Shown here piece by piece: positions 1 to 64,000 of a stretch of DNA of 64,000 nt (position 1 is its first letter; every line of letters starts with the position of its first letter). A program made the position numbers and the translations under genes. The notes under the pieces were generated by a model that did no database searches, was not told where the DNA came from, and saw only the letters and a program-made list of their open reading frames with translations. Origin of the DNA: Novosphingobium kaempferiae (GTDB taxonomy: Bacteria > Pseudomonadota > Alphaproteobacteria > Sphingomonadales > Sphingomonadaceae); the NCBI RefSeq assembly GCF_021227995.1, contig NZ_CP089301.1:3782001-3846000 (forward strand). The letters run 5' to 3'.

Positions 1-35
1 CGCCGCCCGCCGAATCCGCCCCCGGGAGCGAGTGA
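1..35 (+). CDS. mreC: Rod shape-determining protein MreC, C-terminal end (partial)
   Basis: The frame entering the window from the left encodes only a short Pro/Ala/Ser/Glu-rich tail and stops with TGA at 33-35. MreC proteins often end in such a low-complexity tail. The assignment rests almost wholly on position, immediately upstream of mreD, mrdA and rodA, where mreC is expected. Nothing else of the protein is visible. Confidence 0.55.
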   Translation, partial: PPAESAPGSE

Positions 36-37
36 GC

Positions 38-586
38 ATGCCCCTGCTGTCCGGCAACGACACGGTCGTGAGGCAGAGGATCAACCGCAAGCCGTCGCGC
101 TCGATCGCGACCGGACTGCCGTGGCTGACGGTCATGCTCGGATCGCTGGTGCCGAGCTGGTTCCTGATCGCCTCGGCACCCGTTCTACCGCCGCTCGGCT
201 TCCTGATGTTCATCGCGTGGCGCCAGTTGCGCCCCGGCCTGCTGCCGATGTGGGCGGGCCTGCCGCTGGGCCTGTTCGACGACCTGTTCTCAGGATCGCC
301 GTTCGGAACCGCCGTTCTGCTCTGGTCGGTATCCACGATCGTGCTCGACAACGTGGAAGCCCGCCTGCCCTGGCGTAACTTCCTGACCGAGTGGCTGGTG
401 GCGATCGGGCTCATCGTGGCGTATATCGTGCTCTGCCTCGGCGTTTCGAACATCGCCGGAGCATCCGCCCCCCTTCGTGTCATCGTGCCCCAGGTCCTGA
501 TTTCCGTGATTTCCTACCCGCTCGTCGGCCGTTTCGTTGCCCTGATGGACCGTATCCGGCTCACGCCGTTCGTGGTCATGCGATGA
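38..586 (+). CDS. mreD: Rod shape-determining protein MreD
   Basis: A 182-residue, strongly hydrophobic protein with about five membrane segments, the usual size and pattern of MreD. In the family it is an inner-membrane part of the elongasome, linking MreB/MreC to PBP2 and RodA. An in-frame GTG at 32 is possible, but the GGGAG at 24-28 is better spaced for ATG 38, which follows the mreC stop by two bases. Its TGA overlaps the mrdA start as ATGA, so translation is probably coupled. Confidence 0.9.
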   Translation: MPLLSGNDTVVRQRINRKPSRSIATGLPWLTVMLGSLVPSWFLIASAPVLPPLGFLMFIAWRQLRPGLLPMWAGLPLGLFDDLFSGSPFGTAVLLWSVSTIVLDNVEARLPWRNFLTEWLVAIGLIVAYIVLCLGVSNIAGASAPLRVIVPQVLISVISYPLVGRFVALMDRIRLTPFVVMR

Positions 587-2670
587 AGTTCAACTTCCGG
601 CGCCTGCTGCGTCCGCCGCATGTCACCACCGGCACCCTGCGCAACAGCTTTGACCGCCGCACGATCGTCGTCGGCGGCATCCAGGGCGGCATCGGCTGCC
701 TGCTCGCCGCGCGCATGACCTACCTCTCGGTCTTCGAGAACGAGAAGTACAAGCTCAAGGCCGAGAGCAACCGCGTCAACCTCTCGCTGATTCCGCCGCG
801 CCGGGGCTGGATCCTCGACCGCAACGGACAGCCGCTCGCCTCGAACCGCGCCGACTTCCGCGTCGACGTGATCCCCGAACGGATGAGCGATCCGGCACGC
901 ACGATCACCGAACTCGGCAAGCTGCTGTCGCTGACCCCGATCGCGATGCAGGACTTGCAGGACAAGCTGGACCGCGCGCACGGCTTCGCGCCGGTCGAGG
1001 TCGCCTCGCGCCTCGACTGGGAGCGGTTCGCCGCCGTCAGCGTGCGCCTGCCCGACCTGCCCGGCGTCGTCACGCAGCGCGGCTACTCCCGCTTCTACCC
1101 GACCGGGCCATCGGTCGGCCACCTCATCGGCTACGTCGGCGCGGCATCAGCCGAGGAGTACGAGAAGGATCACGATCCCGTCCTCATCACGCCCGGCTAC
1201 AAGGTCGGCAAGGACGCGCTCGAAAAGTTCTACGAGAAGGACTTGCGCGGCAAGCCCGGCGCGCGGCGCGTGGAAGTCACCGCATCGGGCCGCATCGTGC
1301 GCGACCTCGACACGCGCGAGGACGTGCCCGGCAAGACCGTCAAGCTGACCATCGACGCAGGCATCCAGGACTACGCCGCCCGCCGCATCGGCCCGGAGTC
1401 CGCCGCCGTCGTGGTGATGGACTGCCAGACGGGCGACGTGCTCGCGATGTGCTCGATGCCCAGCTTCGATCCCAACAGCTTCTCCGACGGCATCGGCCGC
1501 CTCGAATGGAAGATGCTGTCGGACGACGACCACGTTCCGCTGCGCAACAAGGTGCTGCGCGGGCTCTATCCGCCGGGCTCCACGGTCAAGCCGATGGTCG
1601 GCCTCTCGTTCCTTGAGGCCGGGCTCGATCCGAACGAGTCCGTGTTCTGCGGCGGCGGCCTGCGCGTGGGCAACCGCGTGTTCCACTGCTGGCAGCGGCG
1701 CGGCCATGGCCAGGTCAACATGGCCAAGGGCATCTACCAGAGCTGCGACGTCTACTTCTACCACTTCGCCCAGCGCATCGGCATGGACCCGATCGCGGCG
1801 ATGGCGAAGCGGCTCGGGCTCGGGCAGGAGTTCCCGATGCCGGTGGCCGGCCAGTCCTACGGCACGGTGCCCAGCCCCGCGTGGAAGCTCAAGAAGTACG
1901 ACAAGGAATGGCAGACCTTCGATACGGTCAACGCCACCATCGGACAGGGCTACTTCCTCGTGAATCCGCTGCAGCAGGCCATTCAGGCTTCCCGCATCGC
2001 CAGCGGGCGGATCATCATGCCCAAGCTGATCCACGGGCACGAGCATGAGCCGCAGAAATCCCTCGGAATCCCGGAGGAACACCTCGCCTACGTGCGGCAG
2101 GCGATGTCGGACGTCGCCAACGGCCCCGGCTCGGCCCCGCATGCGCGACTGCCGTTCCCGGACATCAAGCTTGCGGGCAAGACCGGTACGGCGCAGGTCG
2201 TCGGGCTCAATGTCGGCAACGGCAAGGGCGGCCTGTGGAAGCACCGCGACCACGGCCACTTCATCTGCTTTGCGCCCGCCGACAACCCGCGCTACGCCTG
2301 CTCCGTCGTCGTCGAGCACGGCGGAGGTTCCGGGGCTGCCTATCCGATCGCGCGCGACGTGCTGACTTACGTCTTCGACAAGCAGAAGGGCATGGAAGTA
2401 CTCGACGAACTGGAGAAGAAGTGGGGCGGCACCGCGAAGGAGCGCCTCGACGCGCGGTTCCGGGCCTATTCCGCGCAATACGGCGTCGGAGCCCCCAAGG
2501 TTTCGCCCGAAGACGAGCGCCGCAAGCTGCAGGGCGCGGATCAGGGGGACGAACCCCGCCAGCCCATCAGCGAGGCGCAGTCGCCCGCACCCGAGCCTGA
2601 CGAGGCGGACCGCCCCGCCGCGGCGCCCTCGCCCACACCGACGCCCACCACCGGAGGACCGACGCAATGA
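583..2670 (+). CDS. mrdA: Penicillin-binding protein 2 (elongasome transpeptidase)
   Basis: A 695-residue class B PBP that cross-links peptidoglycan during lateral wall growth, working with RodA. An N-terminal membrane anchor (about residues 25-45) is followed by the PBP dimerisation domain and the transpeptidase domain. The active-site motifs are present: STVK with Ser333, SCD near 387 and KTGT near 533. The last ~60 residues are a Pro/Ala/Glu-rich tail, as in many alphaproteobacterial homologues. The frame is open further upstream, but ATG 583 overlaps the mreD stop (ATGA) and begins the recognisable protein. Confidence 0.95.
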   Translation: MKFNFRRLLRPPHVTTGTLRNSFDRRTIVVGGIQGGIGCLLAARMTYLSVFENEKYKLKAESNRVNLSLIPPRRGWILDRNGQPLASNRADFRVDVIPERMSDPARTITELGKLLSLTPIAMQDLQDKLDRAHGFAPVEVASRLDWERFAAVSVRLPDLPGVVTQRGYSRFYPTGPSVGHLIGYVGAASAEEYEKDHDPVLITPGYKVGKDALEKFYEKDLRGKPGARRVEVTASGRIVRDLDTREDVPGKTVKLTIDAGIQDYAARRIGPESAAVVVMDCQTGDVLAMCSMPSFDPNSFSDGIGRLEWKMLSDDDHVPLRNKVLRGLYPPGSTVKPMVGLSFLEAGLDPNESVFCGGGLRVGNRVFHCWQRRGHGQVNMAKGIYQSCDVYFYHFAQRIGMDPIAAMAKRLGLGQEFPMPVAGQSYGTVPSPAWKLKKYDKEWQTFDTVNATIGQGYFLVNPLQQAIQASRIASGRIIMPKLIHGHEHEPQKSLGIPEEHLAYVRQAMSDVANGPGSAPHARLPFPDIKLAGKTGTAQVVGLNVGNGKGGLWKHRDHGHFICFAPADNPRYACSVVVEHGGGSGAAYPIARDVLTYVFDKQKGMEVLDELEKKWGGTAKERLDARFRAYSAQYGVGAPKVSPEDERRKLQGADQGDEPRQPISEAQSPAPEPDEADRPAAAPSPTPTPTTGGPTQ

Positions 2671-3779
2671 ACCGCTCGATCGTTCCGGAAGCGATCTCGC
2701 GCCAGCCCTGGCAGATGCTGATTCCGCTGTGCGGCCTCGTCGCGCTGGGTGCGGCGGTGCTCTATTCGGCGGCGGGCGGCAGCCTCCAGCCTTACGCGCT
2801 GAGCCATGTGGTGCGCTTCGGCGTGTTCCTCGTCATGGCGATCGTCATCTCGCGGATGAGCCGCAACCTGTTCCGCATGGCCGCCTACCCGGTCTACGGC
2901 GGCATCACGGTCCTGCTGGTGCTGGTCGAGCTGATCGGCGCGGTCGGCGGCGGCAGCCAGCGCTGGCTGAACCTCGGCTTCATGTCGCTCCAGCCTTCGG
3001 AACTGATGAAGCCGGCCATCGTGCTCGTTCTCGCGCGCTTCTACGAGACGCTGCCGCATGCGATGACGGCAAGCTGGCGGGGGCTCGTCCCGGCGGGCGT
3101 GCTGATCGGCGTGCCTGCGCTGTTCGTGCTCATCCAGCCTGACCTCGGCACGGCGACGGCGGTGTGTTTCGGCGGTGTGGTGACGATGTTCCTTGCAGGC
3201 CTTCCGCTCTGGTGGTTCACGAGCGCCGCGGGAGCGCTGCTCGTCATCGCGCCCATCGCGTTCTTCACCCTGCTGCACGACTACCAGCGCAACCGCGTGC
3301 TGGTGTTCCTCGACCCCGAGGGCGATCCGCTCGGCACCGGCTACCACATCACCCAGTCCAAGATCGCCATCGGGTCCGGCGGCATCTTCGGCAAGGGCTT
3401 CGGCAACGGCACGCAGAGCCATCTGCAATACCTGCCCGAACCGCACACCGACTTCGTCTTCGCGACCATGTCGGAGGAGTGGGGCCTGATGGGTGGGCTG
3501 TTCGTGCTGTTCGTGTTCACCGTCGTCATCGGCTGGGGCATGGGCGTCGCGCGGCGCGCGCCGGACCGGTTCTCCAGCCTGCTGGCGGCGGGCATGACGG
3601 CGACGATGTTCTTCTACGTCATGATCAACCTGATGATGGTCATGGGCCTTGCCCCGGTCGTCGGGATTCCCCTGCCTTTCATGAGCCACGGCGGCACCTC
3701 GATGCTCACCAACATGATCTGCCTCGGTACGATCATGGCCGTAAACCGTTGGAATCAGGGGCGCGGCTCGCTGCGCTGA
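2667..3779 (+). CDS. rodA: Peptidoglycan glycosyltransferase RodA (SEDS family)
   Basis: A 370-residue polytopic membrane protein with about ten hydrophobic segments. The SEDS-type core is recognisable: a conserved extracytoplasmic loop around residues 205-275 and the C-terminal run beginning at IPLPFMSHGGTS. In the family it polymerises lipid II glycan strands and pairs with PBP2. The start overlaps the mrdA stop (ATGA), so the two partners are probably made together. It is the last gene of the mre-mrd operon; the tRNA genes follow after about 125 bp. Confidence 0.95.
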   Translation: MNRSIVPEAISRQPWQMLIPLCGLVALGAAVLYSAAGGSLQPYALSHVVRFGVFLVMAIVISRMSRNLFRMAAYPVYGGITVLLVLVELIGAVGGGSQRWLNLGFMSLQPSELMKPAIVLVLARFYETLPHAMTASWRGLVPAGVLIGVPALFVLIQPDLGTATAVCFGGVVTMFLAGLPLWWFTSAAGALLVIAPIAFFTLLHDYQRNRVLVFLDPEGDPLGTGYHITQSKIAIGSGGIFGKGFGNGTQSHLQYLPEPHTDFVFATMSEEWGLMGGLFVLFVFTVVIGWGMGVARRAPDRFSSLLAAGMTATMFFYVMINLMMVMGLAPVVGIPLPFMSHGGTSMLTNMICLGTIMAVNRWNQGRGSLR

Positions 3780-3904
3780 GGGCCCGACGGACGAATGGGC
3801 AAACTTTTTCAAGTTTCCCCTTCCAATGCCGGAATCAGCCGTTATAGGAGCCTCTCCGCCGCCGAATCGGCGGGGCCGCAAGGCCCTTCGAGGACAGGTA
3901 GCGT

Positions 3905-3980
<76 letters not shown>

Positions 3981-4004
3981 TCCTGTCCCCCGGAGATCCT
4001 GTGG

Positions 4005-4080
<76 letters not shown>

Positions 4081-4106
4081 TTACCATCTCCCGCGGACAT
4101 CCGTGG

Positions 4107-4182
<76 letters not shown>

Positions 4183-4218
4183 CCTCCCACACCTTCCCTC
4201 TCCTGATGGCAAGTCATC

Positions 4219-4242
4219 GCTCTGTGCGCTGCCGCACAGGGC
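4219..4242 (+). terminator. Hairpin after the tRNA array, possible terminator
   Basis: A 10-bp GC-rich stem (GCTCTGTGCG with CGCACAGGGC, one G-T pair) and a 4-nt loop lie 37 nt after the last tRNA. No T-tract follows, so it may serve as a processing or Rho-linked stop, or may be incidental. Confidence 0.3.
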
Positions 4243-4324
4243 TCATGCGCAAACACCCGTAGATGGCACGGGTCGTCCTCCAATATCCCGGTCCCTCGCA
4301 CCGCAGGTGAACAGGGAGATGGGC

Positions 4325-5158
4325 ATGAACGGGAACGACCTCGATCGCCGTGATATCCTTCGAGCCGCTGGCGCCGCCGCGCTTGCCGCGCCCGCCATCG
4401 CAGCGCTGAGCACGGAAGCACAGGCCGCCAAGCCCGCTTCAGGCATGTCCGCTGCTCAGCGCAACAGCGCGCCGCTCGGTGCCCGGCTCCAGGGCATCCA
4501 GCATTTCGGCCTGACCGTGCAGAACATGGAGCGCGCCTTCGAGTTCTACACGCAGGTGCTCGGCGGGACCGAGGTGTTCCGCCATGGCGACTTCCAGGGC
4601 GACCAGGTCCAGAACACCCTGCTCGCCGACCAGGAGATCATCGCCACCGAACTCGGCGTCAATCCCCGCACGATGGGCGTGCCCGACCTGCGTGGCGGGG
4701 CGCAGCGCCTCGACGTGCGCTTCGTCCAGTTCGACAACGTGGTGGTGGAACTGCTGCAGTACCGCGACGCCGACCAGCCGATGGGCGGGCCGCGCGCCTT
4801 CGCCGAGCCGGTCGAGCACATGAGCCCGGCCTATCCGCGCATGATGCATATCTGCTTCTATGTCGGCGACGACGTGGACTTCAACAAGTTCATCACCGAC
4901 CTCGAAGCCGAATCGGCGCGGCGCGGAATGACGCAGGTGCGCGCCAACCGCTCGATCCGCGTGACCACGGAACAGGAGCGCAAGGCCGCACCGCAGGACG
5001 CCAACACCACGAAGGTGACCGAGGAGCCCTCCACCGGCTGGGAACTCATCTACTGCAAGGGCCCGGAAGGCGAGCAGCTGGAATTCGTGAAGGCGCTCGG
5101 CCCGGTGAAGAAGCGCTTCGCCGACGCCCTCGCCGCTCGCAAGCGCGCCGCTTCCTGA
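4325..5158 (+). CDS. Tat-exported VOC (glyoxalase-fold) family protein
   Basis: A 277-residue protein with a twin-arginine signal (DRRDILRAAG at about residues 6-15, then an Ala-rich stretch ending near AQA). A VOC/glyoxalase-fold domain follows, from about residue 55 (IQHFGLTVQNMERAFEFYTQ) to about 260. VOC proteins bind a divalent metal and include dioxygenases, lyases and isomerases; the substrate cannot be told from sequence. ATG 4325 is preferred because AGGGAG at 4313-4318 is 6 nt upstream; GTG 4307 and ATG 4319 are also in frame. Tat export suggests the metal or fold is set in the cytoplasm. The small monooxygenase-fold gene 26 nt downstream is probably co-transcribed. Confidence 0.8.
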   Translation: MNGNDLDRRDILRAAGAAALAAPAIAALSTEAQAAKPASGMSAAQRNSAPLGARLQGIQHFGLTVQNMERAFEFYTQVLGGTEVFRHGDFQGDQVQNTLLADQEIIATELGVNPRTMGVPDLRGGAQRLDVRFVQFDNVVVELLQYRDADQPMGGPRAFAEPVEHMSPAYPRMMHICFYVGDDVDFNKFITDLEAESARRGMTQVRANRSIRVTTEQERKAAPQDANTTKVTEEPSTGWELIYCKGPEGEQLEFVKALGPVKKRFADALAARKRAAS

Positions 5159-5184
5159 CCAACGCCTTCGCCAAGGAGCCTGAC

Positions 5185-5601
5185 ATGCGCCCCATGTCCA
5201 TCGCCCGCCTGATGCTGCCCGCGATCGCGGCGGTGACGTTCATCCCTTCCGCCATCGCGGGGGATGGCGCGTCCATCCGCTACGATGCCGTGCCCGAAGG
5301 TGCGTGGTCGATCGTCGCCGAAGTGCGCGCCAAACCCGGCAAGGAAGCCGCCCTGCGCGAAGCGACTTTGCCGCTGGTTGAACTCGTCCGCAGCGATCCC
5401 AAGAACCTCGTCTATTTCCTGCAGGAAGATCGCGCCGCGCCCGGCCATTTCGTGTTCTACGAGATCTTCGCGAGCGAATCGGATTTCAAGGCGCACAACG
5501 CCATGCCTTACGTGCAGACGTGGTTCGAGAAGCTGCCCGAACTGGCGCAGGGCGGGGTGACGGTGATGCAGATGGGCATTCTCGGCCACAAGCCGAAGTA
5601 A
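5185..5601 (+). CDS. Exported ABM-domain protein (putative quinol monooxygenase type)
   Basis: A 138-residue protein with a Sec-type signal peptide (residues 1 to about 25, MRPMSIARLMLPAIAAVTF followed by a small-residue region). One antibiotic-biosynthesis-monooxygenase (ABM) ferredoxin-like domain follows. The pattern VRAKPGKEAALREATLPLVE ... FYEIFASESDFKAHN is typical of YgiN-like proteins. Family members oxidise quinols or polycyclic aromatics without a cofactor, or have no known activity. An exported form is less usual. It is paired with the Tat-exported VOC protein upstream, so the two may act on the same periplasmic compound; that is inference. Confidence 0.75.
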   Translation: MRPMSIARLMLPAIAAVTFIPSAIAGDGASIRYDAVPEGAWSIVAEVRAKPGKEAALREATLPLVELVRSDPKNLVYFLQEDRAAPGHFVFYEIFASESDFKAHNAMPYVQTWFEKLPELAQGGVTVMQMGILGHKPK

Positions 5602-5606
5602 GCCGG

Positions 5607-5933
5607 TCAGTCCTGCGGCGGCTTCACTGCCATGGCGTAGGCCTGCGCGATCTGCTCGATCACGCGGGCCTTCAGCGCAATGCGGAATTCGACGCCGACC
5701 TTGTCTTCCCGCAGCCAGCGCACCTCGGCCTCCACAGGCTTGAGGTGCGCAAGGCTGAGTCGGACCACCTCGCCCGGCACGAAAGCTTCGGAACTGCCGA
5801 CGATGCTACAGCCGCCTTGCGAGAGATCGCCGATTTCGACCGCAAAGACGTGCCAGCTCGACTTGCGACAGCGGGCACGGAGCAGCACAGGTAGCCGCTC
5901 GGCCAGTCGATCGCAGTTCTCCTCGGCCAGCAT
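5607..5933 (-). CDS. PilZ-domain protein
   Basis: A single-domain protein of 108 residues. It has the PilZ pattern: an arginine-containing N-terminal segment (RLPVLLRARCR, a loose form of RxxxR), the DLSQGGCSI motif matching D/NxSxxG near residues 36-44, and a C-terminal strand ending VRWLREDKVGVEF. PilZ domains bind cyclic di-GMP through those two motifs, so this is a likely second-messenger effector. No output domain is attached and the target is unknown. It is convergent with the ABM gene (5 nt apart). Confidence 0.8.
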   Translation of the reverse strand: MLAEENCDRLAERLPVLLRARCRKSSWHVFAVEIGDLSQGGCSIVGSSEAFVPGEVVRLSLAHLKPVEAEVRWLREDKVGVEFRIALKARVIEQIAQAYAMAVKPPQD

Positions 5934-5992
5934 GGAATGTCCTCTAGGCAGTTACCCGAGGGTGCCTAGCAGGCAGAAGTAAACCTTGCGTT

Positions 5993-6184
5993 TCAATCCT
6001 CTGCAGAAGCGTCCTCGGCGTCGGCAGGCGGCGCGGCGGTCCCGGCAAGCTGGGCGTCGATGCGCTTCGCCCGCTCGACGATGGACTTGTTGGCGGCGTC
6101 ATAGCGTTCCTCGAACGTCGGCTCGCGCTTGCAGCCGCCGAGCGACGCTGCAAGCGCGAGAGCGAGCACCAGCCGGGTGCGCAT
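5993..6184 (-). CDS. Small lipoprotein downstream of tamB
   Basis: A 63-residue protein starting MRTRLVLALALAASLGGCK. The LGGC lipobox predicts cleavage and lipidation at Cys18, leaving a mature part of about 45 residues that is charged and helical, with an acidic Ala/Asp-rich end. The ATG overlaps the tamB stop (ATGA), so it is probably the third gene of the tamA-tamB unit and may act in outer-membrane assembly. I recognise no family. Confidence 0.7.
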   Translation of the reverse strand: MRTRLVLALALAASLGGCKREPTFEERYDAANKSIVERAKRIDAQLAGTAAPPADAEDASAED

Positions 6185-9100
6185 CAATAGTCCTTCCGGA
6201 TGCGCACGTTCAGGCTGTTCACGCCCGAACCACCGGCCTGGCTCAGCACCGACAGCCACTTGGTGACGCTGACTTCCAGCTGCGTGGCGGTGAAGCCGCG
6301 CGCGTCGGTGATGAGTTCGACGTAGATGTCGTCGGTCAGGTACTGGCCCGCCGCAACGGCGGTGCCGCGCCCGGCCTGCTCGTCCGGCCCGAGGATGCGC
6401 AGCCGGTCGATGCCCGCCGCCGAGCGCAGCTTGCCCAGCGGGTTGAGGCCGCCGCCGGTCGCCCGCAGCGAATTCAGCGAGGACGCAAGCTGCACTGCCT
6501 GCAACGCCGACAGGTTGGCGATCGAACTGCCGAACAGGATGCGCGACAGCACTTCGTCGTCAGGCAGGCTGGGGCTGGACGAGAAGTCGATCTGCGGGTT
6601 CATCGCGCGGCCGGTGACGTTCACGTTAACGGTCACGTCCTCGATGTCGTCGGTCGCGGTGATCTGCACGGTCGGGTCGATGGTCTGGCCGCCGGTGAAC
6701 GAGATCAGGCCGTCGCTGAGCTGGAACGATCGTCCCGCGAAGCCCAGCGTGCCGCGCACCAGTTCCACCTCGCCCGAAAGCGACGGCGCTGCGCTGGTGC
6801 CGGTGACGTTGAAGTCCGCGCTCCATTCGGATTCGAGGCCCATGCCCGAGACGTAGAGCTTCTCCGGCGCGCGCAGGTGCAGGTCGAGGCGGATGAGCGC
6901 GAAGGCATTGGGCATGTTGTCCGGCTGCTCGTCGCCGGTGATGCGCTGCACGCCGGTACGCGGCTTGAAGCGCACGCCGGTCAGGCGCGGGATCTGCGCC
7001 GCGCCTTCGCGCACGATCTGGTAACGCGTCTCCGGCAGGCGGATCTCGCCCGCGAGCAGAGCCGGTTCGCCCGCTGCCTTGGTCAGGTGCAAGTTGCCGG
7101 TCGCGGTCGCCGAAAGCGCATCGCTGCGTGCCAGCCGCGCCCGGTCGAGCTTGACGTTGACGTCCATCGGATAGCCCGCGTCGGCAGCCAGGCTAAGGCG
7201 ACCGCTGGCGCTGACGGTACCGTCGCCCGCCTTGGCGGTGAGCGAGGTCAGTTCCAGCGAGTTGCCGGTGAACTTGCCCGACAGGGCCATGCGGCTGAGG
7301 CGCGTGCCGTAGGCCTGATTCTCGTAGACCATGTCGCGGCCCTGCACGACGCCGTTGATGCACGGATCGGAGACGCGGCAGGTGAAGTCCGCCGCCAGCC
7401 CGACCGAGCCCGACAGGGTCTGGCCGGAAATGCCCGCGAAGGAGAACAGCGTGTCGGCAGGTCCGTTGTAGCGGATGCCGCCGCCGAGCGGCGCTTCCAT
7501 CAGGCGCGTCATCCACGGCCCCTCGCCCGGCGGCAGCGGGTTGAGGCTGGCCTGCATCCGTCCGATGACGGTGCCGCGACGGCGGAACACCATCCGCGCT
7601 TCGCCGCCGTCAGGCAGCAGCTTGCCGACGAGATTGATGTCGACGCCCTGGCTCACTGTGGAGGACGAGGTGCGGGTGAAGTTGGTCAGCGAGAGGCGGG
7701 CATCGGCGCGCGGGAACGCGGTGGGCGTCGCCTGCTCGAAGTCGAGGCTGCCGCTCACCTTGCCGCCGATGCCGTAGCCCGGCGCGAAGGCGTTGAGGAT
7801 CGCGAGGTCGACACCTTCCATGCGGCTCTGCACCTTCATGCCGTCGCCGTACTTGCCCGCGACCTTGAGGCTGCCGCCACCGAACGCGATGTTGGTCGGC
7901 AGCAGTTCGTAGGTGCCGTCCTTGGGCACGATGCGGGCAGGCGTGGTCGTCTTCACGTCGAGCCCGCGCACGCGGCCCTGCAGCGCCACACGCCAGACTT
8001 CGGGCTGCATGTCGGCGTTGAGGCCGAGGCGGAACGGCACGCCGCTGACGCCTTCGATCAGGCCCTTGGCCTTGCCGCGCCCGTCGCGGTAATCGACGAG
8101 GACGCGCGCGGCGGCGAGGTCCAGCGCGCCCATGCTGACGCCCGCGATCTGGGCATCGGCGACGACGTAGGGCTTGTCGTAGAGCACGGCACGCCCGTCG
8201 ATGATGGCCGAGCCGATGGAGAGCTTGGCGGGCCCGTCGAACGTCGCGTTCTGCGCGCGCAGGTTGAAGTCCGCCGCCTGGTACTTGCCCTCGGCATCGA
8301 GCCGCACGAGGCCGCCGATGCCGTTACCGTTGGCCGTGAGTTGCCCGGCGAAGGGCCCGCTCGGCGTCTGGACGATGCGGCCCGCGAAATCGACGCCCGA
8401 CAGGTTGGCCTTGTTGATCTCGACCGAGGTCTGCTTGCCGAGGCCCAGCGTCACGTCGGCAGTCAGCGGGCCGTAGTCGGTGTCCGCCTTGGCATCCAGC
8501 CGATAGCCGCCTTTCGCGCCGGTGATCCGCGCGTCGAGGTTGGCGAGGCCGATGCCGAGGCCCGGCTTCTCGGCGGTGACGTGGGCGTCCGGGTTGGTGA
8601 TCGTGCCCTTCACGCGCACGCCCAGCTTGCCGTACTGCTTCGAAGTGCCATTGGCGGCGAGCGCGATGCGTCCGTCCGGCGACCAGCTGCCCTGCCCGCC
8701 CGTCACCGACAGCAGCGGCGCGGTCAGGCGCACCGCGTTGAACCGCACGACGCCGTCCGAGCCGTACTTGACGTTCGACGAGGCGGAGAAATTGCCGCCG
8801 AGGTAGGTTTGCAGACTCTCGTTCAGCAGCCGGGTGGAACGCGCGCGCACGGTGCCCTGCAGCGCGAAGCCCTGTCCCTCGGTCTTGAGGTCCATGTTGG
8901 TGCGGATGTTGAAGATGCCGACGCTGTCGAGGCGATAGTTGTCGATCCGGCCGTCGATCGCGCCGGTGTAGAGGCCCTTGCTCATGTCGGCGACGAGGAT
9001 CAGCCCGGCGTCGATGCGGTCGGAGCGCAGGCGCATGTTGTCCGACAGGATGCGCGGCCCCTCGATGGCGAGATCGCCGTTCAGCGTGACGTTGGCGAGC

Positions 9101-10461
9101 TTGCCGCCGGCCACGGTGTCGAGCCCGGTGATCCGCGCCACCCGTGCCGAGACGGGGATCATGATGTGCCCGGCGTCGACCTTGGCCGCGCCCTTCGCCG
9201 AAAGGTTGTCCAGCCCCATGTCGTTCATGACGAGGCGGCGGGCGGCCAGTTCGTAGTTCACCGAGGGCGTGGTGAACGCGCCGTCGAGCGCGAGGTTGGC
9301 AGTGAGGCCCGCACCGCTCAGGTTCGGTGCCATTGTCGATGGCTTGAGCAGCGCGAAGGCAAGGCGCAGATCCTCGAACCTGTTCTCGCCGAGATCGACG
9401 AGGCCGTCGGGACGCAAGGTGAAGGCGTCGCTGGAGATCAGGCCGGTCAGCTTCGCGCGGCGCTGCTCGAAGGCGGCGGTGACATCGAGGTTGGTGATCG
9501 GGCCGAGCAGGCTGGCGGTCGGCCCGGTGAAGAGCTTCGCGACCTTGGTCGGGCCCTTGATCGTGAAGGTGCCGTTGCGCGCGGTCAGGGCAAGGCGCGC
9601 GAGGTCGCCGTCGCCGAGGTTGGCGTTGAGGTTGCCGTTCCACGCGGCCCAGTCGCCCTTGCCGGCCAGTTTGAGCGTTACCGGCTGGTTGAAGCCCATC
9701 AGGCCGGAGATCAGGCCGCCCTTCGGCGCTTCCATGTCGACGTCGAGGCCGAGACGGTTGCGTTCGGGCACCGCGTCGAGCACGGCGGTGAAGCGGTCGC
9801 CGCCGCCCTTGCCGTCGATGGCGATGGTGCCGCCCTTGGCGCTCACCTGCGCGCGGCCATCGGAGATATGAGCCTTGCCCGCGACCGTCACGATGCGGCG
9901 CACGCCCGCGACGGGCGGCTCGGCGATGAAGCGGTCGATCCGCAGTTCGCCGACGTCGATGTCGAGATCGGGCAGCAGTGGCGCGTCGCTCGGCGGGGTT
10001 GCGCGGAAGTGCGGGGTGCGCTTGAGGATCACGCGCTGCGCGGTCGCGCTGCGCACGTCGACATGATTGTCGAGGTAGGCGAAGGGCCGCCAGTCAACGC
10101 GGATCTCGGGCGAATAGAGGAACTCGCCCCGCGGATCGCGCACGGACAAGCCGCGCAGGATCATCTTGCCGTAGAGCGAACCGTCGATCCGGGCGACCGA
10201 GATGCGCATGCCGTTCTCGAATTCGAGCGCGGCGATCTGGTCGGCCACGAAGCGGCGGCCCGGCCCGGTGTTGATGCCCAGCACCACGGCGACGAGGAAC
10301 GCCGCCACGCCCAGCAGCACGAACAGCACCGTCTTGAGCGCGCGCATACGGATGCGGTGCCAGCGCGAGGGCTGGTCGACCACGACTTCGCTCGTCCCGA
10401 CCTCGGTGGTCTCACCCTCGACCTGCGGCGCCATGCCTTCGTTTTCGTCCCCGGCCGCCAT
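6184..10461 (-). CDS. tamB: Translocation and assembly module protein TamB
   Basis: A 1425-residue protein. It has a cytoplasmic N-terminus and a single membrane anchor (about residues 43-65), then more than 1200 residues of beta-rich repeats with short Gly/Asp turns. The C-terminal DUF490/TamB domain ends in an aromatic-poor strand before IRKDY. TamB spans the periplasm and works with TamA in outer-membrane protein insertion or phospholipid transport. Length, topology and the adjoining tamA make the call firm. Its start codon overlaps the tamA stop (ATGA). Confidence 0.93.
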   Translation of the reverse strand: MAAGDENEGMAPQVEGETTEVGTSEVVVDQPSRWHRIRMRALKTVLFVLLGVAAFLVAVVLGINTGPGRRFVADQIAALEFENGMRISVARIDGSLYGKMILRGLSVRDPRGEFLYSPEIRVDWRPFAYLDNHVDVRSATAQRVILKRTPHFRATPPSDAPLLPDLDIDVGELRIDRFIAEPPVAGVRRIVTVAGKAHISDGRAQVSAKGGTIAIDGKGGGDRFTAVLDAVPERNRLGLDVDMEAPKGGLISGLMGFNQPVTLKLAGKGDWAAWNGNLNANLGDGDLARLALTARNGTFTIKGPTKVAKLFTGPTASLLGPITNLDVTAAFEQRRAKLTGLISSDAFTLRPDGLVDLGENRFEDLRLAFALLKPSTMAPNLSGAGLTANLALDGAFTTPSVNYELAARRLVMNDMGLDNLSAKGAAKVDAGHIMIPVSARVARITGLDTVAGGKLANVTLNGDLAIEGPRILSDNMRLRSDRIDAGLILVADMSKGLYTGAIDGRIDNYRLDSVGIFNIRTNMDLKTEGQGFALQGTVRARSTRLLNESLQTYLGGNFSASSNVKYGSDGVVRFNAVRLTAPLLSVTGGQGSWSPDGRIALAANGTSKQYGKLGVRVKGTITNPDAHVTAEKPGLGIGLANLDARITGAKGGYRLDAKADTDYGPLTADVTLGLGKQTSVEINKANLSGVDFAGRIVQTPSGPFAGQLTANGNGIGGLVRLDAEGKYQAADFNLRAQNATFDGPAKLSIGSAIIDGRAVLYDKPYVVADAQIAGVSMGALDLAAARVLVDYRDGRGKAKGLIEGVSGVPFRLGLNADMQPEVWRVALQGRVRGLDVKTTTPARIVPKDGTYELLPTNIAFGGGSLKVAGKYGDGMKVQSRMEGVDLAILNAFAPGYGIGGKVSGSLDFEQATPTAFPRADARLSLTNFTRTSSSTVSQGVDINLVGKLLPDGGEARMVFRRRGTVIGRMQASLNPLPPGEGPWMTRLMEAPLGGGIRYNGPADTLFSFAGISGQTLSGSVGLAADFTCRVSDPCINGVVQGRDMVYENQAYGTRLSRMALSGKFTGNSLELTSLTAKAGDGTVSASGRLSLAADAGYPMDVNVKLDRARLARSDALSATATGNLHLTKAAGEPALLAGEIRLPETRYQIVREGAAQIPRLTGVRFKPRTGVQRITGDEQPDNMPNAFALIRLDLHLRAPEKLYVSGMGLESEWSADFNVTGTSAAPSLSGEVELVRGTLGFAGRSFQLSDGLISFTGGQTIDPTVQITATDDIEDVTVNVNVTGRAMNPQIDFSSSPSLPDDEVLSRILFGSSIANLSALQAVQLASSLNSLRATGGGLNPLGKLRSAAGIDRLRILGPDEQAGRGTAVAAGQYLTDDIYVELITDARGFTATQLEVSVTKWLSVLSQAGGSGVNSLNVRIRKDY

Positions 10462-12812
10462 CAGAACGCCTGCCCGATCGATACGTAGATGTTGAACCTC
10501 GATTCGCCCGGTCGGCGATTGATCGGCGTCGCCACGTCGAGGCGCATCGGGCCGAAGTTGGTGTAGAAGCGACCGCCGACGCCGACGCCGTAGCGCAGGT
10601 CGTTGAACTGCGGCATCGTCTCGCGATAGGCCTGACCCGCATCGACGAAGGCGACGACGCCGTAGTTGCCGAAGCGATAGCGCGCCTCGACCGAAGCTTC
10701 GTTGAGGCTGCGGCCGCCGACCGGGTTACGGTCGGGCGCCTGCTCGCCCAGCGCTTGATAGGCATAGCCGCGCACCGAGCCGCCGCCGCCCGCGTAGAGC
10801 CTGCGCGACGGCGCGATATCGAACAGCCCCGCGCCCTGGATCGTGCCCAGTCGGATGCGCCCGGCCAGCACGAAGCTGTCGCTGAACGGATAGTAGGTCG
10901 AGGCGTCGAACCGGGCGCGCACGTAAGGATCGAATCCGCCGCGCACGGTCGCTTCCGGCTGGACCAGCGCGGTCATGCGATAGCCCTTGGTCGGGTTGAG
11001 CAGATCGTCCGAAGTGTCGAACCCGACCTGCCCGTTGAGGCCCGCGACGTAGTAGGTGCGCCGCGTGCGCCCGCCGGTGTTCGCGTTGTAGTCGGTTTCC
11101 GCCGTGCCCAGCATCTCGACACCGAACGCGTAAGTGTAGCGCTTCTGCCAGATCGGTGTGGAATCCCGCGCGATGCGCGCGGCGATACGGCCGGTGTAGG
11201 CGCTGTAGGCATCGTAGTCGTTGTGGAACACTTCGGCCACGAGTTCGAAGGTGCGGTCGCGCTTGCCCGCGTTGGAGCGGCGGAACGTGACGCCCGCGCC
11301 CTGCTGGCGCGTACCCGCGATGGCATGGGCGATCAGCGCGCCTTCCGGCGGGAACATGTTGCGGTGAGTCCAGGTCGCCTGCGTGGTGATGCCCTCACCC
11401 GCAGCATAGCCGATCGAGCCCGCGATGGTGCGCGGCGGCCCGGCGTCCTGCTTGACGTGCATCGTCACGTATTCGGTGCCGTCGCCTTCGGTCGTCGCCT
11501 CGCCGGTCTTCTGCGGCTCGACCGTGACGGTGGAGAACAGGCTGGTCGCGACCAGCGCCTTGCGCAGATCGTCCACCTTGCGGCTGTCGTAGAGTTCGCC
11601 GCGCTTGAACCGCGCGAGCACCTGCACATGATCGGCATCGAAGGCGAGATCGCCATCGGTGGTGAACCCGCCGAAGCGCCCGCGCGGGCCGACGCTGACC
11701 GGCAGGGTATAGACGCCGTTGCCTTCGTCCTGATCGATCAGGATGTCGCGCTGGCCCACTTCCGCGAAGGCGTAGCCGTTCTCCGGCAGCGCGACCGCGA
11801 CGCGGGCCTCGGCGCCCTGCACGCGCTCCGCCACGATGGGTTCGCCCACCTTGAGCGGGAAATTGTCCGCGATCAGCGTCGGCGGCACGGTGGGGTCGGC
11901 CTTCACGACGATATCGGAGAAGACGTAGCGCTTGCCCGGATTGACCCGGACGACGGCGGTCAGCGTGTTGTCCGCCGGATCGCTCGACGGCTCCATGCGC
12001 GTGCGGACGCGCGAACTGTACCAGCCTTCGGAGGCCAGCACGGTTTGCATGAGCTGGCTGTCCTCGGTCAGTCGCGCCGCGATCATCGCGGTGTTGGCGG
12101 CCTTGCCGTCGCCCTTCTTCAGAGCGGAGAAGGAATTGAACTGGGCTTCGAGGTCCGTCTCGGTTTCCTTGTCCGCAAGGTCGAGGCCGCGGATGTCGAT
12201 GCGGTAGCGGACCTCGACGTCTTTCTCGCCATTGGCCGAATCTTCGGCGATCTTGACCGGCGTGACCTCGAACTGGTCGATCGGCGGCAGCGGCGCGGTC
12301 AGTTCGGCATCGCGGATCGGGGCATCGCCCACTTCCTCCACCGTATCGCCGTCGGCCAGCGCGGGATCGCCCGCAGGGGCCGTCTGCCCCTCGGTCGGCT
12401 TCGCGCCGGACTGCTGCGTGGCCATGCGCCGTTCGAACGCCTCGATCGATTCGAGCGGCTTGTCGAGTTCGGGATCGTCCCCGGCATCGAGGCCGGGGAT
12501 CGAGGAATTGAATTCGCCGTCAGGGATGATCGGCTTGACCTCGGGCAAGGTCGAGCCTTCCGGCAATGGCGGCACGGGAACCTGCCCTGCTTCGAGGTCG
12601 GCAGCCTGTTCGGCCTGCGTGCCTGCCGTCTGGTCGGAAGCGGTCCTGTCAGGCGAGGTCTGCTCGCTTTCCACACCGGTCTTGTCCTGCGCCAGCGCCT
12701 GTCCGGCGGGCATCGTCACGGCCAGCGCGAGGGCCAGCGCCAGAGCTCCGGTGGCACATCCATCTCGCAGGGATGGGGAACGATCCTTGCGGTAGTCGAT
12801 TAGCCTGAACAT
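10461..12812 (-). CDS. tamA: Outer-membrane assembly factor TamA (BamA family)
   Basis: A 783-residue BamA-superfamily protein. A signal peptide (about residues 1-42, ending near QALA) is followed by an unusual ~150-residue low-complexity Glu/Pro/Ala-rich segment. POTRA domains (roughly 180-430) and a 16-strand-type barrel with the GGGGSVRGYAYQALG motif come next. The last residues end in IGQAF, a typical outer-membrane C-terminal signature. ATG 12812 is preferred over GTG 12818. The acidic linker before the POTRA domains is longer than in enteric TamA. Confidence 0.9.
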   Translation of the reverse strand: MFRLIDYRKDRSPSLRDGCATGALALALALAVTMPAGQALAQDKTGVESEQTSPDRTASDQTAGTQAEQAADLEAGQVPVPPLPEGSTLPEVKPIIPDGEFNSSIPGLDAGDDPELDKPLESIEAFERRMATQQSGAKPTEGQTAPAGDPALADGDTVEEVGDAPIRDAELTAPLPPIDQFEVTPVKIAEDSANGEKDVEVRYRIDIRGLDLADKETETDLEAQFNSFSALKKGDGKAANTAMIAARLTEDSQLMQTVLASEGWYSSRVRTRMEPSSDPADNTLTAVVRVNPGKRYVFSDIVVKADPTVPPTLIADNFPLKVGEPIVAERVQGAEARVAVALPENGYAFAEVGQRDILIDQDEGNGVYTLPVSVGPRGRFGGFTTDGDLAFDADHVQVLARFKRGELYDSRKVDDLRKALVATSLFSTVTVEPQKTGEATTEGDGTEYVTMHVKQDAGPPRTIAGSIGYAAGEGITTQATWTHRNMFPPEGALIAHAIAGTRQQGAGVTFRRSNAGKRDRTFELVAEVFHNDYDAYSAYTGRIAARIARDSTPIWQKRYTYAFGVEMLGTAETDYNANTGGRTRRTYYVAGLNGQVGFDTSDDLLNPTKGYRMTALVQPEATVRGGFDPYVRARFDASTYYPFSDSFVLAGRIRLGTIQGAGLFDIAPSRRLYAGGGGSVRGYAYQALGEQAPDRNPVGGRSLNEASVEARYRFGNYGVVAFVDAGQAYRETMPQFNDLRYGVGVGGRFYTNFGPMRLDVATPINRRPGESRFNIYVSIGQAF

Positions 12813-12919
12813 GGACACCGCAGCGAATCACCCCTTTGCCGGACCGGTATGGCCGGCCCCTCCTGAAGATGCCTATCGCATTGCAACAGCGAAAGTTCCC
12901 TCGTTTACACAGGCTGGCG

Positions 12920-13993
12920 ATGAATAGCGTGCAAGGCTCCACAGAGACACCCGGTTTCGACGATGTTCCGGGGGCCGACGCCGATGCTCCATGGACCATG
13001 CCCCGCAAGGCGTGGGTGCGCGTCATCAAGCGCGTCTATGCGATGATCGGCTTCCACGAACTCGGCCTGCTCTCGGCGGGCCTCGCGTTCTACACTTTCC
13101 TTGCGCTGACCCCGCTGATCGCGGCGACGGTGATGGTCTACGGCCTCGTCGCCGATGTCGACATGGTGCAGGAACAGATGGACAGCATCGTCGACGTCGT
13201 CCCGCCCGATGTCGCACGGCTGCTGCAGGAGCAGTTGCTGCGCATCATCTCCACCAACTCGGGCGTGACCGGGCTGGCGCTGGTGATCGCGCTGTTCTTC
13301 GCGGTCTATGGCGGGATGCGCGCCGCGGGCGGCATGGTGAGCGCGCTCAACATCATCAACGAAGAGCGCGAGACGCGCGGCTTCCTCGCGCTGACGATGC
13401 GCACGGGCGGGCTGACGCTGGCGGCGATCCTGCTGGCGCTGACCGGCGTGCTGTCAGGCGGCGTCTTCGCATGGCTCCAGACGCAGACGAGCGTGTTCCT
13501 CGGCGGCGCGACGCAGATGACCTTCAAGGTTCTGACCTGGGTCGCGGCGATCGCGCTGGGCAGTTCCGGCTTTGCGCTCATCATGCGCTATGGGCCTGAC
13601 CGCCGCCCGGCGAAGTGGCGCTGGCTTGCTCCGGGCTCGCTGCTGGCGACGCTGCTGTGGCTGGCGGTTTCGTTCGGCTTCTCGCTCTACGTCGCCTACA
13701 TCAGCGACTACAACGCGACTTACGGCTCGCTCTCGGCCATCGTCGTGTTCCTCATGTGGCTGTTCCTCTCGGCCTATGGCGTGCTGCTGGGCGCGCTGCT
13801 CAATGCCGAGATCGAGCGGCAGACCTTCTGCGACACCACGGTCGGCCCGACCCGCCCGGCCGGAGAACGCGGCGCGGTGCTGGCGGACCTCATCGACGAC
13901 AACGTGCCATCGGCCCGCCAGCTCGAACGCCGCAAGCACCGCCGGGCCGAAGCCGAACGGCGCCGCGCGGACGGGATCAGCGAGGAGGCGTGA
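12920..13993 (+). CDS. YihY/BrkB family inner-membrane protein
   Basis: Six or seven hydrophobic segments with the family hallmarks AFYTFLALTPLI near the start and YGSLSAIVVFLMWLFLSAYGVLLGALLNAE near the end. The C-terminal tail is Arg/Glu-rich. Family members are often annotated as ribonuclease BN by old error; they are membrane proteins without an established activity. The open frame reaches back to 12836, but ATG 12920 (357 aa) leaves room for a promoter between this gene and divergent tamA. The 3' end overlaps the convergent TetR gene by 17 nt. Confidence 0.85.
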   Translation: MNSVQGSTETPGFDDVPGADADAPWTMPRKAWVRVIKRVYAMIGFHELGLLSAGLAFYTFLALTPLIAATVMVYGLVADVDMVQEQMDSIVDVVPPDVARLLQEQLLRIISTNSGVTGLALVIALFFAVYGGMRAAGGMVSALNIINEERETRGFLALTMRTGGLTLAAILLALTGVLSGGVFAWLQTQTSVFLGGATQMTFKVLTWVAAIALGSSGFALIMRYGPDRRPAKWRWLAPGSLLATLLWLAVSFGFSLYVAYISDYNATYGSLSAIVVFLMWLFLSAYGVLLGALLNAEIERQTFCDTTVGPTRPAGERGAVLADLIDDNVPSARQLERRKHRRAEAERRRADGISEEA

Positions 13994-14678
13994 GCGCCGG
14001 TGAGAACAGGGCGGACGGGATCGGCTCGCCCGCCCTCCCCGGCGCACGCACGGAGCGCAGCGCGAACCCGGCATAGAACGTCGTCAGCGCGTCGAGCGAA
14101 TAGTCCGCCATCGCGTCGAGCGGGGAACCGTCCTCATGCCGATACCAGTCGGCGCCGGAATTGAGCATGCGCAGGATGGTGGAGATCGTCAGGTAGCTGT
14201 CGATGCCGGGATGGAACAGCCCGGCCGCCATCCCGTCGTCGAGCACGCCGCGCCACGCCTCGAACGCTTCCTTGCGCGCCTTCATCAGATAGAGAAAATC
14301 GGGGCTGCGGCGGAAGAACTTGCGCTCATTGAAGATGATCGCATAGGCCTCGATCCGACCGGCCAGCGCGGCAAGCTCCTCGGCGATCAGGGTCACGAAC
14401 CGCGTCTCGGCATCCGCATCCGCCGACGCGATCCGCACCGCCCGCTCGCGCTGGTCGAGCGCGGCGTCGCGAACGATGCTGTCGAGCATCTCCTCCTTGG
14501 TCGCGAAGTGGTGGTAGAGACTTCCCGATAGAATGTTCACATCGTCGGCGATCTGGCGGACGGTGGTCGCCTCGAACCCGAATTCGGCGAAGCGGCGCGC
14601 GGCCGCCGCCAGTATGACGTCCCTGCGGTCGGCCTGTCCCGGCCTGCCTCGTCTCACCGCCTTCTCTGTCACCCTCAA
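13977..14678 (-). CDS. TetR/AcrR family transcriptional repressor
   Basis: A 233-residue protein with an N-terminal HTH domain (about residues 18-65: VILAAAARRFAEFGFEATTVRQIADDV...LYHHFATKEEML). The ligand-binding domain is helical, with a C-terminal extension. It is divergent from a short-chain dehydrogenase gene. The 188-bp intergenic region contains an imperfect palindrome suitable as its operator (see 14687-14704). It probably represses the dehydrogenase-crotonase genes and itself; the ligand is unknown. Confidence 0.88.
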   Translation of the reverse strand: MRVTEKAVRRGRPGQADRRDVILAAAARRFAEFGFEATTVRQIADDVNILSGSLYHHFATKEEMLDSIVRDAALDQRERAVRIASADADAETRFVTLIAEELAALAGRIEAYAIIFNERKFFRRSPDFLYLMKARKEAFEAWRGVLDDGMAAGLFHPGIDSYLTISTILRMLNSGADWYRHEDGSPLDAMADYSLDALTTFYAGFALRSVRAPGRAGEPIPSALFSPALTPPR

Positions 14679-14686
14679 CCCTTCCT

Positions 14687-14704
14687 AGGTGCCGTTCAGT
14701 ACCT
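14687..14704. promoter_or_regulatory. Candidate TetR operator
   Basis: The 18-bp imperfect palindrome AGGTGCCGTTCAGTACCT (6 of 9 symmetric pairs) lies 8 bp before the TetR start. It is flanked by CT and GCTAG, which extend the symmetry with one bulge. Seventeen bases of the same stretch recur at 48315-48331 upstream of purL. Confidence 0.45.
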
Positions 14705-14866
14705 GCTAGCAAGATGCTCCGATGATGGCGAGACGGAGGGGCCGCATCGTGCCTGCGATCACCCGGCAAGACGGTTGAACCCGCACCGCGACCGGGCCTA
14801 GCTAGTGGCCAAGAACGGCGGCTGCGGCGGGATTCCTGGCGGCCCGAGAGAGGAAGGATCGGCAAG

Positions 14867-15697
14867 ATGAGTGATGTTCTCGGCTATCAGGGCAAGCGCG
14901 TGATCGTCAGCGGCTGCTTCTCCGGCATGGGCGAGGCAGCGGCGCGCCTGCTCGTCTCGCTGGGCGCGGAAGTCCACGGTTTCGACTTCAAGGAAAGCGC
15001 CGTGCCGATGGCCTCGTTCACGCAGATCGACCTGCGCGATCCGGCCAGTCTGGAGGCCGCCGTGGCCGGTGTCGGCGGCAGGGTGGATGCCCTTTTCAAC
15101 TGCGCGGGAATGCCCGGCGGCGGCGGTTTTCCGCCGATGGACACGATGAAGGTGAACTTCCTCGGCACCCGCCACCTGACCGAGCAGGTGATCCCGCTGA
15201 TGGGCAGCAAGGGCGCTATCGTCTCCATCGCCTCCACCGGCGGCCTCGGCTGGAGCCGCCGCATCCCTGTCCACATGCAACTCCTTGCAACACAAGGATT
15301 CCAGGCCGGTCTGGACTGGTGCGAGGCGAACATGGACCAGGTCGGCGAGGGCTACGCCTTCTCCAAGGAAGCCGTGATCGTCTGGACGCAGTTCATGGGC
15401 GCAAAGCTGATCAAGCAAGGCATCCGCATCAACTGCTCGCTCCCCTCGCCCACGCAAACCCCGATGATGGCGACCTTCCACGCTGTATCAGGCAAGGAAG
15501 TCGTTGATGCGGCAGCAGAACCCCTCGGCCGCTACACCACGCCGGAAGAACAGGCCGGGCCGCTGGTCCTCGTCAATTCGGATCTCGCGGGCGTGGTCAA
15601 TGGCGTGGTCCTGCCGGTAGACGGCGGCTTCATGGGCGGCCTCGCCACCGGGCAGGTCGACATCACCAAGATGATGGCCAAGAAGCAGGACGCCTGA
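14867..15697 (+). CDS. Short-chain dehydrogenase/reductase (coniferyl-alcohol / 3-alpha-hydroxysteroid dehydrogenase-like)
   Basis: A 276-residue classical SDR. The nucleotide-binding loop is SGCFSGMGEAAARLL near residues 15-29, NCAG lies near residues 82-85, and the catalytic pair is YAFSK (Tyr and Lys four apart) near residue 160. The insert between NCAG and the active site, and the PSPTQTPMM segment, resemble the 3-alpha-hydroxysteroid and coniferyl-alcohol dehydrogenase subgroup. It should oxidise or reduce an alcohol/ketone with NAD(P). The divergent TetR gene and the downstream enoyl-CoA hydratase suggest a small catabolic unit for an aromatic or steroid-like alcohol; the substrate is not determinable. 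Confidence 0.85.
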   Translation: MSDVLGYQGKRVIVSGCFSGMGEAAARLLVSLGAEVHGFDFKESAVPMASFTQIDLRDPASLEAAVAGVGGRVDALFNCAGMPGGGGFPPMDTMKVNFLGTRHLTEQVIPLMGSKGAIVSIASTGGLGWSRRIPVHMQLLATQGFQAGLDWCEANMDQVGEGYAFSKEAVIVWTQFMGAKLIKQGIRINCSLPSPTQTPMMATFHAVSGKEVVDAAAEPLGRYTTPEEQAGPLVLVNSDLAGVVNGVVLPVDGGFMGGLATGQVDITKMMAKKQDA

Positions 15698-15702
15698 ACG
15701 CC

Positions 15703-15728
15703 CGTCGTCCCGGACTTGATCCGGGACC
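15703..15728. repeat. Dispersed palindromic repeat, family C (copy 1)
   Basis: The core GTCCCGGA-N5-TCCGGGAC can form an 8-bp hairpin just after the dehydrogenase gene. The same 26 bp, inverted and with one change (TTGATCC against TTGCTCC), is found at 45651-45676. This is a REP-like element. Confidence 0.75.
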
Positions 15729-15745
15729 GGCGCCGGTCTTTAGGT

Positions 15746-15776
15746 GAGGTGCGCCGGACCGGTTCCGGCGCATCTC
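15746..15776 (+). other. Strong hairpin before the crotonase gene
   Basis: A 12-bp stem with one G-T pair and a 7-nt loop lies 18 nt upstream of the crotonase ATG and 17 nt after the REP-like repeat. It may be part of that element, or may attenuate or stabilise the downstream message. No T-tract follows. Confidence 0.5.
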
Positions 15777-15794
15777 ACAACCGGAAGGCAGGCC

Positions 15795-16598
15795 ATGAGC
15801 GACGCGGTACTCTATGAAATCGACGAGGACGGCATCGTCCTCCTGACGCTCAACCGCCCGGAACTGCGCAATCCCATCTCCGACGCCGAGGTGATCGAGG
15901 CACTTCTCGCCGCCCTCGCCCGGCTGGAAACGGACCCGAAGGCGCGCGTCGCCATCCTGACCGGGGCGGGCAAAGGGTTCTCCTCCGGCGGCAACATCAA
16001 CGAGATGAAGCCCGGCGGAAATCTCAACTCCGGCTCCCCCGCCGCGACCCGCCTTGCCTATAAGCGCGGCATCCAGCGCCTCCCCCTCGCCTTCGCGGCG
16101 CTGGAAGTGCCGGTGATCGCCGCAGTCAATGGCGCCGCGATGGGCGCGGGCTGCGATCTCACCTGCATGTGCGACCTGCGCATCGCCGGGGAGAGCGCGA
16201 AATTCGCGGAGAGCTTCGTCAAGCTGGGGCTCATCGCCGGAGACGGTGGTTCGTGGCTCCTTCCCCGTGTGGTCGGCTGGTCCAAGGCGGCCGAAATGGC
16301 CCTCACCGGCGACGCCATCGACGCCGCAGAAGCCCTCGCCTGCGGCCTCGTCAGCCGCGTGGTGCCCGACGCCGACCTGCTCGATGCCGCCCGCACCCTC
16401 GCCCGCCGCATCGCCGCCAATCCGCCTCACGCCGTGCGCATGACCAAGCGCCTGCTGTGGGAGGGCCGGAAGGCGGATCTGCCGACGCTCCTCGAAATGG
16501 CCTCGGCCATGCAGGCCGCTGCGCACGCGACCGCCGACCACGAAGAGGCGGTCGCGGCGTTTCTCGAAAAGCGACAGCCGCAATTCAAAGGCTCTTGA
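15795..16598 (+). CDS. Enoyl-CoA hydratase/isomerase (crotonase) family protein
   Basis: A 267-residue crotonase-fold enzyme. The CoA-binding/oxyanion segments are visible: AGKGFSSGGNINEM near residues 60-73, and NGAAMGAGCDLTCMCDLRIAGE near 110-131. The region KLGLIAGDGGSWLLPRVVG carries a catalytic acid position, though as Asp rather than the common Glu. It acts on enoyl- or related acyl-CoA thioesters. ATG 15795 with GGAAGG 8 nt upstream is chosen over the earlier in-frame ATG 15744. It is probably transcribed with the dehydrogenase. Confidence 0.88.
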   Translation: MSDAVLYEIDEDGIVLLTLNRPELRNPISDAEVIEALLAALARLETDPKARVAILTGAGKGFSSGGNINEMKPGGNLNSGSPAATRLAYKRGIQRLPLAFAALEVPVIAAVNGAAMGAGCDLTCMCDLRIAGESAKFAESFVKLGLIAGDGGSWLLPRVVGWSKAAEMALTGDAIDAAEALACGLVSRVVPDADLLDAARTLARRIAANPPHAVRMTKRLLWEGRKADLPTLLEMASAMQAAAHATADHEEAVAAFLEKRQPQFKGS

Positions 16599-16625
16599 TC
16601 TCAATGTGAGCCACGCCTAATTCGA

Positions 16626-16641
16626 TCACATCAAAATGTGA
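16626..16641. promoter_or_regulatory. Palindrome upstream of ribB, candidate operator
   Basis: A perfect inverted repeat, TCACAT-CAAA-ATGTGA, centred 22 bp before the ribB ATG. The half-site AATGTGAG occurs twice, at 16603-16610 and 16635-16642, 32 bp (about three helical turns) apart. No FMN riboswitch is seen in the 57-bp leader. A candidate ligand is the HTH domain fused to RibB itself. Confidence 0.45.
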
Positions 16642-16655
16642 GATTGGACATTCCA

Positions 16656-17966
16656 ATGGCAACCGATGTGATCGACAAGGTCCGCAAGCTCGTAACCGAG
16701 GGCGGAATGAGCAAATCCAGCCTCGCCCGAGCGGCCGGCCTTCACGCCAACACCCTGCGTGACTGCACGGAAGCCGACTGGAATCCGACTGCCGACACTC
16801 TCGGCAAGCTCGAACGGGTCCTGTTCGCCAACGATGACCGCGAAGTCCTGGTCCCGATCGAGGAGATCATCGACGAGGCGCGCAACGGCCGCATGTTCAT
16901 CCTCGTCGACGACGAGGACCGCGAGAACGAGGGCGATCTCATCATCCCCGCCCAGATGGCGACGCCCGCTGCCATCAATTTCATGGCGACGCACGGACGC
17001 GGCCTGATCTGCCTCGCTCTCACCAGCCAGCGCGTTGACGAACTAGGCCTCAACCCGATGAGCGCCAAGAACGGCACCCGGCACGAAACCGCCTTCACCG
17101 TCTCGATCGAAGCGCGCGAGGGCGTCACCACCGGCATTTCCGCTGGAGACCGCGCCCGCACCATCTCCGTCGCCATCGACGGCACCAAGAGCCGCGACGA
17201 CATCGTGACGCCCGGCCACGTCTTCCCCTTGCGCGCCCGCGACGGCGGCGTACTGGTCCGCACCGGCCATACCGAAGCTGCGGTGGACATCTCGCGCCTC
17301 GCCGGCCTGAACCCCTCCGGCGTGATCTGCGAGGTCATGAAGGAAGACGGCACCATGGCCCGCATGGACGACCTCGTCGGCTTCGCCCGCATGCATGACC
17401 TCAAGATCGGCACGATCCGCGATCTAATTGCCTATCGCCGCCGTCACGATCGCATGATCGAGAAGCGCAACGAACTGTCCTTCCATTCCCGCCACGGCGG
17501 CGACTGGGTTGCCCGCTCCTACTTCAACCGCGCCACCGGTGATGAAACCGTGGCTCTGGTGAAGGGCCGGATCGACCCGACCAAGCCGACGCTGGTTCGC
17601 ATGCACACGCTGTCGCTCTTCGCCGACATCTTCGGCGAGACCACCGGCGACCGTACCGACCTGCTTCAACAGTCGATGAACCTCATCGCCGAGGAAGGAA
17701 CCGGCGTCATCGTCGTCATCAACCGGCCCATGAACAGGTTGATGTCGCGAGTGATGGACATCAAGCAGGAGTTCCGCAATGGCGGCACACCGGACCTTGA
17801 GGAACTGCGCGACTATGGCGTCGGCGCCCAGATTCTTGCAGAACTGGGCATCCACGACATGGTACTGCTGACCAACACGCACCACTCGCTGGTCGCGCTC
17901 GAAGGATACGGACTGAACATCGTCGGCGAGCGGCCTATCCTCGCTCCCAACGAAGATGCGAACTGA
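16656..17966 (+). CDS. ribB: 3,4-dihydroxy-2-butanone-4-phosphate synthase with N-terminal HTH and degenerate GTP cyclohydrolase II-like domain
   Basis: A 436-residue protein with three parts. Residues 1-58 form a lambda-repressor-like HTH ([18 protein letters not shown] near 19-36). Residues about 64-265 are DHBP synthase, with the hallmark [11 protein letters not shown] at 85-95 and [11 protein letters not shown] later; this makes the four-carbon riboflavin precursor from ribulose 5-phosphate. The C-terminal ~165 residues resemble GTP cyclohydrolase II, but all three zinc-binding cysteines and the GRG(I)GL segment are absent, so that activity is probably lost (RibBX-like). ATG 16656 is preferred over the GTG at 16638 inside the palindrome. 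RibH follows after 14 nt. Confidence 0.88.
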
Positions 17967-17980
17967 AGGATCGAACTGAC

Positions 17981-18403
17981 ATGGCCCGTTTCCTCATCGT
18001 CGAGGCCCGCTTCTACGACCACTTCAACGACATGCTGATCGCAGGAGCCAAGGCGGCTCTCAAGGCCACCGGACACAGGGCAGACGTCATCACCGTGCCG
18101 GGCGCGCTGGAAATCCCCGCGGCAATCTCGCTTGCAGACGCGACCGGTGACTACGATGGCTACGTCGCAATCGGCGTGGTCATTCGCGGCGAGACCTACC
18201 ATTTCGAGATCGTCGCCGGTGAAAGCGCACGTGGCATCATGGCGCTGACGATGGACGGCATCGCCATCGGCAACGGCATCCTGACGGTCGAGAACGAGGA
18301 ACAGGCAGTGGTGCGCGCCGATTCCACACAAAAGGACAAGGGTGGCGAAGCTGCAAAGGCTGCGGTTGCGCTGTACGAACTCAAGGAACGCTTCGGCGCC
18401 TGA
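17981..18403 (+). CDS. ribH: 6,7-dimethyl-8-ribityllumazine synthase
   Basis: A 140-residue lumazine synthase, the usual size. It condenses the DHBP made by the upstream RibB with 5-amino-6-ribitylamino-uracil. Recognisable segments are [10 protein letters not shown] (residues 44-53), a region [16 protein letters not shown] with the active-site His, and [13 protein letters not shown]. The start follows an AAGGA. With ribB it forms a two-gene riboflavin unit closed by a strong hairpin; ribD, ribE and ribA are not in the window. Confidence 0.95.
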
Positions 18404-18406
18404 CAC

Positions 18407-18449
18407 ATTCGGGTCGATCATTCGCAGAAAACGGATGATCGACCCGAAT
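18407..18449 (+). terminator. Terminator of the ribB-ribH unit
   Basis: A perfect 15-bp stem (18407-18421 with 18435-18449) and a 13-nt loop begin 3 nt after the ribH stop. They are followed by the T-rich run TATGTATTTTTA. The loop is long for an intrinsic terminator, but the position fits. Confidence 0.65.
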
Positions 18450-18608
18450 ATGTATTTTTACGTGAATCGAATAATTCTTACCAAGAATTCCATGATGTAA
18501 ATCCCATTTCAAAATGTTCACATGTAGGACATTCCGAAATTGGCGATTCCCAATTTGTCCTCTTCGTGTAGTCGGATCTCAGGTGCTTCCGATTTTGTTC
18601 GAAAACGG
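18450..18608. other. AT-rich intergenic stretch with two small palindromes
   Basis: This stretch is clearly more AT-rich than its surroundings. It carries AATTCTT-ACC-AAGAATT (18473-18489) and AAATTGG-CGATTC-CCAATTT (18537-18556). Both could be operators for the small gene or the winged-helix regulator downstream. No promoter hexamers stand out. Confidence 0.4.
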
Positions 18609-18884
18609 ATGCATAACCTGGATCAATCGACACCGGACCAACCGGCAGGTCGCAAACCGAGACTCGGGGTATCGAGTCCGGGCGAAGGGCACTCCATTCG
18701 CCTGCTGGAGAACGCTTGGGTGGACAAATATACGATAGCAAAATCGCTGATCACGGACCTTGAGGCCCATCTTTCCAAGATGGAAGAGATCGGCGCGCTG
18801 GTGGCGGCCGCGCATCTTGCCGCTGCCGTCGAAGCGCTTAAACGCGAATTCGGCTTTCCGAGCAAAGCATCCGATACGGATTAG
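18609..18884 (+). CDS. Small hypothetical protein with a C-terminal helical segment
   Basis: A 91-residue product. The first ~40 residues look unstructured; the rest (VDKYTIAKSLITDLEAH ... AAHLAAAVEALKREFG) is an amphipathic helical region with good coding character. ATG 18609 is chosen because the frame before it lies in the AT-rich palindromic stretch; an earlier ATG at 18540 is in frame. No convincing ribosome binding site is seen and no family is recognised. It may belong with the winged-helix regulator downstream. Confidence 0.45.
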   Translation: MHNLDQSTPDQPAGRKPRLGVSSPGEGHSIRLLENAWVDKYTIAKSLITDLEAHLSKMEEIGALVAAAHLAAAVEALKREFGFPSKASDTD

Positions 18885-19067
18885 GCTACGCAAGACGTCG
18901 GTGCGGATGATTGCCTATGATTTCATCCGTGGCGGACGAAGCATGAATGCGACGATGATGGGCAGTAAAGCGCCGATCAGCGCAGCTTTTCTCGCAACGC
19001 TGGAAACAATCGCAGCGATGACTTCAACAGATGAAGTTTCGAGGCCTCCTTCTGGTGATGCTATTCG

Positions 19068-19634
19068 ATGGAGAACACCGACCAGTTGATGCGAAATCGT
19101 GCCAAGGCGATCCGCCTTATCGGCATTGCCAACGAATTACTTGCGATGGCGCGGGAACTGGAAATCGGAGAAAGCCCTTCCGCGATCCTCGAAAGCCTGA
19201 ATGTCGCCGGTCCTCCAAGAGAGGGCACCAAGCCGACAGCCAGTCAGGACCATCCCATCTGGGTCGAACTTGCCCGGCAGACCTATGAGGATCGACGCCG
19301 CCGAACGAAGATCTTCCGCTCGGAAGAACTTTTTGGTGAACCGGCATGGGACATCCTGCTCGACCTGTTCATCGCCGCGAAGGAACGACGGCGTGTTTCG
19401 GTGACGAGCGCCTGCATCGGATCGGCCGTGCCGTCCACCACGGCGCTGCGGTGGATCACAATCCTCGAAAAGCAGGGCCTGCTGATGCGAGAGGCGGACC
19501 CCGGTGACGCCCGACGAGTCTACGTCAAGCTGAGCGCACGCGGCTATGCGGCAATGCTCGAATATTTTGCCTCGGCATCACGCTCGGTCGTGCTGCTCGA
19601 CGATACGGTGCGGGAAAGCGTCGCAGCGCGGTGA
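19068..19634 (+). CDS. MarR-like winged-helix DNA-binding protein
   Basis: A 188-residue protein. The N-terminal half is helical and of unknown role. The C-terminal half (about residues 90-170) is a winged helix: EPAWDILLDLFIAAKERRRV, a recognition region SAVPSTTALRWITILEKQGLL and a wing DPGDARRVYVKLSARGYAAM. The pattern is that of MarR/HTH_27 proteins common in sphingomonads. Its targets are unknown. The 183 bp upstream of it hold no gene I can support. Confidence 0.75.
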   Translation: MENTDQLMRNRAKAIRLIGIANELLAMARELEIGESPSAILESLNVAGPPREGTKPTASQDHPIWVELARQTYEDRRRRTKIFRSEELFGEPAWDILLDLFIAAKERRRVSVTSACIGSAVPSTTALRWITILEKQGLLMREADPGDARRVYVKLSARGYAAMLEYFASASRSVVLLDDTVRESVAAR

Positions 19635-19701
19635 TAAGCTCTGATAATGCAAAAAGTGGAGGGCAGCGGGTGACCGAAGTCGATCACCCGCCACATCCAA
19701 T

Positions 19702-21065
<1,364 letters not shown>

Positions 21066-21172
21066 TTGCGTTGCAGCACAGAACGACAAGTTGTGTTACT
21101 CCGTATGCACATGGCCGCGAGGTGACTCGCGCGGCCACCCCGCGCCAAGGATAGAAAAGGAAGGATAACCAT

Positions 21173-21652
21173 ATGGTCGACCCCACCATCTCCGCCGGAA
21201 ACGGCACCGAAAGCGCCAAGAATCATTTCGGCAAGGCGATCGACGAAGCCAAGGCCGGCGCGCAGGCTCTGGCGGGCGAATTGTCCAGCGAATGCAAGAC
21301 GCGCAGCGGTGAAGCCAAGGACAAGGCCAGCGCCTTCGCAGCCGATGCCAAGGTGAAGGCGGCAGGCTACGCCGAGGACGGCAAAGCCAAGGCCAGCCAG
21401 GCCATCGTCGGCGTCTCCAAGCTTATCGACGACAATGCCGCCCTGATCGACGAAAAGGTCGGCGTAAAGTACGGCGACTATGCCCGCAGCGCATCCAAGT
21501 CGCTTGCCGATGCAGGCGCGAAGCTCGACGAGAAGTCTCTCGACGAACTGGGCGAGGACGCGAAGGAATTCGTGCGCAAGAGCCCGGGCCTCGCCGTCGG
21601 GATCGCCGTCGCAACCGGATTCGTGCTCGCCCGTCTGTTCAAGGGAAAGTGA
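21173..21652 (+). CDS. DUF883/ElaB-YqjD-like membrane-anchored protein
   Basis: A 159-residue protein made of Ala/Lys/Asp/Glu-rich amphipathic helices and ending in a single membrane segment (SPGLAVGIAVATGFVLARLFKGK). This is the layout of ElaB/YqjD proteins, which in enterics anchor inactive ribosomes to the membrane in stationary phase. Internal repeats of the type AKDKASAFAADAKVKAAGYAE resemble LEA-like stress proteins. It is first in a four-gene cluster behind an EcfG-type promoter, so stress-phase expression is likely. Confidence 0.7.
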   Translation: MVDPTISAGNGTESAKNHFGKAIDEAKAGAQALAGELSSECKTRSGEAKDKASAFAADAKVKAAGYAEDGKAKASQAIVGVSKLIDDNAALIDEKVGVKYGDYARSASKSLADAGAKLDEKSLDELGEDAKEFVRKSPGLAVGIAVATGFVLARLFKGK

Positions 21653-21678
21653 GGCGCATCGCGCCCGCCTGACCCTTG

Positions 21679-22062
21679 ATGGACATGCAGGACACCGCAC
21701 CGAACCTCGCGCCCGGCGTCGAGGAGGCCGATACTCTGTCGCTGGCGAAGGATCTGCGCCAGTTGGCGGATGAAGCGAAGACATTTGCCCAGGCAGAATT
21801 CGCCTTTCAGAAATCCCGCGCCGCCTATGTCGGCGCGGAAACCCGCTCGATCGCCCTGCTGCTTGTCGTTGCGGTGGTCCTGCTTTTCTTTGCGGTGATG
21901 GCCTTCGTCATCGGCACGGTCATTGCTCTGGGTCCGTTGCTTGGACTGTGGGGAGCGATGGCGGCGGTTACGCTTGCGCTGGTACTGATTGCAGGGTTCA
22001 GCGCATGGAGCGCACGCGCGCGGCTCAAGAGGATGATGGCGATCATCGGCAGCAGGGATTGA
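21679..22062 (+). CDS. YqjE-like phage-holin-family (DUF1469) membrane protein
   Basis: A 127-residue protein with an N-terminal amphipathic helix and two long membrane segments (IALLLVVAVVLLFFAVMAFV and the following AMAAVTLALVLIAGF). This matches the YqjE/DUF1469 family, found beside yqjD in enterics. ATG 21679 follows a TTG at 21676; an ATG at 21685 is also possible. Its association with the ElaB/YqjD-like gene is conserved, though the biochemical role is unknown. Confidence 0.75.
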   Translation: MDMQDTAPNLAPGVEEADTLSLAKDLRQLADEAKTFAQAEFAFQKSRAAYVGAETRSIALLLVVAVVLLFFAVMAFVIGTVIALGPLLGLWGAMAAVTLALVLIAGFSAWSARARLKRMMAIIGSRD

Positions 22063-22078
22063 CGGGGGTAGAAGGCTG

Positions 22079-22381
22079 ATGGGCAAGCTGGCAGCACAGG
22101 TCATCGCGGACAAGGCAGCCCGCGATGCCGCCAAGGCGCAATTCGACGGGCATTATCAGGCGTTCAAGGCGGACATCGACGAGCGCGGAATCGGCGGTCG
22201 TATAGCCGACGAGGCGATGGAACAGGCGAAGCTCGTGTTCGATGAGGCGGTCGCCGTGGTCGAGGAACATCCCGCCGCGATCGCCGGAACCTTGGCGGCG
22301 CTGGTGCTTTGGTTCTTGCGCAATCCCATAATCGGCTTCGCGCGCGATCTGGCGGACAGCATCCGCGAGCGGGCCTCTTAA
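22079..22381 (+). CDS. Small single-pass membrane protein of the YqjD-like cluster
   Basis: The 100-residue product has an amphipathic N-terminal ~60 residues, a membrane segment (HPAAIAGTLAALVLWFLRNPII) and a short charged tail. It is preceded by GGGGGTAGAAGG. I recognise no named family, but its architecture matches the neighbours and it is 16 nt downstream of the YqjE-like gene, so it is almost certainly co-transcribed. Confidence 0.65.
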   Translation: MGKLAAQVIADKAARDAAKAQFDGHYQAFKADIDERGIGGRIADEAMEQAKLVFDEAVAVVEEHPAAIAGTLAALVLWFLRNPIIGFARDLADSIRERAS

Positions 22382-22399
22382 CTCAGGAAGGAACGTCCC

Positions 22400-22969
22400 A
22401 TGAGCAAGACCGATCCGTCCACCTCGACCATCGACAAGACCGTCGTCACTGCGCCCAAGAGCGCGACGGTCGTGTCGCTTCCCGCCAAGACGGTGGAGCA
22501 GCGCCCCTCCGAGAAGGTGATCGCCTTCGTGAAGAAGCATCCGGCCATCACCGTCGCCGGCGGTATCGTGATAGGTGTAGCCGTCAGCGCACTTCTGCCG
22601 CGTCGCGTATCTCGCAAGATCGTCTCGCGCTCCTTGGATCTCGCCGAAGCGGCGGGTGCCGCCAGCGTGGTGCTGGGACGCAAAGCCGGCGACAAGGCCC
22701 ACGACCTCGGCATCGACGCCCGCAAGCAGGCATCGAAATTCGCGGGCAAGGCGGAGAAGGCGGGCGATCTCGCTATTCTCAACCTTGAGAAGTACGGGCT
22801 CGCCGCAGTTGCCACGGCCAGCGCTCTCGGTCGAGCGACCGCACGCCGCGCCAGCAGGCTTGGCGATGCTGCCGCCGACACCGCCAACCGACTGGGCGAT
22901 GCCGCGGCGGCTCGTTCGACCAAGGTGGTTCACTTGGCGGAAGACCTGAAGAAGCGCGTCCGATCCTGA
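22400..22969 (+). CDS. Ala/Lys-rich membrane-anchored protein of the YqjD-like cluster
   Basis: A 189-residue protein with one membrane segment near residues 48-68 (HPAITVAGGIVIGVAVSALLP) and a long Ala/Arg/Lys helical C-terminal half with repeats such as GKAEKAGDLA and SRLGDAAADTANRLGDAAA. The mirror-image topology to the first gene suggests a related membrane-associated stress protein. AGGAAGG is well placed before ATG 22400. No catalytic motif is visible. Confidence 0.65.
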   Translation: MSKTDPSTSTIDKTVVTAPKSATVVSLPAKTVEQRPSEKVIAFVKKHPAITVAGGIVIGVAVSALLPRRVSRKIVSRSLDLAEAAGAASVVLGRKAGDKAHDLGIDARKQASKFAGKAEKAGDLAILNLEKYGLAAVATASALGRATARRASRLGDAAADTANRLGDAAAARSTKVVHLAEDLKKRVRS

Positions 22970-23115
22970 CGCGCTCATGGCCGGTGCGTGAGTTTTTGCT
23001 GAAGCGTCGCAATTTCGCTTAACGCGCGCGTTTAATGCATCTTGCGCACTTGTGCCTTGACCTCTCCAAAATTATAGGGGCCGCATCTCCCAACTCAGGA
23101 AAGCGGCACTCTCCC

Positions 23116-23337
23116 ATGCAGAAGCTTCACCTCGTCATGGGCGGCCGGGTCAAGGATCCGCGCAGCCTCGAATTCACCGATCTCAAGGAACTCGATCTCG
23201 TGGGCGTGTTCCCCGACTTCGCTTCGGCGCAGGATGCGTGGAAGTCCGCCGCGCAGCGCACCGTCGACGATGCCGAGATGAAGTATGTCATCGTGCATCT
23301 GCATCGCCTGCTCGAGCCGGAACTCCCGGCAGCCTGA
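23116..23337 (+). CDS. DUF4170-type small protein
   Basis: A 73-residue acidic/neutral protein (MQKLHLVMGGRVKDPRS ... VGVFPDFASAQDAWKSAAQRTVDDAEMKYVIVHLHRLLEP). The pattern fits the small alphaproteobacterial DUF4170 family of unknown function. ATG 23116 with AGGAAAGCGG upstream is chosen over the in-frame ATG 23035. It is monocistronic and ends at a bidirectional terminator. A possible promoter is CTTGTG (23048) and TATAGG, 18 bp apart. Confidence 0.75.
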   Translation: MQKLHLVMGGRVKDPRSLEFTDLKELDLVGVFPDFASAQDAWKSAAQRTVDDAEMKYVIVHLHRLLEPELPAA

Positions 23338-23353
23338 GCGGCGAAGTAGACAA

Positions 23354-23393
23354 CAAAGAAAAAGGCCGGCGGAAACGCCGGCCTTTTTCTTTG
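23354..23393. terminator. Bidirectional intrinsic terminator
   Basis: A perfect 18-bp stem with a GAAA loop. The core GGCCGGCG/CGCCGGCC is flanked by A-tract and T-tract on both sides, so it can terminate both the DUF4170 gene (+) and greA (-), which converge on it. Confidence 0.92.
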
Positions 23394-23411
23394 TCTGAAA
23401 GGTGTCCAGGT

Positions 23412-23888
23412 TCAGATGAACTGGATCTGCTGCACAAGATAGAACTTGTCGCCCGACGGCACGGTCACTTCCACCTCGTCCTCGACCTTGCGGCCGATCA
23501 GGGCCTTGCCGAGCGGCGAGTTGTAGCTGATGCGACCAACCTTGGCGTCCGCTTCGTAGGGACCAACGATCTGGTACTTCACCGGCTTGTCGTCATCGTC
23601 GAGCAGGGTCACGGTCGCACCGAAGATCACCTTGTCGCCCGACAGCGAGGTCGGGTCGATGATCTGGGCGCGGCTGATCTTGTCTTCGAGATCGGCAATC
23701 GTCGCTTCGACCTGGCCCTGACGCTCCTTGGCGGCGTGATACTCTGCATTTTCCGAAAGGTCGCCATGAGCGCGCGCTTCCTCGATGGCGTCGACGATGA
23801 GCGGCCGCTCATCGCGCAATGCCTTGAGGTCGGCGGACATCCGCTCGTAACCTTCCGCGAGCATCGGCAGCTTTTCGACACTTGCCAT
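23412..23888 (-). CDS. greA: Transcription elongation factor GreA
   Basis: A full-length GreA (158 aa) with an N-terminal coiled-coil (about residues 10-75, containing [20 protein letters not shown], which carries the acidic tip residues) and a C-terminal FKBP-like domain ([18 protein letters not shown]). It enters the RNA polymerase secondary channel and stimulates cleavage of backtracked transcripts. It lies 122 nt downstream of carB, as in many alphaproteobacteria. Confidence 0.96.
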
Positions 23889-24010
23889 TCTTATCTACTT
23901 CCTCCTGCTGCCTTCCCCGAAACTTCCGGACCGGTCTTGCGACTAGTTTCCTGCCCCGACCGTGAAGGTCGAGCCGATCTGCTGCGATGTGGGGGAAGGC
24001 GAGATCGATT

Positions 24011-27334
<3,324 letters not shown>

Positions 27335-27371
27335 GGGCTTTCCTGGGTGTCCTGTGTGTCTTGTAATGCGA

Positions 27372-27755
27372 TCAGGTGGCGGTCGCCACCAGATCGCCGA
27401 AGGCCTTGTCCCAATATTCGGGATCGGCCTTCGCGTTCTGGATGATGGGGTCGGCGTCCTGCTGCGCGCGAATGACTTCGCGGAAGCGATCGGCCTGGAA
27501 CTGGTGCATGGAGCCGCCGTATTCGCCCTGACTGGTCGACCAGGCGCCCTTCTCGATCATGCGGTCGATGAAGGCCTTGCCGGCTTCCTTGGAGTGCTTG
27601 CGCACTTTCGGACCGAACTTGCGCACGGCGACCGAGACCTTGTCCTCGAAGATGAGCTGGAGCTCACCGTAAGGATAGAAGCGCGGTGCCACCGAGAGGT
27701 CGGCGGCGGGACCGGCGAGATAGTAGGCGATCATGTGGTCGATGAGAGCGGACAT
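27372..27755 (-). CDS. Hypothetical protein between carA and carB
   Basis: A 127-residue soluble protein ([24 protein letters not shown] ... [18 protein letters not shown]) of no family known to me. ATG 27755 is chosen because AGGTG lies 6 nt upstream and third-position GC falls before it. The frame is open back to ATG 27902, which overlaps the carA stop as ATGA and would give 176 residues. It sits within the car unit and is probably co-transcribed. A hairpin covers its ribosome binding site (27760-27784). Confidence 0.6.
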
Positions 27756-27759
27756 TTCA

Positions 27760-27784
27760 GGCACCTTTTTCGTTTTCAGGTGCC
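27760..27784 (-). promoter_or_regulatory. Hairpin masking the ribosome binding site of the carA-carB intervening gene
   Basis: On the minus strand GGCACCT (27784-27778) can pair with AGGTGCC (27766-27760). The second arm contains the AGGTG Shine-Dalgarno sequence 6 nt before ATG 27755. The 11-nt loop is A-rich. This could tune translation inside the car transcript. Confidence 0.45.
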
Positions 27785-27901
27785 CGAATGCATAAGCAAT
27801 CCGCTGTGCCGGGTCGAAAGCTCCCTTGGCCGCAGCGGCAATGATCGCCGATGCGGGGAACGGCGCGAACGCCGCGAGGGGAGCCTGACCCGCTGCGACC
27901 A

Positions 27902-29068
27902 TCAGCCCAGCATGCCCACGAACTTCTCGAACAGGTAGAAGCTGTCCTGCGGGCCAGGGCTCGCCTCCGGGTGATACTGGACACCGAAGGCGCGCTTGCC
28001 CTTGATGGAGATGCCGCAATTGGTGCCGTCGAACAGCGAGACGTGGGTTTCCTCGACGTTGTCCGGCAGGCAGGTGTTATCGACCGCGAAGCCGTGGTTC
28101 ATCGAGGTGATCTCGACCACGCCATCGGCATGGCGCTTGACCGGGTGGTTGGCGCCGCGATGGCCCTGGAACATCTTGCTGGTCTTCGCCCCCGCCGCGA
28201 TGCCGAGCATCTGGTGGCCAAGGCAGATGCCGAACACCGGAATGTCGCGCTCCATCAGCGACTGGATGACGGGGACGGCATAGACGCCGGTCGCCGCCGG
28301 ATCGCCGGGGCCGTTCGAAAGGAACACGCCTGCCGGTTCGAGCGAAAGGACGGTTTCCAGCGAAGTCTCGGCCGGAACCACCGTGACGCGCGCGCCCGCC
28401 TTCACGAGATTGCGGAAAATGTTGTCCTTCGCACCGTAATCGATGGCGACGACATGAGGGCGGCTTTCTCCTTCGCCGTTGCCGTAACCCTCGCCGAGCG
28501 TCCAGACCGAGCCTTCCCAGCCTTCCTGGATTTCGCGGCTGACGATCTTGGCAAGGTCCATGCCCTCAAGGCCCGGCCATTCCTGCGCGCGCTTGATGAG
28601 CGCGGGAATGTCGAAGTTGCCGTCCGGCTCGTGCGCGATGACTGCATTCGGCGCACCGGCGTTGCGGATGCGGCGTGTCAGGGCGCGGGTGTCGACGCCC
28701 GAAAGGCCGACCTTCCCCTTGCTCGCCAGCCACTCGCTGTAGCCGCCTGCCGAGCGGAAGTTCGACGGCAGCGTCACATCCTCGCGGACGACGCAGCCGA
28801 CGGCACCGTCGACCTGCGATTCAAGGTCTTCCTCGTTCACGCCGACGTTGCCGATGTGCGGGAAGGTGAAGGTCACGATCTGGCCCGCATAAGACGGATC
28901 GGTCATGACTTCCTGGTAGCCGGTCATCGAGGTGTTGAAGCAGACTTCACCCACCGCTTCGCCGATGTGACCGAAGCCGCGGCCCCAGACGACATGCCCG
29001 TCGCTAAGAACAAGAACGCCCGTTGCCCCTTCGGGTTTGGGCGCAAGCGAAGATGCGGCGTCGGCCAT
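27902..29068 (-). CDS. carA: Carbamoyl-phosphate synthase small (glutaminase) subunit
   Basis: A full-length CarA (388 aa). The N-terminal CPSase domain has FNTSMTGYQEVMTDPSYAGQ. A class I glutamine amidotransferase domain follows, with the nucleophile in FGICLGHQMLG and the catalytic His/Glu in YHPEASPGP. It supplies ammonia to CarB. A CTTGAC-type promoter lies 51-79 bp upstream, and yqeY-dnaG-rpoD diverge from it. Confidence 0.97.
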   Translation of the reverse strand: MADAASSLAPKPEGATGVLVLSDGHVVWGRGFGHIGEAVGEVCFNTSMTGYQEVMTDPSYAGQIVTFTFPHIGNVGVNEEDLESQVDGAVGCVVREDVTLPSNFRSAGGYSEWLASKGKVGLSGVDTRALTRRIRNAGAPNAVIAHEPDGNFDIPALIKRAQEWPGLEGMDLAKIVSREIQEGWEGSVWTLGEGYGNGEGESRPHVVAIDYGAKDNIFRNLVKAGARVTVVPAETSLETVLSLEPAGVFLSNGPGDPAATGVYAVPVIQSLMERDIPVFGICLGHQMLGIAAGAKTSKMFQGHRGANHPVKRHADGVVEITSMNHGFAVDNTCLPDNVEETHVSLFDGTNCGISIKGKRAFGVQYHPEASPGPQDSFYLFEKFVGMLG

Positions 29069-29118
29069 GGTGGGTCGCTCCGTTGACGGCGTTTCTGACG
29101 TTGTGTGCTAAGACGCGG

Positions 29119-29147
29119 CCGCTAGAGGGGGTTGTCCACCGCGTCAA
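29119..29147 (-). promoter_or_regulatory. Probable carA promoter
   Basis: On the minus strand TTGACG (29142-29147, preceded by C, so CTTGAC) is 17 bp from TAGCGG (29119-29124). The -35 is good and the -10 weak. Confidence 0.35.
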
Positions 29148-29231
29148 GGTACGACCCGTGCAAAATGGCGCGCAGGTTGCTAGCTTCGATGCAACACGCA
29201 TTTCCATTCACTCCAGATCCGCAGGAAACCA

Positions 29232-29684
29232 ATGCTCCGTGATTCGATCAAGGCCGCCCAGATTTCGGCCATGAAGGCCGGCGAAAAGCAGCGCCTTGCC
29301 ACCGTCCGCCTTATCCTCGCCAAGATCAAGGACCGCGACATCGAACTGCGCACCGCCGCGACCACTCCGGACGACGACGCACTCGTCATCGACGTCCTTC
29401 AGAAGATGGTGAAGCAGCGCCGCGAATCGATCACCCTGTTCGAACAGGGCGGCCGTCCCGAGAAGGCGGCCGATGAACAGGCCGAGTTGGAGGTGATCGA
29501 AACCTTCCTCCCCACCCAGCTCTCCGAGGAAGAGACCATGGCCGCCATCGAGGCGATCAAGGCCGAGACCGGTGCTGCCGGCATGAAGGACATGGGCAAG
29601 GTCATGGCCGAACTGAAGGCCCGCCACGGCACCGTCCTCGACATGACCAAGGCGAGCGGCTGGGTGAAGGCCGCGCTGGCCTGA
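29232..29684 (+). CDS. GatB/YqeY domain protein
   Basis: A 150-residue stand-alone YqeY protein (MLRDSIKAAQISAMKAGEKQRLATVR ... MGKVMAELKARHG), homologous to the tRNA-binding tail of GatB. Its exact role is unsettled, but it may bind tRNA. It lies directly upstream of dnaG and rpoD, a common arrangement where rpsU is found in enterics. RBS GGAAACC is weak. Confidence 0.92.
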   Translation: MLRDSIKAAQISAMKAGEKQRLATVRLILAKIKDRDIELRTAATTPDDDALVIDVLQKMVKQRRESITLFEQGGRPEKAADEQAELEVIETFLPTQLSEEETMAAIEAIKAETGAAGMKDMGKVMAELKARHGTVLDMTKASGWVKAALA

Positions 29685-29706
29685 CGGCTGGCAGGCGACA
29701 GACCTC

Positions 29707-31593
29707 GTGCTCACCCCCCAATGGCTCGACCAGCTCCGGTCCCGCACCACGCTTTCCGCGCTGGTCGGCCGGTCGGTGCGTCTGCAGAAGGCGGGGCGCG
29801 AGCACAGGGCCTGCTGCCCGTTCCACAACGAGAATTCGCCCAGTTTCTACGTCAACGACGAGAAGGGTTTCTACCACTGCTTCGGCTGCGGCGCGCATGG
29901 CGACGCGATCCGGTGGATGACCGATCACCAGGGCCTCGCCTTCATGGATGCGGTCAAGGAACTGGCGGCGGAGGCCGGGATGGACGTCCCTGCCCCCGAC
30001 CCGAAGATGGCTCGCGCGGCGGAAAAGCGCGATTCGCTCCATGATGTCATGGCCGCCGCGCAGGAGTGGTTTGAACGGAACCTAGGCGCACCTGAGGGTG
30101 ACACAGCGCGCGCCTACCTCGCCACACGCGGGTTTGATGCGCATACGGTGCAGCGTTTCGGCTTCGGTTACGCGCCGGAGGGTCGCCAGTCACTCAAGGA
30201 GGCCCTCTCCCGCTTCCCGGAAGCCATGCTGATCGAGGCGGGCCTTCGCATCGCAGTCGAGGAGCGTGATCCCTACGACCGTTTCCGTGGTCGCCTCATG
30301 CTCCCCATCGAGGATGCGCGAGGACGGGTCATCGCGTTCGGCGGGCGCATCCTGACCAAGGGCAAGACCGACGCCCCGAAGTATCTCAATTCCCCCGACA
30401 CGCCCCTCTTCGACAAGGGGCGCACGCTCTACAACCTGCACCGCGCCGCGCCCGCCGCGCGGCAGTCGGGGCGGATCGTGGTGGTCGAGGGGTATATGGA
30501 CGTCATTGCCCTTGCCGCCGCCGGGATCGCCGATGCTGTTGCGCCGCTGGGGACCGCGCTGACCGAGCACCAGATCGAGATGCTCTGGCGCCATGTCGAG
30601 ATGCCGATCCTGTGCTTCGACGGCGACGCGGCGGGCCAGCGTGCCGCGATGCGCGCGATCACCCGTGCCCTGCCGCTGCTGCGCCCTGCCCATTCGCTGC
30701 GAATCGTGCGCCTGCCCGAAGGGCTCGACCCCGACGATCTCATCAAGGCGCGCGGCAGCAAGGCGATGGAGGATATCCTCGCCGACGCCCGCCCGCTGAT
30801 CGAGGTGCTGTGGGAGGTCGAGCGCGACGCCTCTCCCCTCAACACGCCCGAGGACAAGGCGGGGCTCAAGGCCCGCCTCATGGCGCATGTCGAGACGATA
30901 CAGCACCCCGACATCGCCAGCCTCTACCGCCGCGAACTGCAGGACCGCTATTCCGAATTCGCCTTCCCGCGCCGCGAGAATCGCTGGCAGCAAGGTGGAA
31001 ACCAAGGCGCAGGCTCAGGCTTCCAGCCCCGCCAGAACCAGCGCGGCGGCGGCAAGTGGAACGGCAAGCCGACGCCCGCCCCCTCCTCGCCCGAATCGAT
31101 CAGTCGCCTGAACAGCCGATTCGCGCAGGGCGGCAATCGCGACGCGCTTTCAGCCGCGATCATCGCGGGCCTTATTCGCTGGCCCGCCCAGCTTGCCCGC
31201 CATGCCGAGGCTCTGGCGCGCACGCCGGGGCTCGACCCGCGATTCGAGACACTGGTGGACTGCTGCGGCGCTGCCGACGCGCTTGAAACCGACGTTCTCG
31301 CCACCATATTGCGCGACAACGGCCTGGCTCAGCCCATGGCCGCAGAGTACGCGGGCCTGCGATTCGGCTTCCTGATTCCCGAGACGAGCGAGGAACAGGC
31401 GGCAGCCGAACTGGCCCAGGCGATCGACCTTCTGGTGGAGAGACCCGTGCTTGAAGCGGCCCTGGCGAAGGCGACTGCGCGCTTCGAATCGGAACTTTCC
31501 GAGTCGGCGTTTGCGGAACAGCAACGCTTGCTCAAGAGAAAGCTGGAATTCGATAGCCGTCTCAGGCAAATGGCAACCAGACATGTGTCGTGA
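29707..31593 (+). CDS. dnaG: DNA primase
   Basis: DnaG (628 aa), which makes the RNA primers for replication. It has an N-terminal CHC2 zinc finger (CPFHNENSPSFYV...YHCFGCG, about residues 37-63), a TOPRIM catalytic core (VVVEGYMDVIALAAAG near 260, with CFDGDAAGQ) and a C-terminal helicase-binding domain after a Gly/Asn/Gln-rich linker (about 425-455). The start codon is GTG. It is 22 nt after yqeY. Confidence 0.96.
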   Translation: MLTPQWLDQLRSRTTLSALVGRSVRLQKAGREHRACCPFHNENSPSFYVNDEKGFYHCFGCGAHGDAIRWMTDHQGLAFMDAVKELAAEAGMDVPAPDPKMARAAEKRDSLHDVMAAAQEWFERNLGAPEGDTARAYLATRGFDAHTVQRFGFGYAPEGRQSLKEALSRFPEAMLIEAGLRIAVEERDPYDRFRGRLMLPIEDARGRVIAFGGRILTKGKTDAPKYLNSPDTPLFDKGRTLYNLHRAAPAARQSGRIVVVEGYMDVIALAAAGIADAVAPLGTALTEHQIEMLWRHVEMPILCFDGDAAGQRAAMRAITRALPLLRPAHSLRIVRLPEGLDPDDLIKARGSKAMEDILADARPLIEVLWEVERDASPLNTPEDKAGLKARLMAHVETIQHPDIASLYRRELQDRYSEFAFPRRENRWQQGGNQGAGSGFQPRQNQRGGGKWNGKPTPAPSSPESISRLNSRFAQGGNRDALSAAIIAGLIRWPAQLARHAEALARTPGLDPRFETLVDCCGAADALETDVLATILRDNGLAQPMAAEYAGLRFGFLIPETSEEQAAAELAQAIDLLVERPVLEAALAKATARFESELSESAFAEQQRLLKRKLEFDSRLRQMATRHVS

Positions 31594-31609
31594 TTGTATA
31601 ATTATACAA
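31594..31609. promoter_or_regulatory. Perfect AT-rich palindrome before rpoD
   Basis: TTGTATAATTATACAA is a perfect 16-bp palindrome directly after the dnaG stop and 31 bp before the rpoD ATG. It contains TATAAT on both strands, so it may hold the -10 of an rpoD promoter and/or an operator. No good -35 is seen at the right distance. Confidence 0.5.
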
Positions 31610-31640
31610 ACGCAGCGATGCACGGGATAACGGCGGACGA

Positions 31641-33671
<2,031 letters not shown>

Positions 33672-33691
33672 GCGGGTTCAGCAGCTAAAGG

Positions 33692-33719
33692 AAAAGCCTC
33701 GCTTCGGCGGGGCTTTTTT
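33692..33719 (+). terminator. Intrinsic terminator of rpoD
   Basis: An 11-bp stem with one G-T pair, TTCG loop and six T residues, 20 nt after the rpoD stop. It also lies just past the 3' end of the convergent small lipoprotein gene. Confidence 0.92.
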
Positions 33720-33723
33720 GTGC

Positions 33724-33966
33724 CTAGCGTCCGCAGGGCCGCTGTTCGATGACGTTGTAGCCCTTGGCCTGCGCCATGCAGGCATTGCTGAAGGTCTGCC
33801 GCTTGCCACGCTTCACCGCGCAGACCGGCGCATACTCCCGGGTACACATCGCGGGCTTTTCCGGCCTCGGTCGGTGCGGACGATCCGGTCCGGGCATCGT
33901 CTCGAGGCATCCGGCAAGAACGAGTACGCCGGCCAGACCCAGCGTCGGCAGGACAAAACGCTTCAT
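33724..33966 (-). CDS. Kazal-type protease-inhibitor-like lipoprotein
   Basis: An 80-residue lipoprotein. The signal MKRFVLPTLGLAGVLVLAGC has an LAGC lipobox with Cys20. A Pro/Arg-rich linker follows, then a compact domain with four further cysteines: CTREYAPVC, then TFSNACMAQAKGY and a final RPC. This matches the Kazal core (C-x6-P-x-C ... T-F/Y-x-N-x-C). Kazal domains inhibit serine proteases; bacterial lipoprotein forms are little studied. ATG 33966 has GAGAGGAG just upstream and is preferred over an upstream in-frame start at 34035. Confidence 0.75.
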   Translation of the reverse strand: MKRFVLPTLGLAGVLVLAGCLETMPGPDRPHRPRPEKPAMCTREYAPVCAVKRGKRQTFSNACMAQAKGYNVIEQRPCGR

Positions 33967-34124
33967 GGCTTCTCCTCTCTCGGTCCAATCTACGTAGAAC
34001 CACCTGATCGTGCTCCTGCGAAATGGCAGTTGCAAGGCTTGCCACCCACAAGACTCGCAATGCGACGATCACGAGACTAAGGGAGCGCCAAACGAATCCC
34101 TCGCAGGAAGGAAGCACGCTCTCC

Positions 34125-34562
34125 ATGCGTATCGCGATCGCATCCGATCACGCCGCCGTCGACCTCAAGGCGACCTTGCGCGAATACCTCATCGAAGCCG
34201 GCCACGAAGTCGCGGACCTCGGTCCCGAGACCGCCGACCGCGTCGATTACCCCGATTACGGCTACAAGCTGGCCTCGGTCGTCGCCGACGGCACGGTGCA
34301 GTTCGGCGTCGCCCTGTGCGGCTCGGGCATCGGCATCTCGATCGCGGTCAACCGTGACCCAGCGTGCCGCTGCGCGCTCGTCTCGGAGCCGCTCTCGGCA
34401 GCGCTCGCGCGTGAGCACAACAACGCCAACGTCATCGCCATGGGCGCGCGCCTGACCGGCGAGGACATGGCCAAGGCCTGTCTCGACGCTTTCCTCTCCA
34501 CCGATTTCGGCGGCGGCCGCCATGCTGGCCGCGTCGAGAAGCTCTCCAATCCGTCCTGCTGA
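34125..34562 (+). CDS. rpiB: Ribose 5-phosphate isomerase B
   Basis: A RpiB/LacAB-type isomerase (145 aa) interconverting ribulose 5-phosphate and ribose 5-phosphate. It has the N-terminal [13 protein letters not shown], the active-site Cys in [13 protein letters not shown] and the [22 protein letters not shown] segment. ATG 34125 follows AGGAAGGAAG. It is 14 nt upstream of glyA, the order rpiB-glyA-nrdR being common in alphaproteobacteria. Confidence 0.95.
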
Positions 34563-34576
34563 AGGAGCACAGAACC

Positions 34577-35875
34577 ATGACCGTAGAAACCGCCATCCGT
34601 TCGCCCGGCTTCTTCACCGACTCGGTCGCGACCAGTGATCCCGACGTCGCAAAGGCCATCGGCAAGGAACTCAAGCGCGAGCGCAAGCAGATCGAGCTGA
34701 TCGCCTCGGAGAACATCGTCTCCAAGGCCGTGCTCGAAGCGCAGGGCTCGGTGCTGACCAACAAGTATGCCGAGGGCTATCCCGGCAAGCGCTACTACCA
34801 GGGCTGCGAGCCTTCGGATGAGGTCGAGACCCTCGCCATCGAGCGCGCCAAGAAGCTGTTCGACTGCGGCTTCGCCAACGTCCAGCCCCACTCGGGCGCG
34901 CAGGCCAACGGTGCGGTGCTGCTCGCGACCGTGAAGCCCGGCGACACCATCCTCGGCATGAGCCTCGACGCCGGTGGCCACCTTACCCACGGCGCCCGCG
35001 CGGCACTGTCGGGCAAGTGGTTCAACGCCGTGCAGTACGGGGTGACCAAGGACACCCACCTGATCGACTACGATGAGGTCCAGGCCCTCGCCACCGAGCA
35101 CCAGCCCAAGCTCATCATCGCGGGCGGCTCCGCCTATCCGCGCGTGATCGACTTCAAGCGCATGCGCGAGATCGCCGATTCGGTCGGCGCGCTGCTGCAC
35201 GTCGACATGGCGCACTTCGCGGGCCTCGTCGCGACCGGCCTGCACCCCTCGCCGTTCCCGCACGCGCACATCGCCACCACCACCACGCACAAGACCCTGC
35301 GCGGTCCGCGCGGCGGCATGATCCTCACCAATGACGAGGCTCTGGCGAAGAAGCTGAACTCGGCGGTGTTCCCCGGCCTGCAGGGCGGCCCGCTGATGCA
35401 CGTCGTCGCCGCCAAGGCGGTCGCCTTCGGTGAAGCGCTGCGCCCCGAGTTCAAGGACTACTGCGCCCGCGTGATCGAGAACGCACAGGTTCTGGCCGAC
35501 ACGCTCAAGGCGCGCGGCGCCGCGATCGTCTCGGGTGGCACCGACACGCACCTCGCCCTCATCGACCTCTCGCCGCTCGGCGTGACCGGCAAGGACGCCG
35601 ACGAGGCGCTGGAGCGTGCGGGCATCACCTGCAACAAGAACGGCATCCCGTTCGACCCGCTGCCGCCGATGAAGACCAGCGGCATCCGCGTCGGTTCGCC
35701 CGTCGGCACCACCCGCGGCTTCGGTCCGGAAGAGTTCCGCGAGATCGGCAACATGGTCGCCGACGTGCTCGACGGTCTTGCCAAGAACGGCGAACAGGGC
35801 GACGCTCAGGTGGAGCAGAACGTCCGCGAGCGCGTTGAAGCGCTGTGTGATCGTTTCCCCATCTACGAGGACTGA
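34577..35875 (+). CDS. glyA: Serine hydroxymethyltransferase
   Basis: A full-length SHMT (432 aa), a PLP enzyme converting serine and tetrahydrofolate to glycine and methylene-tetrahydrofolate. The PLP lysine is Lys239 in [26 protein letters not shown] and [12 protein letters not shown] are also typical. It is co-transcribed with rpiB and probably with the small membrane protein gene and nrdR. Confidence 0.97.
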
Positions 35876-35879
35876 GCTT

Positions 35880-36104
35880 ATGACCGACCCGCAGCGCCCC
35901 CAGAATGGCCACTTCGTCAACGACGCGCGCCAGGAACTTGCCGGAATGTTGCAGGATGGGCTTTCCCATCCCTCGACCAAGCCGGTGCTGATCTGGGGCG
36001 CTGCGGGCGCGGTCGCAGGCGCTTTCCTGCCTTTCGTCTCCATCGGCCTCGGGCTGGCGGCAGGCGCGGGCTACAAGTTCTACAAGCGCGTCCGTCCGGA
36101 CTGA
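35880..36104 (+). CDS. Small membrane protein in the glyA-nrdR interval
   Basis: A 74-residue protein with a hydrophilic N-terminus and one or two short hydrophobic segments (PVLIWGAAGAVAGAFLPFVSIGLGLAAGAGYKFYKRV). The start is 4 nt after the glyA stop, so expression is probably coupled. No family is recognised. Position and good codon use argue it is real. Confidence 0.65.
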   Translation: MTDPQRPQNGHFVNDARQELAGMLQDGLSHPSTKPVLIWGAAGAVAGAFLPFVSIGLGLAAGAGYKFYKRVRPD

Positions 36105-36144
36105 GCTTCAGGGTTTACCTGAGATATTGAAAGTAACTGATTGA

Positions 36145-36621
36145 ATGCGCTGTCCTTTCTGCGCTCACGATGATTCCCAGGTCAAGGACAGCCGCCCGAC
36201 CGAGGATGCCACCGCGATCCGCCGTCGCCGCCAGTGTTCGAGCTGCGGTGCGCGCTTCACGACCTTCGAGCGCGTGCAGCTGCGCGAGATCGTGGTGGTC
36301 AAGAGCAACGACGCCGAGGGCCATGAGCGGCGCGAACCGTTCGACCGGGGCAAGATCGAGCAATCGGTCACCCTCGCCTGCCGCAAGCGCGGCATCGATC
36401 GCGAGAAGATCGAGCGGCTCGTCTCCGGTGTCCAGCGTCAGGTCGAGACCATCGGCGAGACCGAAGTGCCCTCCCGCGTCATCGGCGAACTCGTGATGGA
36501 CGGGCTGCGTCAGCTCGACTCGGTCGCCTACATCCGCTTCGCCAGCGTCTACCGCGCCTTCAACGAGGCGAAGGATTTCGAAGAATTTGCAGGGACCGTG
36601 CGCGATGTCGGCGTCAATTGA
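36145..36621 (+). CDS. nrdR: Transcriptional repressor NrdR
   Basis: A 158-residue NrdR. The N-terminal zinc ribbon has CPFC near residues 3-6 and [13 protein letters not shown] near 31-43. An ATP-cone domain follows (from [19 protein letters not shown]). It senses (d)ATP and represses ribonucleotide reductase operons. The nrd genes are not in the window. Confidence 0.96.
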
Positions 36622-37345
36622 AGTGAAGCAGCCGGTTATCGTGCTGGTCCGCCCGCAACTGGGAGAGAATATCGGCAAAGCCGCGCGCGCGATGCTCAAC
36701 TTCGGGCTGACCGAGATGCGGCTCGTCTCCCCGCGCGACGGCTGGCCCAATCCTTCGGCAGGCCCCGCGGCAGCGGGCGCCGACGAGGTGCTGGAAAAGG
36801 CCGAAGTGTTCGAAACGCTGGCCGAGGCGGTGCATGACTGCACCAACGTCTACGCCACCACCGTGCGCAAGCGCGGCGTCACCAAGCCGGTGGTCACGCC
36901 TGAGGAAGCCGCGCGCGAGGTCTATGCCGCGACGGGCCGCTCGGCCTACGTGTTCGGTCCCGAGCGCTCGGGGCTGGAGACCGACGACGTGGCGCTCGCC
37001 CGCGCGATTCTGACGGTGCCGATCAACCCCGCCTTCGCCTCGCTCAATCTGGCGCAGGCGGTGATCCTGTGCGCCTACGAATGGTCGAAGGGCGCAGCAC
37101 TGGCGCAGCCGACGGTCGAAGAACTGCTCCCCCCTGCCCCGCAGGAAGAACTGGAGGGCATGATCAGCCAGTTCGAGCGCGTGCTGGAGACGACCAACTA
37201 CTTCTTCCCGGAAAGCCGTGCCGCCGCGACCCGGCGCACTTTGCGCAACATGCTGACCAAGCCGGGCTGGAACAGTCTTGAGGTTCGCACGATGCGCGGC
37301 GTTCTGAGCGCACTGGGCGGCAATCGGCGGCCGCGCGAGCAATAG
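36605..37345 (+). CDS. RNA 2'-O-methyltransferase of the TrmJ/SpoU family
   Basis: A 246-residue SPOUT methyltransferase. It has the knotted-fold motifs [19 protein letters not shown] (residues 17-35), [14 protein letters not shown] and [14 protein letters not shown], plus a C-terminal extension as in TrmJ. TrmJ methylates the ribose at tRNA position 32; a closely related target is possible. ATG 36605 overlaps the end of nrdR by 17 nt, indicating co-transcription. Confidence 0.85.
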
Positions 37346-37445
37346 TCAGCCAACAATTTCCAACAAATTGCGGATTTTTTCCACTCGACCCCCAGAACCT
37401 GCACCGATACGCTGCAATGCAACAGACTTATTGGGGTACAATCAG

Positions 37446-37736
37446 ATGTTTCGTCGACTGACTCTTGTTTCCGTGATCGCTGCCGCCACCGCGCTTGCCA
37501 CTCCCGCGCTGGCTGATGTCAGCGCGCCTTCGGCTCCAAGCGAAAAGAACGCTGCGGCACCTGCCGATCCGAACAAGCGGGTTTGTCGTTCGATCAAGAA
37601 CGTTGGTTCCTACATTCCGCAGCGCGAATGCCATACGGTCGCCGAATGGCAGAAGATTCGGGAAGCAACGACCAACGTCTCGGAAAAGGTGATCGACAAG
37701 CTGCGCAATACACGCACGCTCAAGGGTGATCTGTAA
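37446..37736 (+). CDS. Small secreted protein with two cysteines
   Basis: A 96-residue protein. The signal peptide is MFRRLTLVSVIAAATALATPALA, with cleavage near residue 23. The linker is Ala/Pro/Ser-rich. A conserved-looking core follows, RVCRSIKNVGSYIPQRECHTVAEWQKIRE, whose two Cys could form one disulfide. This resembles small hypothetical periplasmic proteins frequent in sphingomonads. Function unknown. Confidence 0.7.
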   Translation: MFRRLTLVSVIAAATALATPALADVSAPSAPSEKNAAAPADPNKRVCRSIKNVGSYIPQRECHTVAEWQKIREATTNVSEKVIDKLRNTRTLKGDL

Positions 37737-37777
37737 GCTCTCGCCGCGCCAGAACTTGACGGGCGACAATCCAGAAA

Positions 37778-37806
37778 CTTGACATTCCGCGCCAAGCCCG
37801 TAAGGG
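37778..37806 (+). promoter_or_regulatory. Possible rpsD promoter
   Basis: CTTGAC (37778-37783) and TAAGGG (37801-37806) are 17 bp apart. A second AACTTGAC lies 23 bp upstream at 37753-37760. The -10 is weak. Confidence 0.35.
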
Positions 37807-37919
37807 CCACCCCTTCACGTGGCACCTGTCCTCATCGGCAGGTCGTCCATTCGGCCCCGCACTCCCGGTGAAGCGGCGGCCGCGTCCGGCACGATAGGTC
37901 GGATGGTGCGCCCCGGGAG
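37806..37919 (+). promoter_or_regulatory. Structured 5' leader of rpsD
   Basis: Three consecutive hairpins can form. GCCAC/GTGGC is at 37806-37823, ACCTG/CAGGT at 37824-37843, and CTCCCGG/CCGGGAG at 37862-37919, the last enclosing an inner TCCG/CGGA. It lies 57 nt before the rpsD start in a 239-nt gap. S4 is an autoregulator in other bacteria, so a leader site for S4 is possible; this is inferred from pairing only. Confidence 0.4.
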
Positions 37920-37975
37920 AACCAAGGATCGCATCGCCACGGTGGCGGAGCGACAAGCAGATTGAAGGACGACTT

Positions 37976-38590
37976 ATGTCGAAGCGCCAGAGCGCCAAGT
38001 ACAAACTCGACCGCCGCATGGGCGAGAACATCTGGGGTCGCCCCAAGAGCTCGGTCAACCGCCGCAGCTACGGCCCCGGCCAGCACGGCCAGCGCCGCAA
38101 GGGCAAGCTGTCGGACTACGGCATCCAGCTGCGCGCCAAGCAGAAGCTCAAGGGCTACTACGGCGACGTGACCGAGAAGCAGTTCAAGCGCACCTACCAG
38201 GAAGCGTCGTCGATGAAGGGCGACACCAGCCAGAACCTGATCGGTCTGCTGGAGCAGCGCCTGGACATGGTCGTGTACCGCGCCAAGTTCGCGCCGACCA
38301 TCTTCTCGGCTCGCCAGATCGTTTCGCACGGCCACATCCGCGTCAACGGCGTGAAGTGCAACATCGCTTCGCGTCGCGTGAAGGTCGGTGACATCATCAC
38401 CCTCGGCAACAAGGCCAAGGAAATGGCTCTCGTCCTCGAGGCGCAGAACCTGCCCGAGCGCGAAGTGCCCGACTACGTCGCACAGGACGGCACCGACAAG
38501 GTGACCTTCGTCCGCGTCCCGACGCTCGACGAAGTGCCGTATCCGGTGAAGATGGAGCCGAACCTGGTCGTCGAGTTCTACTCGCGCTGA
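37976..38590 (+). CDS. rpsD: 30S ribosomal protein S4
   Basis: A full-length S4 (204 aa), a primary 16S rRNA binder. The N-terminal region [18 protein letters not shown] is followed by an S4 RNA-binding domain (about residues 93-155: [35 protein letters not shown]). It is monocistronic, with an unusually long structured leader and a strong terminator. Confidence 0.98.
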
Positions 38591-38616
38591 TCCGGCTTTT
38601 TCGGGCTTCCGAAAAA

Positions 38617-38649
38617 CGAAAGGGCGGTCCTTCGGGGCCGCCCTTTTCG
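38617..38649 (+). terminator. Intrinsic terminator of rpsD
   Basis: A 14-bp stem (CGAAAGGGCGG.. with ..CCGCCCTTTTCG), TTCG loop and T-tract inside the right arm, 26 nt after the rpsD stop. Confidence 0.88.
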
Positions 38650-38744
38650 CATGTGTATCGAACTGTCCAAACGACACGAAAAATTACACGTTTCACGGCA
38701 CTTGTAAGGGAACTGCCGTGGGAATCGGGCATTAGCCCAGCATC

Positions 38745-38939
38745 ATGACTCGCTACCGTTTCGTAACGCCCCACCGCACCGGCAAGTGGTACAAGGATCT
38801 CAGGACAGCACAGCGCCATGCGTGCGAGATCGGCGCCGGATTTCTCGATGAAATGACCGGCCGCTTCGTCGCCTATGTAGAGACGATGCTCGAGGTGATG
38901 CATGGCGAGGAAGAGGCGGACACCCCGCTCCCCGCCTAA
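38745..38939 (+). CDS. Small hypothetical protein
   Basis: A 64-residue basic-then-acidic protein (MTRYRFVTPHRTGKWYKDL ... FVAYVETMLEVMHGEEE). Coding character is good, but there is no clear ribosome binding site. It ends 4 nt into the convergent pentapeptide-repeat gene. Small proteins of this type recur in sphingomonad genomes without assigned function. Confidence 0.5.
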   Translation: MTRYRFVTPHRTGKWYKDLRTAQRHACEIGAGFLDEMTGRFVAYVETMLEVMHGEEEADTPLPA

Positions 38940-39625
38940 CGCACGCTGATGCCGAGTTCGCTCAGGAGTTGTCCGGCCTGAGCACGGGAGATGATCGCTC
39001 CCCGGAACAGGGCCGCATCGACCAGCCGAAGACCGCCAAGATCGGCGCCGCGAAGATCGGCACCATCGAACCGCGTGCCCGACAGGTCCGCATCGCGCAG
39101 GCTGCAGTCATGGAACGCCGCCTGCCGGAAATCGCATTTGGCGAGATCGGCCTGAGAGAAATCGACCTGCCGGAATTCCGCCCGCCTGAACGCATGGCCC
39201 GGTAGCCGGGCGTTCACCAGCAGGGTCTCTTCCAGCACCACATCGAGCATGGCGGCATCGGAGAAATCCCCGCCCGTCAGCTTGCATCGGGTGATGCGGG
39301 CCGAAGCCAGCGTCGCCCGCCTGAACGAAGCGTTGTTGAAGTCGCTCGCATTGAACGTCGCGGCGGACAGGTCGCAGTTCGTGAAATCGACGAATGCGCC
39401 CCGGCAGGACTTCCATGTCGTGCCGTCCAGCTTGGCACCGCCGAAGTCGGCTCGGCGCAAGGTGCAGCTTTCGAAAGCCCAGCCCCACAGATCGACGCCC
39501 GCGAGATCGGCTTCCTCCAGATCGCAGCCGATGAGGCGCTGTGCGCTGCCGGACAGTGCCTCGATCTCGCTGCGGGTCAATGTCCGGTCGCGAATCGCTC
39601 CATCCGTGGCCGACGCAGCCGTCAC
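38936..39625 (-). CDS. Pentapeptide-repeat protein
   Basis: The whole length (229 aa) follows the A(D/N)LXX repeat register: [52 protein letters not shown]. It should form a right-handed quadrilateral beta-helix. Relatives include McbG/Qnr proteins that protect DNA gyrase, but many have no known role. The GTG start overlaps the tgt stop (GTGA), so it is probably co-expressed with tgt. Confidence 0.85.
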
Positions 39626-40749
39626 TTGTGCAGATAGTCCCGCCGGAAGTCGCTCGCGAAGGCGGCGAAGCGCTGCCCGGCGATGGCGTCGCGCATGCCC
39701 TGCATGAGCTGCTGGTAGAACGAGAGGTTGTGCTCGGTCAGCAGCATCGCGCCGAGCATCTCGCCCGCCTTGATGAGGTGGTGGATATAGGCGCGGCTGT
39801 AGGTGCCGCAGGTCGGGCAGGAGCAGCGCTCGTCGATCGGGCCGGTGTCCTCGGCATGGCGGGCGTTGCGCATGTTGAGCGGGCCGTTCCAGGTGAAGGC
39901 CTGCCCGTTACGGCCCGAGCGCGTCGGCAGCACGCAGTCGAACATGTCGACCCCGCGCTCCACCGCGCCGACGAGATCGTCGGGCTTGCCGACGCCCATG
40001 AGATAGCGCGGACGGTCGGCGGGCAACTGGCCGGGCGCGAATTCGAGCGTGGCGAACATCGCCTCCTGCCCCTCGCCCACGGCAAGGCCGCCGATGGCGT
40101 AGCCATCGAAGCCGATCTCGGTCAGCGCGTCGGCGCTGGTCTTGCGCAGCCCTTCGTCGAGAGCACCCTGCTGGATGCCGAACAGCGCCGAGCTTTCCGC
40201 ATGTTCGCCGCCCGCGTCGAAGGCGTCGCGGCTGCGCTTCGCCCAGCGCATCGACATTTCCATGGACCGCGCGATGACGTCGCGCGGCTGGTCGATCTTG
40301 GGGCACTCGTCGAAGCACATCACGATGTCGGAGCCGAGCAGGCGCTGGATCTCCATCGAGCGCTCGGGGCTGAGCATGTGACGCGAGCCGTCGATATGGC
40401 TGGCGAAGGTCACGCCCTGCTCGGTGATCTTGCGCAGGTCCGACAGGCTCATGACCTGATAGCCGCCGCTGTCGGTCAGGATCGGGCGGTCCCAGTTCAT
40501 GAACTTGTGCAGCCCGCCGAGCCGCGCCACGCGCTCCGCACCGGGGCGGAGCATGAGATGATAGGTGTTGCCGAGCAGGATGTCGGCGCCGGTCTTGCGC
40601 ACGTCCTGCGGCTTCATCGCCTTGACGGTGGCGGCGGTGCCCACCGGCATGAAGGCGGGCGTGCGGATCTCGCCGCGACGCATCTGGATGACGCCGGTGC
40701 GGGCCTTGCCGTCGGTGGCGTGGATGGAAAACTGGAAACGGGGCTTCAT
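39622..40749 (-). CDS. tgt: tRNA-guanine transglycosylase
   Basis: A full-length bacterial Tgt (375 aa), exchanging preQ1 for guanine at tRNA position 34 in queuosine synthesis. Substrate and catalytic segments are [20 protein letters not shown] and [15 protein letters not shown] precedes the zinc site CSCPTC...H at the C-terminus. queA lies about 3.5 kb away on the same strand, separated by unrelated genes. Confidence 0.96.
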
Positions 40750-40825
40750 GCGCCGCCCACTAGAGCATTTTGCAGCCGAGTGGAAATATCCGGCCGTTGG
40801 AAAATGCGACCCTCATGACCCGTGT

Positions 40826-40901
40826 CGTCATTGCGAGCGTAGCGAAGCAATCCAGTGCGGTTTACGCGGCTCTGGATTGCTTCGCTACGCTCGCAATGAC
40901 G
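40826..40901. repeat. Dispersed palindromic repeat, family A (copy 1)
   Basis: Perfect 30-bp inverted repeats (40826-40855 and 40872-40901) around a 16-nt spacer, beginning CGTCATTGCGAG. A second copy, with matching changes in both arms, is at 45489-45562. It lies between tgt and the DUF481 gene. Confidence 0.92.
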
Positions 40902-40919
40902 AAGGTCGAGAGCGCAGGA

Positions 40920-41972
40920 TCAGAAGCCGTAGACCAGCGAGAAGCGCGAGATCGTGTCGGTCTTGAGCGAACCGATCGGCGGCGAGGTTTCGTGCTCGAT
41001 CGAGTAGGACAGCTTGGCCTTGAGGCCCTTGGCCATGCCCGCCTCGATCGCGGTCATCGAGGTCAGCGTGTTGTTGTCCGACCCGATGTAGGCGCTGGCG
41101 TCCTGCGTCAACTTGATCGTCGGGTTGATCGTCCAGTCGAAGTCGACCGAAGTGAGCACCGACCAGTCGGTGCGGTCCACCTGATCCACGTAGTTGATGC
41201 GGCGCGCCGCAGGACCGGCCTCCAGCGCCATGGTCATGCCGGGGCGGTCGAGCACGCGGTAACCGAGACCGCCCGAGAGCGTGTAGCGATCCTCGAAGCC
41301 CTGGATCACATCGCGCTCGTACTGGACGCGGCCGTAGGTGAAGAAGCCTTCGTTCAGGGTGTAGCGCGGCTGGTAGATGGCGGCGTACTGCTCACGCGTG
41401 ACGCGGCCGCGGTCTTCCTGGTAGTCCGCACGGGCCTGGATGATGTGCTCCCAGTTGATGCCCTTGCGATCGAGGTTGAGCGCGGCGGTGAAACCGAAGT
41501 TGTCGGTGTTGCCGGTCGAACGGAAGGCGCCGACCTCGACCTTGCCGGTCCACAGCTCCAGCACGCCCGAGGCGCGGATGCGAGCGAGTTCGGCCTCGGT
41601 CTTGGCGGCGATCTCCTTCGCGCGGCGGTCGTTGAAAGCCCGCTGCATGTCGCGGATCTCGTCCTTGTCATAAGGCTGCGTCTGCTGCGCGAACTTGACG
41701 AGCGCGGCGACCGAGGCGCTGTCGTCGGTCTTCATCGCGGCTTCCAGCATGGCGCGCACAGGCAGCGGCAGGCGCGGCGGACCGGCCTTCACGAAGGGCA
41801 CGTATTCCGGATAGTCGGGCAGGTCGAGGACCAGCGGCGGTGGCGGCATCTCCGGAAGGATGATGAGCGGCTGCTGCTCCTCCACATGCGCCGGAGCCGG
41901 TGCCTGCGCATGGGCAGGCACGGCGAGCAACAGGACGGGAAGGCTGGCGAGAACCCTGCGGTGCATCGTCAT
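40920..41972 (-). CDS. DUF481 (YdiY-like) outer-membrane protein
   Basis: A 350-residue protein. A signal peptide ends near AHAQ (residue 23), a Pro-rich linker follows, and a short helical segment runs from about residue 60 to 130. The DUF481 beta-barrel domain starts from GAFRSTGNTDNFGFTAALN. It ends LVYGF, a typical outer-membrane C-terminal Phe. Such proteins are salt-induced or of unknown role. It is the last gene of the minus-strand group containing the ABC transporter. Confidence 0.85.
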   Translation of the reverse strand: MTMHRRVLASLPVLLLAVPAHAQAPAPAHVEEQQPLIILPEMPPPPLVLDLPDYPEYVPFVKAGPPRLPLPVRAMLEAAMKTDDSASVAALVKFAQQTQPYDKDEIRDMQRAFNDRRAKEIAAKTEAELARIRASGVLELWTGKVEVGAFRSTGNTDNFGFTAALNLDRKGINWEHIIQARADYQEDRGRVTREQYAAIYQPRYTLNEGFFTYGRVQYERDVIQGFEDRYTLSGGLGYRVLDRPGMTMALEAGPAARRINYVDQVDRTDWSVLTSVDFDWTINPTIKLTQDASAYIGSDNNTLTSMTAIEAGMAKGLKAKLSYSIEHETSPPIGSLKTDTISRFSLVYGF

Positions 41973-41990
41973 GGACAGTAAGGTAACCGG

Positions 41991-42764
41991 TTACGTCCGC
42001 AGGCGCCACCCGGTCCGGAAGACCCAGGTGATGATGCCGATGCAGACCGCGAGGAACAGGATGGTGAGGCCGAGCGACAGACCGATCGGCACGTCGGAAC
42101 TGCCGTAGAATGTCCAGCGCAGGCCGTTGACGAGGTAGACCACCGGGTTCGCCATCGCCACCGAGCGCCACGGCTCGGGCAGCATGTCGATCGAGTAGAA
42201 CGTGCCGCCGAGGAACGTCAGCGGGGTCAGGATCAGCAGCGGCACGATCGTCAGCTTCTCGAAGCTGTCCGCCCAGATGCCGAGGATGAAGCCGAACAGC
42301 GAGAAGCTGGCCGAGACGAGCAGCACATAGAAGAACGCATAGACCGGGTGCGCGATGGAATAATCGACGAAGAAGCTGGCGGTGGCGAGGATGATCGCGG
42401 CAAGGATCAGCGACTTGGTTGCCGCCGCGCCGACGAAGCCCAGCAGCGTCTCGACGACGCCGACGGGCGCGGAGAGCAGCTCGTAGATCGCACCGGTGAA
42501 GCGCGGCATGTAAATGCCGAAGCTGGCGTTGGAGACGCTTTCGCCGAGGATGGTGAGCAGCAGCAACCCGGGCACGATGAAGGCGCCGTAGTTCACGCCG
42601 TTAACGCCGCTCGACATCTGCCCGCCGATGGCGGCGCCGAAGACGACGAAGTAGAGCGTGGTGGTCAGCACGGGCGCGAGGATCGACTGCATCGCCGTGC
42701 GGAAGGCGCGCATCAGTTCCTGCTTGTAGATCGTCCAGGCGGAGCGGGCGTTGAACAGGCTCAT
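41991..42764 (-). CDS. ABC-2 type transporter permease
   Basis: A 257-residue permease with six membrane segments and the ABC-2 signature region LLILTPLTFLGGTFYSIDMLPEPWRSVAMANPVVYLVNGLRW. Its start overlaps the stop of the ATPase gene upstream (ATGA), so the pair forms one exporter. Homologues export drugs, lipids or polysaccharide precursors; the cargo is unknown. Confidence 0.92.
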   Translation of the reverse strand: MSLFNARSAWTIYKQELMRAFRTAMQSILAPVLTTTLYFVVFGAAIGGQMSSGVNGVNYGAFIVPGLLLLTILGESVSNASFGIYMPRFTGAIYELLSAPVGVVETLLGFVGAAATKSLILAAIILATASFFVDYSIAHPVYAFFYVLLVSASFSLFGFILGIWADSFEKLTIVPLLILTPLTFLGGTFYSIDMLPEPWRSVAMANPVVYLVNGLRWTFYGSSDVPIGLSLGLTILFLAVCIGIITWVFRTGWRLRT

Positions 42765-43723
42765 GCCGCGTCCTCCTTAACGGGAGCTTCAGGGCCTTCG
42801 AGCAGGTTCACGAAGATATCCTCCAGGCTCGATTCGTGGATGTCGATCGCGGTGTAGTCGATGCCGAGGCGGGTCAGTGCCTTGGTGAGTTCGGCGACTT
42901 CGGCGGTGCCTGCGCTCGCCCCCTCCCCGCCGCCGCCGCGATAGCAGAGCACGCGGCCATCCTCGATAAGGCTGACCGGATAGGCGGCGATTTCCGCAGG
43001 CAGTTCGGCCGGCGGCGCGGCCAGCGTGATGAGCGCTTCGGTGCGGCCGAGGCGCTCCATCATCGCGGTCTTCTCGTCCACCATCAGGATTTCGCCGTTG
43101 CGGATGATGCCGACGCGGTCGGCCATCTCCTCGGCTTCCTCGATGTAGTGGGTCGTCAGGATCACCGTCGTGCCGCGCTCGCGCAGGAGGGCGATCTGGC
43201 GCCACATGTCGCGGCGCAGTTCGACGTCGACGCCTGCGGTCGGCTCGTCGAGGAACAGCAGTTCGGGTTCGTGCGCCAGCGCCTTGGCGATCAGCACGCG
43301 GCGCTTCATGCCGCCCGACAGCGTGCGGATCTGCGCATCGCGCTTTTCCCAGAGACTGAGCGCGCGCAGGATCTCCTCGATCAGCGCCGGATTGGGCGGC
43401 AGGCCGAACAGCCCGCGCGAATGGTTGACCGAACGCAGCACCGGCTCGAACATGTCGGTCGCCAGTTCCTGCGGCACCAGCCCGATGCGGGCGCGCAGGG
43501 TGCGCCAGTGCCTGCCCATGTCCTCGCCGAAGGCGGTGATCGTGCCCGAAGTCGGCCGGACAAGCCCGCAGACCGCGCCGATCAGCGTCGTCTTGCCCGC
43601 GCCGTTCGGCCCCAGCAGCGCGAAGATCTCACCCTTGTTGATGGTGAGATCGACGCCCTTGAGCGCAGTGAACCCGCCCGCATACGTCTTCGTCAGGCGG
43701 CTGATTTCGAGAATGGGTTGCAT
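42761..43723 (-). CDS. ABC transporter ATP-binding protein (ABC-2 exporter type)
   Basis: A 320-residue ATPase with Walker A GPNGAGKTT (about residues 39-47), the ABC signature LSGGMKRRV, Walker B LLFLDEPTAGVD and the switch His in TTHYIEEAEEMADR. It belongs to the NodI/CcmA-like export subfamily. ATG 43723 is chosen over an earlier in-frame start at 43759. It is coupled to the permease gene. Confidence 0.93.
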   Translation of the reverse strand: MQPILEISRLTKTYAGGFTALKGVDLTINKGEIFALLGPNGAGKTTLIGAVCGLVRPTSGTITAFGEDMGRHWRTLRARIGLVPQELATDMFEPVLRSVNHSRGLFGLPPNPALIEEILRALSLWEKRDAQIRTLSGGMKRRVLIAKALAHEPELLFLDEPTAGVDVELRRDMWRQIALLRERGTTVILTTHYIEEAEEMADRVGIIRNGEILMVDEKTAMMERLGRTEALITLAAPPAELPAEIAAYPVSLIEDGRVLCYRGGGGEGASAGTAEVAELTKALTRLGIDYTAIDIHESSLEDIFVNLLEGPEAPVKEDAA

Positions 43724-43797
43724 GAGCGCTTGAATGGGATGAAATCGCCCCCGATCCAAGCCCCTATGCCATCATTTGTCGGATAATTTTATCCGCG

Positions 43798-44283
43798 TCA
43801 TTTGGCGAGCGCGGCGAAGTCCTCATCGCGCAGGTAGGAGACGTAGCCGCTGAACATTGCAGCCGCGCTCTTCGGGTCGCCCATGATCTCCTGCATCGCG
43901 AGGCGGCCCAGCGTTTCGCCGCCAGCGCGGATACCGGCGGAGCTACGCGCACGGAACAGCGGGCGCGCCTCCTGCGCGCAATCGGTGGCCATCAGCCGAG
44001 TGAAGATCGCCGCCACCTGCCGGTCGAGCTGGTCCTTACGACCCGGCTCCACGCGGGCGACATCGGATATCTGGGGCGCGGAGGCCAGCGCGGCGACGAA
44101 CCAGCGCGCCAGCGTCACCCGATCCGAGCCATTGGACTTCATCGTGAAGCACTGCGACAGCTTCGCCGCGTACTGCTCCTCCTGCGCGGGCGCCAGTTGC
44201 GGCGCGGCAGGAGCGGCCTGCGCATAGGCGGAGCCGGACACGGAAACGGCGACGACGGCCAACGCGGCCGCAAAAGTCTTCAT
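43798..44283 (-). CDS. Secreted hypothetical protein
   Basis: A 161-residue protein with a signal peptide (MKTFAAALAVVAVSVSGSAYA, cleavage near residue 21) and a helical mature domain. Two Cys (SQCFTM and ATDCAQE) may form a disulfide. No family is recognised. It lies 19 nt after queA on the same strand, so it may be co-transcribed. Confidence 0.7.
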   Translation of the reverse strand: MKTFAAALAVVAVSVSGSAYAQAAPAAPQLAPAQEEQYAAKLSQCFTMKSNGSDRVTLARWFVAALASAPQISDVARVEPGRKDQLDRQVAAIFTRLMATDCAQEARPLFRARSSAGIRAGGETLGRLAMQEIMGDPKSAAAMFSGYVSYLRDEDFAALAK

Positions 44284-44302
44284 GATGCAAATCCCCCTTC
44301 GC

Positions 44303-45331
44303 TCAGGGGATCAGCAGACTCGAATCCCCGTAGCTGTAGAAGCGATAGCCGTTTTCGATGGCGTGGGAATAGACCGACTGCATCCGCTCCAGCCCCATCA
44401 ACGCACTGACCAGCATGAACAGCGTGGACTTGGGCAGGTGAAAATTGGTCATCAGTCCATCAATGGCCTTGAAGCGGTAGCCGGGGGTGATGAAGATCGA
44501 GGTGTCGCCCTCGAACGGGCGGATCACACCGTCCTCGCCCGTCGCGCTTTCGAGGAGACGCAACGAGGTGGTGCCCACTGCGATCAGGCGGCCACCGGCG
44601 CGGCGCGCGGCGTTTAGGCGGTCGGCAGTCGCCGCGTCGATACGGCCGAACTCGGCGTGCATCTGGTGGTCCACGGTGTCGTCGGCCTTCACCGGCAGGA
44701 AGGTGCCCGCGCCGACGTGGAGGGTCAGCGTCTCGCGCACCACGCCCGCAGCATCGAGCGCCTCGACCAGTTCGGGGGTGAAGTGCAGCGCCGCCGTGGG
44801 AGCGGCGACCGCGCCCTTCTCGCGCGCGAACATCGTCTGGTAGTCGCTGGCGTCGGCCTCGTCGGTGGGGCGCTTTCCGGCGATGTAGGGGGGCAGCGGC
44901 ATCTGCCCTGCGCGTTCGAGCAGCACCTCGACCGGCTCATTGCCCTCGAAGGCGAGCGTCCAGCTGCCGTCGGGCAGGCGCTCCTCGGAGATGGCGGTAA
45001 CGTCGGCGGGGAAGGTGATGCGATCGCCTGCCTTCAGGCGCTTGGCGTTGCGCACGAAAGCCTGCCAGCGGCGCAGGTCGATGCGCTTGTGCAGCGTCGC
45101 GCCGATGCGGGCCTCGCCGCGCATGCCTTCAAGCTGGGCGGGGATCACGCGGGTATCGTTGAAGACCAGCACGTCGCCTGCCCGCAGCAGGCCCGGCAGG
45201 TCGCGGACGTGATGGTCGGCGAAGGGCGCGTCGCCATCAACCAGCAGCATCTTCGCCGCATCGCGCGGACGCGCCGGACGCAGGGCGATGCTTTCGGGCG
45301 GAAGGTCGAAATCGAAGAGGTCTACGCGCAT
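44303..45331 (-). CDS. queA: S-adenosylmethionine:tRNA ribosyltransferase-isomerase
   Basis: A full-length QueA (342 aa), adding the cyclopentene precursor from SAM to preQ1-tRNA. N-terminal [20 protein letters not shown], central [12 protein letters not shown] and C-terminal [15 protein letters not shown] are all typical. ATG 45331 is the natural start, although the frame is open further into the repeat-rich region. Confidence 0.96.
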
Positions 45332-45410
45332 GGCGGGGCGCGCTAGACCTTTATGCGCCGGACGGCAAGGCGCGGGGCTTGTGTTCGGCTGCGACAGTGC
45401 TCTGTGCGAG

Positions 45411-45618
45411 GGGGCTTCGACAGCCTCAGCCTGAGCGGGTTTGAGAGGCCGCCCGTAAGGCGCGATGACATCGACCTGCGCCAACGTTCGTCATTGCGAG
45501 CATAGCGAAGCAATCCAGCGGACGGGGCAGCATGAGATTGCTTCGCTATGCTCGCAATGACGGAAAAGGGTAATTCATCACCCTCCAACCCCGCTCAGGC
45601 TGAGCTTGTCGAAGCCCC
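45411..45618. repeat. Inverted repeat pair, family B, enclosing a family A palindrome
   Basis: The left unit (45411-45443, GGGGCTTCGACAGCCTCAGC...) and the right unit (45585-45618, ending ...GTCGAAGCCCC) are near-perfect inverted copies, differing at a few positions. Each contains the CTCAGSCTGAG core palindrome. They flank the family A element at 45489-45562, making a nested structure. Confidence 0.8.
45489..45562. repeat. Dispersed palindromic repeat, family A (copy 2)
   Basis: Perfect 27-bp inverted repeats (45489-45515 and 45536-45562) with a 20-nt spacer. Compared with copy 1 (40826-40901), GCGTAGC has become GCATAGC in the left arm and GCTACGC has become GCTATGC in the right arm: a compensated pair. 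Confidence 0.92.
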
Positions 45619-45650
45619 GTCGCGCAAGGGCGCGCCTAAAGACAGCCAGC

Positions 45651-45676
45651 GGTCCCGGAGCAAGTCCGGGACGACG
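45651..45676. repeat. Dispersed palindromic repeat, family C (copy 2)
   Basis: The inverse complement of the repeat at 15703-15728 with one substitution in the loop. The stem GTCCCGGA/TCCGGGAC is intact. It lies between the family B pair and the cyclophilin gene. Confidence 0.75.
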
Positions 45677-45696
45677 TGGGCCTTAAGACGAGCGCC

Positions 45697-46407
45697 TCAG
45701 TTCGACTTCGAGTTGTTCAGGTCCGAGATCGAAGGCGCCTTCAGCGTCGGCGCTGCGGGCGCGACCGGCGCCACCGGGGCGGGCTTGTTCTCCGAGGCCA
45801 GCGAGGCCTGCACAACCTTGGTCGGGTTCTCGGGCGGCTCGCCGCGCTGGATGGCGTCGACGTACTGCATGCCCGAGATCACGCGGCCGAACACGGTATA
45901 CTTCCGGTCGAGCGCAAAGCGCGGGTAGAACACGATGAAGAACTGGCTGTTGGCGCTGTTCGGATCGTTGGTGCGGGCCATCGACACGGTGCCGCGCAGA
46001 TGCGGCATCGAGTTGAACTCGGCCTGGAGGTCCGGCAGGTCGGAGCCGCTCTGGCCGGTGCCGGTCGGGTCGCCGGTCTGCGCCATGAAGCCATCGATAA
46101 CGCGGTGGAAGATCACCCCGTTGTAGAAGCCGCGCTGGGCGAGCGTCTTGATGCGCTCGACATGGTGCGGCGCCCACTGCGGCATCAGGCGGATGGCCAC
46201 GCGGCCGCCGTCCGACAGGTCGAGCAGCAGCACGTTATCGGGATCGTGGCTGGCGTCGGTGTCGATCACCGTCGACAGCGGAGCGGGCGTCGGAGTCACC
46301 TCCGCAGCCGCATCCTTGTCCTTTTTATCCTTGTCCTTCGCGAAGGCCGGGGCGGCGACGAGCGCGGCACCAAGCATCAGCGCGGTCAGGGGAAGGCGAA
46401 ACTTCAT
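45697..46407 (-). CDS. Periplasmic peptidyl-prolyl cis-trans isomerase (cyclophilin type)
   Basis: A 236-residue protein with a signal peptide (MKFRLPLTALMLGAALVAAPAFA) and a Lys/Asp-rich linker. A bacterial cyclophilin domain follows, with GFYNGVIFHRVIDGFMAQTGDPTGTG, RGTVSMARTNDPNSANSQFFI and FGRVISGMQYVDAI. The C-terminal ~40 residues are a Pro/Ala/Val repeat tail. It catalyses prolyl isomerisation during folding of exported proteins. Confidence 0.92.
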   Translation of the reverse strand: MKFRLPLTALMLGAALVAAPAFAKDKDKKDKDAAAEVTPTPAPLSTVIDTDASHDPDNVLLLDLSDGGRVAIRLMPQWAPHHVERIKTLAQRGFYNGVIFHRVIDGFMAQTGDPTGTGQSGSDLPDLQAEFNSMPHLRGTVSMARTNDPNSANSQFFIVFYPRFALDRKYTVFGRVISGMQYVDAIQRGEPPENPTKVVQASLASENKPAPVAPVAPAAPTLKAPSISDLNNSKSN

Positions 46408-46519
46408 CTATCTGTCACCTGGGCAATTAACGGTCGAGCCGCGTGTCGGACGCGATAGAGCGCCCCCGCTGACGACACAATGAACAAGTTGTCGCGCGGG
46501 CCCGCCTGCCCGCACGGTC

Positions 46520-47056
46520 TCAGTAGTCTCCCATCAGCCCGTTCTGGGCGATGCGTGCGACGACATCCTCGCGCACCGCAGGACTGACGAACTTCGCGAT
46601 ATCACCCCCGAACATCGCGATTTCCTTGACCAGCTTGGACGCGATCGGCTGCAGGCTCACGTCCGCCATCAGGAACACCGTCTCGATGGCGGAATTGAGC
46701 TGCTGGTTCATCCCGGCCATCTGGTATTCGTATTCGAAGTCCGCGACGGCGCGCAGGCCGCGCACGATCACGCTGGCGCCCTGCACTTGCGCGAACTTCA
46801 TCAGCAGCGCGTTGAAGCCGACCACGGTGACATTGTCGATCCCCATCGCCGCCACCTCGCGCTCGACCATGGCCATGCGCTCTTCCGGCGTGAACAGCGG
46901 GTTCTTCGACGGATTGGTGGTGACGCCGATGATGAGCTTGTCGACCAGCTTGGAACCGCGCCGGATGATGTCGGCGTGGCCCAGCGTGATCGGGTCGAAA
47001 GTGCCGGGATAGACGCCGACGCGTTCATGATCGCTGGCCAAATCGCTGGTAGGCAT
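46520..47056 (-). CDS. coaD: Phosphopantetheine adenylyltransferase
   Basis: A 178-residue CoaD, the penultimate step of CoA synthesis. It has the nucleotidyltransferase motif GTFDPITLGHADII (T/HxGH), plus GLRAVADFEYEYQMAGMNQQL and a C-terminal KEIAMFGGDI region. The start overlaps the ispA stop (ATGA). It belongs to the xseB-ispA-coaD unit. Confidence 0.95.
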   Translation of the reverse strand: MPTSDLASDHERVGVYPGTFDPITLGHADIIRRGSKLVDKLIIGVTTNPSKNPLFTPEERMAMVEREVAAMGIDNVTVVGFNALLMKFAQVQGASVIVRGLRAVADFEYEYQMAGMNQQLNSAIETVFLMADVSLQPIASKLVKEIAMFGGDIAKFVSPAVREDVVARIAQNGLMGDY

Positions 47057-47964
47057 CAGTGATCCCTCTCGATGATATAGCGTGCGACGGCGCGCAGCAG
47101 GTCGGCTTCGCGGCCATGCTGCGCAAGATGTCCGACGGCCTGCTCGACCAGCATGCGTGCCTGTTCGCGCGCGCGCTCCGGGCCGAGCAGCGAGACGAAC
47201 GTCTCCTTGCCCGCCGCCGCGTCCTTGCCCACGGCCTTGCCCGCGACCGCCGCGTCGCCCTCATGGTCGATGAGGTCGTCGGCGATCTGGAACGCGAGGC
47301 CGATATCGCGGGCATAGCCACGCAGGTGACCGCGTCCCTCGGGCGGGATACGCCCCAGGATCGCGCCCATCTCCACCGCCGCGCCAAGCAGCGCCCCGGT
47401 CTTGAGCTGCTGGAGGCGGGTCACGGTCTGAAGGTCGAACTCGCTGGTCTCGGCCACGAGGTCCATCATCTGGCCGCCCGCCATCCCTTGCGCGCCGCTG
47501 GCGTGGCCAAGCGTGCGGACCAGTTCGATGCGGGTGAAGGGATCGGCGCTGGTAGCGGGGTCCGCCAGCACCTCGAAGGCGAAGGCATGGAGCGAATCGC
47601 CCGCGAGCACGGCGGTCGCCTCGTCGAAGGCGAGGTGCAGCGTCGGCTTGCCGTGGCGCAGGGCATCGTCGTCCATGCACGGCAGGTCGTCGTGGATCAG
47701 CGAATAGACGTGGATCGATTCGATGGCGATGCCCGCCCGGATCGCCGCCTCGCGCTGGACGCCGTACATCTCGGCCACCGCCGCCAGCAGCAGCGGGCGC
47801 AGCCGCTTGCCGCCGCCAATGGCGGCATAGCGCATCGCCTCGACCAGCTTTGCGCGGGCGTCATCGGGGACCGGCAGCAGCGCGTCGAACGCCCCGTCGA
47901 TCTCTTCCGCGATCCGCGACAGGCCATCGGCCAGCAGCGAATCATTTGCCCCCACAGTGGTCAC
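47056..47964 (-). CDS. ispA: Farnesyl diphosphate synthase
   Basis: A 302-residue short-chain trans-prenyltransferase with both Asp-rich motifs, LIHDDLPCMDDD and FQIADDLIDHEGD, and GGGKRLRPLLL near the N-terminus. It builds FPP from IPP and DMAPP for quinones, undecaprenyl phosphate and carotenoids. The start is GTG 47964, overlapping the xseB stop (GTGA); a longer open frame upstream is only the shadow of xseB. Confidence 0.94.
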   Translation of the reverse strand: MTTVGANDSLLADGLSRIAEEIDGAFDALLPVPDDARAKLVEAMRYAAIGGGKRLRPLLLAAVAEMYGVQREAAIRAGIAIESIHVYSLIHDDLPCMDDDALRHGKPTLHLAFDEATAVLAGDSLHAFAFEVLADPATSADPFTRIELVRTLGHASGAQGMAGGQMMDLVAETSEFDLQTVTRLQQLKTGALLGAAVEMGAILGRIPPEGRGHLRGYARDIGLAFQIADDLIDHEGDAAVAGKAVGKDAAAGKETFVSLLGPERAREQARMLVEQAVGHLAQHGREADLLRAVARYIIERDH

Positions 47965-48206
47965 AGATCGAACGGCTGCGTGCCCGTCGCCGCGCCGTCC
48001 GGCCCGGCGACGATGCGCTCGATCCGCGCCTGCGCGGCGTCGAGGCGCTTCTGGCAATGCTGCCGCAGCTTCTCGCCCTTTTCATAAAGCGATATCGAAT
48101 CCTCCAGCGGCACGTCCCCGCTCTCAAGCTGGCGCACGATGGTCTCGAGCGCACGAAGCGCATCTTCGAAGCTGAGCGTATCGATGGTCTGGCTGTCGGA
48201 ATCCAT
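47961..48206 (-). CDS. xseB: Exodeoxyribonuclease VII small subunit
   Basis: An 81-residue XseB with the conserved FEDALRALETIVRQLESGDVPLEDSISLYEKGEKL helix-turn-helix. It pairs with XseA (not in the window) to degrade single-stranded DNA. ATG 48206 is preferred over a TTG at 48212. It is first of the xseB-ispA-coaD unit, an order also seen in other proteobacteria. Confidence 0.93.
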   Translation of the reverse strand: MDSDSQTIDTLSFEDALRALETIVRQLESGDVPLEDSISLYEKGEKLRQHCQKRLDAAQARIERIVAGPDGAATGTQPFDL

Positions 48207-48314
48207 GGGCAAGCAATGGCCTTCGGGATGGGAACGGTCAAGGTGGCCGCCCGATTTACCGCAGGATCGTGTCCTGTACCGGCCGGTGACGCTTCAGGGA
48301 CGTTCAGGTGGACT

Positions 48315-48331
48315 TAGGTGCCGTTCAGTAC
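48315..48331. promoter_or_regulatory. Second copy of the TAGGTGCCGTTCAGTAC motif
   Basis: Seventeen bases identical to 14686-14702 in the TetR-dehydrogenase intergenic region. Here it lies 37 bp before purL, in the xseB-purL divergent region. The palindromic symmetry is weaker than in the first copy. Confidence 0.35.
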
Positions 48332-48367
48332 ACCCATGTTCAAGCGGTCTAGCGCAGGCGCACCGAC

Positions 48368-50680
48368 ATGGCTAAGGCGCGTCGCATGACCGGAATCACC
48401 CCTGACGTCGTCGAGGCGCATGGCCTCAATCCCGAAGAATACGAGCGTGTGCTGCACGCGCTGGGACGAGAGCCGAACCTCGTGGAACTCGGCATCTTCT
48501 CGGTGATGTGGTCGGAGCACTGCTCGTACAAGTCGAGCCGCTTCCACCTCAAGAAGCTGCCGACCAAGGCCCCCTGGGTCATCTGCGGCCCCGGCGAGAA
48601 CGCGGGCGTGATCGACATCGGCGACGGTCAGGCCGCCATCTTCAAGATGGAAAGCCACAACCATCCCAGTTATATCGAGCCTTATCAAGGCGCTGCGACC
48701 GGCGTGGGCGGCATCCTGCGCGACGTCTTCACGATGGGCGCGCGCCCCGTCGCCAACATGAACGCCCTGCGTTTCGGCCGTCCCGACCACCCGAAGATGA
48801 AGCATCTCGTCAAGGGCGTGGTCGCGGGCATCGGCGGCTACGGCAACTGCGTGGGCGTTCCCACGGTCGGCGGCGAGACGAACTTCCACAAGGCCTATGA
48901 CGGCAACATCCTCGTCAATGCGATGACCGTCGGCGTCGCCGATACCGACAAGATCTTCTATTCGGCGGCCACCGGCCTCGGCAATCCGATCGTCTACGTC
49001 GGCTCCAAGACCGGCCGCGACGGCATCCACGGCGCCACCATGGCATCGGCCGATTTCGACGAGAATTCCGAGGAAAAGCGCCCGACCGTGCAGGTCGGCG
49101 ACCCTTTCACCGAGAAGCTGCTGATCGAGGCCTGTCTCGAACTGATGGCGACCGACGCCATCGTCGCGATCCAGGACATGGGCGCGGCCGGCCTCACCTC
49201 CTCGTCGGTCGAAATGGCCAGCAAGGGCGGCGCGGGCGTCCGCCTCAACATGAACGCCGTCCCCTGCCGCGAAGAGGCGATGACGCCTTACGAAATGATG
49301 CTGAGCGAGAGCCAGGAGCGCATGCTCATGGTCCTCCAGCCCGGCAAGGAAGCCATGGCGGAAGCCATCTTCCGCAAGTGGGAACTGGACTTCGCGGTCA
49401 TCGGCGAAGTGACCGATACCGGCCACATGGTGCTGGAATTCAACGGCGAAGTGGTCTGCGACATCCCGCTCGGCCCGCTCGCCGACGACGCGCCGGAATA
49501 CGAGCGGCCCTACGTTTCGCCCGAGGAATACAAGGTCTGGGCTGCCGTCCCGGCGCTCGGTGAAGTCACCGAAAGCACGGATCTCGGTGCGGACCTCTTC
49601 AAGCTCATGGGCGGCGCGGACCTCGCCTCGCGCAAATGGATCTGGGAGCAGTACGACAGCCAGGTCGGCGCGGACACGATGCAGAAGTCGGGCGGCGACG
49701 CCGCCGTCGTGCGCGTCCACGGTACGCGCAAGGCACTGGCGATCAGCACCGACTGCTCGCCGCGCTACTGCTACGCCGACCCCTACGAGGGCGGCAAGCA
49801 GGCGGTGGCCGAGACCTACCGCAACATCAGCGCGGTCGGCGGCCTGCCGCTGGCGATCACCAACTGCCTGAACTTCGCAAACCCGCAGCGTCCGCAGATC
49901 ATGGCGCAGATCGTCGGCTGCCTGAACGGCATGGGCGATGCCTGCCGTGCGCTCGACTACCCGATCGTCTCGGGCAACGTGTCACTCTACAACGAGTCCA
50001 AGGCCACCGGCGGCGGCTCGGCGATCCTGCCGACCCCGGCAATCGGCGGCGTCGGCATCCTCGCCGACCACGACAAGATGGCGACCGTCGCGTTCAAGGC
50101 CGAGGGCGAGGATATCTTCCTCCTCGGCGGCGAAGGCACGCACCTCGGCCAGTCGCTCTGGCTGAAGGACATCGCAGGGCAGGAAGCCGGCGAAGCGCCT
50201 CAGGTCGACCTCAAGCTTGAAGCCCACAACGGCGGCGTGGTCCGTGGCTGGGTCGGCGAAGGCAAGGTCACTGCCGTCCACGACATCAGCGATGGCGGCC
50301 TCCTCGTCGCTCTGGCGGAAATGGCGCTGGCCAGCGGCCTCGGCTGCACGCTCGACGCCGATCTCACCACGGCGCAGGCCTTCGGCGAAGACCAGTCGCG
50401 CTACGTGCTGACGGCACCCGCCGGTACGGTTCTGCCGGAAGCCGTGAAGATCGGCACCGTCGGCGGAACCAAGGTCGCGGGCGTCGAGATCGCCGCGCTG
50501 CGCCAGGCCAACGAGGCTTTCTTCAAGGAGTGGATGGAGCAAAGACAAAGCAAAAGGCCCCGAAAGGGGCCTTTCTTGCGTCTGTACTCCACGCATCGCG
50601 GGACCGGCACGCTGATGCGCCCGGCCCCACACAACCCCCGCCTAAGCGCCGAAACCGCCGTCAATCGTCTGCTTGGGTAG
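48368..50680 (+). CDS. purL: Phosphoribosylformylglycinamidine synthase subunit PurL, with a C-terminal read-on extension
   Basis: A small-type PurL (770 aa as encoded) of purine synthesis, acting with PurQ and PurS. It has the N-terminal [23 protein letters not shown], and the second half beginning at [14 protein letters not shown]. The normal family end is near residue 724 (FFKEWME). Here CAA replaces the expected stop, and the frame runs on 46 residues, straight through the terminator hairpin, ending only inside a pseudogene remnant. A single TAA-to-CAA change would explain it. The core enzyme should still fold. Confidence 0.93.
50553..50574 (+). terminator. purL terminator, now inside the open reading frame
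   Basis: A perfect 9-bp stem AAAGGCCCC/GGGGCCTTT with a GAAA loop and a following TTTCTT. It starts 13 nt after codon 724 of purL, where the stop would be expected, and is translated as part of the extended frame. Confidence 0.85.
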
Positions 50681-50840
50681 CACCAGCACGGGAGCCGGCG
50701 CCCCCCGCTTCCGGTATCGTGACGGTCCGACCTCTCGCGAGCAGGCGGCGCGCCATCGTAATGGCAGCGACGCCGCCACCGACGATGCAGATGTCCGTCG
50801 CGTAAGTGGAGAAGTCGGTCTTTTCGAAATCCAGATGCAT
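50661..50840 (-). pseudogene. N-terminal remnant of an FAD-dependent GMC-type oxidoreductase
   Basis: A 59-residue frame (MHLDFEKTDFSTYATDICIVGG...) contains a dinucleotide-binding motif: ICIVGGGVAAITMARRLLARG, then VTIPEAGG. This is how GMC-family and related flavoproteins begin. It then degenerates and stops. Such enzymes are normally 500-570 residues, so about nine tenths is missing. It overlaps the extended end of purL by 20 nt and faces the operator-like palindrome at 50929. A short open frame of its own, but no plausible function. Confidence 0.7.
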
Positions 50841-50928
50841 GTCGTCACTCGGCCGGAAACTGGCGAACCGTCACGGTTCACGGGGCCGCCTCGAGATAGG
50901 TTCACGAGGTCGCGCCTTCCGCATGGCA

Positions 50929-50950
50929 AACATTGATTCTTCCCAATGTT
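50929..50950. promoter_or_regulatory. Regulon palindrome, site A
   Basis: AACATTG-ATTCTTCC-CAATGTT, perfect 7-bp arms with an 8-bp spacer. It lies 105 bp before the ATG of the response regulator gene at 51055 and 89 bp before the divergent flavoprotein remnant. Sites B (53891-53914) and C (58361-58384) share arms and the TCC next to the right arm. Confidence 0.7.
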
Positions 50951-51054
50951 GGCGCGCAGGCCTGCGAAGCACGCGGGATATGGCTGCATCCGCGAGTTGG
51001 GTCGGATCGAAACTCACGCTAACGGAACGGCGCAGAAGAAGGCTGAAGGGTGCG

Positions 51055-51729
51055 ATGCGCATATTGCTGATAGAGGACGACGCCGAGATGGCCGGCTTCA
51101 TCACAGATGGGCTGGCGCTGCAGGGCCATGTCACGCTGACCGAGCAGGAAGGGCGTCAGGGGCTGCGCCGTGCGCAAGGCGAGAACTGCGATGTCCTGAT
51201 CGTCGACCGCATGCTGCCGGATATCGACGGGACCGATCTCGTTTCGGAGATGCGCGGGCTGGGTCTTTCCGAACCGATCCTGATGCTGACATCCCTCGGC
51301 GCGATCGAGGACCGCGTGAAGGGGCTTGGAAGCGGTGCGGACGACTATCTCGTCAAGCCTTTCGCGATGGCCGAACTGTGCGCGCGCATCGATGCTCTCA
51401 GTCGTCGCGGACGGGGAGGTCTCGGCGATACGGCGGCATGCGGCACCATCAAGATCGACAGGGTCCGCAGGGACGTGTGGCGCGAAGGGCAGAGGATCGT
51501 CCTCCAGCCGCGGGAGTTCGAACTGCTGGAACAACTCATCCGCCAGCAGGACCAGGTGGTTTCGCGCGCGATGCTGCTGGAACAGGTCTGGCATTTCCAT
51601 TTCGATCCGCAGACCAATATCGTGGAAACGCACATGAGCCGTCTGCGGCAGAAGCTGAACGCGGGTTTCGAGCGCGATCCGATAGTTACCGTGCGCGGGG
51701 TAGGCTACAAGCTGCGCAGCGATGTCTGA
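51055..51729 (+). CDS. OmpR/PhoB-family response regulator
   Basis: A 224-residue regulator. The receiver domain (1 to about 115) has the acidic pocket EDD at 7-9, phospho-acceptor Asp51 in VLIVDRMLPDIDG and the switch Lys in DDYLVKPFA. A winged-helix DNA-binding domain follows (about 125-224, SRLRQKLNAGFERDPIVTVRGVGYKL). ATG 51055 has GAAGG upstream; the frame is open earlier but crosses site A. The last codons overlap the kinase gene by 8 nt, so this is its cognate regulator. Confidence 0.93.
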   Translation: MRILLIEDDAEMAGFITDGLALQGHVTLTEQEGRQGLRRAQGENCDVLIVDRMLPDIDGTDLVSEMRGLGLSEPILMLTSLGAIEDRVKGLGSGADDYLVKPFAMAELCARIDALSRRGRGGLGDTAACGTIKIDRVRRDVWREGQRIVLQPREFELLEQLIRQQDQVVSRAMLLEQVWHFHFDPQTNIVETHMSRLRQKLNAGFERDPIVTVRGVGYKLRSDV

Positions 51730-53083
51730 ACCACGTCACGGCCGCCTTGGGGCGATCACGCGTATCGCGGGCTGGTTCGTCGTGTTCTACACGATTGCGA
51801 CGCTGGGACTGGGCGCAACGATCTATATCATCGGCGAAAGCGCATTGCGCGAACAGCTTGACGATCGGATCGCGGCCGAGAGCGACTATCTGGCCGATAT
51901 TCATCGCCACCGTGGCATCGTCGCGCTTCGCGACACGCTGCAACGTCGGGACGACCGCGGCGTCAATGCGCTCGGCTACCTGCTGACGGACGGGAATGGG
52001 CGCAGGCTCGGCGGCGAACTGACGACCGATCGTCCGCGCACCGGGTGGGAGCAGATTCAGTTCCGGGACCAGGATGGCCGACGCAACGTGGCGCGTGCCT
52101 TCACCGTCGATCTGAAGGACGGAAACAGCCTGACGGTGGCGATGGAACTCGCCCCGGAACGTGCGCTGCGCCGCACTACGGCGCTGATCCTGCTCGCAGG
52201 CCTTGGCGCGACGCTGCTGGGCGGGATCATCGGCGGCGTGTGGCTGACCCGCGCGATCCGGTCTCGACTGAGGGCCATGAACGCCACGGCTCAGGGCATC
52301 ATCTCGGGGGATATGAGCCTGCGTATGCCGGTGTCGCAACCCGATGACGAATTCGGCCAGCTTGCCGGGACGCTCAACGCGATGCTGGACCGCAACAGTG
52401 CGCTGATCGAGAATTTGCGGCAGGTTTCCAGCGGCATCGCGCACGACTTGCGCACTCCGCTTGCCAAGGTTCGGCAGAGGCTGGAACGCATGATGGTGCT
52501 GACGCCCGAAGAGGGGGCGTTGCAGGACGAAGTCGAGCGTTCGATCGTCGAAATCGACGCAACTCTGTCACTTTTCAGCGCTTTGCTGCGTATCGCCGAG
52601 GTGGAGGCGGGGGCGTTGAGGCAGTATTTCCGGGTCTTCGACCTCAGCGCCGCCGTCGCCAGCGTCTGCGAGAGCTATGCCGCCGTCGCCGAGGACAGCG
52701 ACAAGTCGCTGACCTGCAGCATCGGCCCGGAAATGCGGGTTCTGGGCGATGCGGAGCTGGTATCGCAGGCTCTCGTCAACCTGCTGGAGAACGCCATCCG
52801 CCATACGCCGCCGCGTTCCAGCATACGTGTAAAGCTGTGCCTGAACGGCACCAAGGTGGTACTGAGCGTGACCGACGATGGCCATGGCGTCCCTGAGCAC
52901 AGGCAGGAACTGCTCAAGCAGCGCTTCACGCGAGGCGACCGATCCCGCGGCAGCCCGGGCTACGGTCTCGGCCTCAATCTCGTCGAGGCGGTGGCTGAAG
53001 TGCATGGCGGTCGCCTCCGCCTGTCGGATGCGGAGCCGGGGCTCCGGGTCGATATCGAGCTGCCACTCGCTGAGCGACCGTGA
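51722..53083 (+). CDS. Sensor histidine kinase (HisKA/HATPase type)
   Basis: A 453-residue inner-membrane kinase. Two membrane segments (about residues 13-35 and 156-178) bound a ~120-residue periplasmic sensor domain. A HAMP domain follows, then the H box GIAHDLRTPLAKVRQ with His241, N box LVNLLENAIRHTPP and G boxes DDGHGVPEH and GYGLGLNL. The sensor domain matches no ligand-binding fold I can name. Given the neighbours, the signal may be the compound handled by the receptor and phosphatase or a periplasmic state; that is inference. Confidence 0.94.
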   Translation: MSEPRHGRLGAITRIAGWFVVFYTIATLGLGATIYIIGESALREQLDDRIAAESDYLADIHRHRGIVALRDTLQRRDDRGVNALGYLLTDGNGRRLGGELTTDRPRTGWEQIQFRDQDGRRNVARAFTVDLKDGNSLTVAMELAPERALRRTTALILLAGLGATLLGGIIGGVWLTRAIRSRLRAMNATAQGIISGDMSLRMPVSQPDDEFGQLAGTLNAMLDRNSALIENLRQVSSGIAHDLRTPLAKVRQRLERMMVLTPEEGALQDEVERSIVEIDATLSLFSALLRIAEVEAGALRQYFRVFDLSAAVASVCESYAAVAEDSDKSLTCSIGPEMRVLGDAELVSQALVNLLENAIRHTPPRSSIRVKLCLNGTKVVLSVTDDGHGVPEHRQELLKQRFTRGDRSRGSPGYGLGLNLVEAVAEVHGGRLRLSDAEPGLRVDIELPLAERP

Positions 53084-53099
53084 CCGCAAGCCCCGCCTG

Positions 53100-53798
53100 T
53101 CACTTGCGGACCATGTAGCCTGCCCCGCGCACGGTGACGATCGGATCGACGCCAACCTGTTCGATCATGCGGCGACGTATCCGGCTTACATGCGCATCGA
53201 CCACTTTCGAACTGGGGGGCGAACCATTTCTCCACACGGTCTCATAGAGCGTCTCGCGCGAGAGGACGGAATCGGCGTTGCGGACGAGTTGCGCCAGCAG
53301 GCGAAATTCCTGCACGGACAGATCCAGCCCGACGCCCCGATACCACGCGCGCAGTCTGCTCGGGCTCACCGTGATATCGTCCGTGCCGATGGTGCCGCCG
53401 CCTTCGGTGGACCAGTTGCGTCGGCGCAGCACCGCTTTGATGCGGGCATGGAGTTCCTCGATGTCGATGGGCTTTACCATGTAGTCGTCGGCACCGCCTT
53501 CCAGACCGTCGATCCTTTCGGCGCTGTCCGCGAAAGCCGCCATCATGATGACAGGCGTCGTCACTCCCTCGTCTCGCAGGCTGCGCACGACGTTGAGGCC
53601 GTCCATTCCGCGCAGCACGAGCCCCAGCACGATGACGTCGAAATCGCCTTCGATCACGGCCCGAAGCGCTGCCTGCCCGTTCGTCAGAAGCGTCACGGCA
53701 TGCCCGACGCTGCGGAGCCTTTGCGAGAGGCTTTCGGCTAGCTGCACGTCGTCCTCGACGATCAGGACATCGTGCAGGACGGTGAAAGGCGGACGCAT
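53100..53798 (-). CDS. OmpR-family response regulator lacking the phospho-acceptor aspartate
   Basis: A 232-residue protein with an OmpR-type receiver (about residues 9-125) and a winged-helix domain (about 135-232, ending VRGAGYMVRK). The acidic pair E15-D16-D17 and Lys109 are kept. The phospho-acceptor position is Gly59 (DVIVLGLVLRGMDG, codon GGG) and the usual switch Thr is Ala87 (PVIMMAAF). It therefore cannot be phosphorylated in the normal way. ATG 53798 is chosen; the longer frame to 53951 crosses site B. It converges on the kinase gene (16 nt apart). Confidence 0.9.
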   Translation of the reverse strand: MRPPFTVLHDVLIVEDDVQLAESLSQRLRSVGHAVTLLTNGQAALRAVIEGDFDVIVLGLVLRGMDGLNVVRSLRDEGVTTPVIMMAAFADSAERIDGLEGGADDYMVKPIDIEELHARIKAVLRRRNWSTEGGGTIGTDDITVSPSRLRAWYRGVGLDLSVQEFRLLAQLVRNADSVLSRETLYETVWRNGSPPSSKVVDAHVSRIRRRMIEQVGVDPIVTVRGAGYMVRK

Positions 53799-53890
53799 CG
53801 GTAAAGGTACTCCTGGCCAGCCAAGCGCCGGAACAGGGCTGACCGGAAGGCTAATGCGACCGCTGCCCGCGATTTGACAGGCCGCCGCCG

Positions 53891-53914
53891 GAACATTGGG
53901 AAGAAGCAATATTC
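53891..53914. promoter_or_regulatory. Regulon palindrome, site B
   Basis: GAACATTG-GGAAGAAG-CAATATTC, 93 bp upstream of the atypical regulator. The GC flanks CCGCCG/CGGCGG extend the pairing to about 14 bp, so it could also work as the 3' hairpin of the phosphatase gene, which ends at 53930. Confidence 0.65.
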
Positions 53915-53929
53915 CGGCGGTTTTCAGGG

Positions 53930-55342
53930 CTATTTGCCGCGCGCCACGCACTTGCCGCCATCGGGCCCGACATTGCCGTTGCAGGTGCGCACCGAGATCA
54001 TCGGTTCGTCGATATCGATAAGGTGATTGCCGTCGGTGCGGCGCTCAAGGTCGAAGCCGTCGTAGAGCCTGCCCGACGCGGTGAAGGTGCGGAACTTCAG
54101 CCGATCCCCCGCCACATCGACCACCTGATAGAGTTCGGTCGCCTCTGCCGTCCGGTCGGGCTGGGTGCGGGCGCGATCGTTGAGGCCGTACATCTTCGAT
54201 CCCGTCACCGAGACGAGATAGACCGGCCCCTGCACCTTGCCGTCCTTGCGCATCGCCGCCGAAGCCTCGCGCCCGGCCTCCGACGTCAGGCGGCTGTAGC
54301 AGTGGTCGTGCCCCTGCAGCACGAGGTCCACCTTGCGGCTTTCGAACACCGGCTTCCACGCCGCCTTCACCTCGGACGTATCCTGCGGACGGGCGCAGGT
54401 GAAGACGGGCTGGTGGAACAGCACGACGTTCCACTTCGCCTTGCTGGATGCCAGCGTCTCGTCCAGCCAGCGGGTCTGCTGCTTCATGGTGCCCAGATCG
54501 ATGGCGGAAGTGCCGTCGAGCACGATGAAGCGCACGCCCTGATAGTCGACGAAATAGGTCGTCGCCTTCACGCCCGGCGCGCCGTTGGCGGGCAGCGCGA
54601 ACTGGAGCGGCCAGTACGGCCCGAGCTTGCGGCTTTCCGCGCCGTTCGGCAGCGCCACGTCGACATATTCGTGATTGCCGGTCGCGGGCACCTGCGGGAC
54701 GATGCCCCAGTTGTAGCCGCCCGCCTGATTGAACTCACCCCATTCGTCATCATGGTCGAGGTCGTCGCGCTGCGCGGCAAGGTCGCCCGCATGGAGCACC
54801 AGTTCGATGCCGCCATTGGCATGGAAGGCCTGCCGGATGACACGGCTGGCATACGTCAGGATGCCGTTCTGGATATCGCCGAGGTAGAGGAAGCGGAACG
54901 GCTTCGCCTCGGCGCTGGCGGTGCGGAACTGCATCCACTCCGTCCAGCCCGCGCTGCCCTTCAACCGATAGGCATAGACGGTGTCCGGCGTCAGGTTCTC
55001 GAAGCGGACCTGATGATAGAGCGCGGGACCGTTGGCGCTGTCCTTCGCGACGCCCGGAGCGCCGGTGACGAGGCTCGCCTTCTCCTCCAGCGTCGGCCCG
55101 TCGACCGCGACGGCGATCTGGGCTTCGCTTGCGCTCTGCGCGGCATCGGTGCGCCACGCGACAGCCATGCCCTTCGTCGGATCGGCAGCGGGCGTCAGCA
55201 TGATCCTGTCGGGCAGGTTACGGGCGGCATAAGGCGTCCCGGCGGAGCGCGGCACGGCCTCCTGGGCGCTCGCGGGTTGAATGAGACAAAGGGCCAGCGC
55301 GCCAAGCGCGACCCGGGCGGACAGACGACGAAGGGATGCCAT
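53930..55342 (-). CDS. Purple-acid-phosphatase-like metallophosphoesterase, exported
   Basis: A 470-residue protein. A signal peptide (residues 1 to about 26, ending PASA) is followed by an N-terminal fibronectin-III-like domain (about 40-140) and a calcineurin-like phosphoesterase domain. The five metal-site blocks are visible: GDIQ at 155-158, HAGD at 184-187, GNHEY at 222-226, FHQP at 309-312 and GHDHCYSR from 344. It should hydrolyse phosphate esters in the periplasm or outside. ATG 55342 is preferred over an earlier start at 55366. It is 77 nt downstream of the receptor gene and probably co-transcribed. Confidence 0.9.
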   Translation of the reverse strand: MASLRRLSARVALGALALCLIQPASAQEAVPRSAGTPYAARNLPDRIMLTPAADPTKGMAVAWRTDAAQSASEAQIAVAVDGPTLEEKASLVTGAPGVAKDSANGPALYHQVRFENLTPDTVYAYRLKGSAGWTEWMQFRTASAEAKPFRFLYLGDIQNGILTYASRVIRQAFHANGGIELVLHAGDLAAQRDDLDHDDEWGEFNQAGGYNWGIVPQVPATGNHEYVDVALPNGAESRKLGPYWPLQFALPANGAPGVKATTYFVDYQGVRFIVLDGTSAIDLGTMKQQTRWLDETLASSKAKWNVVLFHQPVFTCARPQDTSEVKAAWKPVFESRKVDLVLQGHDHCYSRLTSEAGREASAAMRKDGKVQGPVYLVSVTGSKMYGLNDRARTQPDRTAEATELYQVVDVAGDRLKFRTFTASGRLYDGFDLERRTDGNHLIDIDEPMISVRTCNGNVGPDGGKCVARGK

Positions 55343-55419
55343 GGTTCGGTAGCTCCGGAAAAACACGGCGCCGCCGCCCGGCCCGAAGGCAAGGCGGCGG
55401 CGGCAGGACGGGAACGGGA

Positions 55420-58248
55420 TCAGAAGCTCGCGGTCACGCCGAACTTGGCCGTCCAGTTGTACTGCTCATACTGCAGCAGGCGACGTGCCCCGCCAAGGTT
55501 CTGGTAGGCAAAGTACGGCGCATCGGTGACGTTGATCCACTCGGCGAACAGGCGCACGCCCGGCATGACGCGGTACTTGGCGCTGAGATCGAGCTGGAAC
55601 TGGTCGGAGACGTAGCGGTCCTGCTCGGGGGTGCTGCCCAGCTCGTCGAGGTACTTGTCGCGATAGGTGCCCGCCGCGCGCAGCGAGATCGGCCCCTTCT
55701 CGTATCCCAGCACGACGTTGAACGTGTTCTTCGAGGCCGACGCCAGCGGAATGCTGCGCGGATCGGTGATGTCGCCATCGTTAAGCACCGTGCCGCGGGC
55801 ATCGGTGTAGGTGTAGTTGGCGTTGACCAGCAGGCCGTCGAACGGCGCGGGCAGGAACGTGAACGCCTGGCTGTAGGAAACCTCGAAGCCCTTCACCTTG
55901 GCGTTGTCGCCATTGATGAAGCTGGTCAGTTCGTCATAGGCGACGCCGTAGATCGTCCCCGGCGTGCGCGAGCGCTGCTCGACCGTGAAATCCTCGATCG
56001 ACTTCCAGAAGAAGCCCGCCGTCAGCGCCGCATTGTTGCCGAAGTACCATTCGGCCGAAGCGTCGATATTCCATGCGCGATACGGCTTGAGGTTCGGATT
56101 GCCGGTCTCCGCCTCCAGATCCTCGTTCAGCATGAAGCGCGGGGCGAGGCTGGAGAGGTTCGGGCGGACGAGGCTCTTGAACCCGCCGAAACGCAGCACG
56201 AGGTTGCGCACCGGCTCGTAGCGGATCGTCAGACTGGGCAGCCAGTCGGTGTAGTTGCGTATGAAGCGGTTCGGGGTGACGAAGACGGTGTCCTCCTCCA
56301 CCTCGACGCCTTGATATTCCTGCCCTTCCTCGACCACCTGCGTCAGCTTGGCGCGGATGTCGTTGCGGGTCTGCTCCACGCGGACACCGGCGATGATGCG
56401 CACGGTGTCGCTGTCCCAGCGGCCCATCAGGTAGCTGGCGAGGATGTCCTCCTTCACCGAGAAGTCGGCCGAATTGGATTCGACCGCGGTGTCGATCGGG
56501 TTGAGGACGAAGTTGTCGCGATTGGCGTTGAAGAAGTCTGTCGGGCCGCGCTGGCTCGGCAGCGGCAGGATATCCTGGATGCGGTAGGTCTGGCTGCCCA
56601 GCACGTCGGCCAGCGTATAATCGCCGTCATAGTCGTCATAGGCATCGACGCGCTGCGCCAGCGACTTCTTGCGCCAGCGGGCCTTCATGCCCGCCTGCAC
56701 GGTGAAGGTGCCGCTGCCGGTCGCGAACTCGCGGGAGATATCGCCCTTCACCGAATATTCGCGGTCGCGGGCATCGAGCAGGACCGTCTGCTGCAATTCG
56801 TTGAACCCGTAGCTCTCGGGATCGTAGAAGGCATCGGTGTTGCCTGTCACGCTGAAGCGCGGCTTCCTCGGGTTGGCGTAGTCGAAGCCGACCGTGACAT
56901 CGTCGCCCTCCTCGAAGCGGGCACGGAAACGGGTGGGATCGACCGAGCCGTTCTCGCGCTCGCTCGCCTCGGACCAGCTGCCCGAATAGACCGCCTTCCA
57001 CGGCCCCGCCTCGGTCACGCCGCCGATGGTGAGCGACTTGATCTTCTGCTTCTCGAAACGGTCCTTCATGCGGCGGCGCACTTCGACGCGGCCGTCCTCG
57101 GACGAGAACTCTGCGCTGGTGGCGGTGCTGCGGCTCGGCGCCTCGTCGAGCACGAAGATCACGTCGCCGCGATACTCCCGGTCCTCGAACTGGCTGTAGA
57201 GGCCGCGGGCATAGAGCTTGGTCGTGTCCGTCGCCTGCCAGTCGAAGCTGAGCGACCCGCCCATGCGCTTGCGCTCGACGTCGTAGTCACGGTACTGCAT
57301 CTCGGCGGCATAGGCGTTGCCGTTGTCGTCCAGCGCCCAGTCCGCGCCCTCGATGTTGTCGCTCTCGAACTTGCGGCGATAGTAGCTGAAGCCGCCGGCG
57401 ATGCCGAAGCGGTCGGTCACGCGGGTGGAGAAGTCCACGCTGCCCTTGGGCGTCAGCGCATCGGCGTAGTCGTTGTAGCTGCCCTCCAGCTTGACCGAGT
57501 AGAGATCCTTCTTGCGGTCGAAGGCGCTGGTGGTGTTGATCTCGATGGAGGCGCCGATGGTGTCGCCGTCCATGTCGGGGGTGAGCGACTTCTTCACCTC
57601 GATCGATTCGATCAGCTCGGACGGGATCACGTCCATCGCCACGGTGCGGGTATCGCCCTCGGGGGCAGGAACGCGCACGCCGTTGATCGAGGCGGCGTTC
57701 AGCGACGGATCGAGGCCGCGCACCGACACGAAGCGGCCTTCGCCCTGATCGTTCAGGATGTTCACGCCCGGAAGGCGGCGCAGCGATTCCGCGACGTTCT
57801 GGTCGGGGAACTGGCCGATCGCATCGCGCGTCAGCACGCTCTCCACGCCGTCCGCAGCGCGCTGGCGCGACAGGGCGGAGGACTGGCTGGCGATCTGGCC
57901 GACGACGAGGATGTCCGCCCCGCCGATCCCGGCAAGGGAGAAGTCGCTGGTGACAGTGCCGGTCGCGGGAACCGTGACCGACTGCGTCGTCACCTCGGCC
58001 CCGACGTAGCGCGCCTCCAGCGTGTACGTGCCCGGCGCGACGTCCGCGAAGCGGAAGCTGCCGTCGCGCTCGGCCTGCACGCTGCGGTCCAGTTCGACGA
58101 TGCGCACTTGCGCCGACTGCAGCGCGCGGGTTCCGGTGTCGTCCGACACGGTGCCGCTGACGGTGCCCGCCAACGCCGCTCCGGGCGCCAGAAGTGCAAG
58201 TGCGATGATGCCCCGGCTGCTGTGCCAGAGTGTGCTGCGGATACCCAT
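55420..58248 (-). CDS. TonB-dependent outer-membrane receptor (Caulobacter type)
   Basis: A 942-residue receptor. After the signal peptide (ending LAG near residue 28) comes a carboxypeptidase-regulatory-like beta domain (about 29-105), then a TonB-box-like ILVVG, the plug domain (QFPDQNVAESLRRLPGVNI, FVSVRGLDPSLNAASINGV) and a 22-strand-type barrel ending GVTASF. It belongs to the TIGR01782-like group common in Caulobacter and sphingomonads. It imports a substrate through TonB energy. Its pairing with a phosphatase suggests a phosphorylated or phosphate-linked substrate. Site C is 113 bp upstream. Confidence 0.93.
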   Translation of the reverse strand: MGIRSTLWHSSRGIIALALLAPGAALAGTVSGTVSDDTGTRALQSAQVRIVELDRSVQAERDGSFRFADVAPGTYTLEARYVGAEVTTQSVTVPATGTVTSDFSLAGIGGADILVVGQIASQSSALSRQRAADGVESVLTRDAIGQFPDQNVAESLRRLPGVNILNDQGEGRFVSVRGLDPSLNAASINGVRVPAPEGDTRTVAMDVIPSELIESIEVKKSLTPDMDGDTIGASIEINTTSAFDRKKDLYSVKLEGSYNDYADALTPKGSVDFSTRVTDRFGIAGGFSYYRRKFESDNIEGADWALDDNGNAYAAEMQYRDYDVERKRMGGSLSFDWQATDTTKLYARGLYSQFEDREYRGDVIFVLDEAPSRSTATSAEFSSEDGRVEVRRRMKDRFEKQKIKSLTIGGVTEAGPWKAVYSGSWSEASERENGSVDPTRFRARFEEGDDVTVGFDYANPRKPRFSVTGNTDAFYDPESYGFNELQQTVLLDARDREYSVKGDISREFATGSGTFTVQAGMKARWRKKSLAQRVDAYDDYDGDYTLADVLGSQTYRIQDILPLPSQRGPTDFFNANRDNFVLNPIDTAVESNSADFSVKEDILASYLMGRWDSDTVRIIAGVRVEQTRNDIRAKLTQVVEEGQEYQGVEVEEDTVFVTPNRFIRNYTDWLPSLTIRYEPVRNLVLRFGGFKSLVRPNLSSLAPRFMLNEDLEAETGNPNLKPYRAWNIDASAEWYFGNNAALTAGFFWKSIEDFTVEQRSRTPGTIYGVAYDELTSFINGDNAKVKGFEVSYSQAFTFLPAPFDGLLVNANYTYTDARGTVLNDGDITDPRSIPLASASKNTFNVVLGYEKGPISLRAAGTYRDKYLDELGSTPEQDRYVSDQFQLDLSAKYRVMPGVRLFAEWINVTDAPYFAYQNLGGARRLLQYEQYNWTAKFGVTASF

Positions 58249-58360
58249 TGTCTGCCCCCTTGAGGATGCCTGCGGTAATGCGCAGGCTGTCGGGGCGGCC
58301 TAGTCGATGCGCGACATGACGCTTCTGTTACAATCCGGGCAAAGACCTGTCCCGAGCATC

Positions 58361-58384
58361 GAACATTGGGACTTTTCAATGTTC
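58361..58384. promoter_or_regulatory. Regulon palindrome, site C
   Basis: GAACATTG-GGACTTTT-CAATGTTC, perfect 8-bp arms (9 with flanking C/G), 113 bp upstream of the receptor gene and 46 bp after the stop of the gene at 58431-59234. Confidence 0.7.
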
Positions 58385-58430
58385 GGCGCATCCCGACGCG
58401 TCCGACGCGCCGGAGAATAGGGGCTCGGTT

Positions 58431-59234
58431 CTATCGGCCTGCCAGCTCGCCGATGACCCGGTTGCGCGTCATTGAGAGTTGCGCGATCAGATCGCTGAGG
58501 AGATAGGCGTCGCGGCGGCGGGTCCAGGGCTGTGCGGACTGCGGATCGTATTCGACCGGCAGCGGCACTTCGCGGGCGACGGCGGCGGTCATGCCGTTGT
58601 CGCGCGAAACCAGCACGCAGCGCTTCACGTGATCGCGATGCCCGACGACGGCCACCTTGCCCAGGGCTTGAGCGGAGCCGGCATGGGCCACCACGGCCTT
58701 GGCCACGCCATCGGTGCTGAGGTAGATCGTCTTGCCGTCCGGCCCCTTGACGGGATGGATGGGCACGATGTCCTTCATGCCGTGCTTCCCGGTCAGGACT
58801 TGTGCGATTTCCCACTGCGCGTAGATTCGCACCGGGCGAACCCGCGCGATGGCATGCACGGCGTCGGCGAGCAGGACGTTGACCGGGCCCGGCTCGGGGG
58901 TTTCCGCGCCGTCCGAAAGCCCGGTATTCGGATCGACCTTACCCGTCGCCGATCGATAGCCGAAGCTGTAGGCGACCACGCTGTCCGCTTCGCGCACCGC
59001 GAAAGTGGGGTATTCCCAGCGGAAGCCCGCCTCGGTGATGTACGACGCGAGCTGACGGGCAATAGCCTGGTCGCCCAATTCGCCGTCCAGCGTCCTGGTC
59101 ATGAGCCGTTCGAGGGCATCGACGTCGCTGCTGTCTCCCCCCAGCGTTGCGGCAAGGGCAGAGGGTGCGAATGCCGCCTGAGCGGCCAGCAGCGTGGTCG
59201 GCGCACCGACGAGAAGCGCGCGGCGGGTGGTCAT
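58431..59234 (-). CDS. Tat-exported protein of unknown function, possibly DUF218-like
   Basis: A 267-residue protein with a twin-Arg-type signal (MTTRRALLVGAPTTLLAAQ, cleavage near ALA) and a mature globular domain. The segments NVLLADAVHAIARVRPVRIYAQWEIA, GKVAVVGHRDHVKRCV and the ending EYDPQSAQPWTRRRDAYLLSDLIAQL recall the YdcF/SanA (DUF218) pattern. The match is weak and I do not assign a function. It is 67 nt downstream of the second receptor and likely co-transcribed. Confidence 0.65.
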   Translation of the reverse strand: MTTRRALLVGAPTTLLAAQAAFAPSALAATLGGDSSDVDALERLMTRTLDGELGDQAIARQLASYITEAGFRWEYPTFAVREADSVVAYSFGYRSATGKVDPNTGLSDGAETPEPGPVNVLLADAVHAIARVRPVRIYAQWEIAQVLTGKHGMKDIVPIHPVKGPDGKTIYLSTDGVAKAVVAHAGSAQALGKVAVVGHRDHVKRCVLVSRDNGMTAAVAREVPLPVEYDPQSAQPWTRRRDAYLLSDLIAQLSMTRNRVIGELAGR

Positions 59235-59301
59235 GGAATTCTCCCTGAAATACGGTGCGAAGCGATGAGCCGGACCGGATGGCCGGTCCGGCTCCCAAGG
59301 C

Positions 59302-61587
59302 TCAGAAGCTGACGTTGACGAAGCCGCCGACAGTGCGACGCGCATTGGGCGAGGTGTAGTGGAGCAGGCCCAGCGAGCCGTACTGCTGCCACCCGGTCGA
59401 GAAGTACTTGTCGAACAGGTTGCGTGCGTAGACGCCGATCTCGATCGGGCGGCCCGGCAGGGTCACGCTGAGACGGCCGTTGACGAGGCCGTAGCCCGGC
59501 ACGTTCGAGTAGGCGGGCTGTCCAACCACCGTCCAGTATTCGCTGCGATAGGCGTAATCGGCATGGGCACGCAGGCCCAGACCGGAGCCGAACTCGTGAT
59601 CGTAGTCGATGGCCGCGGTGCCCGACCACTCGGGCGAATTCGTCAGGCGCGAACCCGTGTAGTTCGTGGTCGCGTTGTAGACGTAGTCGGTGAACTTGGC
59701 GTCCGTGTACGTGACCGCCCCTGACAGCTGCAGGCCCCGCATGGGCTGGACGACCAGGCTACCTTCGATGCCCTGCGTGCGCAGGCCGCCGGCATTGCCG
59801 ATGACCGTAGCGTTTATCATGCCGCCCGAACCATCGGGGATCTGGGTCAGGATCGTCGCCTGGAAGTCCTTGAAGTCGGAGCGGAACGCGTCGAGGTTGA
59901 ACCGCACGCGGCGGCCGAACCATTCCGACTTGATGCCCGCTTCCCACGCCTTGACGGTCTCGTCCTGATACGGCGCATACTTGTTGCCGACGAAGGCGAT
60001 GCCCGCCGGTTTGTAGCCGGTGGAGTAGGTCGCATAGACCATCACATTGTCGGCAAGCTGATACGTCGGCGCGATGCGGAACGAGAAGTTGTCGCCCTTA
60101 ACCCGGCCGAAATCGAATGCGGGCGCCGCGCTGGAAGCGGTGAAGTTCGGCGTATAGCCCGCGATCTCAAGCGGGTTGATCGTGACGTAGTCGATGCTCT
60201 GCGAGTTGTTGTCGTGCGTGTAGCGCCCGCCCAGCGTCAGGGCGAGACGCGGGGTAAGGTTGAACTTGAGCTGGCCGAAGGCCGCCATCGTCTCGTTCAC
60301 GGAGTCGAACAGCGACGCATTGCCGTCCCGCCCGATCGCCCCGGTCAGCGCGATCAGCGTCGGTAGCGGCGTGCCTGCGACATTGTAAAGCGGTTGTCCG
60401 CCGGTGGACCACTGCAACTGGGTCTGGCGGGCGTGGAGGCGGTTGTAGAATGCGCCGACAAGGTACTCCACGAAGCCGCCGGTCGGCGAGGCGAGATGGA
60501 TTTCCTGGCTGAACTTGTCGGTATCCAACTCTCCGAGGTTGAACGGGATGTACGCATAGCGGTCGTAGGGCGCGAGGCTGGCCGGGGTCGAGTTGTCGTA
60601 GCCGGTGACGCGATAGGCGGTGATCGAGGTCAGGTCATGATCGCCCAGCTTGGCATTGGCGCGTAGCGAGGTGCCCCATTCCTCGGTGACGATCTGGCCG
60701 AAAGAGGAGTCCGCCGTATCAGCGCTCCGGGGGCCGGGATAGACGCCCAGTTCGTTAAGGATGGCGGTCAACGCTGCCGACTGGCCGGACACCGGCGTGC
60801 GCACGCTGCTGTCCCAGTGATGGGCGTAGTCGCCGGAAAGCGTCAGGTTGAAGCTGTCCGACGGCTCCAGGTAAAGGCGCGCGCGGCCACCGTACTCGTG
60901 CTGCGAGCCGACCTTGCGGTCGAGCGTGACGTTGCGCCCGAACCCGTCGAAGGCCTGGTCGAAGCCGGACACGCGCAGGGCCGCGATCGGGCCGAGCGGG
61001 ACGTTGGCGGTGGCGTTGAGGATGCGCTCGTCATGCTCGCCGAAGCTGGCGCTGGCGCGCAGCGACCATTCGCCGATCTTGGGACGGGTGGTGGTCACGG
61101 CGATCACGCCCGAGGTCGCGTTCTTGCCGAACAGCGTGCCCTGCGGACCCATGAGCACATCGACGCGCTCGATATCGACAAGCCCGGTCAGGCCGTTCGC
61201 CCGCTGTCCGTCCATCACCACGTCATCGACGACGACGCTCACCGACTTGGCGTTGGAAAAGTCGAAGGAGGTGCTGCCGACACCGCGGATCTGGAACGCG
61301 GCGCCCTGGGTCGGGTCGTACTGCACGCCGGGCATCGTGTACTGCAGGTCGGTGACCGATGTGTAGCCGGTCTTGGCCAGCGTCTCGCCATCGATCGACT
61401 GGATCGCCAGCGGCACCTTCTGGCTGCTTTCCGCGCGGCGCTCCGCCGTCACGGTGATTTCCGGAAGCGCATCGTCGGCGGGTGCCGCTTCCTCGGCCTG
61501 CGCCGTAACGGCCCAAAACGGCAAGACTGTGCCGGCAAGGATGGTGGAGAGAAGGTGGATCGTTCGCTGGCGGTTGAAAGCAGACAT
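59302..61587 (-). CDS. TonB-dependent outer-membrane receptor (second)
   Basis: A 761-residue receptor. The signal peptide ends TAQA, a TonB-box-like EITVTAERR follows, then a plug domain (KVPLAIQSIDGETL, VDVLMGPQGTLFGKNATSGVI) and a barrel ending GGFVNVSF. The plug sequence is of the type widespread in sphingomonads for aromatic, siderophore or sterol-like substrates; none can be named. It lacks the regulatory-like N-terminal domain of its neighbour. A 17-bp AT-rich palindrome lies 102-118 bp upstream. Confidence 0.92.
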   Translation of the reverse strand: MSAFNRQRTIHLLSTILAGTVLPFWAVTAQAEEAAPADDALPEITVTAERRAESSQKVPLAIQSIDGETLAKTGYTSVTDLQYTMPGVQYDPTQGAAFQIRGVGSTSFDFSNAKSVSVVVDDVVMDGQRANGLTGLVDIERVDVLMGPQGTLFGKNATSGVIAVTTTRPKIGEWSLRASASFGEHDERILNATANVPLGPIAALRVSGFDQAFDGFGRNVTLDRKVGSQHEYGGRARLYLEPSDSFNLTLSGDYAHHWDSSVRTPVSGQSAALTAILNELGVYPGPRSADTADSSFGQIVTEEWGTSLRANAKLGDHDLTSITAYRVTGYDNSTPASLAPYDRYAYIPFNLGELDTDKFSQEIHLASPTGGFVEYLVGAFYNRLHARQTQLQWSTGGQPLYNVAGTPLPTLIALTGAIGRDGNASLFDSVNETMAAFGQLKFNLTPRLALTLGGRYTHDNNSQSIDYVTINPLEIAGYTPNFTASSAAPAFDFGRVKGDNFSFRIAPTYQLADNVMVYATYSTGYKPAGIAFVGNKYAPYQDETVKAWEAGIKSEWFGRRVRFNLDAFRSDFKDFQATILTQIPDGSGGMINATVIGNAGGLRTQGIEGSLVVQPMRGLQLSGAVTYTDAKFTDYVYNATTNYTGSRLTNSPEWSGTAAIDYDHEFGSGLGLRAHADYAYRSEYWTVVGQPAYSNVPGYGLVNGRLSVTLPGRPIEIGVYARNLFDKYFSTGWQQYGSLGLLHYTSPNARRTVGGFVNVSF

Positions 61588-61688
61588 GGCAGGGCTCCGT
61601 CCTGTTGATCGGGGATCTTCAGGACGCGCCTCTAGGGTCGCTTCATGACTCTTTCAGGACGATTGTATGGTATTTTTATCCCAGTTTT

Positions 61689-61705
61689 ATGTTTTATAAA
61701 AACAT
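61689..61705. promoter_or_regulatory. AT-rich palindrome upstream of the second receptor
   Basis: ATGTTTT-ATA-AAAACAT, perfect 7-bp arms, within an AT-rich patch (61665-61706) before the receptor gene and 10 bp after the TetR stop. It is a candidate operator for the double-TetR regulator. Confidence 0.45.
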
Positions 61706-61714
61706 CCGTACTGT

Positions 61715-62890
61715 TCAGGTGAACGTTCCGATCAGCTCACGCATATCAGCCCATTCGGCGTCGGTGGCCAAAGTGCGCAGGCCGTCGCCGATCGAGGCGA
61801 TGACCATCGCCTGCACGCGCGCGCGATCGGAATTCTCGGGAATGCCCAGCCATTGCGCATAGAGGTGGTGGACATTCTCGGCACGGCGACGGCGCATATC
61901 GATGGCGAAGGGGCGGAAGGCGGTATCGGCGAGTGCGGCGAGCGCGCATTCGTGAGTCAGGCGGATGATGTCGCCATTGCCCAGCCGCGCGCTGCTGGCA
62001 TGGATCTGGCTGCGCAGGCGGCGATAGACGGCTTCTACACCGGCGAACAGAATGTCGCGATGCGACGGGAAGTGATGCGCCACGCTTGACGTTGCGGCGC
62101 CTGCCGCCTGCGCCACCGTTCGATGGGACAAGGCGCCGACACCCTGCTGCACGATGATGTCGGCGATATGTTCCGCGATGGCGGCTTTGGTCCCCTGCGG
62201 GACGATTGCCTTCTCATCGAGGGCCGCCGCGGCCGGCACGGCAAGGCGGTCGACCAGCGCCATGTGCCACTGGGTAAAGGACGGATCGATGGCGCCGGAA
62301 CCGCTGCGCAGCATGCCGCGCACAGTCGAATGGCGCAGCAGCCGATAGTCCGTCTCATCCGACAGGACGATGGAGAACACCTGCTCGTCCAGACAATACC
62401 GCGCGATGAGCCGTGCCAGCGTTTCGCCGCGAGCAGACCCCGGCAGCAGGTCGCGCCACAGGGCCTCCGCCTGTTCGAACAGCGTGACGATTGCGGGCAG
62501 CGCCTGCGGCTCCCGACTGGCCAGCAGCGCCAGTTCGCAGGCTACGATCGCCGAAGTGCGGCGTGGGCCCGCGCCCTGATCCAGCCATTCGCAGACGAGA
62601 TCAGGAAGAATGCTGCTGGCGAGCACGTCGACTTCGCCGACCCGCTCCCGCCACTGCGCGCGCGCTTCGGCCATCAGTTCGATCTCGCGGTCGAGCACCG
62701 CCGTTATCAGCGCCGCGCGATCACCGATCCGATAGCTGATCGAGCCGACGGACGTGTCTGCCGCTTCGGCGACGGTCCGCAGGCTCATGCCCGCCACGCC
62801 CCTGGCTGCGATCACACAGCGGGCGGCATCGACGACACTTTCGATCTCGGGAGGCTTAGTGCGGGTCCGGGGTATGCTCTGGGAGTTCAT
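61715..62890 (-). CDS. Tandem TetR regulator with two HTH domains
   Basis: A 391-residue protein made of two TetR units. The first HTH lies at about residues 17-63 (VVDAARCVIAARGVAGMSLRTVAEAADTSVGSISYRIGDRAAL). The second lies at about 233-282 (IAEHIADIIVQQGVGALSHRTVAQAAGAATSSVAHHFPSHRDIL). Each is followed by a helical ligand/dimer domain. Most TetR proteins are 190-230 residues with one HTH. It is upstream of the second receptor on the same strand and probably controls it. No frameshift or internal stop is needed to explain the fusion. Confidence 0.85.
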   Translation of the reverse strand: MNSQSIPRTRTKPPEIESVVDAARCVIAARGVAGMSLRTVAEAADTSVGSISYRIGDRAALITAVLDREIELMAEARAQWRERVGEVDVLASSILPDLVCEWLDQGAGPRRTSAIVACELALLASREPQALPAIVTLFEQAEALWRDLLPGSARGETLARLIARYCLDEQVFSIVLSDETDYRLLRHSTVRGMLRSGSGAIDPSFTQWHMALVDRLAVPAAAALDEKAIVPQGTKAAIAEHIADIIVQQGVGALSHRTVAQAAGAATSSVAHHFPSHRDILFAGVEAVYRRLRSQIHASSARLGNGDIIRLTHECALAALADTAFRPFAIDMRRRRAENVHHLYAQWLGIPENSDRARVQAMVIASIGDGLRTLATDAEWADMRELIGTFT

Positions 62891-62891
62891 G

Positions 62892-62956
62892 CCTTATGGC
62901 ATATAGGCATCGCCGACGCAGTCCAGCCAAGTATCGAACGGCAAAACGCCATAAGG
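62892..62956. promoter_or_regulatory. Inverted repeat pair upstream of the tandem TetR gene
   Basis: CCTTATGGC (62892-62900) and GCCATAAGG (62948-62956) are exact inverse copies 47 bp apart, just before the TetR start. A bivalent regulator could bridge two such half sites. Confidence 0.4.
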
Positions 62957-62965
62957 TCTTCGCCC

Positions 62966-62997
62966 GTCCCCGTGACACGCGGTTCGTGCATGGGGAC
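62966..62997 (-). terminator. Hairpin after the PHP-type gene
   Basis: GTCCCC/GGGGAC arms enclose CACG/CGTG, 36 nt past the stop of the PHP-type gene. No T-tract follows on the minus strand, so it may act with Rho or as a 3'-end stabiliser. Confidence 0.4.
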
Positions 62998-63032
62998 CGG
63001 TCGCCTAGATTCAGACCAAAGAACCGATCACA

Positions 63033-64000
63033 TCATTGTGCGATTTCCTCACCGGAAAGGTAGATCGGGTTCGAATAGAACCACAGATCACGCCACGGAT
63101 CCTCTCCGGCGACATCGGGTTCGGGTTCACCCTGCTCCGTATTCGTGCCCCGGACGCGCAGATAGGTCGTTCCCTTCGAAACCTTCATTCGCAGAGATAC
63201 GAGAATATCTTCCCCATCGGCCCGAAAGTCACGCGATGTGAAGCGTCTGACGATCCGGGTACTGTCGTTATGGTCACCCTCAACACCCGAAGCTCCTCCT
63301 GCGATCAGGTCCAGGTGGTCGACTTTCGGCAATTGCCCAGCGGCATTCGGAGTGCGCGCAGGACGGAAGCGAATGGAGATATCGAGTTCGTCACCGTCGC
63401 GTATCGCCAGCGTTTGCCCCATGGTCGCGGTCCTTGGCGATGTCGGCCCGATTGCCGCCTTGACCTCCAGTTGGTCGACCAGATTGCCGGTGGCGACGAA
63501 AACACGCCCATTGCGCAGACCATCGAGTATGTCCGGGGCGTTCGGCTCGGCGAAGACCCAGGTTTTGGGATACTCCCCCGGCCAGAAGTCGGCGCCGCCC
63601 TCACGCCAGTGACCGTGCGAATCCGAGTTGGCGGTAATGGTCCAGTGCAGCCCTCTCCCGAGAAGCGCATCCCAGGCGCCACCCAGGCGGGCGACCATCT
63701 GGTCGAAACCACCCATCGTCGGGAAACCGCCATACAGGCCGCGAGAGCCGTGCGCCTTGTCCTTGCCTGTTTCCGGTCTGGCAGCCTGATGCCCCGGCGC
63801 GCCTTCCATGCCGATAACGACATTCGGAGCGGCCTCCTGCCACGCCTGATACTCGGCAGGCGTGTGCAGGCCCCATTCGCCATAGCCGGTCGCCGTTCGG
63901 GAGGGATGATTGGCGATGAGAACCGGCGGAACGGGCAGTCCGGCCATGTATCGCAGCGCTTCGATCATCCTCGCCTTGGTATTGCGTGAAGGATCGGCAG
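63033..64000 (-). CDS. PHP-type phosphoesterase-like protein, C-terminal part (partial)
   Basis: The frame is open to the window edge, and 322 codons are visible. The segment VLIANHPSRT near the left of the visible part and the later TITANSDSHGHW are characteristic of PHP (CehA/McbA-like) metal-dependent phosphoesterases. A C-terminal beta domain of about 140 residues follows (GRVFVATGNLVDQLEVKA ... DLWFYSNPIYLS). It probably hydrolyses a phosphate ester or related bond. The N-terminal metal ligands lie outside the window. It is first of the minus-strand series of receptors and phosphatase. Confidence 0.75.
   Translation of the reverse strand, partial: ADPSRNTKARMIEALRYMAGLPVPPVLIANHPSRTATGYGEWGLHTPAEYQAWQEAAPNVVIGMEGAPGHQAARPETGKDKAHGSRGLYGGFPTMGGFDQMVARLGGAWDALLGRGLHWTITANSDSHGHWREGGADFWPGEYPKTWVFAEPNAPDILDGLRNGRVFVATGNLVDQLEVKAAIGPTSPRTATMGQTLAIRDGDELDISIRFRPARTPNAAGQLPKVDHLDLIAGGASGVEGDHNDSTRIVRRFTSRDFRADGEDILVSLRMKVSKGTTYLRVRGTNTEQGEPEPDVAGEDPWRDLWFYSNPIYLSGEEIAQ

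Follow-up and report, generated by a model that had tools for sequence, protein, structure and literature searches.

A locus of Novosphingobium kaempferiae brings together a two-component system (TCS), a second response-regulator-like protein, a TonB-dependent receptor and a phosphatase-like enzyme, with near-identical palindromes ahead of these genes. Are these palindromes the operators of a single regulatory system, which regulator would bind them, and what would such a system be for? We addressed these questions in the window, i.e., the whole 64,000-nucleotide stretch of DNA analyzed here, and in related genomes. A sequence-only reading had taken the palindromes for one operator of a self-regulating module that senses, imports and dephosphorylates one substrate.

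Genes and palindromes of the locus

The features of the window to which we refer are as follows:

18536..18557, possible weak fourth box, GAAATTGGCGATTCCCAATTTG, within an AT-rich spacer
50661..50840, minus strand, remnant of a GMC oxidoreductase N-terminus, stop after 59 codons
50929..50950, site 1, AACATTG-ATTCTTCC-CAATGTT
51055..51729, plus strand, RR1, OmpR-family response regulator
51722..53083, plus strand, HK, membrane histidine kinase
53100..53798, minus strand, RR2, OmpR-family regulator with a pseudo-receiver
53891..53914, site 2, AATATTG-CTTCTTCC-CAATGTT in the RR2 direction
53930..55366, minus strand, PAP, purple-acid-phosphatase-like metallophosphatase (longest frame)
55365..55403, minus strand, GC-rich hairpin with TTTTT behind it, separating the TonB receptor from PAP (terminator scan)
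55420..58248, minus strand, TonB-dependent receptor of the TonB-Xanth-Caul subfamily (TIGR01782, above cut-off)
58361..58384, site 3, AACATTG-AAAAGTCC-CAATGTT in the TonB receptor direction

RR1 combines a receiver (PF00072) with a winged helix (PF00486), both above cut-off. Among NCBIfam models, the heavy-metal regulator and heavy-metal sensor subfamilies (TIGR01387 / TIGR01386) come nearest to RR1 and HK, respectively, but both proteins score below the cut-offs (198.1 vs 279.2 and 172.1 vs 292.55 bits). The sensor part of HK, modeled as a small beta-sheet domain flanked by helices (mean pLDDT 81) with weak PAS/PDC-like matches, is followed by HAMP, HisKA (just under cut-off) and HATPase domains; a fold search with it returned no match at E <= 0.001 (best 1.1e-3), and its weak matches include the sensor domains of WalK, TlpB and sporulation kinase D. 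RR2 has a glycine at the position of the phospho-acceptor aspartate. In an alignment that took in 11 of the 28 homologue matches, this glycine is kept in the five nearest homologues (P0001-P0005, 60-97% identical), and farther ones have aspartate (P0006, P0008, P0009, P0012, P0014) or glutamate (P0013, 45%).

PAP, whose likely ATG start is near 55342 as judged by eye, has an N-terminal PAP domain (PF16656) and a Metallophos domain (PF00149), both above cut-off, and matches 1xzw with an E-value of 1.8e-14. The tyrosine of the GDxxY motif of purple acid phosphatases is the purple-colour ligand; GDLAA of the window protein aligns with GDLSY of 1xzw, replacing this tyrosine by alanine, and we therefore call the protein PAP-like. 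The TonB receptor carries a carboxypeptidase-regulatory-like N-domain. Since a GC-rich hairpin and a T5 run separate it from PAP, the two genes may form an attenuated unit with the hairpin as a possible attenuator, although the scan that listed this hairpin gave fewer terminator-like sites than its own shuffles. Longer relatives of the GMC oxidoreductase are found behind a box in N. guangzhouense and strain P6W.

The three palindromes were confirmed where the sequence-only reading had placed them: the pattern AAYATTGNNNNNTCCCAATRTT matches without mismatch at 50929-50950 (+), 53892-53913 (-) and 58362-58383 (-), and allowing up to three mismatches retrieves only these sites in the window (0.03 expected from shuffles). 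Their distances of 105, 93 and 113 bp fit the starts of RR1 (51055), RR2 (53798) and the TonB receptor (58248). Site 1 also lies 89 bp ahead of the opposite-strand GMC oxidoreductase remnant. Site 2 directly follows the PAP stop codon, its arms reach 14 bp (53885-53898 and 53907-53920, 93% complementary), and its box with part of the flank is near-identical to the promoter of an outer-membrane-protein gene of N. resinovorum. Read in the direction of the gene that follows, each site ends in TCCCAATGTT; the core common to the three is ATTGGG-N4-CCCAAT, an inverted repeat of 16 bp. A scan for promoters and terminators found no sigma-70-like promoter at the three sites.

In the 5,698,134-base genome, AAYATTG-N8-CAATRTT occurs only at the three window places even with one mismatch (reversed control 0), whereas the relaxed core ATTGGG-N6-CAAT has 6 genomic places against 2 matches of the reversed control. 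When the window was scored with a matrix built from 11 sites that all lie in other genomes, the three palindromes took ranks one to three (32.7, 32.5 and 27.2 bits), which supports the proposal of one shared operator; a fourth place at 18536 also stood out (22.5 bits), with the next best at 8.1 bits. This fourth box is situated 3' of a gene ending at 18403 (ribH-like by eye), and the plus-strand gene called next after it begins over 500 bp away. Hence, the claimed restriction to the locus holds for the strict pattern but not fully for the relaxed one.

The presence of a phosphatase and a transport gene recalls the Pho regulon, in which PhoBR controls phosphatases and transport genes. PhoB, however, binds direct repeats (Pho box consensus CTGTCATNNNNCTGTCAT), whereas the sites here are inverted repeats, and both RR1 (166.9 bits) and RR2 (164.1 bits) fall well under the PhoB equivalog cut-off of 296.2 bits. 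A scan of the window with CTGTCATNNNNCTGTCAT gave only two matches, each with three mismatches and outside the locus (chance mean 3.08). A Pho box was thus rejected, in agreement with the sequence-only reading.

The box beside related regulators

We trained another matrix on 14 sites picked by eye in the window and in loci L044, L045, L143, L075, L085, L086, L088 and L092. The regions upstream of 21 related regulators, 6,321 positions in all, contain 8 of its matches at >=18 bits. Upstream matches are present in 6 of 19 loci fetched after training and absent from the other 13, a count which leaves out one of the 20 fetched loci (L222, where just 24 bases separate the start of the regulator from the end of the contig) and includes L206, which shares its genome with training locus L143, as well as L219, which is the same plasmid as L234. 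Elsewhere in those 19 loci there is a single match in 328,702 positions, ahead of the DedA gene of a boxed-type cluster; 200 symmetric column permutations of the matrix gave means of 0.03 upstream and 0.125 elsewhere. Of 47 regulators, training loci included, 20 have the half-site ATTGG[GA]A in their 250-bp upstream region, against 1.57 expected from letter shuffles; the remaining 27 lack it. The half-site occurs in 2.4% of random 250-mers, and some of the 20 matches are probably due to chance (that of L044 at -209, which is not its box, and that of L084). The box recurs before related regulators, and self-regulation, as had been proposed, is supported for a good part of the family.

In a tree of 46 regulators, RR1 groups with good support with those of L044, L045, L143 and L073, all of which have a box at their cluster; 23 regulators in this tree were labeled as boxed on the basis of matrix matches and of half-conserved boxes judged by eye (L074, L075, L083, L087, L088, L090, L207, L212). 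Genes in the relatives' genomes were called with a GC3-based caller rather than taken from curated annotation. A variant of the box in the family reads ATTGGG-N4-TGTAAT.

Five of 199 family genomes contain an exact ATTGGGAATTNCCAAT, and the control has none; in three of the five it lies at such a TCS, each time in a member of the training set. The exact palindrome occurs in these 199 genomes at 10 places in 9 genomes besides the three of the window; tblastn of 8 window proteins against those ten 3-kb loci found no TCS and one weak match to a second TonB receptor (L008), so that the outer arms alone are not diagnostic. Across the genus, ACATTG-N8-CAATGT matches in 19 of 195 genomes, four of which (G000, G218, G247, G257) have it at an RR1-type TCS; no such TCS was found by tblastn in six inspected others (L150-L154, L161). 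A class-wide search of 190 genomes gave 3 matches, none within 3 kb of a recognized relative, and there is therefore no sign of the operator beyond the family.

Receptors, phosphatases and competing explanations

Boxed clusters in other genomes combine the TCS with TonB receptors and three further phosphatase types. Box, receptor and phosphatase occur together in L234 (US6-1 pLA3), L075 and L088, in the last with a phosphoesterase nearby on the opposite strand. Sphingomonadaceae also possess clusters of a TonB receptor, a YncE-like propeller and a metallophosphoesterase, for which we found no name in a literature search of mostly non-subscription papers. These resemble the window locus in uniting receptor, phosphatase and TCS with box (L075, L234; L212 with a half-conserved box), whereas the window PAP is not of their ACP5-like type and a YncE-like gene was found neither in the window nor in L234. 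The closest TCS orthologues link the box also to DedA, UppP, GMC oxidoreductase or an outer-membrane protein, and further to a TerC/CorC-type protein. The linkage of sensing to import and dephosphorylation thus recurs elsewhere, but the regulon seems wider or more changeable than that formula because the box also precedes these other genes. Distant homologues of the TCS, boxed and unboxed, adjoin TolC/adaptor/RND genes.

Three of the four loci with PAP orthologues of >80% identity (G212, G246, G277) have neither TCS nor box in 18-19 kb, whereas strain P6W (G257) has both. The box was likewise absent from all six fetched loci where a TonB receptor neighbors a more distant PAP (L155-L160). As judged from sequence comparison, it is the TCS, not the phosphatase, that the operator accompanies, since PAP orthologues mostly lack the box. 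At L158, one of the unboxed receptor-PAP loci, a different TCS adjoins.

Could the palindromes be terminators or transcript hairpins that are alike by chance, with at least site 2 terminating PAP? Site 2 folds well (z -3.66) directly behind the PAP stop codon, a TTTT follows its extended stem on the plus strand, and hairpins with 12-16 bp arms stand at the same place in all four other PAP orthologue loci (L142, L143, L145, L146); only L143 has the box sequence itself there, and in L142 the arms are near the box sequence, yet no TCS lies around. The hairpins behind PAP and the TTTT slightly lower our confidence in the operator reading and slightly raise that in termination, and because PAP orthologues carry a plain hairpin there, site 2 may double as a terminator. 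However, the same box precedes the N. resinovorum outer-membrane-protein gene without any PAP. Site 3 folds with z -1.90, but for site 1 the fold is no stronger than in shuffled sequences (z 0.33); T-runs are lacking after sites 1 and 3 on both strands and after site 2 on the PAP/RR2 strand, and none of the sites was picked up by the terminator scan. The arm sequence, and not pairing alone, recurs upstream of regulators and receptors in distant genomes, and we consider this explanation improbable. Equally improbable in our view is that RR2, instead of RR1, constitutively binds the three sites as an unphosphorylated activator or repressor. A site does lie at its own promoter, and the OmpR-family regulator AgrR is described, in the accessible text of PMC7380067, as binding DNA and activating when unphosphorylated. 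Against this, the box is found at RR1-type loci without a closer RR2 relative by tblastn (L044, L045, L143, L073 and more distant ones), and the closest fetched relatives of RR2 (L205, L084, L089) have no matrix match above 7.1 bits. RR2 could nevertheless bind besides RR1. The RR2 relative L084 has two isolated half-sites.

A more serious contender shares the operator reading and differs in purpose: the TCS would be a diverged member of the CopRS/CusRS/CzcRS class sensing metal or envelope stress, with receptor, PAP, DedA, UppP and efflux genes as a defense or homeostasis set. CopR/CusR/AgrR-type OmpR-class regulators bind palindromes beside their own genes, a precedent for the operator reading as such, and the available portions of PMC7380067 and PMC11195947 depict a box before the own operon and nearby targets, with a very small regulon for CusR. 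The AgrR box (PMC7380067, same portions) has the 16-bp core inverted repeat, the 6-4-6 spacing and the outer ATT...AAT of the window box, and the ATTGGG-N4-TGTAAT variants share a GTAAT half-site. Going by sequence, an OmpR-family receiver with a winged helix and a 16-bp-core inverted repeat at the own promoter are both found here. The nearest models of RR1 and HK, the efflux genes beside distant homologues, and the links to DedA, UppP and the TerC/CorC-type protein also favor this view. Further, as far as PMC8963506 was accessible, Caulobacter UrpRS and UzcRS respond to U or U/Zn/Cu, with UrpRS controlling a phytase and UzcRS controlling TonB receptors and efflux pumps; by description, these too are TCS over a phosphatase or over TonB receptors and efflux, although the UzcR motif is CATTAC-N6-TTAA. 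On the other side, RR1 and HK remain below the heavy-metal cut-offs, the half-site is ATTGGG rather than ATTACA or similar, and no His, Met or Cys is among the listed invariant or near-invariant residues of the HK periplasmic part in 30 sequences. Moreover, annotation of genes and domains in the window recognized no metal-resistance gene adjoining the TCS: in place of copper, silver or zinc resistance genes, the likely targets are TonB receptor/PAP, the pseudo-receiver regulator and rr1-hk. We place this explanation somewhat short of an even chance.

A proposed circuit and its meaning

The explanation we favor, and consider probable, is that HK acts through RR1 on the three palindromes as the system's own operators, controlling rr1-hk, RR2 and TonB receptor/PAP. 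In the scheme that we infer for binding by RR1, the direction of control, the role of RR2, the ligand and the physiology, a periplasmic signal sensed by HK would lead to phosphorylation of RR1, which as a symmetric dimer would bind the 16-bp ATTGGG-N4-CCCAAT with its AAC/GTT flanks 93-113 bp before the three start codons. RR1 would thereby control rr1-hk, RR2 and the TonB receptor; PAP, which lies behind the receptor gene, would be controlled along with it, perhaps partly uncoupled by the hairpin. The outer-membrane receptor would import the ligand. Outside the cytoplasm, this ligand or a related phosphoester would be dephosphorylated by PAP. Lacking the usual aspartate, RR2 might serve as a signal-induced modulator independent of phosphorylation.

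A bolder generalization, which we offer tentatively and hold to be rather unlikely, is that TonB receptors together with unrelated phosphatases were recruited, several times and independently, by a Sphingomonadaceae TCS family whose own operator reads ATTGGG-N4-CCCAAT or ATTGGG-N4-TGTAAT. Such a family would mark a hitherto undescribed way of importing and dephosphorylating a ligand that is phosphorylated or a metal phosphate. In the lineage of the window it would have gained RR2, a dedicated paralogue that cannot be phosphorylated, as a hard-wired feedback arm controlled by the shared operator. A literature search of mostly non-subscription papers recognized no published description of the operator or the module.

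Sphingomonads possess a great many TonB receptors, for most of which no ligand is known. An operator that is recognizable from genome to genome assigns individual receptors, phosphatases and efflux genes to a single family of sensors, and the search for their ligands thereby becomes testable. The pseudo-receiver protein RR2 behind the same operator offers, in addition, a natural case of how a phosphorylation-blind regulator shapes a two-component circuit.

Three palindromes and the genes behind them

The sequence-only reading had placed near-identical inverted repeats before a response regulator-kinase pair, an atypical regulator and a TonB receptor-phosphatase unit, and had taken them for one operator of a module that senses, imports and dephosphorylates one substrate. 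In a pattern scan of the window all three palindromes ("boxes") matched AAYATTGNNNNNTCCCAATRTT with 0 mismatches, against 0.03 matches at ≤3 mismatches in window shuffles, and the distances to the start codons in that reading hold for every site. The locus comprises:

Site 1, 50929-50950, box before RR1
RR1, 51055-51729, OmpR-family regulator; nearest NCBIfam model a heavy-metal regulator subfamily, below cut-off
HK, 51722-53083, membrane kinase; nearest NCBIfam model a heavy-metal sensor subfamily, below cut-off
RR2, 53100-53798, minus strand, OmpR-family regulator; receiver Gly in place of the phospho-acceptor Asp
Site 2, 53892-53913, box before RR2
PAP, 53930-55366, minus strand, purple-acid-phosphatase-like gene; PAP N-domain and Metallophos
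TonB receptor, 55420-58248, minus strand; TIGR01782 above cut-off
Site 3, 58362-58383, box before the TonB receptor

Each site ends in TCCCAATGTT when read in the direction of its downstream gene. Across the whole genome (one contig, 5,698,134 bases, the window being 3782001-3846000) the strict pattern is confined to the locus, sites 1-3 being the sole matches at ≤1 mismatch (reversed control 0), but the relaxed core ATTGGG-N6-CAAT occurs at six places against two for the reversed control: sites 1-3, one at 18536 in an AT-rich spacer, and two others with no recognised link to the RR1/HK system. With a position matrix derived from other genomes only, sites 1-3 score 27.2-32.7 bits, the 18536 palindrome 22.5 and the next best window place 8.1. 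This weaker box-like palindrome (18536-18557) lies 3' of a gene ending at 18403.

The core of the box has a 6-4-6 layout, ATTGGG-N4-CCCAAT, and several relatives show ATTGGG-N4-TGTAAT or similar (e.g., ATTGGG-AAAT-TGTAAT in L219). The AgrR box, as described in a passage of PMC7380067, is an imperfect inverted repeat with the same 6-4-6 spacing but with the half-site ATTACA rather than ATTGGG; the same passage describes binding of CopR and PcoR to an inverted repeat within 16 bp. An excerpt of PMC11195947 has CusR, CopR and CzcR acting via ATTCATnnATGTAAT and calls the CusR regulon very restrictive. Given the layout as in AgrR and the 16-bp repeat as in CopR/PcoR, the predicted operator belongs to an established type, its half-site being new.

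In alignments the Gly of RR2 is retained in P0001-P0005, the five closest homologues at 60-97% identity, and six further relatives carry Asp (five) or Glu (P0013, 45%). RR2 belongs to a small conserved OmpR-type subfamily in which the canonical LP after the Gly reads LR (VLGLxLR), kept down to 60% identity. The best homologues of RR2 and HK from two protein searches appear to share three genomes, which suggests, short of proof, that the two travel together. PAP aligns to the purple acid phosphatase chain 1xzw, with Ala for the Tyr of GDLSY. The TonB receptor and PAP are separated by a GC hairpin with TTTTT after it (folding z -2.39; the terminator scan that includes it totals 2 sites versus 4.3 in shuffles), so that their cotranscription is not assured. 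The left neighbours read by eye as housekeeping genes (coaD- and purL-like), and site 1 is followed, on the opposite strand, by the N-terminal remnant of a GMC oxidoreductase (59 codons, 50661-50840). Past a second TonB receptor and a TetR-type regulator, a minus-strand frame (63033-63968) reads by eye as a PHP-type metal-dependent phosphoesterase; no matrix match lies in front of it.

Distribution of the box among related regulators

Fourteen sites chosen by hand from nine loci, the window among them, gave a symmetrised matrix, which was applied to 20 loci fetched afterwards, 19 of them (21 regulators) countable. At ≥18 bits the 300-bp stretches upstream of regulators (6,321 positions) gave 8 matches and the 328,702 other positions gave 1, the means for 200 symmetric column permutations of the matrix being 0.03 and 0.125. 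The upstream matches stem from six loci (L208, L210, L211, L214, L215, L219); by this 18-bit, 300-bp rule the other 13 have none, including L206, the second copy from Novosphingobium sp. P6W, whose DedA-side box is the lone match away from regulators. With training loci counted, the half-site ATTGG[GA]A lies upstream of 20 of 47 regulators (letter shuffles 1.57) and is absent upstream of 27; a few of the 20, e.g., L044 at -209 and L084, look like chance. On a tree of 46 regulators, where RR1 groups with those of N. resinovorum, N. guangzhouense, P6W and G125, the box label needs 8 changes versus 15.6 when shuffled (0/500 shuffles as low). The exact core ATTGGGAATTNCCAAT occurs in 5/199 family and 3/190 class genomes (control 0). 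Three of the family matches lie at RR1/HK-type two-component systems (TCSs), and all three had been identified earlier and served to train the matrix; within the 3 kb inspected, the remaining two family and three class matches show no such TCS. A single operator for the three sites is well supported, least firmly at site 2.

Among the closest relatives the putative operator appears to follow the TCS. N. resinovorum VKM B-1172 (RR1 88%, HK 79% to the window proteins) has one box ending 80 bp before RR1 and a second ending 120 bp before an outer-membrane-protein-like gene facing HK. The N. guangzhouense box lies between a DedA-RR1-HK row, which it precedes, and a GMC oxidoreductase. Plasmid pP6W1 of P6W (L143/L233) bears strong boxes before a GMC oxidoreductase, which is annotated as two pieces and corresponds to the window remnant, and past the PAP stop codon, before a UppP-DedA-TerC row, with a weaker one (20.6 bits) between divergent RR1 and PAP. 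By contrast, PAP orthologues at >80% identity in G212, G246 and G277 have neither an RR1/HK-type TCS nor a box in 18-19 kb. In the region of the G125 RR1-HK orthologue, a box-like AACGTTGGGAAGAATCAATCTT (L073, 4215) before a 2OG-Fe(II) oxygenase-like gene (3027-4406) suggests a further type of target.

The promoter of the N. resinovorum outer-membrane-protein-like gene is nearly identical to site 2 and part of its flank, suggesting that one promoter persisted as its downstream gene was replaced. Against this reading, a long-armed hairpin (arms 12-16 bp, loop 6-8 nt) lies behind PAP in the window and in all four orthologue loci:

Window, 53885-53920, arm sequence is the box
L143, 10474-10505, arm sequence is the box
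L142, 7763-7796, arms close to the box
L145, 8058-8095, arms not the box
L146, 8447-8484, arms not the box

Since the four share the hairpin and L143 alone has the box sequence, ending the PAP transcript may be a second, or even the main, role of site 2.

Probable signalling and the company of boxed systems

Most likely, HK would signal to RR1, whose dimers would bind the three boxes, resulting in autoregulation and control of the TonB receptor (and PAP) and RR2.

Gene company of boxed loci with TonB receptors, and of half-boxed L212. The terms "ACP5-like" and "YncE-like" are our own; in Pfam, ACP5-like proteins match Metallophos, and the matches of YncE-like ones do not exceed the cut-off.
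L075: boxed; TonB receptor, ACP5-like phosphatase, YncE-like gene
L085: boxed; TonB receptor
L088: boxed; TonB receptor, YncE-like gene; PF04185 phosphoesterase close by, opposite strand
L092: boxed; TonB receptor, YncE-like gene
L210: boxed; YncE-like gene, TonB receptor
L219/L234 (N. pentaromativorans US6-1 pLA3): two boxes between the TCS and divergent TonB receptor and metallophosphoesterase
L212: half-conserved box alone, before the regulator; YncE-like gene, TonB receptor, ACP5-like phosphatase

Clusters of TonB receptor, YncE-like propeller and metallophosphoesterase beside a TCS recur (L075, L208, L210, L212, L234), except that no YncE-like gene was seen in L234 and no metallophosphoesterase in L210; that of L208 was recognised by eye from similarity to the L219 protein. 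No published name for them turned up in the literature searched.

The import-and-dephosphorylate module is plausible but unproven, and it is too narrow for the DedA, UppP, GMC oxidoreductase and outer-membrane protein of the closest relatives. The DedA, UppP and TerC/CorC-type company of close relatives and the RND genes of distant ones speak for a role in envelope or metal stress: TolC, adaptor or RND genes stand beside distant boxed homologues (L075, L092, L211, L214, L215, L234), and also beside unboxed or half-boxed ones (L074, L076-L078, the first TCS of L208, L235). The sensor part of HK (model mean pLDDT 81; weak PAS/PDC-like fold matches) has invariant residues including R76, R79, N82, G85 and Y86; across 30 sequences, that of the window among them, no His, Met or Cys is conserved there, which argues mildly against a classical copper/silver sensor. 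As described in a passage of PMC8963506, Caulobacter UrpRS and UzcRS offer a parallel in their target types: the former regulates a phytase, the latter TonB receptors and efflux genes along with other targets.

In six Novosphingobium loci (L155-L160) a TonB receptor adjoins a ~40% identical PAP paralogue; the box is absent in 6/6 of them, and L158 has another TCS beside the pair. Since boxed loci pair receptors with varied phosphatases and these unboxed loci hold such pairs too, receptor and phosphatase form a recurrent pair, and the RR1/HK-type TCS family has joined such pairs at least twice, the phosphatases coming from different families.
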